A stretch of DNA of 64,000 nucleotides from an uncultured Dehalococcoidia bacterium (GTDB taxonomy: Bacteria > Chloroflexota > Dehalococcoidia > Lucifugimonadales > G958296245). A program made the translations under genes and the position numbers. Within the stretch, counting starts at the first letter, position 1. Every line of letters begins with the position of its first letter. Location of the stretch: contig OY282458.1 in the NCBI GenBank assembly GCA_958296245.1, positions 1 through 64,000 of the forward strand, given 5' to 3'. The notes below the pieces were generated by a model. It searched no databases. It was not told the origin of the DNA and worked only from the letters and a program-made list of their open reading frames with translations. Below are positions 1 to 64,000 of this stretch, one piece after another.

Positions 1-78
1 ACAGCAAGTTGTGTTTCCACCAAAGGGCTGCTCCGCCTTTAGAAGCCTGAACTTAGGGCCAACGGCATGAACGCCTCA

Positions 79-423
79 TTAGCCCATCTCTCCGAGACGC
101 CGCCCGCCGAGGACGTGCAAGTGAAGGTGGTCCACGGCCTGACCGGCGTCCGGCCCCTGGTTCACCACCAGCCGGTACCCCGTGCCCGAGATGCCTTCCC
201 GCCTGGCTGCTTCGTGGGCGGTCCTGAACAGCGACCCCATGATTGCGTCATGCTGCAATCCCAACGTCGATACGAAGGTGACGTGCTCGTTCGGTATGAC
301 GAGCAGATGCACGGGCGCCTTGGGCTGGATGTCCCGAATTACGAAGCACGCGTCGTTGTCGTGCAGGATCTCGCTGGGGATCGCGCCGCTTCGTATCTTG
401 CAGAATATGCAGTCTGAGCCCAT
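79..423 (-). CDS. HIT-family nucleotide-binding hydrolase
   Basis: A 114-residue histidine-triad protein. The N-terminal CIFCKI segment with a CxxC pair is the usual opening of HINT/HIT proteins. The triad is HLHLHVLGG near residues 98-106. Family members hydrolyse nucleoside phosphoramidates or dinucleoside polyphosphates in the cytoplasm; the substrate here cannot be read from sequence. The length is normal for the family. The gene lies 16 bp downstream of a VOC gene on the same strand, so the two are probably co-transcribed. Nothing is seen in the 78 bases before the window edge. Confidence 0.93.
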   Translation of the reverse strand: MGSDCIFCKIRSGAIPSEILHDNDACFVIRDIQPKAPVHLLVIPNEHVTFVSTLGLQHDAIMGSLFRTAHEAARREGISGTGYRLVVNQGPDAGQAVDHLHLHVLGGRRLGEMG

Positions 424-439
424 GCCCGTGCCGAGCGCC

Positions 440-829
440 CTACGGATATTGAAGCAGTTCTACCCGGACGCCGCCGGGCGCCTTGATAAACGCTATTCTC
501 GGACCGTTGGGCACGCTGACAGGGCCCTCCATGAGCTTGGCCCCCAAGCCGTTGAGCCGCTCGATCTCCGCGTCGATGTCGTCAACCTTGATGCCGAAGT
601 GCTCGATGCCCCAATGGGCGCTGGCGTCCGCAGGCCCCATCTTCTCGTCGGTCCTAGCGCCGGAGATGTTGACGACGGCGCCATTGGACGCCTCGCACCG
701 GATGAATCTGTCTCCCCAGATGCGCGTCGAGTCGCTGACGATCTTGAAGCCGAAGGCCTCGACGTACCAGCTAACGACCGCGCCGGGGTCCTCGACCTTG
801 ATATGCACGTGATCCAGATCGTAGCCCAT
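440..829 (-). CDS. VOC (glyoxalase/dioxygenase) superfamily protein
   Basis: About 129 residues, starting MGYDLDHVHIKVEDPGAVV. This start is preferred over an upstream ATG at 868 because GGAGGA lies just before it and the family fold begins at DHVHIKV. There are paired beta-alpha-beta-beta-beta modules: His in the first strand, GIEHFGIKVDDID in the second half, and a C-terminal GVRVELLQ with a metal-ligand-type Glu. VOC enzymes are metal-dependent lyases, isomerases or dioxygenases, or resistance proteins; the substrate is unknown. It is followed directly by the HIT gene. Confidence 0.88.
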   Translation of the reverse strand: MGYDLDHVHIKVEDPGAVVSWYVEAFGFKIVSDSTRIWGDRFIRCEASNGAVVNISGARTDEKMGPADASAHWGIEHFGIKVDDIDAEIERLNGLGAKLMEGPVSVPNGPRIAFIKAPGGVRVELLQYP

Positions 830-917
830 CGAGTTGTCCTCCCCACACTTTTGGATGTGCAGACTCAATCAGGCTATGGCATCGCTTATAGGGCTGTCAA
901 GAGAACGTGCGTCAACG

Positions 918-1347
918 TAGCTGTTCAGACCCCGTGAGACCCGAAGAAGGAGGAAGTCCAGCGAGGGTTCTCCACTCCGGCAGCGGGTCTGGGGCGTCAC
1001 GCCGCCGCACCATCTGCGCCTCGCCGCGTTCTCCACTCCGGCAGCGGGTCTGGGGCGTCACGCCGCCGTACCATCTGCGCCACGCCGCGTTCTCCACTCC
1101 GGCAGCGGGTCTGGGGCGTCACGCCGCCGCACCATCTGCGCCACGCCGCGTTCTCCACTCCGGCAGCGGGTCTGGGGCATGGCGCCGCGGCACCATCTGC
1201 GCCTCGGCGCGTTCTCCCCGCCGGCAGCGGGTCTGGGGCGTCACGCCGCCGTACCATCTGCGCCTCGGCGCGTTCTCCACTCCGGCAGCGGGTCTGGGGG
1301 CTGTGCCCCCAGTTACCAAGGGGCGGGCGGGTGGGGATCAAAGACCT
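918..1347 (+). repeat. Family A element, expanded copy
   Basis: The left end matches the family A terminus (CTGTTCAGAC..GTGAGACC). The right part is the family core: the GGGGGC TGT GCCCCC hairpin, then AGTTACCAAGGGGCGGGCGG and GGGATCAAAGAC. The right terminal inverted repeat is missing, and the element abuts the argS stop codon. The interior has grown into a 61-bp tandem array. It fills the gap between the VOC gene and argS; no gene is seen here. Confidence 0.8.
968..1299 (+). repeat. 61-bp tandem repeat array, about 5.4 copies
   Basis: The phrase TTCTCCACTCCGGCAGCGGG recurs at 968, 1029, 1090, 1151, 1212 and 1273, exactly 61 bp apart. The rest of each unit (GGCGTCACGCCGCCG, CACCATCTGCGCC) is also kept, with a few substitutions. 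The units have no variable spacers, so this is not a CRISPR. The last unit runs into the family A core, so the array is an internal expansion of that element. Confidence 0.93.
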
Positions 1348-1357
1348 CAACGGGTCT

Positions 1358-3055
1358 CTACATCTGCTCCGGGGCGTCCATGAGCATGAGACCCAAGCAC
1401 CGGGCCAACACGGCGCGGGCGGCTGCGACCAGCTTGAGGCGGGCCTTCGATACGGGCAGGTCCTCGGGCGCGCCGGAGACGACGCGGCAACTGTCGTTGA
1501 ACCGGTGGTAGAGGGTGGCGAGCTCCAGGGAGTAGGAAGTCAGATAGTGCGGGGACAGGTTGGCGGCCATCGCCTCTATCAGCTCCGGCAGTTGCAGCAT
1601 CTTCTTCAGCAGGTCCAGCTCCGCCTCGTGCGTCAGCAGCAAGACGCGCCCATCGCCGTGGTCGATGCCGCGTTCCCCGGCCAGCTTCTGGATACCGCAG
1701 ATGCGGGCGTGGGCGTACTGTACATAGTAGACTGGGTTTTCCTTGGACTGCTGCGCCGCCAGGTCCAGGTCGAACTCCATCTGGCTGTCCGGCGAGCGGG
1801 TCAGGAAGAAGAAGCGGCAGGCGTCCGGGCCAACCTCGTCCACAAGCTCCTTCAGCGTTACCAGCTCGCCTGCGCGGGTAGCCAACCGGACCGTCTCGCC
1901 GCCGCGTCTCAGCGTGACGAGCTGGTAGAGCAGCAGGTCAAGCCTATCCTGAGATAGTCCCAAGGCGGTCATCATCGCCTTCATGAAGGGTACGTTGCCC
2001 TGGTGGTCGGCCCCCCATATGTCGATGACGCGGTCGAAGCCGCGCGTCACCAGCTTGTTGTAATGGTAGGCTGCGTCCGAGGCGAAGTAGGTCGGCGCCT
2101 TGTTGCTGCGGATGAAGACCTTGTCCTTCTCGTCCCCCAAGAGGGTCGATCTGAACCAGACGGCGCCGTCCCGCTCCGTCAAATATCCTGATTCCTCCAA
2201 CAGCGCCGCCACCTTCCCGAACAGGCCGTCGGAGTACAGGCTCTGCTCGATGAACCACACGTCGTACTCGACCCGCAGCTCTCGCAAGTCCTGTCTTATC
2301 AGGTCGATCATCTTCCGCAACCCGACCTCGCCCAGACCCGTGACGGCTTCCTCATCCGGCATGGACAAGAACCGATCTCCCTCTTCCTCCACGATCTCGC
2401 GGGCGAAGTCCACCAGATAACCGCCTCGGTACCCGCCCTCCGGCAGCTCGGCGTCCCGGCCCAGCGCCTGGAGATAACGGGCGTGGAGGCTCCTGTAGAA
2501 GAGGGCCATCTGGTTACCGCCGTCGTTGACGTAGTACTCGCGCTCGACCTCGTAGCCTGCGGCCTCCATCACGTTGGCCAAGGCGCTTCCGAAGACGGCG
2601 CCCCGGGCGTGTCCGACGTGGATGGGTCCGTTGGGATTGACGCTCACGAACTCGACCTGGACCCTCTGCCCCGCACCGGCGTTGACGTTGCCGAACGAGG
2701 GTCCTGAATCCAGGATCGTATCGACCTGTTGCGCTATCCAAGCGGGGCTTAGCGTGAAGTTGATGAAGCCCGGCCTAGCCACGTCTACCCTGCCTATGGC
2801 CTCGTCCCGGGGCATCTCCGCTGCGATGAGACCGGCAATGTCCATGGGACTCTTGCGCATGGGGCGGGCGAGCTTCAGCGGCAAACTGGACGAGTAGTCG
2901 CCGTGTCCGCGCCCCTGCGGGCGCTCGATGACCGGGCCGGGGAGCTCGACGCGGGGGAGAAGCCCCCGTGCTTGCGTCTCCGCGATGGCCTTCCTCAGCG
3001 CTCTCTCGACTCGTTGGTGTGCATACACTGGGCAGTTCCTATCCGTCTTTACCAT
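1358..3055 (-). CDS. argS: Arginyl-tRNA synthetase
   Basis: A class I aminoacyl-tRNA synthetase that charges tRNA-Arg. From the start at 3055 (MVKTDRNCPVYAHQ) it has 565 residues, the normal ArgS length. It has an N-terminal Add-1 domain, the HIGH-type motif HVGHARGAVFG preceded by EFVSVNPNGPIHVGH, and a C-terminal DALR anticodon-binding domain (YVQYAHARICGI onward). The KMSK region is the degenerate GGETVRLATRAGELVTL, as in many ArgS proteins. A longer reading frame upstream is rejected as the start because it would overlap the lipoprotein gene at 3109 in another frame. The stop codon touches a family A repeat. Confidence 0.96.
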   Translation of the reverse strand: MVKTDRNCPVYAHQRVERALRKAIAETQARGLLPRVELPGPVIERPQGRGHGDYSSSLPLKLARPMRKSPMDIAGLIAAEMPRDEAIGRVDVARPGFINFTLSPAWIAQQVDTILDSGPSFGNVNAGAGQRVQVEFVSVNPNGPIHVGHARGAVFGSALANVMEAAGYEVEREYYVNDGGNQMALFYRSLHARYLQALGRDAELPEGGYRGGYLVDFAREIVEEEGDRFLSMPDEEAVTGLGEVGLRKMIDLIRQDLRELRVEYDVWFIEQSLYSDGLFGKVAALLEESGYLTERDGAVWFRSTLLGDEKDKVFIRSNKAPTYFASDAAYHYNKLVTRGFDRVIDIWGADHQGNVPFMKAMMTALGLSQDRLDLLLYQLVTLRRGGETVRLATRAGELVTLKELVDEVGPDACRFFFLTRSPDSQMEFDLDLAAQQSKENPVYYVQYAHARICGIQKLAGERGIDHGDGRVLLLTHEAELDLLKKMLQLPELIEAMAANLSPHYLTSYSLELATLYHRFNDSCRVVSGAPEDLPVSKARLKLVAAARAVLARCLGLMLMDAPEQM

Positions 3056-3108
3056 CAAGAGAAAATAGCAGACCGCGGGCACAGGCGCCATACGCGGCCC
3101 ATCGAGCG

Positions 3109-4524
3109 TTATTCGCAACCGGGAGGGTAGGCCGCTGTGGAGACCAAGCGCCCAGACGGGTCGTACAGCCCCGCGGTATCGGGCGAAGAGTTGCTCCACA
3201 CCGCGCTGCTGCTGCCGAAGCTGAACCCTCCCCATTCGGGGTGGTCTTCGTTGGTATAGACCCGCACCGTATCCCCCGGGCCGAGTCTCCACGCCGGGAA
3301 GTCGAAGGATGGGCGGCCATCGGACACGTCAACCAGTCGCCAGCCCTTCAGGTCCTCGGGCGCGTCTCCGTCGTTGGCGATCTCTACGTACTCGTCCGGC
3401 TCCTGCCGGGAGGCGATGCCGTCGAAGAACACGCAACGTATCACAACGTTGGCGCCCGAGGCGGTTTGGGGCGTCGGGCTGGGCGTCGGCGTGCCCGAGT
3501 CGCCGCGCTGCTCACCGGCTGGCGCGGAGCTCTTTGGCGGCCGCCATCCGGCCTCTATAGCCTCTTCCTCTGTACAGAACAGGCGCTCACCGGCCGCCTC
3601 GTCGATGACCGTCCGGGAGTAGAACGGGCTCTCCGGCGTATGGTAAATCTTGTCGCCGTTTCTCCCTATGTTGCCCTTGATGACCGGCTCCGAGGTACCG
3701 GAGAAGGCGCACGTCCCGGGAGTTGGCGTCGGGGTCGGGGTCGGCGTCGGCGTAGCTGTCGCGGTGGGAACAGGAGTTGGCGTTGGGGTCGGCGTCGGCG
3801 TGACTGTCGAGGTGGGAATGGGCGCGGGCGTTGGGGTCGGCGTCGGCGTGACTGTCGCGGTGGGAACAGGAGTTGGCATTGGGGTCGGCGTGGGTGTGGC
3901 CGCAGCAGCGGGGATGGGCGTCGGCGTGGCTGTCGCGTCGGGAACGGGTGCGGGCATCGGCGTCGGCGTGGCCGTAGCAGCGGGGATGGGCGTAGGCGCA
4001 GCTGTAACCGCAGCGATGGCGATGGGCGCGGGAGTAGGCTCCGGCGTGGGTGTGGCCGCAGCAGCGGGGCGGGGCGTAGGCGCGGCTGTGACCGCAGCGA
4101 TGGCGATGGGCGCGGGAGTAGGCTCCGGCGTGGGTGTGGCCGCAGCAGCGGGGCGGGGCGTAGGCGCGGCTGTGGCTGCGGCGGTGGGAGCAGGCGTGGG
4201 CGTAGGAGCGGCTGTGACCGCAGCGATGGCGATGGGCGCGGGCGTCGGGGTCGGCGTGGGTGTGGCGGTGGGGCTAGGCGTGGTCGTCGGAATCGTCGCG
4301 GGAGTGGCCGTCGGCGTTGCCGTGGCTGTAACAGTGGCCACGGGGCTCAAGGCCGCCAAGGGTGTAACGGTCGCCGTTGCCGCGGCAGTGGGAGCAGACG
4401 CGGTAGGTGCGGGCGTGGACGGCGGAGTCGGCGTCGGCAGGGGTGCGCTCCCGCAAGCGATGATCAGCATGGCGGCCACAGCCAGCGCCGCGGCGCCTGC
4501 GCAGCTACTGGCGGCCGTCGACAA
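3109..4524 (-). CDS. Secreted lipoprotein with Thr/Pro-rich stalk, sunset domain and lamin-tail domain
   Basis: 471 residues. There is a signal peptide with a lipobox ending IIAC near residue 24. Residues about 30-275 are an extremely Pro/Thr/Ala-rich low-complexity stalk of PTPTPTP blocks, including repeats of the [12 protein letters not shown] type. Next comes a compact domain with [26 protein letters not shown] and [17 protein letters not shown], which matches the sunset domain seen beside secreted nucleases. The C-terminal about 110 residues form a lamin-tail/LTD domain ([25 protein letters not shown]). It is probably a surface-anchored adhesion or nucleic-acid-binding protein; its role is not known. 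Confidence 0.85.
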
Positions 4525-4677
4525 CCCTACACTTCTGACCCGATGTCCAATTTGATGCGCAGCACCCTCTTGACGAAACCCGGGATCTCCTCTTGGGCCT
4601 GCCCGGAGAGTGCGGCAAGGCGATCCGTTCTTTTCATGGGTCCAGTTCCGGCAGTATTCGCATTCGTTCCCAGGGAC

Positions 4678-5739
4678 CTACGGCGCGACCTCTATGAGAT
4701 GGCCGCCGAAGGCTCCGGGCGCGGTCACTTCGCCTATGACCGCCGCCGCTTCGACGCGGCGCGCTTCCAACTCGCGGACCAACCGGTCCTTACGCGCTGG
4801 CGGCACGGCGATCAGCAGTCCGCCCGAGGTCTGGGCGTCGCACAACAGCAGCTTTGCGGCCTCGCCGGCGCCCCCGTGCCAGAGCACCTCCCGCTCTGCC
4901 GCCGCCAGATTGCGCCTAGTCCCGCCCGGGGCGACGTTCTGCTCCAAGAGGTCCCATACGCCGTCCAAGACGGGCGCCCGGCTCTGCGAGATCCGCGCCG
5001 CAGCGTTGCTCGCCCGGAGCATGGCCAGCAGATGGCCGATGAGCCCGTACCCGGTGACGTCGACACAGGCATGTACGCCCACCTTCGCCATGGCATGGGC
5101 CGCCTCGTGGTTCAAGGTCATCATGGACTGCACGGCCCGGTCCAGCACGTCGGGCTTGGCCTGACCATTCTTCCCGGCAGTCGTGATGATTCCGGTGCCG
5201 ATGGGCTTGGTGAGCACGAGGAGGTCGCCCGGGCGGGCGCCCGCGTTCGTAACCTGCTTGCCCGGCTCGACCAGCCCGGTTACCGCGAGCCCGTACTTGG
5301 GCTCGTCGTCATCGATCGTGTGGCCGCCTACTATGAGCATACCCGCATCCTTGGCTTTGTCCGAGCCTCCCTTCAACACCGCGCCCAAGACGTGGGCGGG
5401 CAGACCGGACGGGAACGCAACGATGTTCAGACCCAGCAGAGGCCTGGCGCCCGTAGCGTATATGTCGCTGAGCGCGTTTGCGGCGGCTATTGCCCCGAAG
5501 GAGTAGGGGTCGTCGACGATGGGCGGGAAGAAATCGACCGTCTGGACCAGCGCGACGCCGTCCGACAGCCGATAGACGGCGGCGTCGTCGCCGCTGTCGT
5601 AGCCGACCAGCAGATTGGGGTCGTCTGTAGCGGGTAGCTGGCGCAGCACCTGCGCCAGGTCGTCTGGACTAAATTTAGAGGCTCAGCCGGCGCACGATGC
5701 GAGCGCCGTTAGCCTAGTCTCCTCCCTATTCGTCGTCAC
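4678..5739 (-). CDS. selD: Selenide, water dikinase; selenoprotein read through an in-frame UGA
   Basis: Makes selenophosphate from selenide and ATP for Sec-tRNA synthesis. Without readthrough the frame would start at a GTG at 5649, but family homology clearly continues upstream. From GTG 5739, with GGAGG five bases before it, the protein begins VTTNREETRLTALASCAG, then UGA (5683-5685), then ASKFSPDDLAQVLRQLP. This places selenocysteine at the position of the catalytic Cys17 of E. coli SelD, with the conserved Lys (Lys20) three residues later. The total is about 353 residues, the normal length. Later motifs include DDAAVY, VQTVDFFPPIVDDP, GGHTIDDDEPKYG and DVTGYGLIGHL. A hairpin follows the UGA. 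A family A element lies about 70 bp upstream. Confidence 0.93.
5638..5658 (-). promoter_or_regulatory. Candidate bacterial SECIS hairpin in selD
   Basis: In the mRNA sense, CUGGCGCAG and CUGCGCCAG are perfect complements around a GUG loop, giving a 9-bp stem. It begins 24 nt after the UGA, with the loop 33 nt downstream. From memory, the bacterial SECIS consensus asks for a stem, a short apical loop with an early G, and a loop roughly 16-37 nt after the UGA; this fits. SelB binding is inferred. Confidence 0.75.
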
Positions 5740-5806
5740 CTCGGCCTCCGTTGGAGTGCAAGCATTAGGGGCCCGGTCAGAATAGCACAAGCCGCCCCCA
5801 ATCGGC

Positions 5807-5981
5807 GTAACCGTTTAGAGCTCGTGAAGCCCTTTTCGACTGACTAGCCCCGATAAAAGCAGACGTCTTTGATCCCCACCCGCCCAACCCTTGGTAACTG
5901 GGGGCACAGCCCCCAGACCCCTGCCAGAGGGGAGGGCCTCTATGGACTTCCCCCTCTGGTCTCACAGAGTCTGAACAGTTT
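5807..5981 (-). repeat. Family A element, full-length, reverse orientation
   Basis: About 175 bp bounded by imperfect terminal inverted repeats (GTAACCGTTTAGAGCTCGTG at the left, CTCACAGAGTCTGAACAGTT at the right). The family core lies inside in reverse: CGATAAAAGCAGACGTCTTT, GGTAACTGGGGGCACAGCCC. It sits between the divergent selD and the solute-binding protein gene. No coding capacity. Confidence 0.85.
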
Positions 5982-6103
5982 CCAATCGGCCCTGCACGCG
6001 CCCGAACCTTCCGGCTAAATTCGGACGGGCGGCGCCCTCCGGAAAGCCCGTAGGTTGTAAGATACGGGCGCGTGAATTCAAGGTCTGCACGGGGGGGCAA
6101 CAC

Positions 6104-7153
6104 ATGCTTTCAGCTATCTCATCCAGCCGCGTTACGTTCGCCGGTGTCGCCGCCTTTGGGGCGCTGCTTCTGGGCCTCGCCGCGTGCTCGTCCGAAGTAG
6201 AGCAGACGAGGGCTTGCGCGGAGGACGGACAGGTCCTCAACGTAGGTTTCTACGCCTTCTTCGAACCAGTCAGCTACAGCGGCAGCGAGGACCCGGATTC
6301 TGCCGGGTTCAGCAGTCATCTCGGCTACGAGGCCACCCTCCTAACCGCCCTGGAAGAGATGGAGGGCGCGGGGCTGTCATTCTCTCGTGAGCCGATCAGA
6401 CACTGGCCCGACATTTGGTTGCAATCGGCCGGGCCGGATTACGACATCGTCGGGGGAGGCATCACGATCTTGGACTCGCGTACCCGGGACGCGGACGGCG
6501 AGAAGCTGGTGAACTTCACGTCGGGCCACATCACGTTCCGCCAATCGCTCCTGGTGCGCGCCGGGGACGAGGAGCGCCTAGCGAGCTATGACGACCTGAC
6601 CGGCGGCGTGCGCGTCGGCGTCCTTGCCGGCACGACGGGCGAAGCCCGCCTGCTGGAACTGACGGGTCTGACGAACTCCGACGGCGCCCTGGCCGCGGGA
6701 ACTCGCGTCGAGACCCCGCGCGGCGAGGTCGTTGCCGACGGCAGCGCGAGCTACGTCATCACCGCCGCCGGCGAGTCCTCGAATCTGGCCGGAAGGCGCC
6801 ATATCTACCCGCCTTCAGACACGATGCCCCAGGTGATATATCTAGGGGAGGAGCTAGGCGAGATAGAACTCTTGGAGGCCCTCGACGGCGGCACGATAGA
6901 CGCGCTGGCCAGGGGAGAGATCGGCAACCGGTCCGCCGCTCATGCATCCGGCGGCACCTTCTCGGTCACAGCTCTGGACGACGCGGTCGAGCGCGGGGGC
7001 TTTACTCTGGCGGTGCAGGACGACGCCCTGCTCTCCTGCCTCAACGAGAAGATCGAATATCTGACGGACTCCGGACGCATCGGCTACGCGGAGTGGCTCA
7101 ACAACTCCTCGGTGTTCATAGACCGAGCGAGGACGTGGGACGAGAGTAAGTAG
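6104..7153 (+). CDS. Solute-binding lipoprotein, ABC family 3-like
   Basis: 349 residues with a signal peptide and lipobox (LLGLAAC, Cys about 28). The mature part follows the bacterial family 3 periplasmic-binding plan: VLNVGFYAFFEPVSY near the start, LGYEATLLTAL, a middle YDDLTGGVRVGVLAGTTGE hinge segment, and a second lobe ending in DDALLSCLNEKIEYLTDSGRIGYAEWL. Such proteins bind amino acids or other small polar molecules at the cell surface. No cognate permease or ATPase of that class is adjacent, so it may be an orphan receptor or work with a distant transporter. A G7 run lies 8 bp before the ATG. Confidence 0.85.
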   Translation: MLSAISSSRVTFAGVAAFGALLLGLAACSSEVEQTRACAEDGQVLNVGFYAFFEPVSYSGSEDPDSAGFSSHLGYEATLLTALEEMEGAGLSFSREPIRHWPDIWLQSAGPDYDIVGGGITILDSRTRDADGEKLVNFTSGHITFRQSLLVRAGDEERLASYDDLTGGVRVGVLAGTTGEARLLELTGLTNSDGALAAGTRVETPRGEVVADGSASYVITAAGESSNLAGRRHIYPPSDTMPQVIYLGEELGEIELLEALDGGTIDALARGEIGNRSAAHASGGTFSVTALDDAVERGGFTLAVQDDALLSCLNEKIEYLTDSGRIGYAEWLNNSSVFIDRARTWDESK

Positions 7154-7201
7154 GAGCCGCCCCGTATTCCCCCGGGACACTGAGGCGGCTGTCTCGTCAT
7201 T

Positions 7202-7370
7202 AACAGGCTGCGGAATACGGGGTGCGCAGAGGGGCGCAGCCCTGATGCCGGGAATTTGAGAGACCACCCTGAGTTTCCCAAAGGGCTGTCCCTCTGAGTA
7301 TAATCTATCTCCCTTCCTGGTCAGGAAGGGAGGGCTGCAAGAAGCCAGAAGCGTCTCCCGCAGCCTGTTC
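7202..7370 (+). repeat. Family B element, full-length, with TATAAT box
   Basis: 169 bp bounded by perfect 12-bp inverted repeats (AACAGGCTGCGG / CCGCAGCCTGTT). Inside are TATAAT at 7299-7304, then the stem CCCTTCCT/AGGAAGGG with a GGTC loop, then GGCTGCAAGAAGCC. It ends immediately before the ribosome-binding site of the next gene. No coding capacity. Confidence 0.85.
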
Positions 7371-7381
7371 AAGGAGTGAGC

Positions 7382-8356
7382 GTGGACGCCGCAATTCGTC
7401 TGGACAAGCTGACCAAGTTCTACGGGAGCCGCGTCGGGGTGGAAGGCTTGGACCTGGAGGTCAGACCCGGCGAGATATTTGGTTACCTCGGCCCGAACGG
7501 CGCCGGCAAGACGACAACCATCCGCGTGCTCATGGACCTAATCAGGCCTACCTCGGGCACGGCCACAGTGTTGGGGATGGACGCTCAGGCGGAGTCCGTC
7601 GAAGTTCGCCGGCGCGTCGGATATATAGCGGGTGATCCCTCCCTATATGGGAACCTGACAGGTGAGGAGACTTTGACGTACGCGGCGAGCCTCCGGGGTG
7701 GGGGCGACTGGCGCCGCGTGCATGAGCTTGCCGACTGGGGCGGAGATGGCCGCCGCCGTGGGCCGGGTGGGAGCTACTGGCGCCGCGTGCATGAGCTTGC
7801 CGAGCGCCTGGAGTGCGACCTGTCTCGCCGAGTGGGGACCCTGTCCAGCGGCAACCGCAGGAAGATCGCCGTAATCCGCGCATTCATGCACGACCCCCCG
7901 CTCCTCATTATGGACGAACCCACAGGCGGGCTGGACCCCCTGATGCAGGAGGAGTTCGGCAAGATGGTGCGGGAGGCCAGCGAGAAGGGCGCGACGGCGT
8001 TCGTATCGTCTCACATCCTGCCCGAAGTAGAGCAAGTCTGCGATAGGGTGGGCATTATAAGGCAGGGCCGCTTGGTGGCGGTCGAGAGCGTGGACACGCT
8101 GAAATCTCGGGCAATGAGGTCCTTGGAGATTGAATTCGGAGAGCGAGTGAGCCCGGAGAGCTTCAGCAACTTGGAGGGGGTGCATAACCTTGCCGTGTCG
8201 GGCACGACCCTGAAGTGCGGCGTCACCGGCTCAGTGGGACCGCTGATCAAGGCGGCGGCGCAGTTCGACCTCATCGACGTCGCATTGCACGAGCCGACGT
8301 TGGAGGAGATATTCCTGACCTACTACGTGGGAGGCGAACAAGACCGTGCTGCGTAG
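7382..8356 (+). CDS. ABC-2 exporter ATP-binding protein with internal duplication
   Basis: About 324 residues. It starts at GTG 7382 because AAGGAG sits five bases upstream; a GTG at 7376 lies inside that site. Motifs: Walker A GPNGAGKTTT, degenerate signature LSSGNRRK, Walker B LLIMDEP, D-loop GLDP and the switch His in SSHILPEVEQV. A C-terminal extension (SLEIEFGERVSPESF to FLTYY) is typical of DrrA/CcmA-type exporters. The helical subdomain holds an in-frame 69-bp duplication (WRRVHELA twice). The permease gene overlaps the 3' end by 11 bp, so the two form one transporter. The exported substrate is unknown. Confidence 0.93.
   Translation: MDAAIRLDKLTKFYGSRVGVEGLDLEVRPGEIFGYLGPNGAGKTTTIRVLMDLIRPTSGTATVLGMDAQAESVEVRRRVGYIAGDPSLYGNLTGEETLTYAASLRGGGDWRRVHELADWGGDGRRRGPGGSYWRRVHELAERLECDLSRRVGTLSSGNRRKIAVIRAFMHDPPLLIMDEPTGGLDPLMQEEFGKMVREASEKGATAFVSSHILPEVEQVCDRVGIIRQGRLVAVESVDTLKSRAMRSLEIEFGERVSPESFSNLEGVHNLAVSGTTLKCGVTGSVGPLIKAAAQFDLIDVALHEPTLEEIFLTYYVGGEQDRAA
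7708..7803 (+). repeat. In-frame 69-bp duplication inside the ABC ATPase gene
   Basis: A 27-bp block starting CTGGCGCCGCGTGCATGAGC at 7708 recurs at 7777, in frame and 69 bp apart. The preceding bases also match partly (GGGTGGGGGCGA against GGGTGGGAGCTA). It adds 23 codons to the helical subdomain. Confidence 0.9.
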
Positions 8357-9152
8357 CGTGCTATTGAAAACACTGCGCGACCAGCGCCGCAGCCTGCTCT
8401 TTTGGGGCGTCGGCCTGGTCTTAGTCGCCGCCTTCCTAGCCGGCTTCTACCCCACGGTCAAGGACAACAAGCTGTTTCAACAGATGCTAGAGACCTACCC
8501 GGACGAGCTGAAGGGACTGATGGGCATCACTGAGGGCATGGACATCACATCCGGGGTGGGCTGGCTGAACGTCGAGGCCTTCGGGTTCCTGACCCCCCTT
8601 CTCTTCATCGTCTACGGAGTGATCGCAGGCTCCGCCGCCATCGCGGGCGAGGAGGGGCGGGGCACGCTGTACCTGCTGCTCACCGAACCCATAGAGCGCG
8701 GCAGAGTGGTGCTGGAGAAATTCGGGGCTATGGCGTTGGCGACGGCTGCGCTGTGTATCGTCCTCTACGCGGCGCTGGCAGTGGGCGCGTCCGCGACTGG
8801 CATGGACGACGTGGGTATGCTGAACCTGGCGGCCATTACGGCAAGCGCCGGCCTGCTCGGCCTGACGTTCGGCGCATTGGCGTTCGCCGTTGGCTGCGCC
8901 ACCGGCAGAAGCGGCTTGGCCGGAGGCGTCGCCGCAGCAGCAGCAATAGCAACATACTTGGTGAACGCTATGAGCATGTCCGTGGACGCCCTTGCCCCAA
9001 TCAAGTGGGCCTCGCCGTTCTTCTACTACAACGGCGCAGACCCCCTGGCCAACGGCTTGGACCAGACCCACGCGCTGGTGCTGCTGGCGGCGCCAGCAGC
9101 ACTCTGCGCAGTTGGCTACCTCGGATTCCGCAGGCGCGACATCGCCGTGTAG
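8346..9152 (+). CDS. ABC-2 type permease
   Basis: 268 residues with about six hydrophobic segments: FWGVGLVLVAAFLAGF, FLTPLLFIVYGVIAGSAAIAGEE, a Gly/Ala-rich central pair, and a final VLLAAPAALCAVGYLGF. The first-helix arrangement and the AIAGEEGRGTLYLLLTEPI motif before the third segment are typical of ABC-2 exporter permeases. It starts at GTG 8346 inside the ATPase gene, so translation is coupled. Export of a lipid, polymer or drug is possible; the cargo is not known. Confidence 0.9.
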   Translation: MLRSVLLKTLRDQRRSLLFWGVGLVLVAAFLAGFYPTVKDNKLFQQMLETYPDELKGLMGITEGMDITSGVGWLNVEAFGFLTPLLFIVYGVIAGSAAIAGEEGRGTLYLLLTEPIERGRVVLEKFGAMALATAALCIVLYAALAVGASATGMDDVGMLNLAAITASAGLLGLTFGALAFAVGCATGRSGLAGGVAAAAAIATYLVNAMSMSVDALAPIKWASPFFYYNGADPLANGLDQTHALVLLAAPAALCAVGYLGFRRRDIAV

Positions 9153-9164
9153 GCGCCTCGCATC

Positions 9165-9276
9165 GTAACTGTTCAGCCTCCGTGAACCGTGAGGCTACAC
9201 CCATCCGTCTTTCCGGCGCAGGCCGGATCTTAAGGGTGGCACGGGCGAGACGCCCGCGCTCCCAAGAGGAGCCTAC
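9165..9276 (+). repeat. Fragments of family A and family D elements
   Basis: A family A left end (GTAACTGTTCAG..CCGTGA, 9165-9190) runs into a sequence also found at 62,022-62,105 inside the family D element: GCTACACCCATCCGT, GCAGGCCGGA, GGAGCCTACTA. The stretch 9153-9503 has no convincing gene; a short frame at 9289-9507 has no recognisable features. Confidence 0.7.
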
Positions 9277-9503
9277 TAGCCAGGCGGCGTGTCCGTGCGC
9301 GCTTCCGCGGTCAGCATCCTGCGCCGGTCGGAGTCGGTGAGGAGCGGACGCACGCCCTGCGTGAACTCCTCCAAAGGGCTCGTCCACCGTGGCCGTATCG
9401 AGCGCGAGCCGGGCGTTTCCCAGCTGGCGCTCGTCCAGACAGCTCGTCCCCAATACCTCAGATCGACGGCATCGGCTCGTTACGCAACTCTCACAATCGC
9501 CTA

Positions 9504-9532
9504 TTGACAAGATTAGAGTTGTGGTGTATCCT
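9504..9532 (+). promoter_or_regulatory. Sigma70-type promoter
   Basis: TTGACA at 9504-9509, a 17-bp spacer, and TATCCT at 9527-9532. It lies 40 bp before the start codon of the ribbon-helix-helix gene. It is one of the best matches to the sigma70 consensus seen in the window. Confidence 0.75.
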
Positions 9533-9571
9533 GCTTACACGTAACTATAGATGCTCGAAAGGGGGCGCGAA

Positions 9572-10027
9572 ATGAACAGTGGCAAGAATAGCGAGCGCGG
9601 CAAGCACGAACCCGAGAACTCTCGGCAGAAGGACAGGGCGGGGTTCGTGGGCGGTGTCCGTGAGAACCTGGGCAAGGAGTTGGACGGCGTCGATCGAGTC
9701 GTCCGAATGGGTCTGGGAACCGGCAAGGACGTCGCCGCGAGCGTGGGCGGGTCTATAGGAGAGACACTGAAGAGCGTCCGGACGGCGCGGGACTTCGTAG
9801 TGATGGCCAGGCTGAGCAAGGAGAGCCTGAGGAAACTCGACGACCTCGTGGAGTGCGGGCTGACCAAGAGCAGGTCTGAGGCCGCTGCCTTCCTGATCGC
9901 CGAGGGAATCAGGGCAAGGGCCGACCTGTACGACAGGATCGCCGAGCAGTCCGAGGTCATTCGGAAGGCCCGCGAGCAGATGAGAAGCCTGATCGACGAA
10001 GAGCCGGACGCCGCGCCGGGGTCTTGA
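9572..10027 (+). CDS. Ribbon-helix-helix protein with long basic N-terminal region
   Basis: About 151 residues from ATG 9572, chosen because a purine-rich AAAGGGGG lies before it; an ATG at 9551 is possible. Residues about 85-125 look like a CopG/ribbon-helix-helix DNA-binding unit: VVMARLSKESLRKLDDLVE, GLTKSRSEAAAFLIAEGI. The N-terminal half is charged and Gly-rich (GFVGGVRENLGKELDGVDRV, TGKDVAASVGGSIGETL). The C-terminus is a helical tail. It is probably a DNA-binding regulator of the following gene, with which it shares a strong promoter and a 49-bp gap. Confidence 0.7.
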   Translation: MNSGKNSERGKHEPENSRQKDRAGFVGGVRENLGKELDGVDRVVRMGLGTGKDVAASVGGSIGETLKSVRTARDFVVMARLSKESLRKLDDLVECGLTKSRSEAAAFLIAEGIRARADLYDRIAEQSEVIRKAREQMRSLIDEEPDAAPGS

Positions 10028-10076
10028 GGCCTAGAGCGCGCGGAGCGAGTAGGCCCTAACAAAAAGGAGTTTATAC

Positions 10077-11195
10077 ATGTGGCACGTAATTGCTGAAGAA
10101 GAGACGAGGTGTTCCGAGTGCTTCCACAGCATCCCGGCCGGCTCGAGGTGTCTGTCACAGATGCCGATGGAGCTGCCGGACGGGTCCCGGCGGGGCGTGG
10201 GAGAGAACTACTGCATCGGCTGCTCGAGATGCAGTCTGAAGGGAAACAGGCAGCCCTGCTACGTGCGGCGGCTCAGCCACTGGTACGCACCCAAGGAGAC
10301 GGTCGAGGTGGATACTCCCTGCGGCCACTGCGGCGAGACCGTGCCGGAGGGTACGCGGACCTTCGCGCAGAGGGTCTACGTCGGTATCGAGGATGAAACG
10401 GAATCCGCTTCCGACGGCACGGAAGCTCGTACCGGCGGATCTGCCGCCGCAGCCGCGGCAGGCGCCGGAGCCGCCAGGCCGACGCCCGCCGTATGGAATA
10501 ATCTCAGCGCCGCGACCCAAAGGAAGTTCCAGACTGGCGGTCTGGGCGGCCCCCGCGGAATCCGGTCCCCAAAGATGGGCCAACGATTGTACGAGCAAAC
10601 CATTCAGCCGCATATCCGCAACTTGGGTGAGGGCGCCGTCAAGGACTACATGAAGGGAAAGCACTTCAGCCATATAAAGTCGGTGAGCAATTCGCCCCGT
10701 CTTGCCAAGGCGCCCAGTAACATAGTCTTGGAGGACGCCAGTAAGAATCTATCCCGCGGCAGCCGAAACATGACCCGCGCCGAGGCTGCCGCCGCGAAGT
10801 CGGCGGGACGCGGACGCGCCACGGCGATACGCATGACGGCCCGGGCCCGAGGCGCCCTGATGGCCGCGGCCATGGAAGGCGCGGTTGCAGGGGTGGAGAA
10901 CTTTCTCCACTGGAGGCGCGGGCGGAAGACAGGGAAAGAAGCCGTGAAGGACGCCGCTTGGAGCACGGCAACCGCTGGTGCATTTGGCCTCGCAGCGGCT
11001 CCGCTGCTTGTGTGGCTGCCGCTGGGACCCCTCGGAATCCCCGTCGCAATCGCCGGCGGAGCGGTATGGGCCGGAAGCACTGTGTACCGCGTTGCCAGGG
11101 CCGCCGGGCACGACATCCCCCTGGCAGAGGGTTACGTGTTCTTCTGCAAGGGGCGGGACTGCCCGAGCGGGTTCGCGCGGACCATGGCAGCCTAA
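10077..11195 (+). CDS. Zinc-ribbon protein with C-terminal hydrophobic segment, function unknown
   Basis: 372 residues. The N-terminal about 100 residues hold two Cys clusters: CSECFHSIPAGSRC, with CIGCSRC further on, and later CGHCGETVPEGTRTF. These look like two treble-clef or zinc-ribbon units. An Ala/Gly-rich linker follows (about 118-135), then a basic helical region (KDYMKGKHFSHIKSVSNSPR), and a hydrophobic stretch at about 300-340 (AFGLAAAPLLVWLPLGPLGI, IAGGAVWAG). The end, VFFCKGRDCPSGF, has another Cys pair. This layout recalls conflict-type or phage-related effectors, but I recognise no family. AAAAAGGAG precedes the ATG. Confidence 0.65.
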   Translation: MWHVIAEEETRCSECFHSIPAGSRCLSQMPMELPDGSRRGVGENYCIGCSRCSLKGNRQPCYVRRLSHWYAPKETVEVDTPCGHCGETVPEGTRTFAQRVYVGIEDETESASDGTEARTGGSAAAAAAGAGAARPTPAVWNNLSAATQRKFQTGGLGGPRGIRSPKMGQRLYEQTIQPHIRNLGEGAVKDYMKGKHFSHIKSVSNSPRLAKAPSNIVLEDASKNLSRGSRNMTRAEAAAAKSAGRGRATAIRMTARARGALMAAAMEGAVAGVENFLHWRRGRKTGKEAVKDAAWSTATAGAFGLAAAPLLVWLPLGPLGIPVAIAGGAVWAGSTVYRVARAAGHDIPLAEGYVFFCKGRDCPSGFARTMAA

Positions 11196-11226
11196 TCCGG
11201 GACAGGTTAGATCCTTGACACGAACC

Positions 11227-11255
11227 TTGACAGGCGGCGTTGGTGGTTCTAGGAT
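11227..11255 (+). promoter_or_regulatory. Promoter of the B12 uptake operon
   Basis: TTGACA (11227-11232), a 17-bp spacer, and TAGGAT (11250-11255). Transcription would start about 30 bases before the riboswitch. A second TTGACA at 11215 has no matching -10 box. Confidence 0.65.
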
Positions 11256-11289
11256 GTGCTCGGTTCGGGTTGACTTAACAACCGAATAC

Positions 11290-11425
11290 TTGGCGGAGGC
11301 GCCCAGTTCCTGAACGTGGAACCGGGCCGTAAGAGTGGAAGCCGGTCGAAGTCCGGCACTGTCCCGCAACGGTAGGTCCCGAGGCCCATAGCGCCCGGGG
11401 CGAGTCCGACCGACTGCCTCCGCCC
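11290..11425 (+). promoter_or_regulatory. Cobalamin riboswitch
   Basis: The closing stem is GGCGGAGGC (11292-11300) with GCCTCCGCC (11415-11423). The conserved core follows the AdoCbl-riboswitch pattern: GTGGAAGCCGG, GAAGTCCGGCACTGTCCCGC, AACGGTA, then a B12-box-like GAGTCCGACCGACTGCC. It lies upstream of a B12-type importer, so B12 would repress uptake. Confidence 0.9.
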
Positions 11426-11469
11426 GTGTCAACGGCCTTCGAGGAAGGGTACGGGCATGGGCATTCTTC

Positions 11470-11503
11470 AAACCCTGCACCTATCCGGCGGCAGGGTTTT
11501 CTT
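11470..11503 (+). terminator. Riboswitch-controlled intrinsic terminator
   Basis: AAACCCTGC (11470-11478) pairs with GCAGGGTTT (11491-11499), followed by TTCTT. It sits between the riboswitch and the first gene, as expected for transcriptional attenuation. Confidence 0.8.
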
Positions 11504-11553
11504 GTAACCGCCCGGTCCTAGCTGCCTCCGCCTGCGAGGGCCAAATATGCAAG

Positions 11554-12480
11554 ATGAGGATGCTCAGTATGGCAAACCCTCCCCTCGACAGGCTCCGCCT
11601 CTACGCGGCCGCCGCGGCTGCCCTAGTGCTTGCCGCGTGCAGCGCTCAGCCCGCCCAGCCAACAGCGCCGCCGGCGCCCTCCGCCGTCTTCCCGTACGCC
11701 GTACAGGACAGCCGGGGCAATGAGGTAGTCTTCGACTCCCCCCCGGATAGGATCATCGCCTTCGACTCGGCGGCTGTGGAAATCCTGTTCGCAATCGGCG
11801 AGGGCCATAGGGTTGTGGGCACTCACGACTTCGTGACGTATCCACCGGAAGCGGCCGGCGTGGCGAGGATAGGAGATGCCTTCAACTTCAGCATCGAGAA
11901 GGCCGTAGCCCTCAAGCCCGACTTGGTCTTCGTCTTCTTCGACAGCCCCATCGAGGACCTGGAGAGGGCGGGGCTGAAGGTGTTGTACGTCGAGTCGCTG
12001 AAGGATGAATTCATACAGATCGCCGACAACATCCGCACGTGGGGCCGAATTACCGGGGCTGCATCCGCCGCCGAGGAGGTTGCCGCCCGCTTTCAGGAGC
12101 GCGTCGCGGCCATTGAGAAGAAGATGGAAAATCGGGGTCGGGGGCCGTCGGCGCTCCAGGACGTAGGGGGGTTTTGGGCGCCAGGCCAAGACACGCTGAT
12201 GGGCGAGGTGTTCGACCTGCTGAAGCTGCGAAACATTGCCCACGACGTGGAGGGCTACGCGCAGATAAGCCCAGAGGTCATCGTGGAGCGCGACCCTGCC
12301 GTGATCATCGCCGCCGACCCCGCGTCGATTACCGGAAACCCGGCGTTCCGGGACGTGACGGCCGTCACGGACGGCGCGGTGTTCAAGCTGTCCAGCGACG
12401 CGTTGTCCATTGCCGGGCCCAGGTTCATCGACGGGGTCGAGGAGCTTGCCGCCTTGATCTACCCCAATCTGTTCGAGTGA
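11554..12480 (+). CDS. btuF: Cobalamin-type ABC transporter substrate-binding lipoprotein
   Basis: 308 residues. A signal peptide with lipobox (LVLAAC, Cys about 29) is followed by a class III (helical-backbone) binding protein: DSRGNEVVFDSPPDRIIAFD, AVEILFAIGEGHRVVGTHDF, ALKPDLVFVFF, then the second lobe DTLMGEVFDLLKLRNIA and SPEVIVERDPAVIIAADP. These motifs are shared by vitamin B12 and ferric siderophore receptors. The riboswitch directly upstream argues for cobalamin. The start could also be ATG 11569. The permease begins inside its stop codon. Confidence 0.88.
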   Translation: MRMLSMANPPLDRLRLYAAAAAALVLAACSAQPAQPTAPPAPSAVFPYAVQDSRGNEVVFDSPPDRIIAFDSAAVEILFAIGEGHRVVGTHDFVTYPPEAAGVARIGDAFNFSIEKAVALKPDLVFVFFDSPIEDLERAGLKVLYVESLKDEFIQIADNIRTWGRITGAASAAEEVAARFQERVAAIEKKMENRGRGPSALQDVGGFWAPGQDTLMGEVFDLLKLRNIAHDVEGYAQISPEVIVERDPAVIIAADPASITGNPAFRDVTAVTDGAVFKLSSDALSIAGPRFIDGVEELAALIYPNLFE

Positions 12481-13604
12481 AGCCGCTACTGCCGCTCAGG
12501 AGAGAGGCTGCCGCGGACTCGGCGCCCGGAGCCGCTCAGCGCGTTCCGGGCGTCGAGTCCCTGCCTTCGTTCACCTACCCGTGGCGCAGGGTGCTGGCAG
12601 GGGTGGCCGTCCTGGCCGCCGTGGGCATTGTGTCGGCGGGGATAGGCCCCGTTGGGATACCGCCGCTGACGGCAGCCAAGATGTTGGCTTCCAGGCTCCC
12701 CGGCCTGGAAGTGGCTCAAACCTGGCCCGACTCGTGGGACACGATACTGTGGCAACTCAGGCTTCCCAGGATAGTCTTGGCGGGGGTCGTCGGGATGGCG
12801 CTGGCCGCGTCCGGCGCCGCCTACCAGGGGCTCTTCCGGAACCCCTTGGCCGACCCGTATCTCATCGGCGCCGCTGCCGGCGCCGGTTTGGGGGCCACTG
12901 CCGCCCTGGTTACCGGGGTCCCCACGAGCATCGGAGGGGTCAGCCTGTTGCCGGTGGCCGCCTTCACGGCTGCGGTGCTTACGGTCACCGCCGCCTACGC
13001 CATCTCCCGCTCACCCGTGGGGGCGCCGGGGCCGCCGTTGACCACACTGATCCTCGCCGGGGTAGCCATTTCTTCCCTAGCCGGCGCCGGGGCCGCGTTC
13101 CTGATGCTGCGGAGCGACCCCGATCTGAGGCCCGTCTTGAGCTGGCTCATGGGAGGCTTCATCTCTGCCGAGTGGAGCGACTGCCTGCTGATGCTACCTT
13201 ACCTTGCAGTGGGCTTCTCCGTCGTGATGACCTATGCGTGGACACTCAACGTCATGCAACTCGGCGAAGGACACTCTCGTCAGCTTGGGGTAGACGTAGG
13301 CCGCGCGAAGCCGGCGCTTGTCGGGGCGGCGACCCTGATGACGGCCGCCGCCGTGTCGCTCAGCGGGATCATAGGCTTCGTGGGGCTCGTAGCGCCCCAC
13401 GCGGTGCGGCTCGTCTGGGGGCCGGACCATCGGACGCTGCTCCCCGTGGCCGCCCTGACGGGCGGGGCCTTTCTCATATTGGCCGACGTCGCAGCGCGGA
13501 CGCTGATTAGCCCCGCGGAGCTGCCCGTGGGCGTGGTCACCGCAGTCTGCGGGGCGCCATTCTTCCTGTATCTGCTGCGCCGCCGCAGGGCGCACGCCCT
13601 CTAG
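12477..13604 (+). CDS. btuC: Cobalamin-type ABC transporter permease (FecCD/BtuC family)
   Basis: About 375 residues from GTG 12477, which overlaps the upstream stop codon (GTGA). A hydrophilic N-terminal about 30 residues is followed by about ten transmembrane helices. Family signatures: LRLPRIVLAGVVGMALAASG, YQGLFRNPLADPYLIGAAAG, LILAGVAISSLAGA, LSWLMGGF, the cytoplasmic coupling helix GIIGFVGLVAPHAVRLVWGP and a final ELPVGVVTAVCGAPFFLYLL. It forms the membrane channel of the importer. Confidence 0.93.
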   Translation: MKPLLPLRREAAADSAPGAAQRVPGVESLPSFTYPWRRVLAGVAVLAAVGIVSAGIGPVGIPPLTAAKMLASRLPGLEVAQTWPDSWDTILWQLRLPRIVLAGVVGMALAASGAAYQGLFRNPLADPYLIGAAAGAGLGATAALVTGVPTSIGGVSLLPVAAFTAAVLTVTAAYAISRSPVGAPGPPLTTLILAGVAISSLAGAGAAFLMLRSDPDLRPVLSWLMGGFISAEWSDCLLMLPYLAVGFSVVMTYAWTLNVMQLGEGHSRQLGVDVGRAKPALVGAATLMTAAAVSLSGIIGFVGLVAPHAVRLVWGPDHRTLLPVAALTGGAFLILADVAARTLISPAELPVGVVTAVCGAPFFLYLLRRRRAHAL

Positions 13605-13614
13605 GAGGGGACGA

Positions 13615-14394
13615 ATGCTATCGCTGCGGAACGTCTCCTTCGCGTACGGTGACGGCCTGGCGCTCGACGACGTGAGCCTCGACGTTGGGGAGGGTGAGGT
13701 GGTGGGACTGGTTGGCCCCAACGGCGCCGGCAAGAGCACAATGCTGAGCATCATATCCGGCGTGCTCCGCCCGTCCTCCGGTTCCATTACCCTCGACGGG
13801 GTGGACCTACTCTCCATGAAGATCAAGCACAGGGCGAAACGGGTGGCCGCGCTCCCTCAAGAGCCGATCTCGCCGCCCGGGTTCACCGTCTTAGACCTGG
13901 TGCTCATGGGCCGGAATCCCCACGTGGGACTCTTCCGGTGGGAGAGCCGCCGTGACGTCGAGGCAGCCGCCCGCGCCATGGAGATGACCCGTGTCCGGGG
14001 TCTAGCCCAACGCCCGCTCGACGCGCTGTCAGGGGGCGAGAGGCGCCGCGCCTTCACCGCAGCCGCCCTCGCCCAGGAGGCGCCCGTCCTGCTCCTCGAC
14101 GAGCCCACGGCGAGCCTCGACCTTGCTCACCAGATCGGGATAATGGACCTGGTCAGCGAGCTGCGACAGGAGCGGGGGCGCGCGGTGCTGGCGGCCATCC
14201 ACGACCTGACGCTCGCCGCGCAGTACTGCGACCGTCTGGTACTGCTCTCCGAGGGGCGCGTATGCGCCGACGGGAGGGCGGAGGAGGTGCTCTCTCCGGA
14301 GACCATCTCGCAGACATACGGCGCGGAGGTCTCTATCCTTCGTCACCCGGCCGGGGGCACGCCGGTCGTACTGCCCGTGCGGCCGCCTCGGTAG
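13615..14394 (+). CDS. btuD: Cobalamin-type ABC transporter ATPase
   Basis: 259 residues. Walker A GPNGAGKST, Q-loop ALPQEP, signature LSGGERRR, Walker B VLLLDEP, D-loop SLD and H-loop IHDLTLA all match FecE/BtuD ATPases. It starts 10 bp after the permease with GGAGGGG before the ATG, completing the binding protein-permease-ATPase operon under the riboswitch. Its last 62 bp overlap the 3' end of purN on the other strand. Confidence 0.94.
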   Translation: MLSLRNVSFAYGDGLALDDVSLDVGEGEVVGLVGPNGAGKSTMLSIISGVLRPSSGSITLDGVDLLSMKIKHRAKRVAALPQEPISPPGFTVLDLVLMGRNPHVGLFRWESRRDVEAAARAMEMTRVRGLAQRPLDALSGGERRRAFTAAALAQEAPVLLLDEPTASLDLAHQIGIMDLVSELRQERGRAVLAAIHDLTLAAQYCDRLVLLSEGRVCADGRAEEVLSPETISQTYGAEVSILRHPAGGTPVVLPVRPPR

Positions 14395-15055
14395 CCCACC
14401 GTTCACGAGGGCCCGGCTGTGACCTTGCGATCACGTCCAAGTCGATGCCGCCGCCAGCGATCCCCCGGAGGGTGTCTACGTACAGCCCATGTTCGGCGGC
14501 CCGCACCCTCTCGCGCAGCGAGTGAACGGTGTCGCCGGGGAGCACGGGCACCTTCCTGCTGGCTACGGGCGGTCCGTGGTCGTACAGATCGTCTACGAGG
14601 TGTACCGTAGCCCCTGTGACGCGCGCGCCCGCGCCCAGGACGGCCCGATGAACGGCGTCACCGTACATGCCGGCCCCTCCAAATCTGGGAAGCGGCGCCG
14701 GATGCACGTTCAGGATGCGCCATCTGTACGCGGCCAACGTTCTCGGGCCGATTCGCTTCATGTACCCGGAGAGGATGACGAGGTCCACCCCGTGCAGCCG
14801 CAGGATCTCAGCAATGGCCGCGTCACGCTCGCCCGGGTCGGGGTGCGTCACGCCGCTGACGTGACGGCGGGGGATGCCCTCACGCCGGGCCCGCTCCAAA
14901 GCCGTCGAACGCGAGTTGTTGCTGATTACCACCCTCGGCTCCGCATGGAGCCTACCGTCCCTGCAGGCGTCCACGATGGCCTGCATGTTCGTGCCTCCGT
15001 GCGATGACATGAACCCAAGCTGAAGCCCTCGCACGGCTGGACCCCGGCGCGTCAC
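14333..15055 (-). CDS. purN: Phosphoribosylglycinamide formyltransferase
   Basis: Transfers a formyl group from 10-formyl-THF to GAR in purine synthesis. 240 residues from a GTG that overlaps the rhomboid stop (GTGA). Seen: the SSHGGTNMQAIVDA nucleotide loop, VILSGYMKRIG, the catalytic Asn/His pair in RILNVHPAPLPRFGG, and the Asp in VHLVDDLYDHGPP. PurN is usually 190-215 residues; here about 25 extra C-terminal residues (PGPRERWATEAAARAVRP onward) run into the 3' end of btuD and are probably not catalytic. Confidence 0.93.
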   Translation of the reverse strand: MTRRGPAVRGLQLGFMSSHGGTNMQAIVDACRDGRLHAEPRVVISNNSRSTALERARREGIPRRHVSGVTHPDPGERDAAIAEILRLHGVDLVILSGYMKRIGPRTLAAYRWRILNVHPAPLPRFGGAGMYGDAVHRAVLGAGARVTGATVHLVDDLYDHGPPVASRKVPVLPGDTVHSLRERVRAAEHGLYVDTLRGIAGGGIDLDVIARSQPGPRERWATEAAARAVRPACPRPGDEG

Positions 15056-16110
15056 CGTCTACCCATCTCCTGTAGGAGTTGGGCAGCTTCCGTACTGACT
15101 CGCCCGTTGCCGAATTCGCCGAACCTGACCGCTCTGGCAAAGTCCGAGCGCGCCTCGGCCATTCGGCCCATGTCCCGGTAAATGCGCCCACGGAGCAGAA
15201 ACGCCTCTGCAGCGGCGTGGAGGGCCTGAGGCAAGCCCATGGAGTCTGCGGAGGCGATGGCCGCGTCAGCTTGGGTTAGGGCTCCTTCGAGATTATCGCG
15301 GCGGTAGTTGCGTTCGGCAGCGTAGAGGTGTGTGTAGGCGTTGTCGGGCATGGTGGCTTCGGCCAACGATACAGCCGCAACGAGTAGGATGAGCAGGGTC
15401 GGCACGACCAACCACCGCCTCAGCGGTACGCCGGCGTCGGCTGCAACCGTCGGCGCTCCAAAGATGGTCTGAGCCACGAGCCGGAGCTTCGGAGAAAGGG
15501 CCCAACCCAGCGCGAACCCCGCCGCGAGGCCTCCCAGGTGCGCCCAGTTGTCTATCCCAGGCGTCACCAGTCCGTACGCCAAGTTTAGGCCCAGCAGCAG
15601 CACGAGGCCGTATAGGGTCCCCTGAGAGACTGTACCGAGTACGCGCCTCTGCGTTACGAGGAAGGCGGCAAGGGCTCCAACTACGCCGAAGATCGCCCCG
15701 CTCGCGCCGACCCCGATGGAGATCGAGTTGAGCAGGTAGCTGGCGGCGCTGCCGGATATACCCGACAGGATATAGATGGTCAGGAAGCTGACGCGGCCAT
15801 ACGCGCGCTCAACCTGCGGCCCGAATATGATCAGGCCTAACCCGTTGAACGCGAGGTGGGGTATGCCGGCGTGCAGGAACATCGCCGTGACGAGGCGCCA
15901 GTATTCGCCGCTTGCGATCAGCGGGCCGAACATCGCGCCGAAGTCCAGCAGCACGTCGGAGTCGCCGGCGCCTCCCGCCGCGGTGGTCAAAAGCCACATG
16001 ATGACGTTCGCAGCCAGCAGGGCCCACGTGACGACGGGCCGGCGCTCTCCCCCGGAGCGCTTCGTCTCGTGCGGATGAGCGGGGTAGTCTCGGAAGCCGT
16101 GGTCCATCAA
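15052..16110 (-). CDS. Rhomboid-family intramembrane serine protease with C-terminal TPR-like region
   Basis: 352 residues. Six or seven hydrophobic segments form the rhomboid core, with the catalytic Ser in GVGASGAIFGV and the partner His in NWAHLGGLAAGFALGW. The loop FLHAGIPHLAFNGLGL matches the rhomboid HxxxN element. After a last helix near residue 245, the C-terminal about 100 residues are soluble and TPR-like (HLYAAERNYRRDNLEGALTQ, LRGRIYRDMGRMAEARSDF). It cleaves transmembrane substrates within the bilayer; the substrates are unknown. It is part of the efp-xseAB-PHP-purN operon. Confidence 0.92.
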   Translation of the reverse strand: MMDHGFRDYPAHPHETKRSGGERRPVVTWALLAANVIMWLLTTAAGGAGDSDVLLDFGAMFGPLIASGEYWRLVTAMFLHAGIPHLAFNGLGLIIFGPQVERAYGRVSFLTIYILSGISGSAASYLLNSISIGVGASGAIFGVVGALAAFLVTQRRVLGTVSQGTLYGLVLLLGLNLAYGLVTPGIDNWAHLGGLAAGFALGWALSPKLRLVAQTIFGAPTVAADAGVPLRRWLVVPTLLILLVAAVSLAEATMPDNAYTHLYAAERNYRRDNLEGALTQADAAIASADSMGLPQALHAAAEAFLLRGRIYRDMGRMAEARSDFARAVRFGEFGNGRVSTEAAQLLQEMGRR

Positions 16111-16126
16111 ACCCCGGGTCCTCCGG

Positions 16127-16786
16127 TCACCGCCGGCCGGTTAGCCGCGTCCTCATCTTCGTCAACGACGTTATCACGTGGATCAGAGGGCTCGTCCTCC
16201 TGCCCACGATGACGCCCTGCGCAAGGGCGCGCTTGAACCCCTCCGGCGTGCCGTCGAAGTCCGGCATCTCAACGTAGGTACGCCCCAGTTCCATGGTCGT
16301 GTGGGCGTCGCTGACGCCGGACGTCAACAGCCCATGTTCGCGCGCAAAGTCCATCGCCTTCCGATCGTCGCCGCTCAGGTTGTTGCGCGCGTTGAACACC
16401 TCCACGACGTCGGCGTACCGGACGACCTGATCAAGCCCCCTGCGGCTTATCACCTCACCTCGGAACCTGTCGAATGGGTGCGGAATGGACACCAGCCCGC
16501 CTTGGCCCTTGATCCTGCGGGCTGTCTCGTCGATGGACAGCCCGGGCGGCACCGTCTCCGTCAGGAACAGGCCCGTCACCTCTCCCTCGGCGGTGCGCAC
16601 CTCCTCGCCGACGATGACGAGGAAGGGGGCGATCTCTTTGACGGCCTTGGCGCCCTCGGTGGTGTTGTGATCGGTAACTGCTATGCAGCTAAGGCCGACC
16701 TTCAGGCACCTGGCAACCAGGCTCTCCGGGGAGACCAGGGAGTCGGGAGAGAAGCGAGTGTGCATGTGTAGGTCGGCTCTGAGCAT
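16127..16786 (-). CDS. PHP-domain metal-dependent phosphoesterase
   Basis: 219 residues. PHP motifs: DLHMHTRFSPDS at residues 5-16, ITDHNTTEGA, GEEV, SIPHPFDRF and SGVSDAHTTMELG. This class hydrolyses phosphoesters such as nucleoside 3',5'-bisphosphates or oligoribonucleotides (YciV/TrpH type); the substrate is not defined by sequence. It begins 3 bp after xseB, so it may work with nucleotide turnover. Confidence 0.9.
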   Translation of the reverse strand: MLRADLHMHTRFSPDSLVSPESLVARCLKVGLSCIAVTDHNTTEGAKAVKEIAPFLVIVGEEVRTAEGEVTGLFLTETVPPGLSIDETARRIKGQGGLVSIPHPFDRFRGEVISRRGLDQVVRYADVVEVFNARNNLSGDDRKAMDFAREHGLLTSGVSDAHTTMELGRTYVEMPDFDGTPEGFKRALAQGVIVGRRTSPLIHVITSLTKMRTRLTGRR

Positions 16787-16789
16787 GGC

Positions 16790-17044
16790 TCATTCCAGCG
16801 GTCTGTAGTTTCTCTCGGGCGGGAGGCGCATCTGCTCACCATACGTGGTCTCGATCTGGGTGATCCGGAGATCGGCCGCCGCGAGCATCTCGTTGCACAT
16901 GCGCGCAAGGCGCATCCCGCGTTCGTACAACTTCGTCGCCTCGTCCAAGGGCAGGTCGCCCGCCTCTAAGACCTGCACCGTCTGCTCCAAGCGCGTCAAC
17001 ACTTCCTCGAAGGTGGGTTTCCGATCCTTTGCGCCGGAGCTCAT
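16790..17044 (-). CDS. xseB: Exodeoxyribonuclease VII small subunit
   Basis: 84 residues. The helical-hairpin family signature is clear: TFEEVLTRLEQTVQVLEAGD, LPLDEATKLYERGMRLARMC. It binds the C-terminal domain of XseA and is needed for single-strand DNA exonuclease activity. Its ATG overlaps the xseA stop (ATGA), consistent with fixed stoichiometry. Confidence 0.95.
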   Translation of the reverse strand: MSSGAKDRKPTFEEVLTRLEQTVQVLEAGDLPLDEATKLYERGMRLARMCNEMLAAADLRITQIETTYGEQMRLPPERNYRPLE

Positions 17045-18279
17045 CGCCTTCCCCCGGAAGCGCTTGTGCCTGTGCCATTGCCGTCCCTGCCCAAGTCTGG
17101 GCGTGTGGATACGACTTCGGCGCTGAATCCTCCCCGCGCCAGCGTCACGTCGATCCGGTCGCCCGGTGTTAGCTTCCGGGAGTCGGACACGACCCCGCCC
17201 ACGGCGGCCTGTACGATAGCGAACCCCCTTCGCAGCGCGTCCTTGGGACTGAGGGCCTCCAAGCGCATGGTCAGGGAGGCGGTATGCTTCGCCCTAGCCT
17301 GAAAGTCGCGGTGCAGCTTGCCGGCAACCCCGCTCAGGAGGTCGTCGATTCGCTGCCGCAGGGCGCCGACGTCCGGCCGCCTGCGGTGGGCGCGGTCTCG
17401 ATGATGCGATACGCGCGTCCGTAGGGTCTGCATCCTGTTGAAGAGGCTCTGGGCAGCGGCGCGCCTCCGCGTCTCCAGCGTGGCCCTCAGTTCGGAAACG
17501 TCGGGCGCCACCATCTCGGCTGCGGCCGACGGGGTGGGCGCCCGACGGTCCGCCACCATGTCGGCGATCGTGACGTCGGTCTCGTGGCCCACGCCGCACA
17601 CTACCGGTGAGCGGCTTGCGAAGATGGCCCTGGCGACGCTCTCTTCGTTGAACGGCCAAAGGTCCTCCAAGGAGCCCCCGCCGCGGGCGAGGATGATTGC
17701 GTCGAGGCCATCGAGGCGGTTCAGAGCGCTCAAGGCGTCCACGATGCCCCGGGCCGCCCAGTTGCCCTGCACGGGCGTCGGCGCCAGTACCAACTCGACC
17801 AGAGGGTACCTGCGCCGCATCACCATCTGAATGTCGTGCCAAACAGCGCCGCTCGGCGAAGTGGCGACGCCGACGCGCTCGGGGAAACGGGGTAGAAGCC
17901 TCTTGCGGGACTCCTCGAACAGCCCCTGCTTTCGCAGCTTGAGCTTGAGCTGCTCCAGACGCATCTGAAGGTCTCCCACACCCTCGGGGCGCACGAGGTC
18001 AGCTACGAGCTGCATATCGCCGCGAGGCTCATAAATCGTCATTCGGCCGTGAGCGATCAGAGAGGAACCGCTCTCCAACATGTCGGCGCCCAGTCCGTCC
18101 CGGAACATGACGCACCGCAGGGCCGCGCCTCCGTCCCGCAGGTTGAAGTAGGAGTGCCCGCTCGCCGGACGGCGCAGATCAGTCACCTCACCGCGGACCC
18201 AGAGGTCCTGGAGGAGCACGTCGTGTTCGAGCACGTCCTTCAGGTACCGGGCGAGCTGGGAGACAGAGTATACGGCCAC
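17041..18279 (-). CDS. xseA: Exodeoxyribonuclease VII large subunit
   Basis: 412 residues. An N-terminal OB-fold (YSVSQLARYLKDVL, LWVRGEVTDLRRPASGHSYF) is followed by the catalytic domain with RVGVATSPSGAVWHDI, GNWAARGIVDALSALN, LARGGGSLEDLWPFNEE and GVGHETDVTIADMVADRRAP, then a long coiled-coil region. It degrades single-stranded DNA from either end in repair. It starts one base after the efp stop codon. Confidence 0.96.
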   Translation of the reverse strand: MAVYSVSQLARYLKDVLEHDVLLQDLWVRGEVTDLRRPASGHSYFNLRDGGAALRCVMFRDGLGADMLESGSSLIAHGRMTIYEPRGDMQLVADLVRPEGVGDLQMRLEQLKLKLRKQGLFEESRKRLLPRFPERVGVATSPSGAVWHDIQMVMRRRYPLVELVLAPTPVQGNWAARGIVDALSALNRLDGLDAIILARGGGSLEDLWPFNEESVARAIFASRSPVVCGVGHETDVTIADMVADRRAPTPSAAAEMVAPDVSELRATLETRRRAAAQSLFNRMQTLRTRVSHHRDRAHRRRPDVGALRQRIDDLLSGVAGKLHRDFQARAKHTASLTMRLEALSPKDALRRGFAIVQAAVGGVVSDSRKLTPGDRIDVTLARGGFSAEVVSTRPDLGRDGNGTGTSASGGRR

Positions 18280-18280
18280 C

Positions 18281-18844
18281 TTACACCCTCGATAGGTATT
18301 CGCCGCTGCGGGTATCCACTCTGACGGTCTCTCCTATCTCGATGAACAACGGGACATGTACGAGCAGCCCCGTCTCCAGTGTGGCGGGCTTTGTGCCCCC
18401 ATGCGCGGTGTTCCCCTTGAACCCCGGTTCCGTGTCGGATACCTTCAGGTCTACGGTCAAAGGCATCTCGGTGGCGATGGGGTCCCCGTCGTAGAAGATG
18501 ACGTCGACGGTGGACTGTTCGACCATGTATTGGAGGGAGTTCTCGATCCTCCCCTTGTCAAGCGGGAACTGCTCGTAGGACTCTTGGTCCATGAAGTAGT
18601 AGAGGTCCCCATCCCGGTAGATGTACTGTGACTTGCGCCTGTCCACCGGGGCGGGCTTCAACTTCACGTCGTAACCCTGGAAGGTCCTGTCCATGACGCG
18701 CCCCGTTCGGAGAGACCTGAACCGTATCCTCATGACGGGGGCCCGCTGCTGCATCTTGCTGCGCTCATACTCGACGACGGCGTAGGGCTCGCCGTCAAGG
18801 TCTATGGGCATGCCCTTTCTCAGTTCCCCGTATCCTATTGTCAT
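18281..18844 (-). CDS. efp: Translation elongation factor P
   Basis: 187 residues from ATG 18844 (MTIGYGELRKGMPIDL), with GGAG seven bases upstream. Three beta-barrel domains: an N-terminal KOW-like domain with the loop KMQQRAPVMRI (Arg at 34, the position modified in some bacteria), a middle domain (FMDQESYEQFPL) and a C-terminal OB domain (GTKPATLETGLLVHVPLFI, GETVRVDTRSGEYLSR). It rescues ribosomes stalled at proline runs, which fits a proteome with a very Pro-rich lipoprotein. No modification gene is nearby. Confidence 0.95.
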   Translation of the reverse strand: MTIGYGELRKGMPIDLDGEPYAVVEYERSKMQQRAPVMRIRFRSLRTGRVMDRTFQGYDVKLKPAPVDRRKSQYIYRDGDLYYFMDQESYEQFPLDKGRIENSLQYMVEQSTVDVIFYDGDPIATEMPLTVDLKVSDTEPGFKGNTAHGGTKPATLETGLLVHVPLFIEIGETVRVDTRSGEYLSRV

Positions 18845-18955
18845 GGGCGATTCTCCGATCCCGTCGTATTCTTTCCGCCAGACCCCGACCCGGAGATCCA
18901 CCGAGGGGCCCTCAAAGCACGCCTATGCAATATAACACCAATTGGGCATGAGACC

Positions 18956-19290
18956 GTAACCGCGTTCAGCCTCTGAGAGACCTGAAGGGGAAAGTTCAAG
19001 AGGGGTTCTCCCCTCTGGCAGGGGGTCTGGGGTGCAACGCGGCTTGCTGAACGCCGTGAGCATGGTTCTCCCCTCTGGCAGGGGGGTCTGGGCCCACCAG
19101 CCTATATTCATGTCCCCTACGGGTTCTCCCCCTGGCAGGGGGTCTGGGGTAGGCGCCTCCTTGGGAGCGCGGGCGTCTCGCCGTTCTCCTCTCTGACAGG
19201 GGTCTGGTGGCTGTGCCCCCAGTTACCAAGGGGCGGGCGGGTGGGAATCAAAGACGTCTGCTTTAGAGGATTTTCCCCGCAGCCTGCTAG
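18956..19290 (+). repeat. Compound repeat: family A with four repeated core starts, a family D piece and a family B end
   Basis: A family A left end at 18956 (GTAACCGCGTTCAGCC) is followed by four irregularly spaced copies of GTTCTCCCCTCTGGCAGGGG near 19004, 19068, 19125 and 19184. A reverse family D fragment lies at about 19150-19182. Then come the A core (GCCCCCAGTTACCAAGGGGC) and a family B right terminus (CCGCAGCCTGCTAG, 19277-19290). It fills the gap between efp and the next gene; no gene is seen. Confidence 0.8.
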
Positions 19291-19347
19291 ATACGATTGC
19301 CTTGGGGACTGCTATGATGGGTAACAGGATGTGTCTCCCGATGGACG

Positions 19348-20301
19348 ATGAACCGGAGTAACTCGAGGCTGGCTTGGGCCCTTCCCCCCGGCGGGGCGGC
19401 GTTGTTGGCGGCCATCCTGGTAGTGTCATGCTCGACCGTACCACCCGAGACGCCCGTCGCCCCCGACCCCGCCGCCGAGGCCTCGCCCACCGCAGCCGAC
19501 AGCGGCAGCGAAGAGGTCACCGTGATCGTTGCCGCGACCGACCTGGCCACGGGGCGTAACAGGTTTGCCTTCGGGGTGCTCAACGCGGACGGGCCCATAC
19601 GGACCCCCGAGGTGCGAGTGACGTTCTATCATCTCGACGGCGACCCGTCGAAGCCCGCCGGCCGAGACGCGGCCCGGTTCGTGAACTGGCCCTCGGCGCG
19701 CGCCGGCGTGTACGTCGTCGACGCGGCCTTCGCCGGGCCGGGCCGGTGGGGCGTGGTGGTTGAGGTCCCAGGGGCGGAGGGCAAGGCCCCTGCGATCGGT
19801 CAGAGCGGGTTCGTGGTGAAGGCGGAGAGTTCAGCGCCGGCCATAGGCGGCGTACCGCCTCCCATAGTCAACAAGACCGTGGCCGACGTATCCGATCTGG
19901 GAGAGCTTACGTCCGCCCCGAATCCGGACCCCGGCCTGTACGGCATGACGGTCGCGGACGCCCTTTCCAGCGGCAGGCCGACCCTGGTCGCCTTCGCAAC
20001 ACCTTTGTTCTGTTCGACGGCCACCTGCGGCCCACAGTTGGAGGTCGTCTCGGCGCTCAGGGAACGGCACGCGGATGACGTGAACTTCATCCACGTCGAG
20101 GTCTACGAGAACCCTCACGAGATGATGGGGGACTTCTCAGCGGGCAGGGTATCGCCGCACATGGAGCGGTGGGGGCTTCTGACCGAGCCCTTTACCTTCG
20201 TGCTCGACTCGGGCGGCAGGGTGGCGTCGAAGTTCGAAGGCTTCGCAACTGAGGAGGAGTTGGAAATGGCTCTCGCGGAAGTGCTGCCCGCCGGAGGTTG
20301 A
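19348..20301 (+). CDS. Envelope lipoprotein with C-terminal thioredoxin-like domain
   Basis: 317 residues. A signal peptide with lipobox (LAAILVVSC, Cys about 28) precedes an acidic linker. Residues about 50-150 form a beta-rich domain (VAATDLATGRNRFAFGVLN) like those of extracellular ligand- or metal-handling proteins. The C-terminal half is thioredoxin-like: RPTLVAFATPLFCSTATCGP (Cys-x4-Cys), NFIHVEVYENPHEM, and EPFTFVLDSGGRVASKFEG. A redox or metal-delivery role outside the membrane is inferred. It is likely co-expressed with the next gene, which follows after 5 bp. Confidence 0.8.
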   Translation: MNRSNSRLAWALPPGGAALLAAILVVSCSTVPPETPVAPDPAAEASPTAADSGSEEVTVIVAATDLATGRNRFAFGVLNADGPIRTPEVRVTFYHLDGDPSKPAGRDAARFVNWPSARAGVYVVDAAFAGPGRWGVVVEVPGAEGKAPAIGQSGFVVKAESSAPAIGGVPPPIVNKTVADVSDLGELTSAPNPDPGLYGMTVADALSSGRPTLVAFATPLFCSTATCGPQLEVVSALRERHADDVNFIHVEVYENPHEMMGDFSAGRVSPHMERWGLLTEPFTFVLDSGGRVASKFEGFATEEELEMALAEVLPAGG

Positions 20302-20306
20302 CCTTG

Positions 20307-20870
20307 ATGCGCCTTGCCCTTCGCCGCCACATAGGCCGAGCCGCGCTTGCGGCGCTGTTGGCAGTCCTAACCCTCGCCGCGCCTTACGGCGCGGCGGCGC
20401 ACGGCGAGGGCGCCGTTGTGTTCCAGGGAACGGAAGGACTTTTCGAAGTCACAGTCCGTGTCATCCCGGAAACGCCCACCGTCGGGCTCATCCACTTCAC
20501 GATCACGCCCTTCGACCCCGAAACCAAGGCCCTGATACTGGAGGCGGAGGTAGACGTCACCGCAGTGGACCCGGAGGGCAACGAGGCTTACCGCGCCCGC
20601 GCGGTGAACTCGCCTATGGCCCTGGAGTATTACGACGCCAACATAACCATAGAATCCGCCGGCGTCTGGACGCTGCGCGTGGACGTGCTGCACGAAGACA
20701 GGGGCAGCGCCAGCTTCAGCTTGCCGCTGCCCGTGATCGGGCCTGCGCTGCCCGCCAGCGGAGCAGGCGGATACGTCTTCTTGGGGGTCATCGTGTTCCT
20801 GCTCGGGGGGGCCGTGTACCTGTGGTTCCGTACCAACAGGCTGGCGCGTCGAGCAGCAGGCGCGGTGTAA
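20307..20870 (+). CDS. Secreted, C-terminally anchored FixH/YtkA-like protein
   Basis: About 187 residues. The start is ATG 20307, nine bases after GGAGG; a TTG at 20298 touches that site. It has a signal peptide (LAALLAVLTLAAPYGAAAHG), an Ig-like beta-domain (FEVTVRVIPETPTVGLIHFT, EAEVDVTAVDPEGNEAYRA, WTLRVDVLHEDRGSA) and one C-terminal membrane helix (YVFLGVIVFLLGGAVYLWF). The fold resembles YtkA/FixH-type domains found with copper and cytochrome assembly proteins. A partnership with the upstream thioredoxin-like lipoprotein is inferred. Confidence 0.75.
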   Translation: MRLALRRHIGRAALAALLAVLTLAAPYGAAAHGEGAVVFQGTEGLFEVTVRVIPETPTVGLIHFTITPFDPETKALILEAEVDVTAVDPEGNEAYRARAVNSPMALEYYDANITIESAGVWTLRVDVLHEDRGSASFSLPLPVIGPALPASGAGGYVFLGVIVFLLGGAVYLWFRTNRLARRAAGAV

Positions 20871-20879
20871 ACGGGGCGT

Positions 20880-22286
20880 TCAGGTCCGGAAGATGTCCTT
20901 CCACCTCGACCTGAACGGCGAGACCGGACGCGGAAGCTCCCTGTATCGGGCCCACCGCGAGAAGGGCGGCAGCAGCCTCCCTAGCAAGAGCAGCGGCCAC
21001 CGGAGCGCCCTGCCAATCAGATTAGCCGCCGCCAGCGTTCCGCTGTTGGACACCGACAGCCGCCACACCTTCATTAGAGCCGCCTCGGCGACCGGGGCAT
21101 TCTTGTTGCGTCCCTCGGCCAGCTCCCGCCGAAGGTGCAACAACATACGCGGGATGTCGATTCGGACCGGGCACGCCTCGCGGCACGCGCCGCACAGACT
21201 CGACGCGTAAGGCAGGTCGCGCGAGTCGGGCAAATTCGTCAGCATCGGGGTTACGATAGCGCCGATGGGCCCCGAGTAGACCCAGCCGTAGGCGTGCCCG
21301 CCAACCTTCCTGTACACCGGGCACGCGTTCAGGCAGGCGCCGCACCGGATGCAGTTCAGCGCTTCCCGCATATGCGGGTCCGCCAAGATTCGCGAGCGCC
21401 CGTTATCGACTACGACCAGGTGGAACTGCTCCGGTCCGTCCTCGTCGCCGGGGCCTCTCGGGCCGTCAACCGTGGTCACGTAGGCCGAGAGCCGTTGGCC
21501 GGTGGCCGAACGGGTGAGCAGCCGGAGGAACATGGACATGTCCTCCAGGGTTGGCGCCACCTTCTCCATCCCCATGACCGCAACGTGTATCCGCGGCATC
21601 GAGGTACACATCCGGCCGTTGCCCTCGTTCGTCACCAGGACGAGGGTCCCAGTCTCGGCCACGACGAAGTTGGCCCCCGTGATGCCCATGTCGGCCTCGA
21701 TGAACTTGTCTCGGAGCTGCCTCCTGGCTTCCGCGGTCAGCTCGGCGGTGTCCCATTCCCGCCCCTCCGCGCCGACGCCTCGATGGAGAAGCTCAGCCGC
21801 TCGATTCTTGGACATGTGAATAGCCGGAGCGATGATGTGATACGGGGTGTCGCCGGCGAGCTGAATCAGATACTCCCCCAAGTCCGTCTCGGTCACTTCG
21901 ACCCCGGCTCCGGCCAGTAGGCGGTTGAGGTCCATCTCCTCAGAGAGCATCGACTTGCCCTTGATGACCCTCTTGACGCTCTCCCTCTCGGCGAGGTCGA
22001 GGATGTACCTGCTCGCCGCCTCGCCATCCTGCGCGAAGAACACGTTGCCGCCCGACTCCGTGACCCTAGCCTCGACTTGCTCCAGGTAGTAGTCCAAGTT
22101 GGCGATCGTGTGCGACTTTACCGCCTGCGCGCGGGTCCGCATCTCTTCCCAGCCGGGGGTCGCTTCCGCCGCCCTCTCGCGGGCTTTCGAGAAGCCCCCG
22201 TACAGGCCGCGAAGGCTGTCCTGGATTCTCGCGTCGGACAACGTTTTGGCCGCCGACTGGGTGAACTGCTTGGTGGTTGCTTCCAT
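20880..22286 (-). CDS. lutB: Lactate utilisation iron-sulfur protein LutB
   Basis: About 468 residues from ATG 22286 (MEATTKQFTQSAAKTL). The N-terminal LUD domain shows KGKSMLSEEMDLNRLLAGAG, ETDLGEYLIQLAGDTPYHII, HMSKNRAAELLH and ETGTLVLVTNEGNGRM. The C-terminal ferredoxin region has CIRCGACLNACPVYRKVGGH and LCGACREACPVRIDIP, two 4Fe-4S clusters. LutB carries electrons in cytoplasmic L-lactate oxidation to pyruvate. It follows lutA by 4 bp; no lutC follows. Confidence 0.94.
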   Translation of the reverse strand: MEATTKQFTQSAAKTLSDARIQDSLRGLYGGFSKARERAAEATPGWEEMRTRAQAVKSHTIANLDYYLEQVEARVTESGGNVFFAQDGEAASRYILDLAERESVKRVIKGKSMLSEEMDLNRLLAGAGVEVTETDLGEYLIQLAGDTPYHIIAPAIHMSKNRAAELLHRGVGAEGREWDTAELTAEARRQLRDKFIEADMGITGANFVVAETGTLVLVTNEGNGRMCTSMPRIHVAVMGMEKVAPTLEDMSMFLRLLTRSATGQRLSAYVTTVDGPRGPGDEDGPEQFHLVVVDNGRSRILADPHMREALNCIRCGACLNACPVYRKVGGHAYGWVYSGPIGAIVTPMLTNLPDSRDLPYASSLCGACREACPVRIDIPRMLLHLRRELAEGRNKNAPVAEAALMKVWRLSVSNSGTLAAANLIGRALRWPLLLLGRLLPPFSRWARYRELPRPVSPFRSRWKDIFRT

Positions 22287-22290
22287 GCCT

Positions 22291-23040
22291 CTATCCCGGC
22301 GTGGCCGCTTCGTCCAGCAGCTGGGCAAGATGGACCGTCCTGATGGGCAGTCCCTGCGCCCTGAGTCCGCCCCCGATCTGCATCAGGCATGAGCTGTCGC
22401 ACGCCGCCACAGCCCCCGCGCCGGTGCGCCGGATGTCGTCGATCTTGTCGGCAAGCATCGCGCCGGAGATGTCCGGGTACTTGACTGAGAAGAGGCCGCC
22501 GAAGCCGCAGCAGACATCGGGCTGCTCCATCTCGACCAGCTCGGCGCCCGGAGCTGAGCCGATCAGGGCGCGGGCCTGAGTAACCGCCCCCAATTCACGC
22601 CGCAGGTGGCAGCCCTCATGGTAGGTGACCTTCTCCGGCTCACGCCGGGGCCTGCCCCCGATCTCCGAGGCGTCCGTCACCTTCAGCACGTCGACGATGA
22701 ACTCGGAGAGCTCGTAGACGCGCGGCGCAAGCTCCTTGGCGGCGTGAAGGGCGGCGGGCTCGTCGCGGAGCAGTTCGGCGTAGAAGACCCTCAACATGCT
22801 GGCGCAGGAGCCGGACGGGACCACGACGTGTTCCTTGCCTTCAAGCTGTCTGAGGAGCCGCCGAGCAAGCGGCTTGGCCTCGTTCCAGAACCCTGAGTTG
22901 AAGGCAGGCTGCCCGCAGCACGTCTGCCCGGGCGGGAAGTCGACGTCCACGCCCAAGCGGCGCAGCACCCTGACCGTGCTCTCGCCCACCTCAGGGAAGA
23001 ACTGATCAACTATGCAGGAGACGAAGAGGGAGGCTTGCAT
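22291..23040 (-). CDS. lutA: Lactate utilisation protein LutA (CCG-domain Fe-S oxidoreductase)
   Basis: 249 residues. It opens with MQASLFVSCIVDQFFPEVGE and has two cysteine-rich CCG domains: TCCGQPAFNSGF with SGSCASML, and CHLRRELGAV with DVCCGFGGLFSVKYP. These bind an unusual cluster in LutA/GlpC/HdrB proteins. It works with LutB in lactate or glycolate oxidation. Adjacent lutB supports the assignment. Confidence 0.94.
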   Translation of the reverse strand: MQASLFVSCIVDQFFPEVGESTVRVLRRLGVDVDFPPGQTCCGQPAFNSGFWNEAKPLARRLLRQLEGKEHVVVPSGSCASMLRVFYAELLRDEPAALHAAKELAPRVYELSEFIVDVLKVTDASEIGGRPRREPEKVTYHEGCHLRRELGAVTQARALIGSAPGAELVEMEQPDVCCGFGGLFSVKYPDISGAMLADKIDDIRRTGAGAVAACDSSCLMQIGGGLRAQGLPIRTVHLAQLLDEAATPG

Positions 23041-23075
23041 CTATCGTCCACACCCCCAACCCGTCAGCGGGCGTC

Positions 23076-23321
23076 TCAGGTGATCAACCCTCGGACCATG
23101 AAGCCGAGGACCCATCCGAGGATGAAGGCGGGCCCGGCGGCGAAGAGCGCGCCCTCAGTAGCATCATTGGCCGGCCCATGAAGCCTGAGATACAGCACGA
23201 ACCCGCCTAGCCCGATGGCCACAAGCCACACGGAGACGGCGGTGACGCCCAGGGACGCCCCTATGGCAAACCCCACGGCGCCCCATGCGTAGGGCGAATC
23301 GATTATGCGCAGAAGAGTCAT
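23076..23321 (-). CDS. Small integral membrane protein, function unknown
   Basis: 81 residues with three hydrophobic segments (AWGAVGFAIGASLGVTAV, WLVAIGLGGFVLYLRL, ALFAAGPAFILGWVLGFMV). No family is recognised. It lies 35 bp upstream of lutA on the same strand and may be in the same transcript. Confidence 0.6.
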   Translation of the reverse strand: MTLLRIIDSPYAWGAVGFAIGASLGVTAVSVWLVAIGLGGFVLYLRLHGPANDATEGALFAAGPAFILGWVLGFMVRGLIT

Positions 23322-23336
23322 CTGACAGCTACCCGG

Positions 23337-23360
23337 CAGGCTGCGGAATACGTGGTCTGC
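23337..23360 (+). repeat. Family B terminus fragment
   Basis: GCAGGCTGCGGAATACG matches the left end of family B elements at 7202 and 54078. The rest of the element is absent. Confidence 0.6.
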
Positions 23361-23440
23361 ATCACAGCTTACAACGGGATCTCAGGTGATGGCAACACAC
23401 CCCGCATGAGAAATGCCCTCAAGCTCCGGCGGCGGTCTGG

Positions 23441-23446
23441 TATACT
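23441..23446 (+). promoter_or_regulatory. -10 box (TATACT) for purA
   Basis: TATACT lies 45 bp before the purA start codon. No convincing -35 box is visible at 16-18 bp upstream. An AAGGAG at 23469 is rather far (16 bases) from the ATG. Confidence 0.4.
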
Positions 23447-23490
23447 TTCCTGTCGGAGATGGGACGCTAAGGAGAAGCTACAATACGACC

Positions 23491-24813
23491 ATGACTGTTT
23501 GCGCTGTACTTGGGGGGCAGTGGGGCGACGAGGGCAAAGGGAAGATCGTCGACTTCCTGGCTGAAGAAGCCGACATAGTAGCCAGATTCTCCGGCGGGAA
23601 CAACGCCGGCCACACGGTGATGAACCCCATGGGGACCTTCAAGCTCCACCTGGTGCCCTCGGGTATATTCTGGCCCGAATCCCTTGCGGTCATCGGGAAC
23701 GGGGTCGTCGTAGACCCGGACGCCCTGGTCGAAGAGGTGGACGGGCTGGAGAACCGGGGCGTGGACCTGGACGGCCGGCTGCTCGTCAGCGAGCGAGCGC
23801 ACCTCGTCATGCCGTATCACGTCGTACTGGACGAGCTCATAGACAGCGCGCGCGGCAGCCATGCCATCGGCACCACGGGCAAGGGCATCGGCCCGGCGTA
23901 CACCGACAAGGCGGCCAGGACGGGGATCAGGGCCGCCGACCTCTCCGACATGGAGTCGCTCTACCCAAGGATCGAGCACGTCCTCAGCCACGCCAACGCC
24001 ATCATCGAGAAGGTGTACGACGGGCAGCCGGTCTCTCTGGACGAGGTATTCGAGAAGTGCAAGACGTGGGCCGGCCGCCTCCGCCCCTATGTTGGGCCTG
24101 TCGAGCACGTCGTATACGACGCTATCAACGACGGCAAGACCGTCCTCCTGGAGGGTGCGCAGGGTGCGTTGCTGGACCTCGACCAGGGGACGTATCCGTA
24201 CGTCACCTCATCGCATCCCACCATCGGAGGCGCTCAGACCGGATTGGGACTGCTGCCCCGGCACATCGAGACCATCTTGGGCGTGTTCAAGGCTTACAGC
24301 ACGAGGGTGGGCAGCGGGCCGTTCGTCACCGAGATCCACGGAGAGGTCGGCGACCTCATACGTGAGCGAGCGCAGGAGTTCGGCACCACGACGGGCAGGC
24401 CGCGCAGGGTGGGTTGGTTCGACTCGGTGGCCGCACGGTACAGCGCCAGAATCAACGGCTATACCTCCTTGGTGCTGACTCGGCTGGACGTCCTGGACGA
24501 CTTCGACTCCTTCAAGCTGTGTTCCTACTACGAGCTCGACGGGAAGCGAGTGTGGGACTTTCCCGGAAATGCCTCAGTCCTGGAGAGGTGCAAGCCGGTC
24601 TACGAGGACGTCCCCGGATGGGACAGCCCCACGGCCGGCGCCACCAACCTTGAAGACCTGCCGCCCGAGGCCCGCGCCTACGTCCGCCGCTTGGAGCAAC
24701 TCGTGGAGACGCCGATCGACGTCATATCCACGGGCCCCGAGCGCCACGAGACGATCATGGTTCGCGACGTGCTCCGCCGGGGCCGATCACCCGCGGGGGC
24801 ACAGGCAGGCTGA
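23491..24813 (+). CDS. purA: Adenylosuccinate synthetase
   Basis: 440 residues starting MTVCAVLGGQWGDEGKGKIV, the family N-terminus with the GDEGKGK nucleotide loop. Other motifs: NNAGHTV, IGTTGKGIGPAYTDK, EGAQGALLDLDQGTYPYVT, TRVGSGPFVTE, TGRPRRVGWFD and the C-terminal DVISTGPERHETI. It converts IMP, aspartate and GTP to adenylosuccinate. With purN and purM also in the window, purine genes are scattered rather than clustered. Confidence 0.97.
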   Translation: MTVCAVLGGQWGDEGKGKIVDFLAEEADIVARFSGGNNAGHTVMNPMGTFKLHLVPSGIFWPESLAVIGNGVVVDPDALVEEVDGLENRGVDLDGRLLVSERAHLVMPYHVVLDELIDSARGSHAIGTTGKGIGPAYTDKAARTGIRAADLSDMESLYPRIEHVLSHANAIIEKVYDGQPVSLDEVFEKCKTWAGRLRPYVGPVEHVVYDAINDGKTVLLEGAQGALLDLDQGTYPYVTSSHPTIGGAQTGLGLLPRHIETILGVFKAYSTRVGSGPFVTEIHGEVGDLIRERAQEFGTTTGRPRRVGWFDSVAARYSARINGYTSLVLTRLDVLDDFDSFKLCSYYELDGKRVWDFPGNASVLERCKPVYEDVPGWDSPTAGATNLEDLPPEARAYVRRLEQLVETPIDVISTGPERHETIMVRDVLRRGRSPAGAQAG

Positions 24814-24907
24814 AACAGACGGGGAATCACCGGCTTACGGCTTCGCAAGCGCCGCCGCGTCGTGCAGTAACTCTCGGAAATCGACGAAGTTGGACCGACC
24901 GGAGATA

Positions 24908-25489
24908 ATGCCTACGCTCCCGTCCCTCCTCAGAACCCCCACGGCCGCGCGCCGCCGGACGGCTCCGCTCCTCGCCATCGCCGCGGTGGTCCTCCTGTCC
25001 GCATGTGGGGGCGGCCCCTCGCAGGAAGAATACGACGCGCTGGCTGAAGAGCTCCAGTCGACCAAGAGGGACCTCAATACCGCGTTGTCGCGTCTGTCCG
25101 CTGAGGAATCGAGGGTCGCCGCGGCGCAGCGGCAGATCCAAGACATTCGGAAGCAGGCGGAAGAGGAAAGAGCCGAGGCCCTGCGGCAGGAGAGCGAAGG
25201 GCGCATCAGCCTCGCCCGGGCCCGACTCGAGGCGGTCCGGTTCGCACAGCGCAATACGGAGATGTACTCCCCGGAGTACCGCGACCAACCCATGGTCTGG
25301 GAGGTGGCGAGATCCTCGGAGGACCAGGAATTCTACTACGTCGTCCTGACCCACAAACCCTTCGCCGGTTTCACAGGCACCCCGGGGCAGGAGGAGTTCA
25401 TCATCGACAAGACCGGCAAGATCGAGTTCCGGCAGGTGCTCAGCGACCCCCAGGTGCTCAGCAGCCCCGTCGAGGCCGCTTCTCCTTGA
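24908..25489 (+). CDS. Coiled-coil lipoprotein, function unknown
   Basis: 193 residues from ATG 24908 (MPTLPSLLRTPTAARR), with CGGAG just upstream. The lipobox is VVLLSAC (Cys about 33). Residues about 38-95 form a long heptad coiled coil (EEYDALAEELQSTKRDLNTA, AAQRQIQDIRKQAEEERAEA). The C-terminal globular part includes WEVARSSEDQEFYYVVLTHK and FIIDKTGKIEFRQVL. No enzymatic motif. It may be envelope-structural or belong to the phage-tail neighbourhood, but it is on the opposite strand. Confidence 0.7.
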   Translation: MPTLPSLLRTPTAARRRTAPLLAIAAVVLLSACGGGPSQEEYDALAEELQSTKRDLNTALSRLSAEESRVAAAQRQIQDIRKQAEEERAEALRQESEGRISLARARLEAVRFAQRNTEMYSPEYRDQPMVWEVARSSEDQEFYYVVLTHKPFAGFTGTPGQEEFIIDKTGKIEFRQVLSDPQVLSSPVEAASP

Positions 25490-25536
25490 GCAGACGGCAG
25501 GGCGCGGCTGCCTCCCGCGTCCACAGACGCGCAGGG

Positions 25537-25752
25537 CTATTGACCGCCCTCGGAGCGGTGGAGGGCTTTACTGAGCACAGAGGCCCCCTCGGGATCGGTG
25601 CGCTCCAGCAAACGAATTACGGACCGGGCGGCCAGTTCCACGTTCTTGTCGAAGCGGGCAAGTATGCGCTCCAACCTGAACATGAACCACACCAGCACGG
25701 CGCCCAGCAGCCCGGCGTCGAGTATCCGCGTCAGATCGATGTCCATTCTCAA
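25537..25752 (-). CDS. Small single-span membrane protein at the end of the phage tail module
   Basis: 71 residues (an alternative start at 25746 gives 69). One N-terminal membrane helix (LLGAVLVWFMFRLERILARF) is followed by a charged helical tail. It overlaps the tail-protein gene by 4 bp, so it belongs to that transcript. Its size and position fit a holin-like or tail-accessory protein, but no family match is claimed. Confidence 0.6.
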   Translation of the reverse strand: MRMDIDLTRILDAGLLGAVLVWFMFRLERILARFDKNVELAARSVIRLLERTDPEGASVLSKALHRSEGGQ

Positions 25753-27707
25753 ACCCCCCTCAGCACCAATTCCCTCGTCACGTATCTGCCGCCCTCGCCC
25801 ACTGTCAGAGAGTGACCCTCTATGAAGAAGTCCTCGTCAATGCCCATGTCGCCGTAGCTGACGGTCACGCGGTCGGACAGGCCCCGATGCAGGATCAACA
25901 GCATGTTCGCCCGCGATCCGTTGGGCACGGTAACGCGGAGCACCGTCTTAGGTTCCCTCTTCCGGCTGAGCCTGTTCCCGGCCGTGGCCTGGGCCCGTGC
26001 AACCTCACGCGTCCAGCGGGCCTCTATCGTCTTGATGCGCTCCCCGTAGACCCTCTTGCTCGCCGAGTCCTCGGCCAGCGCCAGTACCGGATCGGCAAAC
26101 TTGACCGCGTTGACTCCGCGCAGCTTCAGGAGGGTCAGGTAACCGGCTCTAGCGCCGAACTTGACACTGACCAGGGTGCCCAGGCCCTTGAAGTCCCTCG
26201 TATTGGGATGAGTAACCGTCAGCCCCGACGTAAGGTCACGCCCAAACCCGTTCCGCCGGCTGTTGGCCTGGTAATCCACCCGCGCGGCGGGCGGCGAGTA
26301 GCCGACCACAGTGTCGTAGGTGGTGCTCTCGGCCAGAAAGACCTTCGTCTCGCCTGCGGCGAATCGCGGCGTCTCCGATAGCGTCCACACCGTGCGGGCT
26401 CCCTCCACCGTATAGCTCTTTACCCGAACGAAAATCACGTTCTCCACGTTGGCGACGCCGTCGTCCCACGTCAGATCAGAGAAGTACGCCCCTGCTCCGC
26501 CGCTCCCGTCCCCGATGGCCGCCGCCGCCGAGGCGTGCGGGCCTGCCCGGTGACCGCGCCCCTCGAGGCGCCAATAGCCATGTCCGTCTACGTAGATGAA
26601 TCCGTCCTCCTCGTCCTGCAGCCGGTATATCTCGTCGAGAGCCCTCACCCCCCACGTGGCCGGGCTGAAGGTGTGCGGGACCAGGCGCGACCCCGCGTCG
26701 AATTGCCGCCTTCCCGCGCCGACCCCCGCGTAGTCGAGAATGCCGCCCAGAATGTCGTCCGACCGCTGCGGAAACGCCGCCGACGCGTAGGTGTAGAGCG
26801 TCACCGCGCCCATACGCTCCATCTCGTCGAGGGCCCTGACGTAGCAGTACTGCTCTCCTCGGCCCGGCCTGGGTAGAATCGAGTCGACCCCCCCGTAGAA
26901 CAGCGACGCCCAGCCGCCGAAACCCGCCCACGCGTGGGACGACTGCCCTCCTGAGAACAGCCCGTGACGGGTAGCCGTCACGTTGAACGCCGACTCCGCC
27001 TCCACCACCTCGTCGAGGCCCGCGAAGACCCGTATCGAGGCGCCATGCAAGTTGACTTGCAGGCCGCCGCGCACGCCGACGCCCCACGTCCTCGCGCCGG
27101 ACGCAAGCATCCCGTCCGAGCCCGCCTCGACCTTTCGCACCTCTACCGCCGAGCCCGTGACGCGGACGTACAGGAAGTTGCGGGAGTCGGAGTAGCGGAA
27201 GCAGATCCCGCCGTGGAGCGTACCGACGCCTCCACGGGTAAAGTCGCAGCCTAACGAAGGGTTTGGGTCGCCGAAATCGACCGTGGCGACGCAATGCCCG
27301 GCCCCGCCGGCGCGGCTGGTGCGGACCCCTTTGCCCGTCGGGCCTATCTCGAACCCCCCGGAGTGCTCCGACCAAGAGAAGCCCGCGTCGTAGTCGGGCT
27401 TGTGCGCCGCGAGACGCCTCCCCGGAGTGTCCGAGAATCCGTCGAAGGGATACGCCGCACGGACCCACAGCTTGCGTCCAGGCTTCAGATTGCCCGCGAG
27501 CGGCGACCTGCCGTTCGGCGGGCTGTACTTGTGATCGCTGTTCCGAAGCTCCATCTCGACGCGGGCGGCCGGGATCCGATCAGTCAGCAGGTCTCGGCTG
27601 TGATCAAGGGTGAGGCCCAGCACGTCATCCGTGACGTCTTCGTTCGACCCCGTAAAGTCCCCGTCGTCGTTCCAGTCCACGCACACGCGCCACTCTGCCC
27701 GCGTCAT
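25749..27707 (-). CDS. Phage tail tip/baseplate-like protein with inserted lectin-like domain
   Basis: 652 residues. The N-terminal part (WRVCVDWNDDGDFTGSNEDV, LTDRIPAARVEMELRNSDHK, GRKLWVRAAYPFDGF) looks like a tail-tip or baseplate beta-domain. Residues about 120-265 look like a LamG/concanavalin-type insert (GICFRYSDSRNFLYVRVTGS, VQVNL-like strands). The C-terminal half (LDEIYRLQDEEDGFIYVDGH, LTVTHPNTRDFKGLGTLVSV, MGIDEDFFIEGHSLTVGEGG) resembles hub proteins that build tail-tip rings. It would mediate contact with the target cell. It is the largest gene of the tail module. Confidence 0.7.
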   Translation of the reverse strand: MTRAEWRVCVDWNDDGDFTGSNEDVTDDVLGLTLDHSRDLLTDRIPAARVEMELRNSDHKYSPPNGRSPLAGNLKPGRKLWVRAAYPFDGFSDTPGRRLAAHKPDYDAGFSWSEHSGGFEIGPTGKGVRTSRAGGAGHCVATVDFGDPNPSLGCDFTRGGVGTLHGGICFRYSDSRNFLYVRVTGSAVEVRKVEAGSDGMLASGARTWGVGVRGGLQVNLHGASIRVFAGLDEVVEAESAFNVTATRHGLFSGGQSSHAWAGFGGWASLFYGGVDSILPRPGRGEQYCYVRALDEMERMGAVTLYTYASAAFPQRSDDILGGILDYAGVGAGRRQFDAGSRLVPHTFSPATWGVRALDEIYRLQDEEDGFIYVDGHGYWRLEGRGHRAGPHASAAAAIGDGSGGAGAYFSDLTWDDGVANVENVIFVRVKSYTVEGARTVWTLSETPRFAAGETKVFLAESTTYDTVVGYSPPAARVDYQANSRRNGFGRDLTSGLTVTHPNTRDFKGLGTLVSVKFGARAGYLTLLKLRGVNAVKFADPVLALAEDSASKRVYGERIKTIEARWTREVARAQATAGNRLSRKREPKTVLRVTVPNGSRANMLLILHRGLSDRVTVSYGDMGIDEDFFIEGHSLTVGEGGRYVTRELVLRGV

Positions 27708-27742
27708 CTGCCCTCGCCTTCCTCATGCCCACCGCGTCCCGG

Positions 27743-27982
27743 TCACGGACTGCCGACACCGCGTCTGCCATCCTCAGCCATCAGACGGCTGATCTGCTTC
27801 GCCAGCACCCGGAGCAACCTCTCGTCGGAGATGAGGTTGCGCCTGAGCGGCGCGGGGCCATACCCCCTGGCGGCCAGCCGCCGACGCACCGGACGCCCCG
27901 ACGCGCTCGCTGTCAGAAGCGAAGCGGCCGCCCGGCCCATGCGGCCCTTGAGCTCCTCCAGAGTCTCTTTAGACCCCACCAT
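27743..27982 (-). CDS. Small phage-module protein, function unknown
   Basis: 79 residues, basic and helical (KETLEELKGRMGRAAASLL, DERLLRVLAKQISRLMAEDG). It overlaps the preceding chaperone-like gene by 14 bp. A pair of overlapping small genes after the tail tube gene is the usual place of tail assembly chaperones. No tape-measure gene follows. Confidence 0.55.
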   Translation of the reverse strand: MVGSKETLEELKGRMGRAAASLLTASASGRPVRRRLAARGYGPAPLRRNLISDERLLRVLAKQISRLMAEDGRRGVGSP

Positions 27983-28487
27983 CGCCGCCTACCTCAGCCC
28001 CAACGGACCCGCCCGTTTCGATCGCCTCCACGACCGAAAGGTAGACCGACGTCAACTCCACCACGTCGGCCGGCGTCTCCTGGAGCTGCTCCCACGTCCA
28101 GCCCGTCCTAGACATCAGGTCCACCTCCTCGAAAGCCTCCGGCACCCGCCCTTGCATCAGGCCTGCGAACAGCTTCATGGCCAGAGCGCCCTTGTCCCTA
28201 CGGGTGCGTACCAGGTGCTCCATCGCCTCCGCGACTTCGGTCAGCACCGCCGCCACGTCGTCCGGATCCCTGTTCCGTACCGAGGCCGGGCAGACCGGCT
28301 CTTCGAAGCTCCACGCAGTCGTGAGCAGGACAAGCGCCGCGTCCGCAAGGTCGCTGTAGGACGCCTTCATCGGCGATCCCAGGCCGCGCCGGGCGGCCAG
28401 CTCCCGCAAGTGCCTCCACCGGGGCCGCCCCTCAACCTCCCACCAGCGCCCCGACGGCAACTCCACGCGCTTGAGGGTGTCGCTCAT
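27969..28487 (-). CDS. Phage tail assembly chaperone-like protein
   Basis: 172 residues from ATG 28487, preceded by a strong GGAGGGGAGGG. Residues about 3-30 (TLKRVELPSGRWWEVEGRPR) form a short beta region; the rest is helical (SDLADAALVLLTTAWSFEEP, AAVLTEVAEAMEHLVRTRRD). It overlaps the upstream tail-tube gene by 4 bp. Position, size and helical content fit a gpG-type tail chaperone. This is inferred from module order. Confidence 0.6.
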   Translation of the reverse strand: MSDTLKRVELPSGRWWEVEGRPRWRHLRELAARRGLGSPMKASYSDLADAALVLLTTAWSFEEPVCPASVRNRDPDDVAAVLTEVAEAMEHLVRTRRDKGALAMKLFAGLMQGRVPEAFEEVDLMSRTGWTWEQLQETPADVVELTSVYLSVVEAIETGGSVGAEVGGDGGV

Positions 28488-28972
28488 CCCTCCCCTCCCG
28501 TTATCACGTTCCGCGAGACGGCGCCCTCTACCTGTAGCGTCGCCAGCCACTCGACCAGGCTCCCAATCCGACTGCGAAGCTCGTAAGAGACCACCCAGCA
28601 CCTGCCGGAATACCGCAGCCCGCCCGCACCCGTGCCGGAGGGGCCGTACTCGAAGGCCACCGCCGACCCGTGAGTCCGCAACGCCCCCAGCACCGCATCC
28701 GACCCGCGCTCAGCCGCGTCGTCGAACACCCCTCTCAACGCGATCGACACGTCCTCCAAGCCGGCGACGAAGGACACGGCGCTGTCCCCAAGGGCTGTCA
28801 CCTCCGCGAGGCCGCGCCCGCCGGGAAGTCCCTCCACCTCCGTCAGGTAGGCTGACAGGTCGCGCCGCACTCCGCCCACGTCGTCTATCAGGAACCTGGA
28901 TGCCCTCGAATCGAAGAATCCCACTACATCCACCCTCCAGGTGCATCGGGGGCGGATCTCGAACGGAAACAT
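28484..28972 (-). CDS. Major tail (tube) protein-like
   Basis: 162 residues. Beta-rich with a conserved-looking core: VSFVAGLEDVSIALRGVFDD, AVAFEYGPSGTGAGGLRYSG, CWVVSYELRSRIGSLVEWLA, TLQVEGAVSRNV. These match the pattern of siphophage tube subunits, where small beta-sandwiches stack to form the tail. It is the first gene of the tail module; the next upstream element on this strand is the 43-bp repeat array. Confidence 0.72.
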   Translation of the reverse strand: MFPFEIRPRCTWRVDVVGFFDSRASRFLIDDVGGVRRDLSAYLTEVEGLPGGRGLAEVTALGDSAVSFVAGLEDVSIALRGVFDDAAERGSDAVLGALRTHGSAVAFEYGPSGTGAGGLRYSGRCWVVSYELRSRIGSLVEWLATLQVEGAVSRNVITGGEG

Positions 28973-29065
28973 GCCGTCCGTCCGCCCATCCCGCTAGGCC
29001 AAGATGATAGAACATATGTACCGTTACTGTCAAGCTCTGCGCTTTAGTAAGCCGCGAAAATCTTA

Positions 29066-29340
29066 AGGGGTGTGCAGACAGGGACAGGGCCGGACGCCTC
29101 CCGTCCTTAGGGGTGTGCAGACAGGGACAGGGCCGGACGCCTCCCGTCCTTAGGGGTGTGCAGAGGGGGACAGAGCCGGACGCCTCCCGTCCTTAGGGGT
29201 GTGCAGACAGGGACAGGGCCGGGCGCCTCCCGTCCTTAGGGGTGTGCAGACAGGGACAGGGCCGGACGCCTCCCGTCCTTAGGGGTGTGCAGACAGGGAC
29301 AGGGCCGGACGCCTCCCGTCCTTAGGGGTGTGCAGAGGGG
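29066..29340 (+). repeat. 43-bp tandem repeat array, about 6.4 copies
   Basis: AGGGGTGTGCAGACAGGGAC starts at 29066, 29109, 29152, 29195, 29238 and 29281, exactly 43 bp apart, with a partial seventh copy at 29324. Units differ by only a few bases (CAGAGGGGGACAGAG in the third). No unique spacers, so not CRISPR. The last copy continues into a family B element, which is the probable source. Confidence 0.93.
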
Positions 29341-29425
29341 CTACGCCCCTCGCCGGGTGCCTGAGGGTGTCCCTCAGAGATATAATCTATTCCCCTTCCC
29401 GGCCCGGGAAGGAAAGGCTGCAAAG
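29324..29425 (+). repeat. Family B element, left part replaced by the tandem array
   Basis: Contains the family B hairpin CTGAGGG/CCCTCAG, TATAATCTATTCC (TATAAT at 29381-29386), the stem around CCCGGCCCGGGAAGG, and GGCTGCAAAG. The right terminal repeat is not visible. It lies about 100 bp before the isomerase gene, with the box pointing toward it. Confidence 0.75.
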
Positions 29426-29524
29426 ATGACAACGCGAGGGGGTTGGGCCTGCAACGTGGTATTGCGCCCACGCCCTCCCGGTGGTACAAACAGACGCGGC
29501 GCCGCGCCCCCGGAGGTCGTCCCA

Positions 29525-30469
29525 ATGTACGCACCCGATCAAGCCCCCTACAAGTTCAGTACCGCCATGTTCATTAACGAACTCCAAATGCCGTTGGAAG
29601 AAGCCCTGCCGACCGCCAAGGACATAGGCGTGGAATACGTCTGGTTCGCCTCCCTACCGGGCAGGCCCCCCGTGGCCGACATGTCTGACGCCGAGTTGGA
29701 TCAGATAGCCGACAAGGTGGCTGCCAACGGCCTGCGTCTGATGATGATCAGCGCCGCCAGCCCCTTCAAGTTCATCCATCTGACCGATCTGGAGGCCGAC
29801 AACCTCGCCGAGCACCCCCAGTTCCGAAAGGACCTCGACGACCTCGTCCGCTCCATGGAAATCGCCGCCCGACTCGGCGTCGGCGCCGTCTCGGCCTACA
29901 GCTTCGCCTGGCCGGGCGAGTACACCGCCGACAAGCCGACGTGGCCCATGCGCTGGTTGACCAGGGGCGGCGTCATCGCAGACGCGGACATGGAGAAGCT
30001 TGTCAAGGCCTTTTCCATGGTCGTCGAGCAGGCCGAAAGGCGCCAAATCGACGTCTCCGTCTCCATGATGCCTTGGAACTACACCAACACCACCGGCAAC
30101 TTCCGCAGTCTGGCAGAGCGTCTCAACTCCCCCAGGCTGAAGGTCATGTGGGGCCCTGCCGACAACTACAACTGCGGCGAGTGGGACGTTGCCGAAGCCG
30201 GCTTCAACAACGTGCGCCCCTACCTGCACTCGCTCCACGTCAAGGACCTTCACGTCAACGACGGCCTGCGCAGGGACTTCGAATACCGCCCCCTCGGCGA
30301 CGGGGACGTCGACTACCTCACCGTGCTGCGAAACCTCCGCGACCACCGCAGCGAGGCCATACTCTCCCTGGCGACCCACTTCCGGCCCCCCAGCGGCTCC
30401 GCCGAGGAGGCCATGCGCATCAACTACGACAGGCTCCAAGATCTCACCCGCCGGGTAGAGTCCGAGTAG
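29525..30469 (+). CDS. Sugar phosphate isomerase/epimerase family protein (TIM barrel)
   Basis: 314 residues from ATG 29525; GGAGG lies 8 bases upstream. The AP-endonuclease-2-like TIM barrel is recognisable: PLEEALPTAKDIGVEYVWFA, RLMMISAASPFKFI, LVRSMEIAARLGVGAVSAYS, VVEQAERRQIDVSVSMMP, LKVMWGPADNYNCGE, LHSLHVKDLHV and EAILSLATHFRP. The metal-ligand Glu, Asp, His and Glu positions are plausible. It probably isomerises or epimerises a sugar or keto-inositol, working with the two following genes. Confidence 0.88.
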   Translation: MYAPDQAPYKFSTAMFINELQMPLEEALPTAKDIGVEYVWFASLPGRPPVADMSDAELDQIADKVAANGLRLMMISAASPFKFIHLTDLEADNLAEHPQFRKDLDDLVRSMEIAARLGVGAVSAYSFAWPGEYTADKPTWPMRWLTRGGVIADADMEKLVKAFSMVVEQAERRQIDVSVSMMPWNYTNTTGNFRSLAERLNSPRLKVMWGPADNYNCGEWDVAEAGFNNVRPYLHSLHVKDLHVNDGLRRDFEYRPLGDGDVDYLTVLRNLRDHRSEAILSLATHFRPPSGSAEEAMRINYDRLQDLTRRVESE

Positions 30470-30478
30470 CAGGAGGCC

Positions 30479-31507
30479 GTGTTGGGGAAACAGCTAAACA
30501 TAGCCATAGTCGGCTGCGGCAACATCAGCGGATCCCACCTTCGCAACATGCTAAGGACCCCCGAAGTACGCGTCCGGGCAGCCATGGACATCCGCGAAGA
30601 AGCCGCCCGCGAACGCGCCGAGCAGGGCGAAATGCAGTACTGGACAACCGACCTCGACCAGGTGCTCTCCGACGATCAGGTGGACGCAGTGGCCATCTGC
30701 TCCACCCACCACACGCACGCCGCGCTCGCGGTCAGGGCCGCCGCGGCCGGAAAGCACGTCTTTGTCGAAAAGCCCCCGGCTATGACCATCGCCGAGGCGA
30801 GGAGGCTCCAGCGCACGGCGCACGAGACGGGCGTGCAGATGATGAGCGGATGGTGGTTCAAGCACTCCCCGGTAACCAAGAGGCTCCGGAGCGTGATCGA
30901 ACGCCCATACTCGGTCCTCTTCACCCTGCGCATCCCCGGCGGCCGCGGCGAAGGGCCCGACGGCCCCGAAGGGCCCTACGGCAGCAACGGCATCCTGGAC
31001 AACTCAGGATACAACCTGCATTGGATATGGCACGTGATGCGCTCGCAGCCCGTCGAAGTATACGCTCAGGGCTTCGATGGAAAGCCCACCAACTCCTGCA
31101 CGACCTTGATCCGATTCGCCAACGGCGGCCTCGGCGTCTCGGTCTTCAGCACCATAGGCTCAGGCGGCATTCTCCCCAAACACTACGCCGAGGTCCACGC
31201 CGGCCCCGTCAGCGCCGCCACGACACGCTTCTACAACCTCGTCTTCGAGGGTACGGACGAGCCGGGCATCAAGGAGAACGACTACCACAACGGCTTCAAC
31301 GAGGAGTTCGGGATGTTCGCCCGCCTCTGCCTCGAGGGAGGCCCAAACCCCATGGACATGTGGGAGTCATGCATCCCAACCATCCTGTTCGAGAAAGCCT
31401 TGGAGTCGATGCGCGCGCGCAGACCCGTACCCTTGGACCTGAAGAGTGAGTTGTTCCTCCCCGACGGAAAGCTTCCGGCGAGCGTCGCCAACTTCGGCGA
31501 CACGTAG
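30479..31507 (+). CDS. Gfo/Idh/MocA-family NAD(P)-dependent dehydrogenase
   Basis: 342 residues. N-terminal Rossmann fold (LNIAIVGCGNISGSHLRNML), the substrate-site motif VFVEKPPAMTIAEA, and a C-terminal mixed domain (YNLHWIWHVMRSQPVEVYAQ, FNEEFGMFARLCLEGG). It starts at GTG 30479, or at TTG 30482, which is better spaced from AGGAGG. It oxidises or reduces a sugar or cyclitol; the substrate is not known. Nine base pairs separate it from the isomerase. Confidence 0.92.
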   Translation: MLGKQLNIAIVGCGNISGSHLRNMLRTPEVRVRAAMDIREEAARERAEQGEMQYWTTDLDQVLSDDQVDAVAICSTHHTHAALAVRAAAAGKHVFVEKPPAMTIAEARRLQRTAHETGVQMMSGWWFKHSPVTKRLRSVIERPYSVLFTLRIPGGRGEGPDGPEGPYGSNGILDNSGYNLHWIWHVMRSQPVEVYAQGFDGKPTNSCTTLIRFANGGLGVSVFSTIGSGGILPKHYAEVHAGPVSAATTRFYNLVFEGTDEPGIKENDYHNGFNEEFGMFARLCLEGGPNPMDMWESCIPTILFEKALESMRARRPVPLDLKSELFLPDGKLPASVANFGDT

Positions 31508-31535
31508 ACCCGCCCCCGGCGCCCCACTCCGACCC

Positions 31536-32450
31536 ATGCCGAGCAACTTCACAGTCCGACACGACGCCGTAGACCTGCCCACGGGCGCCACCGCACAGTC
31601 CAGGCGCCTGAAAGCCGCTTGGCGCGGCAGGCCGGTCGCGGCCTTCAGCCAGAGCGCCTACCGCCCATACGTATATCCCGTCCTCACCCCGGCCGGCGTC
31701 CCCGTCACGGGCGAGACCCCCATAGACCATCCGCACCACAACTCGATTACGGTCGGCGCGGATCACTTCGACTGCCGCTTCCAATACGCCGCCGACAGAC
31801 TGGAAGACGGCACCTATAACTTCTACGTCAACGACGTGTTCCAAGGCCGCGCGCCAGGGCGCACGGTGGCGGTCTCCACCGACAGCCGCGAGGTCTCCCA
31901 GCGCCACCTCAGGGTCGTACAGACCGTACACTGGCAGGGCCCGGCCGAGTGGGGCGCGCCCGACAGACGCACGGTCGCCGTGGAGACCAGGACGATAGAC
32001 GTCTACCCCCGCCGCGCCGCAAACGTCTTCGACGTGCGCTCCCAACTCTCGCCCACGGAGTGGGACGTCTCCATTGGCCCCACCAGGCACGCCTACTTCA
32101 CCGTGCGCCTGGCCGACGGCATCCGCATCGACGACGGCGCGGACGTGCTGGACTCCAAGGGGCGCCGCCGCTCGGACGAGATAACCGGACAGACGGCGGA
32201 CTGGGTGGACGTCTCAGGCCCCGCGCCCTACGGACACCGCGCAGGCGTAGCGGTCGCACCTCATCCTTCGGCGGCGGGTCACCCCTGGGCCGTCTACGAC
32301 TGGGGGTCCATCGTCGTCAACCCGTTCTTGGATGACCGGTACGACCTGAAGGTGGGCAGCACCCTCGACGTTTCCATCCGGGTCATAGCCCACGACGGCG
32401 GCCCCGACGAGGCCGGCGTCGCCGAAATCGCAGCCGAACTCCTACCCTAA
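31536..32450 (+). CDS. PmoA/DUF6807-family protein
   Basis: 304 residues from ATG 31536 (MPSNFTVRHDAV). Features of the DUF6807 beta-sandwich family: YRPYVYPVLTPAGVPVTGET, DHPHHNSITVGAD (histidine cluster) and a C-terminal SIVVNPFLDDRYDLK. Despite the PmoA name it is not particulate methane monooxygenase; family members sit beside sugar isomerases and Gfo/Idh enzymes, exactly as here. A role in metabolism of a sugar derivative is inferred from that context. Confidence 0.85.
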   Translation: MPSNFTVRHDAVDLPTGATAQSRRLKAAWRGRPVAAFSQSAYRPYVYPVLTPAGVPVTGETPIDHPHHNSITVGADHFDCRFQYAADRLEDGTYNFYVNDVFQGRAPGRTVAVSTDSREVSQRHLRVVQTVHWQGPAEWGAPDRRTVAVETRTIDVYPRRAANVFDVRSQLSPTEWDVSIGPTRHAYFTVRLADGIRIDDGADVLDSKGRRRSDEITGQTADWVDVSGPAPYGHRAGVAVAPHPSAAGHPWAVYDWGSIVVNPFLDDRYDLKVGSTLDVSIRVIAHDGGPDEAGVAEIAAELLP

Positions 32451-32523
32451 AGGCCTGGCAACCCCCGCCTCGTCCCGCGCCCCGCACGCGGTACGCCCAG
32501 CTATACCGAGAGCAGGACGCCGC

Positions 32524-34230
32524 TCAGGTGGCGGTCGTCCGTTGGTGCCGGCCTATGAAGCCTATGACGACGGCCTGCCGCTCCTTATCCCAGTCGAACC
32601 CTATGCGGATGGTGTGACGCGCGTCCTTGCTGTTGCCCTTGCCGACGTGCTCCCGCAGCCGGCGCGTCTCGCCGTCGACCTTGGTGACGTACCATTCCTT
32701 GTACATGCCCATCGTCACCTCGCTCTGGTGACTCGTGTAGGACCACCCGCAGGCTTCCCGGATCGACGAGTCGGGATCGGGCAGGCTGCCGTCGCCCCTG
32801 CGCGAGCGGCGGTAGGTGGTAGCCAGCCATTTCAGCGCTCCCAAGACCGCTTCCGGGTCCTCGAAGGGGTTGTTCCTGACCTCCGACCTCGAGTTCAGTT
32901 GAAACAGAAGCTCGCCGGTGAACAGGTCCCTGGCGAGATCCACGGCGGAAGCCACGTCACGGACTGGCGGAACCTCACCCTCACCGTCCTGGTCCATCCG
33001 CCCCCGCACCGCCTCCACGTAGGACAACCTCCAGCCCTCTTCCTTGTGGCGGCTCTCCTTCAGTTCTTCCTTGAGCGACCTCACCTCTTGCCGGAGGTCC
33101 TCATTCTCGTTCAAGAGCGCCCCGTCGGTCTGCCGGGCAACGGCCTCAGCCGGCTGACCCTCCTCGGCCTCCGCGCGCGCCGGCTCAGACCGAGGATCCC
33201 GCCCGCCGTCCGGCGGTCCCTCGACGTCCTGCTCAGCAGGCGTATCGCCGTCGGGAGTGTCCGTTTCGGACATGAGCCGGTCCACCTTGTCCATCAGCGC
33301 CAGGATGCGGGATTCGAAGGCCCGCCGCTCTTCCGCCCTGACAAGCTCCTGGCTTATCACAGGGGCGAGCTCGCGGACCGGGCGGTACTCATCCAAAGCG
33401 GATCCCAGTTCGTGGACTGAGTCCAGCGCCTGCGGAATCACGGACGCCGGGAGCCCGTCCGCCGACCACGAATCGGCGCCGCGCTCGAGATAGATCAGCT
33501 CCGGTGAAAACCTCTCAGCTAGATCGGCGATAGCACCGTCCAGCTCCCGCACACGCGCCAGGCTGCGCTCGGCCTCTTTCTCTTCGATGACCTTGGCCGC
33601 CGCAGTGATGAATTCCCTTGCCCCGGCCCATTCCTCCGCGTTGGCCGGCAGGCCTTTCATGCAGGCGAGCCATCCGGGGAAGTCCACGTACTGCTCGTCA
33701 TCCTCGCCGTCTGAGCGATCTGGGACCTTGCCCGACGTGTAGCACAGCATCAAAGCCACGTCGTCTTTGTCGAATTCGCCGCACTTGTCGGCCAGGCCCT
33801 CCAACTCGCGTTCCCAATCATCGGGAGGCCACAGCCCCCTCAGCAGGCCCTCCTTGAAATTGGGATACTCTGCCGGCGCCCCTATACTCTCGAGATGCCC
33901 AACGACCGCGTCGTGAAGGTCTTTGTGTGACTCTGCCCACACCCTCAGTACCGCCCCGGCCAGCTTTTCCGAGCGGATCATCTCGTGCATAACGGGCTCC
34001 GCCAGGAACGAAGGAGGAGCCATGGCCGGATTCTTGGAGAACCCAGGGACGTCCCTCACGGCGCTGTTGATTGCTGCCGTGAGGGCCTGATGGGCCTGAT
34101 CGGACATCTGATTCCGCGACTTGAGTACCCGCTCGACGACCGAGGAGTAGCGTTCTTCCCCCTGAGCGATTCTCGTCCACAGCACAATCAGAGTCAGCTG
34201 TGGCGCTGTGTCCGACGCTGTATCTGCCAT
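32524..34230 (-). CDS. Large coiled-coil protein, function unknown
   Basis: 568 residues, acidic, no signal peptide. Residues 1-260 are helical (YSSVVERVLKSRNQM, HEMIRSEKLAGAVLRVWAES). Residues about 315-370 are low-complexity acidic linker (SETDTPDGDTPAEQDVEGPP). A short coiled coil follows at about 372-400 (LLNENEDLRQEVRSLKEELK). The C-terminal domain contains GWSYTSHQSEVTMGMYKEWY and ends DARHTIRIGFDWDKERQAVV then IGFIGRHQRT. I recall similar endings on conflict-system-like proteins, but cannot name a family. It stands alone between the sugar operon and a family A element. Confidence 0.7.
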   Translation of the reverse strand: MADTASDTAPQLTLIVLWTRIAQGEERYSSVVERVLKSRNQMSDQAHQALTAAINSAVRDVPGFSKNPAMAPPSFLAEPVMHEMIRSEKLAGAVLRVWAESHKDLHDAVVGHLESIGAPAEYPNFKEGLLRGLWPPDDWERELEGLADKCGEFDKDDVALMLCYTSGKVPDRSDGEDDEQYVDFPGWLACMKGLPANAEEWAGAREFITAAAKVIEEKEAERSLARVRELDGAIADLAERFSPELIYLERGADSWSADGLPASVIPQALDSVHELGSALDEYRPVRELAPVISQELVRAEERRAFESRILALMDKVDRLMSETDTPDGDTPAEQDVEGPPDGGRDPRSEPARAEAEEGQPAEAVARQTDGALLNENEDLRQEVRSLKEELKESRHKEEGWRLSYVEAVRGRMDQDGEGEVPPVRDVASAVDLARDLFTGELLFQLNSRSEVRNNPFEDPEAVLGALKWLATTYRRSRRGDGSLPDPDSSIREACGWSYTSHQSEVTMGMYKEWYVTKVDGETRRLREHVGKGNSKDARHTIRIGFDWDKERQAVVIGFIGRHQRTTAT

Positions 34231-34335
34231 CTGTTCAGTCCCTCTTCCGTGAGCCGATTTAGGACGGCGGCACGTGGCCTCTGGCAGATTCTACCCTGTG
34301 TCCTCGCCACAGGATAGCCACCCGAACGGACCGAA

Positions 34336-34460
34336 ATTGTTCAGACCTCCGGCAGGGGGTCTGGGGGCTGTGCCCACAGTTACCAAGGGGCGGGCGGGAA
34401 CCTAAAGACGCCCTGCTTTATCGGGGCTGCGCCAGTCCCTCACGGAGTCTGAACAGTTAC
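34336..34460 (+). repeat. Family A element, short form
   Basis: A left end TTGTTCAGACCTCCGGCAGG fused directly to the core (GGGGGCTGTGCCCACAGTTA), then CCTGCTTTATCGGGGCTGCG and the right terminus CTCACGGAGTCTGAACAGTT. The interior is shorter than in other copies. It fills most of the gap 34231-34545. Confidence 0.8.
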
Positions 34461-34545
34461 AACGGCCCCCATCGGTATCGCAGGACGTTGCGAACATGGG
34501 AGTCCGGCCCTGCTCGACGAGCAAGACCGGAGCGGCCGCGGCGTT

Positions 34546-34965
34546 CTATGACGAGCCGCGCCTGCGCCGCCTACGGGCGATGCTGAGACGGGCTTGGGAG
34601 CGGCGCATCGAGGCAAGCTCGCGCTCCAAGTCCACGGCGGCGGGCGCCGACGTGAGGCGCTCTTGGGCGCGCCTCAAGGCCTCCTCAGCCCTCTGCTCGT
34701 CGATCTCCTCAGCGCGCTCGGCGGCGTCTGCCAAGATGGTCACCTTATCCGGCATCACCTCCAGGAAGCCGCCGCTCACCGCAATGTACGTCTCCTCTCC
34801 GTCGTTCCGCACCAGCACCTCGCCGGGCTTCAGCGACGTAAGCAACGGCGCGTGGTGCGGCAGCACCGCCAACTCCCCCTCCACCCCGGGCGCCACAACC
34901 ACGTCCACCTCCTGAGAAGAGACCAACCGCTCCGCAGTAACGATCTCGAACAGCAGCTTGGCCAA
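34546..34965 (-). CDS. atpC: F-type ATP synthase epsilon subunit
   Basis: 139 residues. An N-terminal beta-sandwich (LLFEIVTAERLVSSQEVDVV, PGVEGELAVLPHHAPLLTSL, YIAVSGGFLEVMPDKVTILA) and a C-terminal helical hairpin. It forms the central stalk with gamma and regulates hydrolysis. It is the last gene of the atp operon, 3 bp after atpD. Confidence 0.95.
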   Translation of the reverse strand: MAKLLFEIVTAERLVSSQEVDVVVAPGVEGELAVLPHHAPLLTSLKPGEVLVRNDGEETYIAVSGGFLEVMPDKVTILADAAERAEEIDEQRAEEALRRAQERLTSAPAAVDLERELASMRRSQARLSIARRRRRRGSS

Positions 34966-34968
34966 AGC

Positions 34969-36372
<1,404 letters not shown>

Positions 36373-36467
36373 CTATCTCCCTGGCCTCTCCCTTTTCGGG
36401 GAGGGGATAGTGTGACCTGTCCGGGGGCGCCCCATACGGGCGTCCGCTAGCTCCCCGGCACAGGGGT

Positions 36468-36695
36468 TCATGCCTGTTGGCCTGCGCTTTCCGTCTGCTC
36501 GCTGCCGCAGTCCGGGCATTTCTTCTTGTAGGTGTACCATTCGTGATTGGTCATGCTCTTCTTGCAGCCGGCGCACACGACGGCCTCGTTCAGGTGTTCG
36601 CGCGTATGCCGCGCGAAGTGCTGCGCGAAATGCCAGACCACTATTGCGACTACTATGACGGCCAGAACGATGACGACGTATACCCATGCATCCAT
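36468..36695 (-). CDS. Small membrane-anchored zinc-ribbon protein inside the atp operon
   Basis: 75 residues. An N-terminal membrane helix (AWVYVVIVLAVIVVAIVVWH) is followed by a His-rich juxtamembrane stretch (FAQHFARHTREH) and a zinc ribbon with CAGCKKSM and CPDCGSEQ. It sits between atpG and atpD on the same strand and would be co-transcribed. Known atp operons do not contain such a gene. A role in assembly or in sensing is only a guess. Confidence 0.7.
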   Translation of the reverse strand: MDAWVYVVIVLAVIVVAIVVWHFAQHFARHTREHLNEAVVCAGCKKSMTNHEWYTYKKKCPDCGSEQTESAGQQA

Positions 36696-36740
36696 ATCAG
36701 ACTCCCTGCCTTCGGCGACTTCTACTGAGCGGTCGCTCGG

Positions 36741-37601
36741 TCACGCGCTGACGGCGGCCGCGCCGCCTACGATCTCCAGTAGCTCCTTGGTTATGGTCTC
36801 CTGGCGGGCCTTGTTCATCTCCAGTGTCAGGTCCACCACCATCTCGTTCGCGTTGTCGGTGGCGTTACGCATGGCCACCATGCGGGCCGACTGCTCGCTG
36901 GCCAACGACTCGAGCACCGCATGATACAGCTCCAGTTCGACGAACCTGGGCAGGATCTCCGAGAGCACCGCCTCGGCGGCCGGCTCGTATATGTACCCCA
37001 CCGCCTCCTCCGGGCGCAGGTCCGCAGGCGCCACCGGTAGTAGAGGGCGCACGACCGGCGTCTGCACCGTAGTGCTCACAAAGTCTGCGTACGCAACGTA
37101 CACGGCGTCCACCCGCTCTTGGGTGAAGTCATCTATCAGGATGCCTGCCGCGGGCGTAACGTCCAGTATGGACGGGCGGTCGCCCAAGTCGGTGAAGACC
37201 GCCTGCACCTCCTGGCCTGCCCGCACCATGAAGTCACGCCCCTTCCGGCCTATCGTGATGAGCCGGGTGCTTGCCTGCCGGTCGACTATGAACTGGGCTG
37301 CCGCCCGGTTGATCTTGCTGTGCAGCCCGCCGGTGAGGCCCCGGTCGGGCGTTATCAGCACCACGGTGACGTTGGCGGGCTCACGCCGCATCAGAAGCGG
37401 GTGCAGCGCCTCTTCCTCGCGCTCCTGGGCGGCCAGGTGGGACAGAAGCGACCGCAGGCGCTCGGAGTATGGCCGCCCCTGGAGCGCCATCTCCTGGGCG
37501 CGCCGCATCTTCGACGCGGCGATCATTGACATGGCCTTGGTTATCTTGGCCGTGTTCTCGACGCTCCTGATGCGCCGTCTTATCTCTCTAACGCTCGGCA
37601 T
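36741..37601 (-). CDS. atpG: F-type ATP synthase gamma subunit
   Basis: 286 residues. N-terminal helix MPSVREIRRRIRSVENTAKI with TKAMSMIAASKMRRAQ, central PDRGLTGGLHSKINRAA, and C-terminal helix RMVAMRNATDNANEMVVDLT with NKARQETITKELLEIVGGA. It is the rotating central stalk. Length and both termini are canonical. Confidence 0.96.
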   Translation of the reverse strand: MPSVREIRRRIRSVENTAKITKAMSMIAASKMRRAQEMALQGRPYSERLRSLLSHLAAQEREEEALHPLLMRREPANVTVVLITPDRGLTGGLHSKINRAAAQFIVDRQASTRLITIGRKGRDFMVRAGQEVQAVFTDLGDRPSILDVTPAAGILIDDFTQERVDAVYVAYADFVSTTVQTPVVRPLLPVAPADLRPEEAVGYIYEPAAEAVLSEILPRFVELELYHAVLESLASEQSARMVAMRNATDNANEMVVDLTLEMNKARQETITKELLEIVGGAAAVSA

Positions 37602-37692
37602 ACCGTAGCCTTGGCAACTATCTCAAGAGGGGAACACGTTCGCCCTGAGCGTGGCGAAGGGCACAATCCCCCAAGAATACGTAACGGCCTTC

Positions 37693-39204
37693 TTAATAGG
37701 GCACGCTCGCCTTGAACTCCGCGATCGCGTCCGTCAACGCCGTTTCAATCTCGTCGGTCAGGTTCTTCTCCTCGTCGATCTTGCCCAGTATCTCCGGGTG
37801 GTTGGACTCCATGAACCTGTGCAGCGCCTCCTCGAATGCGCCGACCTTGGTTATCTCGACGTCGTCCAGGTGGCCCCTGGCTAGGGCCGTGAGCACCGCG
37901 ATCTCCTGGGGCAGCTTGAGCGGCGAGCTCTCGTTCTGCTTCAGCACCTCCACCGCACGCTGGCCCCGCTCGAGCTGGGCGCGGGTCGCCGCGTCGAGGT
38001 CCGCCGTGCCGAACTGCGCGAAGGCCGCCAGCTCCCGGTACTGCGCCAAGTCGAGGCGAAGGCTGCCCGCCACCGACTTCATCGCCTTGGTCTGGGCGGT
38101 GCCGCCCACGCGCGACACGGACAGGCCGGCGTTCACGGCGGGCCGGATGCCGGAGTTGAACAGCTCGGGCTCCAAGTATATCTGCCCGTCGGTTATCGAT
38201 ATGACGTTGGTGGGGATGTATGCTGATACGTCGCCGGCCAGCGTCTCGATGATCGGCAGCGCGGTCAGCGAGCCGCCGCCCAGGTCCTCGGACAGACGCG
38301 CCGCGCGCTCCAGCAACCGGCTGTGCAGGTAGAATACGTCGCCGGGGTACGCCTCGCGGCCCGGGGGTCGCCGCAGCAGCAGAGACATCTGCCGGTAAGC
38401 CCACGCGTGCTTGGAGAGGTCGTCGTAGACGATCAGCGCGTCCTTGCCCTGCCGCATGAAGTACTCGCCTATGGCGCACCCGGTGTACGGCGCCAGGTAC
38501 TGCATGGGCGCCGAGTCAGCGGCGTTCGCCGCAACGACGACCGTGTGCTCCGTTGCCCCGTGCCGCTCCAGCAGCGCCACGGTCTGGGCGACCTTCCCAG
38601 CCCGCTGACCTATGGCGACGTATATGCACAGCAGGTCTCCGCCCTTCTGGTTGATTATCGTGTCCAGGCAGAGGGCCGTCTTCCCCGTGGCCCGGTCGCC
38701 GATGATCAGCTCCCGTTGGCCGCGCCCAACCGGCACCATCGAGTCGATGGCCTTCACCCCGGTCTGCACCGGGACGTTCACCTCTTGGCGGGCGGCCACT
38801 CCGGGCGCGATCACCTCTACCGCCGCGTTCTCCGTAGTCGCTATGCCCCCCTTCGCGTCCAGGGGCTCCCCCAGGGCGTTGACCACCCTGCCCAACATCG
38901 CGTCGCCAAGGGGTATCTCCATCACCCGCCCGGTGCCGCGCACCTCCGTGCCCTCCTTGACGCCCTCCGGGTTGCCCAGCACGACCGCGCCGACGCCGTC
39001 CTCCTCGAGGTTCAGGGCCATGCCGCTGGCGCCGCCCTCGAACTCCAAGAGCTCGTTGGCCCCCACGCCCGACAGCCCATGCACGCGCGCGATGCCGTCC
39101 CCCACCTCGATCACCACACCGACGTCGACCATCTTCAACTCTTGGCCGAACTCCTCGATCTGGCGCTTGATTACCGACGCTATGTCCTGCCCTCTGACTG
39201 CCAT
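37693..39204 (-). CDS. atpA: F-type ATP synthase alpha subunit
   Basis: 503 residues. P-loop [93 protein letters not shown], and the C-terminal [20 protein letters not shown]. It is the non-catalytic nucleotide-binding subunit of F1. Confidence 0.97.
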
Positions 39205-39229
39205 AAAATGCCTCCGATGGCCTGACGGC

Positions 39230-39778
39230 TCAATCCGCCGACGCCGGATCGGCGAGTTCCCGGCGCATCTCCCGGAGCTTCGCCCTGACGCTGCCGTCTA
39301 TCACTCTGTCCCCGACCCGCGCGACGATGCCGCCGAGTATCTCAGGGCGCACGAGGGTGTGCAGCCGCACGCTCTTGCCCGCTGCCTTCTCCAATATCCC
39401 GGTGACCTTCTCCCGCTGCGCGTCGTCAAACGTCGCCGCCGACGTCACCTCCGCCGTTTCTATGCCCCGGCGGGCGTCTATCATGCGGGAGTACTCGTCC
39501 AGCACCGCCGGCGCGAGATGGGCGAGGTTCTTCGCCGCCAGCACGCACAACAGGTTCGCCGCCAACGGGTCCACCGCGTCCCCGACGGCCCTCCCGATAG
39601 CCTCCACCTTCCGAGCCATCGGGACCTGCGGCGCATCGAGGAGACCCGCCAATTCCCGGACCTCCATTGCGGCGGCCAGCGACCTCAGGTCCCCGGCCCA
39701 AGCGTCCAAGGCGTCACGCTCAACGGCGATCTGAAAGACCGCCTGCGCGTACCTCCTCGCTGAAGCGGCTTGCGGCAT
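39230..39778 (-). CDS. atpH: F-type ATP synthase delta subunit
   Basis: 182 residues. N-terminal [20 protein letters not shown], middle [19 protein letters not shown], and C-terminal [20 protein letters not shown]. It connects the peripheral stalk to F1. It lies 25 bp upstream of atpA. Unusually, 360 bp separate it from atpF. Confidence 0.95.
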
Positions 39779-39833
39779 TCTTGACTACTCCCCGGACCTG
39801 CTGCCTGGGATACCGAATCGATCTCGGATCATC

Positions 39834-40074
39834 TCATGATACTGAGGACCCGTCATCCGACATTCGCACTAGCTGACAAATGCGCCTCCACTCGGTGGTG
39901 CCGACCGCCCTTGCGGAACCCAGCCCGCTCCAAGTAATGGAAATCATCTTTGGACCGATGACCTGCCGTGAGGCCGGCGGAGTCCCCCGACCGCCTGACC
40001 TCGTCATAGTCGGCCTCAAGGGAGATATATAGCCTCAGATGCTCGAAGCCACTACTGGCTAGATCAACGATCAC
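39834..40074 (-). pseudogene. Possible frameshifted remnant between atpF and atpH
   Basis: Two overlapping frames may form one broken gene. From GTG 40074 one reads LASSGFEHLRLYISLEADYD and FHYLERAGFRK; a second frame then continues GTTEWRRICQLVRMSDDGSS to 39834. Joined, they would encode roughly 75-80 residues. The parent family is not recognised (the YLERAGFRK phrase only loosely recalls acetyltransferases). The rest of 39779-40138 shows nothing. It could also be non-coding. Confidence 0.3.
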
Positions 40075-40138
40075 CGTTTACTCCCTGAGCTTCGCCCGAA
40101 ACGCAGAGTCGGACCCGTCGCCGGGTACGCAGCAGCTT

Positions 40139-40642
40139 CTACGAGCGCCCGCCGAGAATCGCGCTCTCATCGAGGACCTCCTCGATCAGCCGCCTATGAG
40201 ACGCCTCGTCCACCGACTCCCCGACCACCCGCTCAGCCGCCGTGATCGCAAGCCCCGCGAACTGACCCCTCAGCTCCTCTATTGCCGCCGCCTTCTCCCT
40301 CCGTATATCCGCCGCCGCACGCGCACGCTGGGCCTCGATCTCCTGGCGAGCCTTCGCGAGCTCCTCTTCCCTGAACCGCTCCGCCACCTCTCGCGCCTGG
40401 GCGATCATGGCCTGGCCCTCCGCGCGCGCCGCACCCACCTGCTTCTCCATCTCCTCACGCGAGCGCTGAGCCTCTTCCCTCGCCGTCTGAGCAGTCTCCA
40501 GGCTCTCCTTGATCTTCGCCGAGCGCTGGTCCATCACGTTCAGCAGCGGCTTGTACAACAAGAAGTGCAAGATCAGGTACAGCGCCGTGAAGCTCACGAT
40601 TGCCGTTACAAGGCCAGGAAGGTTTATTCCTAATGCTTCCAT
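40139..40642 (-). CDS. atpF: F-type ATP synthase b subunit
   Basis: 167 residues. One N-terminal membrane helix (LVTAIVSFTALYLILHFLLY) and a long amphipathic coiled coil (SAKIKESLETAQTAREEAQR, EEELAKARQEIEAQRARAAA) ending AGLAITAAERVVGESVDEAS. It is the peripheral stalk. Confidence 0.95.
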   Translation of the reverse strand: MEALGINLPGLVTAIVSFTALYLILHFLLYKPLLNVMDQRSAKIKESLETAQTAREEAQRSREEMEKQVGAARAEGQAMIAQAREVAERFREEELAKARQEIEAQRARAAADIRREKAAAIEELRGQFAGLAITAAERVVGESVDEASHRRLIEEVLDESAILGGRS

Positions 40643-40708
40643 GCTACCACCACTTAAGACAAGGTACGGTGCGCCTCGTGGGCGCGCCGACCCGCTGCTC
40701 GCCGGCCG

Positions 40709-41008
<300 letters not shown>

Positions 41009-42091
41009 TCAATGCCCCTCACTGTCGTGGTGAATGGTGGCCGTGGCCGCGAATACCAACGTCAACATCGCAAAGATGAACGCCTGCACGAGCCCCACGA
41101 ACAACTCCAGCCCCAGAAAGGGCACGATCCCAACGAGGGGCACCAAGAACGCCATCACGATCAGCAACACCTCTCCGGCAAAGATGTTCCCGAACAGACG
41201 GAAGGTGAAGCTGATGACGCGCGCTATCTCGCTCAGCCCCTCCAGCAGCCCTACGAACAGCATGATCGGCCCTTCGCGGAAATTGAAATACTTGCCTACG
41301 TGGGTAAACAGACCCAGCACGCTGACACCCCAATAATGCACCATGACCATGGCCACCAGGGCCAGGCCCAACGTCATGTTGATGTCCGTGTTCGCGCTCC
41401 TGAAGAACGGCACCAGCAGCCCCGCCCTCGGACGGGCGCCCTCCTCCATCTCCTCGTACTCGGCGCCGGTGATCTCCTCGTTCACCGACCCGAACGGCTG
41501 CACCGCCAAGAACCCATCCCCATCGAACACCGCCAGCTTCACATTGTCGAGGTCGGCATGTTCACCATCCTTCTCAGCCTTCTCCTCCGCGTGATGGATG
41601 ACCTCCTCGGCAGACTCGAAGCGCCCTATGGTGCCGAAACCGGGCAGAATCCCCATCCAGTTCGCCGCCACGACGAACAGGAAGATCGTCATCACCAGCG
41701 GGAAGAATCGTCTGCCGCGCTCCGGCCCCGCAACCGTCTCACACGCGTTCAGAAAGACCTCCATGACCGCCTCTAGCGCCCCCTGAAGACGGCCCGGGAC
41801 CTCCTTGAGGCGGCGTGTGCCAAGCCAGGAAATCACCGCCAGAACGACAATGGCCGACCACGCCGCGACCATCGTGTTCGTTATCCGGAAATCCCCGAAG
41901 AAGGGAATGTCGGCGATCTGAGGCGACGCCGTAATGGGCTCGGCGGCCAACTGTATATGGGCTATGGGAGCACCGATGAAGCCGCCCCCAAACGCCCCGC
42001 CGAGGGCGCCCCCCGCAAGTCCCGCAATGATCAGCGCAAGGGCCGCCGCCCCGATCAGCAGCACCTTCGGGCTGGACAACAACCTACCCAC
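41009..42091 (-). CDS. atpB: F-type ATP synthase a subunit
   Basis: 360 residues, longer than the usual 220-280. The core has FFPLVMTIFLFVVAANWMGI and the essential Arg in VISFTFRLFGNIFAGEVLL, with a final helix VQAFIFAMLTLVFAATATIH. Extra material is an N-terminal membrane helix with Gly-rich loop (residues about 10-45) and an acidic insert at about 165-225 (AEEVIHHAEEKAEKDGEHAD, EITGAEYEEMEEGARP). It forms the half-channels for ions. It starts 2 bp after the atpZ/I gene. Confidence 0.95.
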   Translation of the reverse strand: MGRLLSSPKVLLIGAAALALIIAGLAGGALGGAFGGGFIGAPIAHIQLAAEPITASPQIADIPFFGDFRITNTMVAAWSAIVVLAVISWLGTRRLKEVPGRLQGALEAVMEVFLNACETVAGPERGRRFFPLVMTIFLFVVAANWMGILPGFGTIGRFESAEEVIHHAEEKAEKDGEHADLDNVKLAVFDGDGFLAVQPFGSVNEEITGAEYEEMEEGARPRAGLLVPFFRSANTDINMTLGLALVAMVMVHYWGVSVLGLFTHVGKYFNFREGPIMLFVGLLEGLSEIARVISFTFRLFGNIFAGEVLLIVMAFLVPLVGIVPFLGLELFVGLVQAFIFAMLTLVFAATATIHHDSEGH

Positions 42092-42093
42092 GG

Positions 42094-42315
42094 TCAGCCC
42101 GCCGGCCCCGCGCCGTCAGTGTCCGACGATATGATCGACTTCAGCATCCGGTACATGCCAAACAGAGCTGCCACAATACCCAGACCCAGACCCGCCAGCG
42201 TAAACAGGGGACTCGATCCCAGCCGGCCGTCCAGCCAAAGACCCCCAACCACGCCGCCGGAGATCGCCGCTGCTACGTACCAACCGACGCCCACTACCCA
42301 AAGTATTGTCCGCAT
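42094..42315 (-). CDS. AtpZ/AtpI-like ATP synthase assembly protein
   Basis: 73 residues, two membrane helices (GVGWYVAAAISGGVVGGLWL and FTLAGLGLGIVAALFGMYRM). Small two-helix proteins of this type head many atp operons and help c-ring assembly. It is the first gene of the operon. Confidence 0.82.
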   Translation of the reverse strand: MRTILWVVGVGWYVAAAISGGVVGGLWLDGRLGSSPLFTLAGLGLGIVAALFGMYRMLKSIISSDTDGAGPAG

Positions 42316-42387
42316 CCACGCACGGCCCCCGTGGGTTTGTGGATTGTATCACAAGCGATTTTCAAGCGGCAATTTCCGCCGGCGGAG

Positions 42388-42560
42388 GTAACTGTTCAGA
42401 CTCTGTGAGACCCCGAAGGGGAAAGTCCAGAGAGGGTTCTCCCCTCCGGCGGGGGTGTGGGGGCTGCGCCCCAGATACCAAGGGGCGGTCGGGATCGAAG
42501 ACGTCTGCTTTATCGGGGCTACGCCAGTCGAAAAGGGGACCTCACGAAGTCTGAACAGTA
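42388..42560 (+). repeat. Family A element, full-length
   Basis: 173 bp: left GTAACTGTTCAGACTCTGTG, core GGGGTGTGGGGGCTGCGCCC, then GACGTCTGCTTTATCGGGGC, GCCAGTCGAAAAGGGGACCT and right CTCACGAAGTCTGAACAGTA. The termini are imperfect inverted repeats. It lies between the atp operon and the phage head module. Confidence 0.88.
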
Positions 42561-42612
42561 CGAACCCGGAAGCGTTTTCCCGCAGCCCTACAGGGCCTGA
42601 TAGACTGGTCCT

Positions 42613-42831
42613 ATGCATGGCGCCGCCTCTCGGGCTGATAGCCTGGCCTCACTGCTCCGCTGGCTGATGACGCGGAGGCTCCCGCGCAGCCTACGCCGCG
42701 ACAACCAATCTCTCGGCGCGCGGCATGCAAAGGCCCGCGAGGCTGAGCGCATGTTGGAACGGCAACGGGCTCACGCCGAGCACAAGCACCGCGTCAACCT
42801 CAGCGCCCTGAAGTCGGGATTCGAGACCTGA
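42613..42831 (+). CDS. Small basic protein, doubtful
   Basis: 72 residues, Arg-rich and helical (SLLRWLMTRRLPRSLRRDNQ, EAERMLERQRAHAEHKHRV). No family and no clear ribosome-binding site. It lies in the gap between a family A element and the phage head module. It may be a real small protein or chance. Confidence 0.3.
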   Translation: MHGAASRADSLASLLRWLMTRRLPRSLRRDNQSLGARHAKAREAERMLERQRAHAEHKHRVNLSALKSGFET

Positions 42832-42901
42832 GCATAGGGACGACAGCCCGCCGGTGCGGCGGGGATGCGCGAGCCGAGCCGCAGCAGCCGCGGCCCAGGC
42901 C

Positions 42902-43318
42902 CTACGACGACTTCACAAACGTGAATCCGAAGTCCGCTGCGGCGTACACCCCGCCCCACAGCTTGCGGCGCCCAACGTTGCCCACCGACGCCAGGCCGCC
43001 GTAGTCCACCTTCCCGCCCCAGCTGCTGTCCGCCTCCACCGCCGCCTCGATGCTGCCCGTACCCCGGGGATCCATGAACCCGCCCAGCGCCCGGAACGCC
43101 CCCATGCTGTCCCCAGGCCCCGTTAGGAGCACACCCCTGATCCTGCCCGAGAACCCGCTGCCCCCCAGCGTGCCCGCCGGCGCCCTGGATTCGAACAGCA
43201 ACACGACCGCCGGAAACTCGCTCACCGAGGCCGGAGGGTGAGTCAGAACACGCAGACCCGCGACCGTGGACAGCCTGGACGACAGCCCCTCCAGAACGTC
43301 CTCCACCCCTCCGGACAT
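42902..43318 (-). CDS. Phage neck / tail-completion-like protein
   Basis: 138 residues. N-terminal helix (GGVEDVLEGLSSRLSTVAGL), beta-strands SEFPAVVLLFESRAPAGTL, and a C-terminal YGGLASVGNVGRRKLWGGVY with AADFGFTFVKS. This resembles tail-terminator or neck proteins of siphophages, which close the tube and join it to the head. It overlaps the connector gene by one base. In a normal phage the tail tube gene would follow, but here the atp operon region does. Confidence 0.65.
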   Translation of the reverse strand: MSGGVEDVLEGLSSRLSTVAGLRVLTHPPASVSEFPAVVLLFESRAPAGTLGGSGFSGRIRGVLLTGPGDSMGAFRALGGFMDPRGTGSIEAAVEADSSWGGKVDYGGLASVGNVGRRKLWGGVYAAADFGFTFVKSS

Positions 43319-44148
43319 CAGACCCCTACCCCCAACGCAAGCTTCCTGTACTGTCCCAGTATCAGGCGCACGTCTTCGTCCGGCCCAGCCCCCCTCTCCG
43401 GAGGAGCGGCAGCGCCGACGCTGCGCCTATGCAGACGCCCCGCCTGAAGTATGACCGCCTCCACGACGGGACCCGGATATTCGAACACCTCCACCGCCGC
43501 CCCCGCGTTGTGTGACGCCGCCCCCGTGCCGTTGACGCCGCGGACCACGGCAAGTTTACTCCCGCTGTAGCTCTGGACGTACATCTGCTCGGACTCGACC
43601 GACAGCGTCACCCCTGCCCCGATGCCGTCCCGATCCGAGACCGTAACGCTGGCCGCCGACGCATCTAGAACCCCGCTCACCGTCCCAGCCGACCGCCTCG
43701 CGTGACGCCACCATCCCCACTGTCCGCTGATCTGTACCGACCGCACGCCGGAGGGCCACCGACGCCCCTCACCGCGCGCGCCGCCGGACGCCGCAGAAGT
43801 GTACGGACGGGACGCCGGGTTCGCTGACGACGTCGGGTCGGCATTCGACGGCAGCAGCAGATACTCGCCCGGCCCCCATACGGTCTCGAAGAAGCCGTCC
43901 AGATCGTCGTCGGTCCTCACACCCCCGACATCGACGCTGATCAGGTCCGGAAGCAACAGGCGCTCCCCGCCGCCTCCGTCGAACCTTCGCGCAGCCTTGA
44001 AGACGTAGAAGTGGCGGTTGCAGTAACGGTCCACCATGCGGCTGACGCTCTCCAGAAGCGACAGCAGGCGGCTGTCGCCGCCATCGCCGGCGATGTCCAT
44101 GACGCCCGAACCCTTGAAGACATCCAACGAGACGTATGAGTTTGTCAT
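43318..44148 (-). CDS. Phage head-tail connector-like protein (gp6 type)
   Basis: 276 residues. The N-terminal half has the helical connector pattern: SRLLSLLESVSRMVDRYCNR followed by FYVFKAARRFDGGGGERLLL and LISVDVGGVRTDDDLDGF. The C-terminal half is a beta-rich domain (VTVSDRDGIGAGVTLSVESE) then VEAVILQAGRLHRRSVGAAA. Such proteins form the ring between portal and tail. It follows the capsid gene by 64 bp. Confidence 0.7.
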   Translation of the reverse strand: MTNSYVSLDVFKGSGVMDIAGDGGDSRLLSLLESVSRMVDRYCNRHFYVFKAARRFDGGGGERLLLPDLISVDVGGVRTDDDLDGFFETVWGPGEYLLLPSNADPTSSANPASRPYTSAASGGARGEGRRWPSGVRSVQISGQWGWWRHARRSAGTVSGVLDASAASVTVSDRDGIGAGVTLSVESEQMYVQSYSGSKLAVVRGVNGTGAASHNAGAAVEVFEYPGPVVEAVILQAGRLHRRSVGAAAPPERGAGPDEDVRLILGQYRKLALGVGV

Positions 44149-44212
44149 CCAACCCCCCGTTTCGCCGCGCCGGGGCAGACCCTGAATCCACCCCGGCGGC
44201 TCCCCTCTTACG

Positions 44213-45691
44213 CTACGCTACCCCGGTAATGTTGTACTGAAGGGCCGTGTGCGTAGCCGACGCGCGGGCCCCGCTGCGCTCCGTCAACGCATGACGGAAG
44301 CTGACCGTAACCACGGTCTGCCGCTTCTGCGTGTCCCGGTGAACGTCCACTGACAGATCGCGCCGGACCCCCTGCGCCCACTGCGTCCGGTTGAAGATCA
44401 GCAGCCTGCCTGTGTTCGACCCATTCCCCGCGTCGGTAATCTTGCCGTCCGTGTCGGCCAACCGCATCTGCTCCGACACGATCACCGGGATCCCCTCCAC
44501 GGCGCCCAACATGCCCGTCAACACGGTGGCGTTGGGACCCAGCTTGTCCATGGTCCTGAACTGGCTGATCGACTGGGCCCGTATGAAAGTGTTCACGTCC
44601 ATCACCCATACCAGCTCCGAGGGGCGCACCCCGTACTTGCCGAGCTTCGCCCTCACCTCGTTGAACATGTCGTCGGTAACGGCCCCGCCGTGATCGTTGG
44701 CCTGCCCCGTGTTGTCAGCCAACGGCAGATGCAATATCCCGTCGTAACCAACCAGCCAGTGCCCTTTGCCAGCCGTGCCGGCGCTGATCGTCGCACCGTC
44801 CGCGTTGATATTGTTCGTCAAGGTCCGATCGGCGTTCAAGATGATGTCGTCCAACGCCTCCGCCGCGTTCCTCACCAGACCCTCGCGTATCTCCGGCAGC
44901 ATGGCAATGATCGCGTCCTCCTCCAAGGTGAAGGAGTAAGGGACCTGCCCCACCAACTCACGGGCCGTAAGCGTAGCCTTCCCGGTCGAAAGAGCCGTCG
45001 ACGTGGCCGCCGCGTTCTCCGTGCCCGGATAGAAGCTCACGTCTCCCAACTGCCAGGGTATCTCGAACGGATTCGACGGCATCGAGAAGGTCGGAACGAG
45101 AGGGGCAACCAGCGTCCGCAGGTTCACGTCCGCCCACAACTCCCGCGACTCCAGGGTCGCCACCAACTCGTCTCCCGTCCCCGCCGTGGTGCTGTCCATC
45201 GCCGCCCGCGTCATCGACTGCAACACTGCGCGCGCAAAGCTCTCGTACTGACCCGTCGGCCTGCCGCCCACCGTGAACCACCGTCCCAAGCGCCCGGACG
45301 CCTCCTCGTAGGACTCCTGTATCGCCGAGGGAGTCACCGACTCGGCCAATGAGCGCCGCGCCGACTCGACCCGCTCGACCCACCCGGGCCCGAACGACTC
45401 CCGCCGCTGCGACCGCGCAAACCGCCTCAGGAGGCCCAGGTCCAGCACCCCCAACCCCGCGTAAGGCCCCTCCTTCACCGCCAGCGCCGCAGGTCCCTCC
45501 ACCTGACCCGAGAGCGCCCTGCGGCGCACCTCGCGCTCCTTTTCCTGAAGCAGAGACACCTCACGCCCGATCCGATCCGCCTCCTCCCGGAGCAACCCGA
45601 CCTCCTTCTCAACCGGAACGACACGCCCCCGCACGAACTCGTTGATCTCCGCCAACTCCTTCTTGACCGCCTCTACGTCTGTACTCGCCAT
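44213..45691 (-). CDS. HK97-fold major capsid protein
   Basis: About 492 residues from ATG 45691, with GAGGAGG upstream; an earlier start at 45775 is less likely. Residues about 5-65 form a coiled-coil delta/scaffold domain (EAVKKELAEINEFVRGRVVP). The capsid body has FTVGGRPTGQYESFARAVLQ, LRTLVAPLVPTFSMPSNPFE, ARELVGQVPYSFTLEEDAII, RNAAEALDDIILNADRT, LVWVMDVNTFIRAQSISQF and GAVEGIPVIVSEQMRLADTD. This order is the standard HK97 capsid plan. It assembles the icosahedral shell. Confidence 0.88.
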   Translation of the reverse strand: MASTDVEAVKKELAEINEFVRGRVVPVEKEVGLLREEADRIGREVSLLQEKEREVRRRALSGQVEGPAALAVKEGPYAGLGVLDLGLLRRFARSQRRESFGPGWVERVESARRSLAESVTPSAIQESYEEASGRLGRWFTVGGRPTGQYESFARAVLQSMTRAAMDSTTAGTGDELVATLESRELWADVNLRTLVAPLVPTFSMPSNPFEIPWQLGDVSFYPGTENAAATSTALSTGKATLTARELVGQVPYSFTLEEDAIIAMLPEIREGLVRNAAEALDDIILNADRTLTNNINADGATISAGTAGKGHWLVGYDGILHLPLADNTGQANDHGGAVTDDMFNEVRAKLGKYGVRPSELVWVMDVNTFIRAQSISQFRTMDKLGPNATVLTGMLGAVEGIPVIVSEQMRLADTDGKITDAGNGSNTGRLLIFNRTQWAQGVRRDLSVDVHRDTQKRQTVVTVSFRHALTERSGARASATHTALQYNITGVA

Positions 45692-45838
45692 ATCAATTCC
45701 TCCTCTGGATCGTCGTCTCTTCGCCGTCCGCTCACCCGTATACCCAAGACCGTCACCCACGCCTGCATCCGTCATCCCCCGCCCACGTCAACATCTCCCG
45801 GAAAGCAGGAATCAGCCTCTCTGGGGAGTAGGGGGATC

Positions 45839-46438
45839 TCAACCCAGCCTGGAAAACCCACGCCGCACAGCCGCCGCCAGTTCGGCGATCTCCGCCATCT
45901 CACGGCCCCCGCACCCCCCGGCCTCCAAGCCCGCCGCCTCAACCACGAGCTCCTCGATCATCCGCGCCTGAGACTCGCGCAGCGCGTCCGGGTCCGCAGG
46001 CACCGCCACGATCGACCACTCCAGCAGGTCCGAGCGCGTATCCCGCCATCCCCCGCCATCCACGGGAACGCCCTCGAGAGGCATCCAGCTTATGGACGCC
46101 GCCCGCAGAAACCCCTTGTCCCAGGCATTCTTCACACGCTGAGCGAAAGCGTCCCCGCTCAAGAACTCGAAGTCTGCGACCAACTTCCCCGTGCCGTCCC
46201 TCGTCAACCCGCAGGTGCGCCCGATGGGCAACCCCCCGGACTCCGACCGGCCCGCGACGTCGTGCGCCCACATCACGACCGGGTTCCTCAGATACTTCTC
46301 CGTCGACAGCCCGCCGAAATCCAGGTCCGGCGGCTGTCTGACCCGCTCATTGGCGGCTATCGTCACCCTGTATAGGTTCTCCCCGAGCGCCTGCCGCCCC
46401 ACTATGTCCACGTATGCCGACCTCACCTCGCGGCTCAT
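45839..46438 (-). CDS. HK97-type prohead protease
   Basis: 199 residues from ATG 46438, with AGGAGG upstream. Protease pattern: YRVTIAANERVRQPPDLDFG, STEKYLRNPVVMWAHD (catalytic His region), LPIGRTCGLTRDGTGKLVAD, AFAQRVKNAWDKGFLRAASI, SWMPLEG, and LLEWSIVAVPADPDALRES with the Ser and Glu usual for this family. It cleaves the capsid delta domain during maturation. It is the first gene of the head module; no portal or terminase lies upstream, where purM starts. Confidence 0.85.
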   Translation of the reverse strand: MSREVRSAYVDIVGRQALGENLYRVTIAANERVRQPPDLDFGGLSTEKYLRNPVVMWAHDVAGRSESGGLPIGRTCGLTRDGTGKLVADFEFLSGDAFAQRVKNAWDKGFLRAASISWMPLEGVPVDGGGWRDTRSDLLEWSIVAVPADPDALRESQARMIEELVVEAAGLEAGGCGGREMAEIAELAAAVRRGFSRLG

Positions 46439-46515
46439 CGAATGCCTCCTCGCACTCCCTACACCCCTCAACGCACCCTTCCAAGTCACCACAGACCCGC
46501 CGCCCGGCGCCGGAC

Positions 46516-46570
46516 GTGAAGACGCCCCCGGCCGGGACCTTCACGGTCTCTGGCTCGGGGGCGTCTTCAC
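46516..46570. repeat. Perfect 15-bp inverted repeat upstream of the head module
   Basis: GTGAAGACGCCCCCG (46516-46530) and CGGGGGCGTCTTCAC (46556-46570) are perfect complements with a 25-base spacer. It lies between the divergent prohead protease and purM. It could be a transcription barrier, an operator, or a recombination scar. Confidence 0.7.
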
Positions 46571-46697
46571 CCTCAGCGTTAGGCAGCCCGCCGCCTAACA
46601 TGCCGCAGAGCGTAGCACATAAGTTCTCTACCCGTCAACCCGCCACCTGTTCCAAACCGCCGAGCCTCCACGCATCGTGGCCCCCGCCGGAATGAGC

Positions 46698-46703
46698 TAG
46701 AAT
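46698..46703 (+). promoter_or_regulatory. -10 box (TAGAAT) for purM
   Basis: TAGAAT ends 10 bases before the purM ATG, implying a very short or absent leader. No clear -35 box. The same TAGAAT close to a start recurs before fmdB and mutS. Confidence 0.4.
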
Positions 46704-46713
46704 ATCCGACGTA

Positions 46714-47835
46714 ATGCAAACGCCCCGGAGAGGATCTGACGGCAACAGCGCGTACCGGGACGCCGGGGTGGACACGGCCCGCGCCCAAAGTGCGTTGCTG
46801 CCCCTGCTCGGAAGACTGCGGCGGACCTGGACCCGCGGCAACGTCGAGATCGACATTGGTCACTTCGCGAACGTTGTCGACCTCGGGGGCATCGGCGTGG
46901 CCATATCCACCGACGGCGTGGGCACCAAGACCGTCGTGGCCGACCTCTTAGGCCGGTACGACACGGTGGGGTTCGACTGCGTCGCGGTCAACGCCAACGA
47001 CGTGATAGCCGTCGGCGCCGAGCCCAACGCCTTCGTTGACTACGTGGCAGTCCAGCGCGCCGACGAGGCCATGATGGACGAGATCGGCGCCGGCCTGAGC
47101 GAGGGCGCGGCGGCGGCGGGCGTGTCCGTCGTGGGAGGCGAGACCGCACAGCTCCCCGAACTGCTGCTCAGCGGCGAAGGAGGCAACGGGTTCGACCTGG
47201 CAGGCGCCTGCATAGGCACGGTGAGGCCAGGCGGAGCCATAACCGGGTCCCGCGTCGAGCCGGGTCAGGCCGTCGTGGGCCTCCGCAGCTCCGGCGTTCA
47301 CTGCAACGGCCTGACGCTGGCGCGCAAGGTGTTCGGGATCACGCTGGAAGAGACCCGCGAGAGCAAACTCCTGGCGCTGATGGCCCACGCGGGCCCGCTG
47401 GGTTGCGCACTGGGCGAAGAGTTGCTCAGGCCGTCCCGCATATACGTTGACGACGTCATGGGGATGCTCGAGGCCGGGCTCGACGTGTGCGGCTTGGCGC
47501 ACATATCAGGGGACGGGCTGCTGAACCTGCCGCGCCTGGACGCCGGCGTTGGCTACGTGATCGACTCCCTGCCGGAGCCCCAGCCCATCTTCCGTCTGAT
47601 CCAAGAGCGCGGCGGCGTCCCGGACGAGGAGATGTACGAGGTCTTCAACATGGGCATAGGCTTTTGCGTCGTGCTGCCCGAGCGAGACGTGAGGGCAGCG
47701 ATCGAGGTCGCGCGCGGCAACGGTACGGAGGCATACCGGATCGGGCATACCGTGCCGGACCCGGGCCGTACGGTCACACTGCCGGGCCTACGGCTCAGGG
47801 GCTGGCGCGGGAAGGGATTCGAGCGGGCCGGCTGA
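46714..47835 (+). CDS. purM: Phosphoribosylformylglycinamidine cyclo-ligase
   Basis: 373 residues. AYRDAGVDTARAQSALLPLL, GIGVAISTDGVGTKTVVADL, GFDCVAVNANDVIAVGAEPN, DEIGAGLSEGAAAAGVSVVG with GETAQLPELL, GLRSSGVHCNGLTLARKV and HISGDGLLNLPRLDAGVGYV. It makes AIR from FGAM and ATP in purine synthesis. It belongs to the same structural superfamily as SelD. It is transcribed away from the phage head module. Confidence 0.96.
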   Translation: MQTPRRGSDGNSAYRDAGVDTARAQSALLPLLGRLRRTWTRGNVEIDIGHFANVVDLGGIGVAISTDGVGTKTVVADLLGRYDTVGFDCVAVNANDVIAVGAEPNAFVDYVAVQRADEAMMDEIGAGLSEGAAAAGVSVVGGETAQLPELLLSGEGGNGFDLAGACIGTVRPGGAITGSRVEPGQAVVGLRSSGVHCNGLTLARKVFGITLEETRESKLLALMAHAGPLGCALGEELLRPSRIYVDDVMGMLEAGLDVCGLAHISGDGLLNLPRLDAGVGYVIDSLPEPQPIFRLIQERGGVPDEEMYEVFNMGIGFCVVLPERDVRAAIEVARGNGTEAYRIGHTVPDPGRTVTLPGLRLRGWRGKGFERAG

Positions 47836-47838
47836 TTC

Positions 47839-48528
47839 CTACCAACTCAGGCCCACGGCGGTGGTCAGAAACTCCATGAACGGCGCTGCCCTGCGGCACG
47901 AGTCCGCGTAAGCGTCGATGAAGTCCGCCGCGCAGGCGTCCTCCTCGGCGAACTGGACCGCGGCGACGAAGTCCTTCCGCTTCAGGTCCTCGATCATGGG
48001 GTGCTCCGGGTCGTAGCCCCTGGGCGCCCGCTTGAGTGAGTCACCCTCCATCTCGTAGGCAGCGGCGAACTCGCCGCTCGATACCGCCCGCTTCCACCGC
48101 TCCGGGTTGGTTGCGATGGCGTCCCGTATCTTTGCCAGCGACTCGGAGCTTGGGCGCCATAATCCCACTCCCGCGTACACCTCCCCGGGCTCGAGGTGCA
48201 TGTAGTAGCCGGGCCCGTGGACCTCGCGCCCCATCTCGTGCCGGAAGTGCATGGCGGCCTGGGTCTTGTACGGGCTCTTGTCCCTGGAGAAGCGAACGTC
48301 CCGGTATATGCGGAATATAGACCCGCCGGTGGGCCTGGGGTCGGCCACGAAGTGAGGGTTGATCTCCCGCAGACAGCCCCTGAAGTCGGCTACGAAGTCC
48401 ACCAGGGGATCCAGCACGAGGTCCCGATACCTGTCCCTGTTGGTCTGAAACCACTCCCGGTTGTTGTTGAGTTTCAGCTCCGCCAAGAACCCGAAGAACT
48501 CGCTGCTGAAATGCGCCTTCCCGTCCAC
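47839..48528 (-). CDS. DUF2461 / TIGR02453 family protein
   Basis: 229 residues. The family opening is seen: FSSEFFGFLAELKLNNNREW, FQTNRDRYRDLVLDPLVDFV, then GSIFRIYRDVRFSRDKSPYK, THAAMHF-like (TQAAMHFRHE), GYYMHLEPGEVYAGVGLWRP. The function of this widespread family is not established. It is convergent with purM, with a 3-bp gap. Confidence 0.93.
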   Translation of the reverse strand: MDGKAHFSSEFFGFLAELKLNNNREWFQTNRDRYRDLVLDPLVDFVADFRGCLREINPHFVADPRPTGGSIFRIYRDVRFSRDKSPYKTQAAMHFRHEMGREVHGPGYYMHLEPGEVYAGVGLWRPSSESLAKIRDAIATNPERWKRAVSSGEFAAAYEMEGDSLKRAPRGYDPEHPMIEDLKRKDFVAAVQFAEEDACAADFIDAYADSCRRAAPFMEFLTTAVGLSW

Positions 48529-48582
48529 GGCCCACCCCTCCTATGCTCTCCACTAACCACTGACCACTGACACGCAAGCCGG

Positions 48583-49563
48583 CTATGCTTCCCCCGTTAC
48601 CAGGAAAACGGGTGATCCCGCCATCACCGACGGCGACATGCGCATGAAGATCACCACCCCGTCCGCCGGCGCCCGGACTTCTTCCACCACGCTCCCGTCG
48701 GGCGCTAGGACCTTGCCGAGCACGTCGCCGCAGGCGACGCGGTCGAGCACGTCCACCTCGCGCACCAGGTATCCCGCGGCGCTTGTAGTCAGTGAGCCGT
48801 CCACGTCGCCGCTGCCGCAGAGGTGATGAGTAGGTCCTTCACTCTCTACACGCCCGGCCAGGATGCCCATCGTCTTCATGACGTTCGTTACCCCGCGAAC
48901 GTAGAGGGCCGCGCTCTCGGCATTGAGCCAGCCGCCCCCGGGGCATTCGGTGTAGAGCCAGGGGATCCCCTGCTCTCCCGCCCGGCTGACGGTGCGGCCT
49001 GGGGACAGCTCCGGGTGACCCCACACCACCGGCGCGCCAAACGCGAAAGCGGCGTCGCGCGACCTGCGCCCGGCGTCGGTGTCCGCGGCGTCGTAGCCGA
49101 TGAGCGTTGGCATGTTCGAGTACGTGCCCGAGCTGTGCAGATCGATGACGAAGTCCGCGCGGTCGATGATGTCCCGGGCCACGCGATAGGCGATGCGCTC
49201 TGTGGGAGTGCCGCCCTCCTTGCCGGGGAATATGCGGGCGAGGTTCAGGCCGTCGATCGGGCTCACGCGGGTCCCCGACGCGAAAGCCGGGGGGTTGGTC
49301 TGAGACACTCCAATGAAGTCGCCGCTCATCACGGCGGGATCCAGCGACCCGTAGAGCCGGCGCACGGCATAAGGCCCCTCGTACTCGTCGCCGTGTACGC
49401 CGCCCAGTACCGCGATAGTAGGCCCCGGATTAGCTCCCCTTACGACGAGGACGGGCAGCCGGAGGACGTCCCCGCCCGTCAACTCGCAGACGTCGATCCG
49501 CTGGGCGCGCTTGCCGCCGGGTGCGATGGCATCGAGGTCGAAATGTTCCAGCGTGGACAACAC
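48583..49563 (-). CDS. Succinylglutamate desuccinylase/aspartoacylase-family zinc deacylase
   Basis: 326 residues. Zinc-site motifs: GGVHGDEYEGPYAVRRLY (His and Glu ligands) and FVIDLHSSGTYSNMPTLIGY (second His). There is LNLARIFPGKEGGTPTERIA and a C-terminal beta-barrel with DRVACGDVLGKVLAPDGSVV and ADGVVIFMRMSPSVMAG. Members deacylate small amides; the substrate is unknown. Confidence 0.92.
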   Translation of the reverse strand: MLSTLEHFDLDAIAPGGKRAQRIDVCELTGGDVLRLPVLVVRGANPGPTIAVLGGVHGDEYEGPYAVRRLYGSLDPAVMSGDFIGVSQTNPPAFASGTRVSPIDGLNLARIFPGKEGGTPTERIAYRVARDIIDRADFVIDLHSSGTYSNMPTLIGYDAADTDAGRRSRDAAFAFGAPVVWGHPELSPGRTVSRAGEQGIPWLYTECPGGGWLNAESAALYVRGVTNVMKTMGILAGRVESEGPTHHLCGSGDVDGSLTTSAAGYLVREVDVLDRVACGDVLGKVLAPDGSVVEEVRAPADGVVIFMRMSPSVMAGSPVFLVTGEA

Positions 49564-49660
49564 GGCTAACGCGGCCTCCTAACCAGTGGACCGAAGCGTT
49601 GTAGATCCCGGCAGTAACTATAATCCCGCAGCATCCAGCCTGCAAGACGGCTGGGCGGCG

Positions 49661-49888
49661 GTAACTGTTCAGACTTCGTGAGGTCCCTTCGACTGGCGTA
49701 GCCACAGAGGTCTTTGATCCCCACCCACCCGCCTATTGGTAACTGGGGGCACAGCCCCAGACCCCCGCCAGAGGGGGAGAACCCTCTTCCTGGAGCGTGT
49801 TCAGGATGGGGGTTCCCCAGACCCCTGCCAGAAGGGAGAACCCCCCTCTGGACTTCCTCCCTCGGGTCTCACAGAGACTGAACAGTTT
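49661..49888 (-). repeat. Family A element, full-length, reverse orientation
   Basis: 228 bp. Left GTAACTGTTCAGACTTCGTG, then AGGTCCCTTCGACTGGCGTA, the core TATTGGTAACTGGGGGCACA, a doubled CCAGACCCC.GCCAGA segment, and right CTCACAGAGACTGAACAGTT. It fills most of the gap upstream of selA. Confidence 0.87.
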
Positions 49889-49930
49889 CGGGCGGCGGCA
49901 TTCGCTGCTCGTACACCTACCCTCCTGGGG

Positions 49931-49936
49931 TATAAT
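49931..49936 (+). promoter_or_regulatory. -10 box (TATAAT) for selA
   Basis: A perfect TATAAT ends 10 bases before the selA ATG at 49947. Initiation about 7 bases downstream would leave almost no leader, and no ribosome-binding site is visible. There is no good -35 box. Confidence 0.5.
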
Positions 49937-49946
49937 GAGGCCCCCA

Positions 49947-51308
49947 ATGACCAGCGAGTTCCGTTCCCTTCCCAGCGTCAACGCCGTCCTATCGGACTGG
50001 CGGGTTCAGAAACTCGTCGACGAGTACTCCCACGGCGCGATGCTCGAACTGGTCCGGGCCAAGCTCCACGATGCCCGCGGGGTCATAGCCTGCGGGGGGG
50101 AGGCGCCGGGTCTGGACGACCTCGTGGCGGACGTCGCAGGCGACACCGCCTCGCTCTGGAGGCCGCGGCCCTCACAGGTCATAAACGCCACCGGCGTCGT
50201 GCTGCATACCAACTTGGGACGCGCTCCCCTGAGCGGGGAGGCGGTGGAGGCAGCCCGCCTTGCCGCCGCCGGCTACGCCGACCTCGAGTTGGACTTGGAG
50301 ACAGGCCGACGCGGCTCCAGACAGGCCCAAGTCTCCCGCCTCCTGCGCCAGCTCACCGGCGCAGAGGCGGCCGTGGCCGTAAACAACAACGCGTCTGCCC
50401 TGCTGATCGGGCTCTCCGCCGTCGCCTCGGGCAAGGAGGTCATAGTCTCTCGAGGGGAGGCCATCGAGATCGGAGGGGGCTTCCGCATCCCAGACGTTAT
50501 GAGGCAGAGCGGCGGCGCCCTCGTAGAGGTGGGCACGACCAACCGCACCTATGCCCGGGACTTCGAAGAGGCCATTACCGACGACACCGCCGCCATCCTG
50601 TCGGCCCACGCCAGCAACTTCCGGGTAACGGGGTTCACCCATTCGCCCACGATAGATGATCTGGCGGAGTTGGGCCGGCGGCGTGGCATCCCGGTCCTAC
50701 ACGACCTCGGCAGCGGCTGCTTGCTGGATACGACGCAGTTCGGGCTGGCCCGAGAACCCAGGCCCCAGGACAGCGTCGCCGCCGGCGTGTCGTTGTCCTT
50801 CTTCTCCGGAGACAAGCTGCTGGGCGGCCCACAGGCCGGGATAATCATCGGCGGCCGCAGCCTCGTAGATACGGTGTCACGACACCCGCTGGCCCGCGCC
50901 GTTCGAATAGACAAGCTCAGCCTCGCCTCCCTCGCCGCAACCTTGGCCCACTACCTGAAGGGAGAGGCGGTAGAGAAGATTCCCGTCTGGCGCATGATTG
51001 CAGAACCTCGAGATTCCCTCCGGGAGAGGGCATCCGATTGGGCCGCCCACCTGGGCGGCGGCGCCGCAGTGGCCGAAGGTCTATCCACCGTGGGCGGCGG
51101 CAGCCTCCCGGGCGAGACGCTCCCCACCTCCCTGCTGAGTCTGAGGGCTTCCAACGCCGCCGACCTCGCCTCACGTCTTAGACGCGCTTCACCACCGGTG
51201 ATAGCCCGCGTCAAGGACGCTGCAGTCGTGTTGGACCCGCGAACGGTGCTCCACGACCAGGACGACGCGCTCCTCGCGGTGGTGCGCGGATGTCTGGCCG
51301 AGGGGTAG
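49947..51308 (+). CDS. selA: L-seryl-tRNA(Sec) selenium transferase
   Basis: About 453 residues from ATG 49947 (MTSEFRSLPSVNAVLSDWRV). PLP-dependent, decameric in known cases; it converts Ser-tRNA-Sec to Sec-tRNA-Sec using the selenophosphate made by SelD. Motifs: VINATGVVLHTNLGRAPLS, AAVAVNNNASALLIGLSAVA, ISRGE-like VIVSRGEAIEIGGGFRIPDV, EVGTTNRTYARDFEEAI, and the PLP-Lys in FFSGDKLLGGPQAGIIIG. With selD in the window it shows a working Sec pathway. rarA overlaps its 3' end. Confidence 0.96.
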   Translation: MTSEFRSLPSVNAVLSDWRVQKLVDEYSHGAMLELVRAKLHDARGVIACGGEAPGLDDLVADVAGDTASLWRPRPSQVINATGVVLHTNLGRAPLSGEAVEAARLAAAGYADLELDLETGRRGSRQAQVSRLLRQLTGAEAAVAVNNNASALLIGLSAVASGKEVIVSRGEAIEIGGGFRIPDVMRQSGGALVEVGTTNRTYARDFEEAITDDTAAILSAHASNFRVTGFTHSPTIDDLAELGRRRGIPVLHDLGSGCLLDTTQFGLAREPRPQDSVAAGVSLSFFSGDKLLGGPQAGIIIGGRSLVDTVSRHPLARAVRIDKLSLASLAATLAHYLKGEAVEKIPVWRMIAEPRDSLRERASDWAAHLGGGAAVAEGLSTVGGGSLPGETLPTSLLSLRASNAADLASRLRRASPPVIARVKDAAVVLDPRTVLHDQDDALLAVVRGCLAEG

Positions 51309-52693
51309 AAGATGCCCCGGAAGGTCAGCCGGTGACGCTCTTCGAGCACGAAGCCCTATCGCTGGCGGAGCGCCAAGCCCCTCTCGCGACCCGGATGCGT
51401 CCGCGCAGCTTCGACGAGCTCGTAGGGCAGGCGCACCTCATCGGGCCGGGCCGGGCTTTGCGAAAGAGCGTCGAGGCCGACCGCATCCCGTCCATGGTGC
51501 TCTGGGGCCCCCCGGGCAGCGGCAAGACGACCCTTGCCCGGCTCATCGCGTCGGTGAGCCGAGGCCATTTCAGCCCGGTGAGCGCGGTCGGCTCAGGCGT
51601 CGCCGACCTCCGCCGGGCAATCGAAGAGGCCCGGGACCGGCTCGGAATGCATGGCCGGCGCACCATACTATTCATCGACGAGATCCACCGGTTCAACAAG
51701 GCCCAGCAGGACGTCATTCTTCCCCACGTCGAAGACGGTACGGTCATCCTCATAGGCTCCACCACCGAGAACCCGTCCTTCGAGGTGAACTCGCCGTTGT
51801 TGTCCCGCTCCAGGGTCTTCAGGCTGAACGCTCTCACCGATGAGCAACTTGCGGAACTGCTGCTGCGCAGCGTGTCGGATCGGGAGCGGGGCCTGGGGGA
51901 GATGCGCCTCGAGGTCGACCCCGACGCGCTGAAGTCCCTCGCAGCCCTTTCCGGCGGCGACGCCCGCGTCGCGCTGAACGCCCTGGAGTTGGCGGCCGGA
52001 GCCGCGGACCCCGCCAAAGACGGACGTAGGCGCATCACGGTCGCCGTCGTCGAGGACGCCATGCAGCAGCGGGCGTTGCTGTACGACAGGGCGGGGGACC
52101 AGCACTACGACACCATCTCGGCGTTCATCAAGTCGCTGAGGGGTGCGGACCCTAACGCAGCCGTCTATTGGCTGGCTCGCATGATCGAAGCTGGCGAGGA
52201 CCCGCAGTTCATCGCGCGGCGCCTCGTGATCCTTGCCGCTGAGGACGTCGGTCTGGCCGATCCGCAGGCGTTGCAAGTTGCGGTGGCCGCCCATCAGGCT
52301 GTCCGCCTCGTGGGCATGCCGGAAGGCCGCATACCCCTAGCCGAGGCGGCGGTCTACCTGGCCGCGGCGCCAAAGAGCAACGCGGCATACGCCGCCATAG
52401 ACTCCGCGCTGGAGGACGTGCGAGCCACCGGCAGCGAACCCGTGCCCATGCACCTGCGCAACGCGGTAACGGGCCTGATGCGCGATATGGGCTACGGCAA
52501 GGGATATCGGTACGCCCACGACTACGAAGACCACTTCGCGCCGATGCAAAACCTCCCGGAGCGGCTTGAGGGCCGCCGCTACTATACCCCCACCGGCCAG
52601 GGCTATGAAGCCGAAGTCGCCGCCCGCCTCGCCAGATGGTGGGGCAGCTTCTATGCGGACGACCCCGACGTGAAGCCGCCCAACGGTACATGA
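51290..52693 (+). CDS. rarA: Replication-associated recombination protein A (AAA+ ATPase)
   Basis: 467 residues. Motifs: PLATRMRPRSFDELVGQAHL, Walker A VLWGPPGSGKTTLARLIA, FSPVSAVGSGVADLRRAIEE, Walker B ILFIDEIHRFNKAQQDVILP, sensor IGSTTENPSFEVNSPLLSR, and the C-terminal AYDRAGDQHYDTISAFIKS-type segment with IKSLRGADPNAAVYWLARMI. It acts at stalled replication forks. The start is either ATG 51290 (19-bp overlap with selA) or GTG 51332, which has GGAAGG 7 bases upstream. Confidence 0.95.
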   Translation: MSGRGVEDAPEGQPVTLFEHEALSLAERQAPLATRMRPRSFDELVGQAHLIGPGRALRKSVEADRIPSMVLWGPPGSGKTTLARLIASVSRGHFSPVSAVGSGVADLRRAIEEARDRLGMHGRRTILFIDEIHRFNKAQQDVILPHVEDGTVILIGSTTENPSFEVNSPLLSRSRVFRLNALTDEQLAELLLRSVSDRERGLGEMRLEVDPDALKSLAALSGGDARVALNALELAAGAADPAKDGRRRITVAVVEDAMQQRALLYDRAGDQHYDTISAFIKSLRGADPNAAVYWLARMIEAGEDPQFIARRLVILAAEDVGLADPQALQVAVAAHQAVRLVGMPEGRIPLAEAAVYLAAAPKSNAAYAAIDSALEDVRATGSEPVPMHLRNAVTGLMRDMGYGKGYRYAHDYEDHFAPMQNLPERLEGRRYYTPTGQGYEAEVAARLARWWGSFYADDPDVKPPNGT

Positions 52694-52759
52694 CCTCCCC
52701 CGGCGAGGCGAGTTTCGAGGGTCCCGGCTACTGAATAGGGGCGGGCTGAGGCTGTTTCC

Positions 52760-53962
<1,203 letters not shown>

Positions 53963-54077
53963 CACACGCCCCCTGTAGAAGGGTATGCCGGTCAAAGCCC
54001 GAACGCTTAACCGGCCCCGCCTGCATTATACCCTTGGCCCGTCACCGACCCGGTAGGTTGTGATAGTATCCCGACTC

Positions 54078-54215
54078 AGCAGGCTGCGGAAATGCGGGGT
54101 GCGCAGGGGGGGAGAGCCTCGCCGGGAGTCTGAGAGCCCCCCGAAGCGGTGTCCCTCAGAAAGACACAAAGTCCTTCCCCTTTCTGAACAGGACTGAATT
54201 GCAACGATGCCGAAG
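54078..54215 (+). repeat. Family B element, decayed copy
   Basis: Left terminus AGCAGGCTGCGGAAATGCGG, then GGTGCGCAGG, GTCTGAGAGCCCCCC, GTCCCTCAGAAAG and CCTTCCCCTTTCTGAACAGG. The TATAAT box has decayed to AGACACAAAG, and the right terminus is degenerate. It lies about 50 bp before the next gene. Confidence 0.7.
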
Positions 54216-54262
54216 CAGGCCGTGAAGTTGGGCCTGCCGCGGCCGGAGGCTCACTGACCCCA

Positions 54263-54466
54263 ATGTGGACGTTCGAAACGTTCCACATAGCCATGCTATC
54301 CACGGTCCTCGGCGTGGGCGCATACTTCGCGCCCACGATCATCGCAGGACTCAGACGCAAGAAGAACGCGGTAGCCATCTTCCTGCTGAATCTCCTGCTC
54401 GGCTGGACGATCATCGGCTGGATAGTTGCGTTGATCTGGTCGGTAACTCACGAGAGCCGGGACTGA
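54263..54466 (+). CDS. Superinfection-immunity-domain small membrane protein
   Basis: 67 residues with two hydrophobic segments (TVLGVGAYFAPTIIAGL and AVAIFLLNLLLGWTIIGWIV). The motif FAPTIIAGLRRKKNAVAIFL followed by LNLLLGWTIIGWIVALIWS matches the Imm-superinfect family named after phage T4 Imm. In bacterial chromosomes this family is common and its role is often unclear. It may hint at an anti-phage function. Confidence 0.8.
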   Translation: MWTFETFHIAMLSTVLGVGAYFAPTIIAGLRRKKNAVAIFLLNLLLGWTIIGWIVALIWSVTHESRD

Positions 54467-54535
54467 TCCGCGGCAAGGCCCAGGCCCCGTTACCCTCCTA
54501 ACCCCGATTTGCCCTTGGCCGAAGAAACTGTTCAG

Positions 54536-54747
54536 ACTCTGTAAGACCCGAAGAGGTTCTCCCCTCCGGCAAGGGGGCTGCGGGCGGGGTCGGGCGGGCG
54601 AAGGCGTCTTGCATCGTTCTCCCCCTCCGGCAGGGGGTCTGGGGGCTGTGCCCCCAGTTACCAAGGGGCGGGCGGGTGGGAATCAAAGAACGTCTGCTTT
54701 ATCGGGGTTACGCCAGTCGAAAGGACCTCACGAAGTCTGACAGTTAC
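54536..54747 (+). repeat. Family A element, full-length
   Basis: Left AACTGTTCAGACTCTGTAAG, two GTTCTCCCC.TCCGGCA segments (near 54556 and 54616), core GGGGGCTGTGCCCCCAGTTA, then CGTCTGCTTTATCGGGGTTA and right CTCACGAAGTCTGACAGTTA. It fills the space between the immunity-like gene and fmdB. Confidence 0.87.
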
Positions 54748-54763
54748 CGGGCCGAATCTTGGT

Positions 54764-54793
54764 TTGACGTTGGCGGCGGGAGCCGCCTAGAAT
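54764..54793 (+). promoter_or_regulatory. Promoter of the FmdB-family gene
   Basis: TTGACG (54764-54769), an 18-bp spacer and TAGAAT (54788-54793), 34 bp before the ATG. It starts just after the right end of the family A element. Confidence 0.6.
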
Positions 54794-54827
54794 ATCCCTG
54801 CACCTAAAGCAATATGGAGCGGCCAAC

Positions 54828-55061
54828 ATGCCACTGTACGAGTACACATGCCAGACCTGCCACAACACCTTTGAGAAGCTGCGGCCCGTGAGAGATATGG
54901 ATGCCGACGCGCCCTGCACCGACTGCGGGAGCCCCTCGCTGCGTCAACTTTCGGTGTTCGCCGCCGTCACGGTCAGCGCAGGGGGGGAATCCAGCCCTAT
55001 CGCGGGCGGCGGCGGGTGCTGCGGCGGTGGAGGCGGTGGAGGCTGCGCCTGCGCCGGGTAG
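54828..55061 (+). CDS. FmdB-family zinc-ribbon protein
   Basis: 77 residues. It begins MPLYEYTCQTCHNTFEKLRP with the CxxC of the family, then CTDCGSPSLRQLS as the second pair. The C-terminus is Gly/Cys-rich (GGGGCCGGGGGGGCACAG), as in many FmdB proteins. They are thought to be regulatory or metal-binding; the precise role is unproven. Confidence 0.92.
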   Translation: MPLYEYTCQTCHNTFEKLRPVRDMDADAPCTDCGSPSLRQLSVFAAVTVSAGGESSPIAGGGGCCGGGGGGGCACAG

Positions 55062-55114
55062 CTCTCACCGGCAGCCGCGTACCTGCCAGCCTCCCGGCGG
55101 TGCGGGCAGCCCTA

Positions 55115-55248
55115 GCAGGCTTGGGGAATACGGGCGGAGCCTCTTTGCCGGGAGTCTGAGGGCGTCCCTCAGATATAGTCCATTCCCTTTCCTCGTCAGG
55201 AAGGGAGAAGGCTGCAAGGAAACCAGAAGCCGTTTGCCGCAGCCTGTT
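55115..55248 (+). repeat. Family B element, with TATAGT box
   Basis: 134 bp: left AGCAGGCTTGGGGAATACGG, hairpin CTGAGGG.GTCCCTCAG, TATAGT (55174-55179), stem around CTTTCCTCGTCAGGAAGGGA, then GGCTGCAAGGAAACCAGAAG and right CCGCAGCCTGTT. It ends 30 bp before the adenosyltransferase start. Confidence 0.82.
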
Positions 55249-55259
55249 GGCCTCAGACC

Positions 55260-55272
55260 GGGGGGGGGGGGG
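55260..55272 (+). repeat. Homopolymer of 13 G just before a start codon
   Basis: Thirteen consecutive G, six bases before the ATG of the cobalamin adenosyltransferase gene. It covers the place of the ribosome-binding site. Slippage could change spacing and expression, though assembly error is also possible for such tracts. Confidence 0.8.
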
Positions 55273-55278
55273 ACTGCC

Positions 55279-55827
55279 ATGAAGATATACACCAAGACCG
55301 GAGACGCGGGGGAGACTAGCCTGCTCTTCGGTCCCCGAATCTCCAAGGCCGACCCACGGTGCGACGCATACGGCGCCGCCGATACGGCGGTCTCCGCAAT
55401 GGGCTTGGCTAGGGCGCTCTGCGAGAACAGCCGCGTCAAGGCTCTGCTGCTGAAGGCCCAGCGGGACATGTTCGTAGTCGGCGCGGAGCTCGCGACGGCG
55501 CCATCCGGCCTGGACAGGCTGGAGAGCCGGTTCGGAGCCGTCTCGAACGAGATGGTCGAGTCTCTGGAACGGGCTATCGACGAGGTAGACGCCCAAGTCG
55601 AGCTGCCGAACGCCTTCCTGGTACCCGGAGGCTCGGCTGGGTCAGGCGCGCTGGACCTGGCGCGCTGCCTGGTGCGTGAGGCGGAGCGCAGGGTAGCGGC
55701 ATTAGGCGCGGACCAGACCCCCAATCCTCACCTGCTGCAATATCTGAACCGGCTGTCCGACCTGCTGTTCATGCTGGCCCGGCTGGAGGACAAGGACCTG
55801 CCGTTCGACTTTACGAAAGAGGACTAG
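55279..55827 (+). CDS. PduO-type cob(I)alamin adenosyltransferase
   Basis: 182 residues from ATG 55279. Family signature: MKIYTKTGDAGETSLLFGPR at the N-terminus (ATP-binding TKTGD.G), DAYGAADTAVSAMGLARAL, and C-terminal ARCLVREAERRVAALGAD then LQYLNRLSDLLFMLARLED. It makes adenosylcobalamin from ATP and cob(I)alamin, and so links to the riboswitch-controlled importer at 11.3-14.4 kb. A family B element and a G13 run lie directly upstream. Confidence 0.94.
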   Translation: MKIYTKTGDAGETSLLFGPRISKADPRCDAYGAADTAVSAMGLARALCENSRVKALLLKAQRDMFVVGAELATAPSGLDRLESRFGAVSNEMVESLERAIDEVDAQVELPNAFLVPGGSAGSGALDLARCLVREAERRVAALGADQTPNPHLLQYLNRLSDLLFMLARLEDKDLPFDFTKED

Positions 55828-55961
55828 AGGAGATGCCGGCGGCTGCGATTCACCGGAGCAGGCCATATGCAAGGAGCCTAATGACCATACGGCATGGCCC
55901 GGCATCGCCCGGACCACGGCGAACTGGCGGCGGTCTTCTCCGGCGACCGTGAGGCGCACGT

Positions 55962-56088
55962 CTGCCCGCAGTGGGTCTGGGGGCTATGCCCCCAGTTACC
56001 AAGGGGCGGGCGGGTGGGGATCAAAGACCGTCTGCTTCATCGGGGCTTACGCCAGTCGAAAAGGACCTCACGAACTCTGAACAGTTAC
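55962..56088 (+). repeat. Family A element, left end missing
   Basis: Core GGGGGCTATGCCCCCAGTTA, CAAAGACCGTCTGCTTCATC, GCCAGTCGAAAAGGACCTCA and right terminus CTCACGAACTCTGAACAGTT. The left terminus is not recognisable. The gap 55828-56141 holds nothing else. Confidence 0.8.
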
Positions 56089-56141
56089 ACTGCCCAGACT
56101 GAACGGCTACTGCACTAAGGGTATGCTACGATAACCGAGTC

Positions 56142-56762
56142 ATGCGGACCCCCAAGATAGCAGTCGTCGATTACCAGGCCGGCAACCTGAGGAGCGTCCA
56201 AAAGGCGCTGGAGAGGTACGGGGCCGAAGCGGTGGTGACGAGCGGGGCCTCCGTCATCGGAGACGCCGACGCTCTGGTCTTCCCCGGTCAGGGCGCCAAC
56301 GACTCGTCGATGCGGGCGCTGCGCGCCAGAACGCTGGTCGATCCCATCAGCCGTTTCATCGCCAGCGGCAGGCCCTTCCTCGGCGTGTGTCTGGGACTCC
56401 AGCTGCTGCTGGAGTCGTCCGACGAGGGCGTGGAGCCGGGCTTAGGCACACTGCCGGGGCGCGTGCGGGCGCTGCCCCGAGGGCTGAAGGTGCCCCACAT
56501 GGGCTGGAATCAAGTGGAGTTCGTAAGGGAGCATCCCGTCTTCGAAGGCGTGCCGACGGGGTCGTATTTCTACTTCGTACATAGCTACTACGCCGACCCC
56601 GAGGACAAGGGGCTCGTCGCAGGCACCACGTCCTACGGCGTGGAGTTCTGCTCCGTGGTGGCGTACGAAAACGTCGTCGCTACTCAGTTCCACCCGGAGA
56701 AGAGCGGCGCTGCGGGGTTGAAACTATACGAGAACTTCGTCCACGCGGCGAGCTGGGGCTAG
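56142..56762 (+). CDS. hisH: Imidazole glycerol phosphate synthase, glutaminase subunit
   Basis: 206 residues. Class I amidotransferase: KIAVVDYQAGNLRSVQKALE, LVFPGQGAND, the catalytic Cys in FLGVCLGLQLLLESSDEG, PHMGWNQVEF, and the His/Glu pair in ATQFHPEKSG. It feeds ammonia to HisF. It is the first gene of the his cluster. Confidence 0.96.
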   Translation: MRTPKIAVVDYQAGNLRSVQKALERYGAEAVVTSGASVIGDADALVFPGQGANDSSMRALRARTLVDPISRFIASGRPFLGVCLGLQLLLESSDEGVEPGLGTLPGRVRALPRGLKVPHMGWNQVEFVREHPVFEGVPTGSYFYFVHSYYADPEDKGLVAGTTSYGVEFCSVVAYENVVATQFHPEKSGAAGLKLYENFVHAASWG

Positions 56763-56778
56763 GCGCCGCCGGAGCATT

Positions 56779-57504
56779 ATGGAAGTCATCCCGGCCATCG
56801 ACATCAGGGGCGGCAGGTGCGTCCGGCTGTATCAGGGCGACTACCAGCGGGAAACCGTCTACTCCGACTCGCCGGTAGACGTGGCGGTGCATTGGGTCGA
56901 GTTGGGCGCGGCGCGTATACACGTCGTGGACCTGGACGCGGCAAGAGAGGGCGTCCCGGTCAATCATCAGACGGCCGGCGCCATCGCCGCCACCGTACCG
57001 GTGCCGGTCCAGCTCGGGGGAGGCTTGCGGAGCCTGGAGGCGGCCAGCCGTGCGGCGGCTCTGGGGCTTAGCCGCGTGGTCATCGGCACGGCGGCTGCAA
57101 GAGACACGGGCTTTGTGCAGAGGGTGTGCGAGGCCCTGGGACCCGAACGGGTTGTCGTGAGCATCGACGCGCGGGACGGATACGTGGCCCTCAACGGGTG
57201 GACCCAGACAACGCGGCTGCGCGTCCCGGATCTGCTGTATGGGCTGGAGACCGCCGGGGTCTGCCGATTCGTCTACACGGACATCTCCAAAGACGGCACT
57301 CTGACCGAGCCCAGTTGGGACGAGATCGTCAAGGTCCACGCGAGCACGAGCCTCAAAATGCTCGTTGCCGGAGGCGTCTCCTCAATCGACCACCTGCTCA
57401 GGCTCAGGGAAATCGGGGTCGAAGCTGCGATTGTAGGCAAAGCCGTTTATACTGGAGACGTGAGCCTGAGCGAGGCCGTCGCGGTCCTCGCCGGCGCAAG
57501 CTAG
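56779..57504 (+). CDS. hisA: ProFAR isomerase
   Basis: 241 residues, a beta/alpha barrel. MEVIPAIDIRGGRCVRLYQG, HVVDLDAAREGVPVN, VPVQLGGGLRSLEAAS, VVIGTAAARDTGFVQRVCEA, VSIDARDGYVALNGW, YTDISKDGTLTEPSWD and LVAGGVSSIDHLLRLREIGV. The two catalytic Asp (AID, SIDA) are present. It isomerises ProFAR to PRFAR, the HisF substrate. Confidence 0.96.
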   Translation: MEVIPAIDIRGGRCVRLYQGDYQRETVYSDSPVDVAVHWVELGAARIHVVDLDAAREGVPVNHQTAGAIAATVPVPVQLGGGLRSLEAASRAAALGLSRVVIGTAAARDTGFVQRVCEALGPERVVVSIDARDGYVALNGWTQTTRLRVPDLLYGLETAGVCRFVYTDISKDGTLTEPSWDEIVKVHASTSLKMLVAGGVSSIDHLLRLREIGVEAAIVGKAVYTGDVSLSEAVAVLAGAS

Positions 57505-57523
57505 AACACTGACCCCGCAGAAG

Positions 57524-58084
57524 ATGCCAACCAAGTTCGACCCCGCCAACATAGACCTGCTCCTGGGCAAAGGACGCCTGGATACGCACCGCCTCCTCTC
57601 CGTGATCCCGGTGCTCCCGCATCACGTCGTCGCGGACATCGGGTGCGGCCCGGGGTACTTCACCGTCCCGCTCGCCAAGTTCCTCTTCGACGGCAAGGTG
57701 TACGCCTTGGACGTCCAGAAGGAGATGATCGAGGCGGCCAAGGAGCGTGTGGCCTCGATCCGGCTGTCCAACGTCGAGTTCGTCGAGTCGGAGGAAAAGA
57801 AGGTGCCCCTGGAAGACGGCAGTCTCGACGGCGCGCTGCTGGCGTTCGTCCTCCAGGAGGCGGACAACCCGCGGACGCTCCTGAAGGAGGCGTTGCGGTG
57901 CCTGAGGACGACCGGCTGGCTTGCCGTGTTGGAGTGGCAGAAGAAGACGATGGATGAAGGGCCTCCGCTGACGCAGCGAATCGACGAGCAGAAGATGATG
58001 GACATGGCGGCGGAACTGGGGCTCCGCTTTACCGCCCGCCGCGACATCGACGGCAAGCAGTACCTGCTCCTACTGAGGAAGTAG
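57524..58084 (+). CDS. Class I SAM-dependent methyltransferase in the his cluster
   Basis: 186 residues. SAM motif [20 protein letters not shown], motif [20 protein letters not shown], and [20 protein letters not shown]. The C-terminal half has [20 protein letters not shown] and a final KQYLLLLRK. It resembles UbiE/Methyltransf_11-type enzymes. It lies between hisA and hisF with a 19-bp gap on one side and 1 bp on the other, so it is co-transcribed. The substrate is unknown; it is not a known step in histidine synthesis. Confidence 0.9.
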
Positions 58085-58085
58085 G

Positions 58086-58910
58086 GTGCTCACCAAGCGC
58101 ATAATCCCGTGCCTGGACATCGACGGGGGCAGGGTGGTCAAGGGAGTCAGCTTCGTCAACATCCGCGACGCAGGCGACCCGGCGGAACTGGCCGCCTTCT
58201 ATGACAGCGAGGGCGCCGACGAGCTCGTATTCTTGGACATCACGGCCAGTTCGGATGGACGGGACATCATGATCGACATTGTGCGGCAGGTGTCCGAGCG
58301 GGTGTTCATCCCGCTGACGGTGGGAGGCGGCATACGCTCAGTGGAAGACGTGCGGCGTATGCTGGAAGCCGGGGCTGACAAGGTGTCCCTCAACACGGCC
58401 GCCGTGCACAACCCTCAGTTGGTCAAAGAAACGTCGGACTTCTTCGGCTCCCAATGCATAGTAGTGGCCATCGACTACAAAGCCACCGAGAAGATCGAGG
58501 GCGGCACGGCGCCGCCACTGATCGGCGATCTGCCGCTGGGGCCCGCTTCCAAGTGGGAGGTTTACACCCACGGGGGCCGCAAGCCCACCGGCGTGGATGC
58601 CGTGAGATGGGCGGAGCGGGCATCCGAACTGGGGGCCGGCGAGCTCTTGGTAACCAGCATGAACACGGACGGCCAGCAGAGCGGGTACGATCTGGAGTAC
58701 ACCCGCGAGGTGTCCGAGCAGGTAACGGTGCCGGTCATAGCCAGCGGCGGGGTCGGCAATCTGACCCACTTGGACGACGCGATCAAGATAGGCAAGGCGG
58801 ACGCGGTGCTCGCGGCTAGCATCTTCCACTACGGCACGTACAGAATCTCGGAGGCCAAGGACTACCTTGGCAAGAGAGGCGTACCGGTCCGGCCCGTGCA
58901 GGTCCAGTAG
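58086..58910 (+). CDS. hisF: Imidazole glycerol phosphate synthase, cyclase subunit
   Basis: 274 residues from GTG 58086, slightly longer than the usual about 253. [104 protein letters not shown] and [16 protein letters not shown]. Both catalytic Asp are present. An insert of about 20 residues ([16 protein letters not shown]) follows the second Asp. The stop codon lies within the left terminus of a family B element. Confidence 0.96.
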
Positions 58911-59132
58911 GCTGCGGGGCCGAGAGGCTTTCCCCTTCCAGCAGGGGTCTGGAGGCTTGCGCCCCCAGTTACCAAGGGGCGGTGGGGATCAAAGACGCCT
59001 GCTTTATCGGGGCTACGCCAGTCGAAAAGCCTCACCAAGTCCGAACAGCTACCGGATATAAAATCTCTTCCTCTTCCTGGCAGGATGGGGGAATTAAGGA
59101 AGATCCGTGAAGGTTTCTTCCGCAGCCTGCTA
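58904..59132 (+). repeat. Nested repeat: family A core inside family B
   Basis: Family B left terminus (GTAGGCTGCGG, overlapping the hisF stop) and right terminus CCGCAGCCTGCTAG (ending near 59132). Between them lies a family A body: CCCCCAGTTACCAAGGGGC, CCTGCTTTATCGGGGCTACG, GCCAGTCGAAAAGCCTCACC, CCGAACAGCTACC. Then TATAAA (59057-59062) and the B stem. It separates hisIE from the rest of the his cluster. Confidence 0.78.
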
Positions 59133-59188
59133 GTGGGCCTGTAGGCGTTGCGGGGCCGTTTGGGGGAGGCCCACCAGGGGAGCCTGCG

Positions 59189-59833
59189 ATGAGCGATACG
59201 GAAGACCGCGCGACCCCCATGGTCGCACTTGACGACAAGGGGTTGGCGCCGGCCATAGTCCAGCACGCCGAGACGGGCGACGTGCTCATGCTCGGCTACG
59301 TGAATCCCAGTTCGCTGGCCAAGACGCTGAAGGGCGGAACAGTCTGGTTCTATAGCCGCAGCAGGTCGGAGCTATGGCACAAGGGTGAGCAGTCCGGCAA
59401 CTATCTCCGCGTCAGGGCGGCGTCCGTCGACTGTGACGGCGACGCGATTCTCCTAAAGGTGACCCCCGACGGGCCTACGTGCCACACCGGGAACCCCACC
59501 TGCTTCTTCACCCCGTTGGAAGGCGTCCCAGAGTACTCGAACCGAGACAGCGGCCCGGCCATCCTCGAGGAGCTTTTCTCCGTAATCCAGAGCCGCAAGC
59601 GCGCCCTGCCGGAGGACAGCTATACGGCTCAACTCCTCCGGCAGGGCGTCGACCGCGTCAGCCAGAAGGTCATCGAGGAGGCGGGAGAGACGGCCATAGC
59701 GGGGGTTAGGGGGGACGCGGACCGCCTCGCCGAGGAGGCCGCCGACCTGTTGTACCATACCCTAGTGCTGTTATCCGCCGCCGACGCAACGCCCGAGCAG
59801 GTCTGGGCCAGTTTGAGGAGACGTAGGCGGTAG
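59189..59833 (+). CDS. hisI: Bifunctional phosphoribosyl-AMP cyclohydrolase / phosphoribosyl-ATP pyrophosphatase
   Basis: 214 residues, a HisIE fusion. N-terminal cyclohydrolase: PAIVQHAETGDVLMLGYVNP, GTVWFYSRSRSELWHKGEQS, zinc ligands in VDCDGDAILLKV and PTCHTGNPTCFF. C-terminal pyrophosphatase: LFSVIQSRKRALPEDSYTAQ, VIEEAGETAIAGVRGDADRL, EEAADLLYHTLVLLSA. It carries out histidine steps 2 and 3. It stands 278 bp from hisF because of the nested repeat. Confidence 0.96.
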   Translation: MSDTEDRATPMVALDDKGLAPAIVQHAETGDVLMLGYVNPSSLAKTLKGGTVWFYSRSRSELWHKGEQSGNYLRVRAASVDCDGDAILLKVTPDGPTCHTGNPTCFFTPLEGVPEYSNRDSGPAILEELFSVIQSRKRALPEDSYTAQLLRQGVDRVSQKVIEEAGETAIAGVRGDADRLAEEAADLLYHTLVLLSAADATPEQVWASLRRRRR

Positions 59834-59851
59834 CTGTTCCGGCCCCGGCGG

Positions 59852-60055
59852 CTATGAGAGCCCGAAGCGCCTCTTCAGCCGCTCCACCCGGCCCTCGGTG
59901 TCTACGATGCGCTGCTCACCCGTATAGAACGGATGGCACCGATTGCAGAGCTCCACTCTGAGCTGGGGCTTCGTGGACCCCGTCGTGAAGGTGCTCCCGC
60001 AGGAGCAGGTCACGACGGCGTTCGCATAGTACTGGGGATGTATCCCTGCCTTCAT
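59852..60055 (-). CDS. rpmE: 50S ribosomal protein L31, zinc type
   Basis: 67 residues. [20 protein letters not shown], then [20 protein letters not shown] and [13 protein letters not shown]. The four Cys (CSC, CNRC) form the zinc site of the C+ form, suggesting zinc is normally available. It is last in the rplU-rpmA-rpmE run. Confidence 0.96.
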
Positions 60056-60057
60056 GC

Positions 60058-60321
60058 CTAACTCCCGATCTCGGGATAGACGCTGGCACGTTTCTTATCC
60101 CGCCGGACATGCTCGAACTTGACCGTCCCGTCGACCTTGGCGAAGAGGGTATGGTCCCTCCCCAAGCCGACGTTCCTGCCGGGTTCTATCCGGGTCCCGC
60201 GCTGGCGTACGATGATGGACCCGGCGGGGACCCACTCGCTGTCATACCGCTTCACGCCAAGCCGCTGCCCCTGGCTGTCCCGGCCATTCCTAGTGCTCCC
60301 GCCACCCTTCTTATGCGCCAT
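60058..60321 (-). CDS. rpmA: 50S ribosomal protein L27
   Basis: 87 residues. [60 protein letters not shown]. No N-terminal prepeptide, unlike Firmicutes L27. It overlaps the 3' end of rplU by 11 bp. Confidence 0.97.
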
Positions 60322-60649
60322 TTGGGATCTCCTGCGCCGAAATAGCCGTCACCCTCAAGTCGGTGTACGGCTGCCGGTGTCCCCTTCTGCGCCGATACCG
60401 CGTCTTCCGTTTGTACTTGAAGACGACGGTCTTGCTGCCTCTACCTTCACCCACGGCTTGGGCCGTTACCACGACACCCTCGACCTTTGGAGTCCCCAGA
60501 ACGACGTCCCCGTCCCTAGAGACCATGAGCACGTTGCTCAGCTCCACCAAGTCCCCCTCGTCGCAATCGATGGATTCGACGCGAAGCCTATCGCCGGGTT
60601 GGACCCAGTACTGTTTGCCGCCCGTCTCTACTATTGCGTAAGTCCCCAC
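60311..60649 (-). CDS. rplU: 50S ribosomal protein L21
   Basis: 112 residues. [60 protein letters not shown] and YTDLRVTAI. It is the first gene of the ribosomal run; transcription is likely from a box near 60752. Confidence 0.96.
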
Positions 60650-60751
60650 TGGAACTCTCCAAACTGGATGGCTGAGGCTACCTGTCAGCAGTCACGCAGA
60701 GGGCCCCAAGCATACCGGGGTCTCTCTTGCGAAATAGGCGCCGGCGACCTC

Positions 60752-60757
60752 AGTATA
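60752..60757 (-). promoter_or_regulatory. -10 box (TATACT) for the rplU operon
   Basis: On the minus strand TATACT lies about 105 bp before the L21 start, leaving a GC-rich leader with a possible hairpin (GGCCCC/GGGGTC near 60695-60715). The -35 region is weak. Confidence 0.4.
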
Positions 60758-60836
60758 TCATACCGGGTCGGGGAGCCGTGGGAGGCGTTGGCGCCCAGCC
60801 TCCGGGAGCCATGCCTGTCAAGGGGGGTAGGAACCT

Positions 60837-60977
60837 CTACGCCTTGCCTATCCGGAACACCGTCGTCCCACAGGTGGAGCAGGTCCCCTGAGTGGCCGGG
60901 CGGCCGTTCTTAAGTGTCGTGGCCTGGGGATTGCTGATCTCCTTCTTAGTCCTGCACTTGAAGCAATACGCCTCCAT
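60837..60977 (-). CDS. DUF5679 zinc-ribbon mini-protein
   Basis: 46 residues: [46 protein letters not shown]. Two CxxC pairs form a zinc ribbon. The conserved middle ([13 protein letters not shown]) matches the DUF5679 family, common in Chloroflexota and Actinobacteria. AGGAGG lies upstream of the ATG. Its function is unknown; it lies upstream of the ribosomal-protein run and on the same strand. Confidence 0.9.
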
Positions 60978-61204
60978 CAAACAGCCTCCTAAGGGAAGGT
61001 AGCTTGAAGATTACATCGTCCTCGCGGCCGGTGTCAATACGGAATAAGAATCAGGATTGTGAGGATGGAGCGGTACGGGTGATTCATGGGGTAACCCCTA
61101 TACGTTGAGCGCTTGCGGAGTGGCTGGGGACTGGATTCGAGCTTCCGCCGGAATGATGGTTGTTCAAGGGTCTCCGGAGGGGGGGGGGATTTGGGGACCT
61201 TGCG

Positions 61205-61255
61205 TCACCTTGTATCACCTTGTGGTATGTATTACAGTAATCGTGACTCACCTTG
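61205..61255 (+). repeat. TCACCTTG repeats and an ATTACAGTAAT palindrome
   Basis: TCACCTTG occurs at 61205, 61215 and 61248. The first two are exactly 10 bp apart. ATTACAGTAAT (61231-61241) is a perfect palindrome between them. They lie 24-74 bp before the next start codon, as an operator would. The rest of 60978-61278 is relatively AT-rich, contains a G10 run at 61179-61188, and shows no gene. Confidence 0.5.
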
Positions 61256-61278
61256 AATGATGACCTGATGCATGGAGG

Positions 61279-61524
61279 ATGGTTGTACAAGTGGAGACCT
61301 ATAGCGACTTCCTTTTCGCGAGGCCGTCTTTCCTGGAGGGCGTGGCTCGGATATTCGACCTTGGCGATACCATGAATGAGTACAACGTTTCCGATACGGG
61401 CCAGGAGGCGGACGCGGCCGCGATACGGATGGACTGGACCGCCATCGGCCAGGATATCGGAGATGCCATGCAGGTGTTTGAGGAAAAAGAACGGGAAGCG
61501 CTTTCGTCTGCTGAGCCGGACTGA
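61279..61524 (+). CDS. Small conserved-looking protein, function unknown
   Basis: 81 residues. VETYSDFLFARPSFLEGVAR, IFDLGDTMNEYNVSDTGQEA and DWTAIGQDIGDAMQVFEEKE read like a real, acidic, helical protein. I recall similar small proteins without a known function. A GTG at 61291 is an alternative start. Repeats resembling an operator lie upstream. Confidence 0.6.
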   Translation: MVVQVETYSDFLFARPSFLEGVARIFDLGDTMNEYNVSDTGQEADAAAIRMDWTAIGQDIGDAMQVFEEKEREALSSAEPD

Positions 61525-61703
61525 TGAGCAGATGAAAGCGTCGCCGTCCCTCGAATCAGCCTGCCGTTCGGCAGGCTGATGTCGTTTCGCCGCAGAAGTC
61601 GGTCGAGATCAGTTCTGCTACCTGGCGTGGGCCTCTCCCCCCGCCGGGCGCGCTGCGTCAGTACGAAGAGACAGTCCCAGGGGCTGCGCGTAGAATTCTG
61701 GAT

Positions 61704-61994
61704 ATGGCCGAGAAGCAGTCCAACCATCGCATGCACATGGAGAAGACGGTCATAGGCGGGGACTCACGTAGGAGCTATCTGGGTCTGGCAGCGGCCTTCT
61801 TCCTATCTGCGATGATCATCGTTGGAGGCGTATATCTCATCGTCAATGGCCACGACTGGGCCGGAGGATTGCTCATAGGGTTGGATCTGGTCGGCTTGGC
61901 GGGTGTGTTCGTGTACGGCACCAATGCCCGCCGCGCTGAACGGGATCGAAAGGCCGAAAGAATGGCTCCGCCGCGTGAGCCTGTCCCAGATTAG
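61704..61994 (+). CDS. Small membrane protein, DUF2335-like
   Basis: 96 residues. A charged N-terminus (KQSNHRMHMEKTVIGGDSRR), two membrane helices (LGLAAAFFLSAMIIVGGVYL and GGLLIGLDLVGLAGVFVYGT) and a basic tail. The pattern resembles DUF2335 membrane proteins. Its last codons and stop lie in the terminal inverted repeat of a family D element, so the C-terminus was probably altered by that insertion. Confidence 0.65.
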   Translation: MAEKQSNHRMHMEKTVIGGDSRRSYLGLAAAFFLSAMIIVGGVYLIVNGHDWAGGLLIGLDLVGLAGVFVYGTNARRAERDRKAERMAPPREPVPD

Positions 61995-62118
61995 TAGGCG
62001 GTGTCGTTTCATTAGGACGGCGCTACACCCATCCGTTCTCTGGTGCAGGCCGGAATCTTAGGGGTGGCGCGGGCGAGCCCCCCGCGTTCCCAGGGAGGCT
62101 CCTACTAATCTGGGACAG
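61981..62118. repeat. Family D element with perfect 18-bp terminal inverted repeats
   Basis: 138 bp bounded by CTGTCCCAGATTAGTAGG (61981-61998) and its exact complement (62101-62118). The interior contains GGCGCTACACCCATCCGT and GGAATCTTAGGGGTGGCGCG, also found near 9,190-9,276 and in part at 19,150. No coding capacity. It fills most of the gap to the VOC gene. Confidence 0.88.
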
Positions 62119-62224
62119 ACTCCGCCTTCAATCCTGATTCAACTGAGACTAGCCGGGGACCGGTACGCGTCGAGCCCAGCGCCAAATCGAAGGGGCGCCC
62201 TCCGCCGCCCGTCGAGCGGCGTGG

Positions 62225-62584
62225 CTAGCTTGGCGTCTCACTGCTCACGAGGCCCACGCAGTTGCCCTCCGGGTCGGAGAACATCGCAAAAGTGACCATG
62301 CCGGGGATACTGGTTACGGGCACCACTATCTCCCCGCCGCGCTCCTCTGCCTCCTTCAGCTTTGCGTCGATCTCCTCAACCTCGACGTAGAACGTGACCG
62401 AGTTCGGCTCGCCGTTCGTCCCCGTGATACCGCCGCTGATCCCCTTGTCGGTATGGGTGTCGACCAAACCGTATCCCATCGGGTTCGACGCGTCGACGTG
62501 CCACCCGAACAGGTCAGCGTAATACTTGTGCAGCTTCTCGGAGCCGCTCGACCGAATCTCGAAATGTACAACCGGGTTGGGCAT
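62225..62584 (-). CDS. VOC (glyoxalase) superfamily protein
   Basis: 119 residues. PNPVVHFEIRSSGSEKLHKY, YADLFGWHVDASNPMGYGLV, SVTFYVEVEEIDAKLKEAEE, GMVTFAMFSDPEGNCVGLV. A typical two-module VOC fold of the type found in small cytosolic proteins; possible metal ligands are His and Glu. The substrate is unknown. Confidence 0.9.
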   Translation of the reverse strand: MPNPVVHFEIRSSGSEKLHKYYADLFGWHVDASNPMGYGLVDTHTDKGISGGITGTNGEPNSVTFYVEVEEIDAKLKEAEERGGEIVVPVTSIPGMVTFAMFSDPEGNCVGLVSSETPS

Positions 62585-62690
62585 GTCCCACCCTCCTACA
62601 CATCAGATTTGCGCCTCGTCGCGTGGCGCTATGGGTAGGCTAGCACTGAAGAACGTTTGTGTCAAGATTCCGCTTGCTGACGTGTTGACG

Positions 62691-62716
62691 GTATCTGTTC
62701 AGACCCTGTGAGACCC
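62691..62716 (+). repeat. Family A left-end fragment
   Basis: GTATCTGTTCAGACCCTGTG then AGACCC matches the left terminus of family A. The rest is absent. The gap 62585-62834 otherwise holds only the mutS promoter region. Confidence 0.6.
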
Positions 62717-62805
62717 AACAAGGCTGCCCAATATAGGGGACCGCTGGATAGGGGCTGCATGATAGGGAGAATGCCCCCGTTCTTCCACCTCGGCCCGCGC
62801 TCCAG

Positions 62806-62811
62806 TAGAAT
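62806..62811 (+). promoter_or_regulatory. -10 box (TAGAAT) for mutS
   Basis: TAGAAT lies 23 bp before the mutS ATG. No strong -35 box is visible at the usual distance. Confidence 0.4.
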
Positions 62812-62834
62812 GGCCGTACCCCGCAAGATGGCTC

Positions 62835-64000
62835 ATGACTACCCCAGCAAGACGCCAATACCTCCGCATCAAGAAGGAGCATGAGGATGCCATCCTGCTG
62901 TTCAGGATGGGGGACTTCTACGAGACCTTCGACGACGACGCGCGCGTCGTATCGCGGGAGCTCGAGATCGCCCTGACCGCGAGGGAGATGGGGCGCGGGC
63001 ACCGTGTGCCTCTCGCCGGGATCCCCTACCACTCCCTCGACTCCTACTTGGCGCGCCTGATAAAGAAGGGGTTCCGAGTCGCCATATGCGAGCAGACCAG
63101 CGACCCGGCGAAGTCTCGCGGTCTGGTCGACCGGGAGGTGGTGCGCGTCGTTACGCCCGGCACCGTCGTCGAGGACTCCATCTTGGAGCAGAAGGTCAAC
63201 AACTACCTCGCGGCCGCTCTGGTGGACGGCGCAACGGCCGGCCTTGCGTACGTCGACATCACTACAAGCGAGTTCTACACGACGCATCTGCCCGCCGTCG
63301 ACCTCCCCGCCGAACTGGGGAGACTTCTGCCCGCCGAGGTGCTGACGCCCGAGCTCGGGCAGGCCCCCGCCGAGCTGAGCGCCGCCGTAACTACGATGGA
63401 GGACCGCGCGTTTCACGTCGAGACCGCGCGCGAGGCGCTGCTCGACCACTTCGGCACGGCCTCCTTGGAGGCCTACGGATGCGAACATCTCCCCCTGGCA
63501 ACTGCCGCCGCAGGCGCAATTATCGACTACCTGGGACGCCATAACAGGGAGGCGCTGGCTCAACTCACCACCCTTCGGACCTATTCGACCGCCTCCTACA
63601 TGGTCTTGGACACTCAGACGAGGCGCAACCTGGATCTGTTCGAGAGCGGCCGGCAGGGCGACCGGAACGCGTCGCTATTCTCCGTTCTCGACCAGACCCG
63701 CACCTCCATGGGCGGGCGCCTACTCAGAACGTGGATCGGACAGCCGCTGCTGGACCTCGAAGACCTGCGGCGCAGGCAGGACGCGGTGGCGTGGTTCCAC
63801 CGCAGCACGCTGAGACGAGGTCGCGTCACGTCCATTCTGGACTCCGTTTCCGACGTGGAGCGGCTCATCAACAGGGTGAGGAGCAACAGCGCTTCCCCAA
63901 GGGACCTGATTGCTCTCAAGCGCAGCCTCGAAGCGGCCCCCGATCTTAGGCTTGTGCTGGAGGAAGACGATGACTCGGAGCAGGTCGAGTGGCTTTCGCG
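62835..64000 (+). CDS. mutS: DNA mismatch repair protein MutS, N-terminal part (cut by window end)
   Basis: The frame is open from ATG 62835 to the window end (388 codons). Residues 1-120 form the mismatch-recognition domain with the Phe-x-Glu wedge in LFRMGDFYETFDDDA and ALTAREMGRGHRVPLAGIPY, HSLDSYLARLIKKGFRVAIC. The connector domain follows (NNYLAAALVDGATAGLAYVD, FYTTHLPAVDLPAELGRLLP), then the start of the core lever domain (MVLDTQTRRNLDLFESGRQG, LFSVLDQTRTSMGGRLLRTW). The ATPase domain would lie beyond the window. It recognises mispairs after replication. Confidence 0.96.
   Translation, partial: MTTPARRQYLRIKKEHEDAILLFRMGDFYETFDDDARVVSRELEIALTAREMGRGHRVPLAGIPYHSLDSYLARLIKKGFRVAICEQTSDPAKSRGLVDREVVRVVTPGTVVEDSILEQKVNNYLAAALVDGATAGLAYVDITTSEFYTTHLPAVDLPAELGRLLPAEVLTPELGQAPAELSAAVTTMEDRAFHVETAREALLDHFGTASLEAYGCEHLPLATAAAGAIIDYLGRHNREALAQLTTLRTYSTASYMVLDTQTRRNLDLFESGRQGDRNASLFSVLDQTRTSMGGRLLRTWIGQPLLDLEDLRRRQDAVAWFHRSTLRRGRVTSILDSVSDVERLINRVRSNSASPRDLIALKRSLEAAPDLRLVLEEDDDSEQVEWLS

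Follow-up and report, generated by a model that had tools for sequence, protein, structure and literature searches.

A predicted selenocysteine-containing selenophosphate synthetase in a Dehalococcoidia genome, with predicted SECIS hairpins in two registers among its relatives

Sec-containing forms of the selenophosphate synthetase SelD/SPS have long been known and have been surveyed (PMC1794560, PMC4561486). The selD gene described here, from an uncultured Dehalococcoidia bacterium, clearly belongs to this known class: Sec is predicted at the same N-terminal position, together with the conserved Lys, and the genome likewise holds a full set of SelA, SelB and tRNA-Sec, with a predicted SECIS just downstream of the UGA. 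It departs from the described enzymes in that its Sec lies in a CxxU motif (CAGU) and not in UxC, and its order departs from them in placing the SECIS loop at either 27 or 33 nt after the UGA. The bacterial SECIS model requires a spacing of 16-37 nt, a loop of 3-9 nt with a G in the first two loop bases, a stem of 4-16 bp and an energy of -7.5 kcal/mol or below (PMC13188914). The hairpin of this gene fits on every count (spacing 33 nt, a 3-nt GUG loop that thus begins GU, 9 bp, -15.5 kcal/mol); unlike that consensus, its relatives use two mutually exclusive hairpins, two codons apart.

The selD gene and its in-frame UGA

The window, the whole stretch of DNA analysed, comprises the first 64,000 nucleotides of a host genome of 2.685 Mb in one contig (Table 1). 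A sequence-only reading had proposed that selD in this window is itself a selenoprotein gene, which ordinary translation would begin at GTG 5649 and so deprive of its catalytic N-terminus. The list of open reading frames agrees: under the standard genetic code the only frame at the locus runs from GTG 5649 to 4678, so that standard annotation would truncate the gene and omit the active site. If the UGA is read as Sec, the frame is open throughout, from GTG 5739-5737 to TAG 4680-4678, the translation across the UGA is ...LTALASCAG-U-ASKFSPDDLAQVLRQL..., and the conserved Lys foreseen three residues past the UGA is present. Reading selD with Sec corrects an annotation in which the active site would be lost.

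Table 1. Positions of the features discussed, numbered along the window
Feature	Position	Strand	Evidence
selD, selenide water dikinase, 353 aa with predicted Sec19	4678..5739	minus	TIGR00476, NF002098, PDB relatives 3u0o and 2yye
GGAGG ribosome-binding site, 5 nt 5' of GTG 5739	5745..5749	minus	sequence reading
UGA codon, predicted Sec19, catalytic position	5683..5685	minus	translation, alignment, relatives
Cys16 codon, candidate partner thiol (CxxU)	5692..5694	minus	alignment of relatives
Conserved Lys22 codon	5674..5676	minus	translation, alignment
Bacterial SECIS hairpin, register B, 9 bp, GUG loop 5649-5647, 33 nt after UGA	5638..5658	minus	fold, shuffles, covariation
Register A hairpin, weak potential, ACCUG-GCG-CAGGU, 5 bp, excludes B	5648..5660	minus	sequence, relatives
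selA, selenocysteine synthase, 503 aa	49797..51308	plus	PF03841, 442 bits at 50178-51248; ORF
Dispersed repeat copies	1325-1345, 5865-5885, 19235-19255, 49710-49730, 54670-54690, 56008-56028, 58976-58996		

In profile searches the extended protein scored 379 bits against TIGR00476 (cut-off 125), matching from residue 9 on, and 339 bits against NF002098 (cut-off 299), matching from residue 5 on. It combines a curated equivalog score across the full length with a catalytic Cys/Sec near the N-terminus and a Lys at +3. Aligned with the SelDs of 3u0o and 2yye, which we take to be the E. coli and Aquifex enzymes, the family match carries through the UGA, and residue 19 faces the N-terminal catalytic Cys of both solved proteins, as had been claimed. 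The 3u0o protein aligns with the extended SelD end to end; its catalytic Cys lies within CxC, whereas the window protein has the predicted Sec, preceded by Cys at -3 and followed by Ser at +2.

Relatives were sought in 98 genomes from this order, which consists of SAR202-type Dehalococcoidia within the Chloroflexota. At the threshold used, SelD was found in 81 of these, giving 83 matches, each read through exactly one TGA. After alignment this TGA stood at the Sec codon in 83/83, and Cys in none; the N-terminal Cys/Sec segment, whose absence from homologues had been named as counter-evidence, is therefore conserved with its in-frame UGA. In a sample of the phylum the codon was TGA in 60/75 and TGC or TGT in 15/75, proportions that reflect deliberate over-sampling of stop-free matches and are not frequencies. 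The nearest named records come from SAR202 and other Dehalococcoidia of the Chloroflexota, and UGA at the Sec codon was also seen in matches from other phyla. Among the Chloroflexota genes, one (L059) has two in-frame TGAs, and the Cys-type SelDs of two genomes (L132 and L149, in G252 and G280) lie inside fusion-like frames of 743-750 aa.

The residues around the UGA vary by lineage. The motif C-x-G-U-x-[S/A/G]-K occurs in 74/83 same-order genes and G-A-G-U-x-C-K in many other SelDs of the phylum, while both Cys together were found in 0/143 UGA genes. This pattern fits a swap of the presumed partner thiol between UxC and CxxU, resting on few transitions; a phylogeny-aware sign test of the swap, with few supported independent pairs, gave no significance.

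A predicted SECIS hairpin in two registers

The perfect 9-bp hairpin with a GUG loop that had been noted past the UGA is present (CUGGCGCAG-GUG-CUGCGCCAG, read from 5658 to 5638) and forms part of the minimum-energy fold; the apparent start codon, GTG 5649, is its loop. For the synonymous null, each gene was re-coded for the same amino acids, and perfect-stem hairpins fitting the bacterial SECIS model were scored. A hairpin at least as stable arose in 1.2% of 4000 re-codings of the window selD (P = 0.012), and one of -7.5 kcal/mol or below in 9%; dinucleotide shuffles of the full 61-nt stretch gave z = -1.0. Taken alone, the window hairpin thus reaches only moderate significance.

What makes the hairpin decisive as a predicted SECIS is that relatives conserve it and show covariation. 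A hairpin of -7.5 kcal/mol or below was present in 80% of the 83 same-order UGA genes against 14% of their synonymous shuffles, and in 75% against 20% for UGA selD genes from the rest of the phylum; in Cys-SelD controls the two values were equal (7% and 7%). The 20% of same-order UGA genes with no hairpin passing this simple criterion perhaps have bulged stems, which perfect-stem scoring omits. Counting the UGA as codon 1, the synonymous wobble base of Ala codon 11 can pair with position 1 of codon 15 in 70/79 genes, compared with 42 expected by shuffling, through the combinations GCG-CGN, GCT-AGY and GCC-GGC. This is covariation across the stem of the hairpin first noted in the window, whose loop is codon 13 and which we call register B.

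Some relatives without the B stem instead have GGACCUG-GNN-CAGGUCC, with the loop at codon 11, 27 nt after the UGA (register A). Both registers use the same CAG and are mutually exclusive, and exactly two codons separate their loops (27 and 33 nt after the UGA). The window selD is of type B and could also form 5 bp of A; the coordinates first given for it and its reading as a selenoprotein gene hold, with the nuances that Ser stands at +2, where the E. coli-type CxC motif has its second Cys, and that this order uses a second SECIS register besides the one seen in the window. Scored as simple stems at the -7.5 kcal/mol cut, and with related genes treated as separate, the same-order genes divide into 26 with only A, 18 with only B, 20 that can form either and 19 with neither. 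One relative (G002) has two UGA selD genes (L089/L282 and L111/L304), one with a register B SECIS and the other with register A.

Register A covaries as well. In genes with Gly or Val at codon 11, a wobble C in Asp codon 9 goes with a G-first codon 13 (22 genes) and a wobble U with an A-first codon 13 (11 genes), with zero exceptions. The A loop opens with GG or GU in 24/26 A-only genes compared with 4/38 B-capable genes, where it is mostly GC; because the classes were defined by stem energies, the independent part of this result is the loop association and not the stem. A SelD tree that leaves out the hairpin region implies at least 8 register changes and 6 changes of the Asp wobble. Independent pairs on well-supported branches number only 3-4, and the informative ones are concordant apart from rare pairings; given so few supported pairs, a phylogeny-aware sign test of the register shift gave no significance. 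The raw association is strong, and the independent shifts resolved on the tree are few.

The genes able to form both hairpins suggest a SECIS that slid along the reading frame. We lean towards the view that within this order it moved by exactly two codons, between loop codons 13 and 11, by way of such genes, that the encoded residues (DLAQVLRQ or DL[V/G]QVL[S/E/K]) follow the RNA register, and that the partner thiol of the Sec is CxxU or UxC by lineage, never both. We know of no earlier description of a two-register SECIS with its covariation, and it may be new. The register series offers natural material on the freedom of SelB in the distance from UGA to SECIS loop.

Selenium use in the genome and alternative readings

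The selA gene noted in the window was found there (Table 1). The selB and tRNA-Sec genes expected elsewhere, whose absence would have told against a selenoprotein, are also in the genome: SelB has 620 aa and its C-terminal SelB wing domain, and the tRNA-SeC (anticodon tca) scored 65.9 bits. SelA, SelB and tRNA-Sec(UCA) are therefore all encoded in this genome.

Three further genes (loci L256, L257 and L264) have a UGA at a redox position followed by a hairpin. Two encode peroxiredoxins with the UGA where the redox residue is expected (TSGU-T, genome positions 1944879-1945259, minus strand; WUTYC, 157557-157931, plus strand), and one is SelW-like with the UGA in a CxxU motif (CVPU, 747506-747730, minus strand); most matches to the latter among relatives have one TGA. 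The family-by-family search of the genome therefore predicts a selenoproteome of at least four members, and a self-serving system, with SelD as its sole selenoprotein and no selenouridine synthase, was rejected on account of the two peroxiredoxin genes and the SelW-like gene. The genes of a full Sec trait, including several predicted selenoproteins, are present in SAR202-type Chloroflexota; our literature search found no joint mention of SAR202 and selenoproteins.

From the gene, the position of its UGA, the machinery genes, the conserved covarying hairpin and the other UGA genes, all directly observed, we consider it very probable (about 97%) that selD encodes a Sec-containing selenophosphate synthetase, with SelB delivering Sec at the UGA via the hairpin; insertion and catalysis are predicted from what is known of how SelA, SelB and SelD work. 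SelB with GTP and Sec-tRNA(Sec) would bind the hairpin just 3' of the UGA and bring Sec to the ribosome, which would then read on to the TAG. Full-length SelD would make selenophosphate from selenide and ATP using Sec19, with Lys22, and SelA would use it to make Sec-tRNA(Sec), which SelD itself, the two peroxiredoxins and the SelW-like protein would all require.

The UGA might instead be a genuine stop, or the product of a sequencing error, leaving a truncated or decayed selD that starts at GTG 5649, as the standard code would have it. Such a gene would lose both the catalytic residue and Lys22, and its start codon would be a hairpin loop before which no ribosome-binding site is seen. UGA stands at the same codon in 83/83 relatives, with Cys in none, and the synonymous constraint downstream is conserved; we regard this account as extremely improbable. 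Genome-wide reassignment of UGA, for example to Trp, or suppression without SelB is hardly credible either. We found nothing in its favour, and among the genes examined in-frame UGA occurs only at redox positions (SelD codon 19, the two peroxiredoxins and the SelW CxxU), while other matched domains in the genome contain no stop and a dedicated tRNA-Sec, SelA and SelB are present. That the hairpin merely mirrors conservation of the DLxQVL protein sequence has in its favour that this stretch is indeed conserved at the protein level too, but the excess of hairpins over synonymous shuffles, the covariation of synonymous wobble bases in registers A and B alike and the zero excess in Cys-SelD genes make it very unlikely.

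Other candidates for selenium use were also considered. None of the three molybdopterin oxidoreductases in the genome has a UGA in its domain, so a Sec formate dehydrogenase was rejected, as was a Sec AhpD-like protein, the one AhpD-like match being without UGA. The family search found no selenouridine synthase (MnmH/SelU) in the genome, and no match to GrdB, for which it was run without a positive control. Scanning the window for UGA frames with SECIS-like hairpins gave 41 by mechanical criteria, among which only the surroundings of selD were recognised as a redox family.

Elsewhere in the window, a dispersed repeat (core GGGCGGGTGGGGATCAAAGAC) is present in 7 copies with at most 3 mismatches, against 0.03 expected by chance, and the copies appear to be intergenic. 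A cobalamin riboswitch (RF00174, 39.6 bits) lies at 11280-11435 on the plus strand, just 5' of a substrate-binding-protein-like ORF (11554-12480). The ORF adjoining selD (3109-4524, minus strand) has a lipoprotein-like start followed by a long low-complexity stretch rich in Pro, Thr and Ala.
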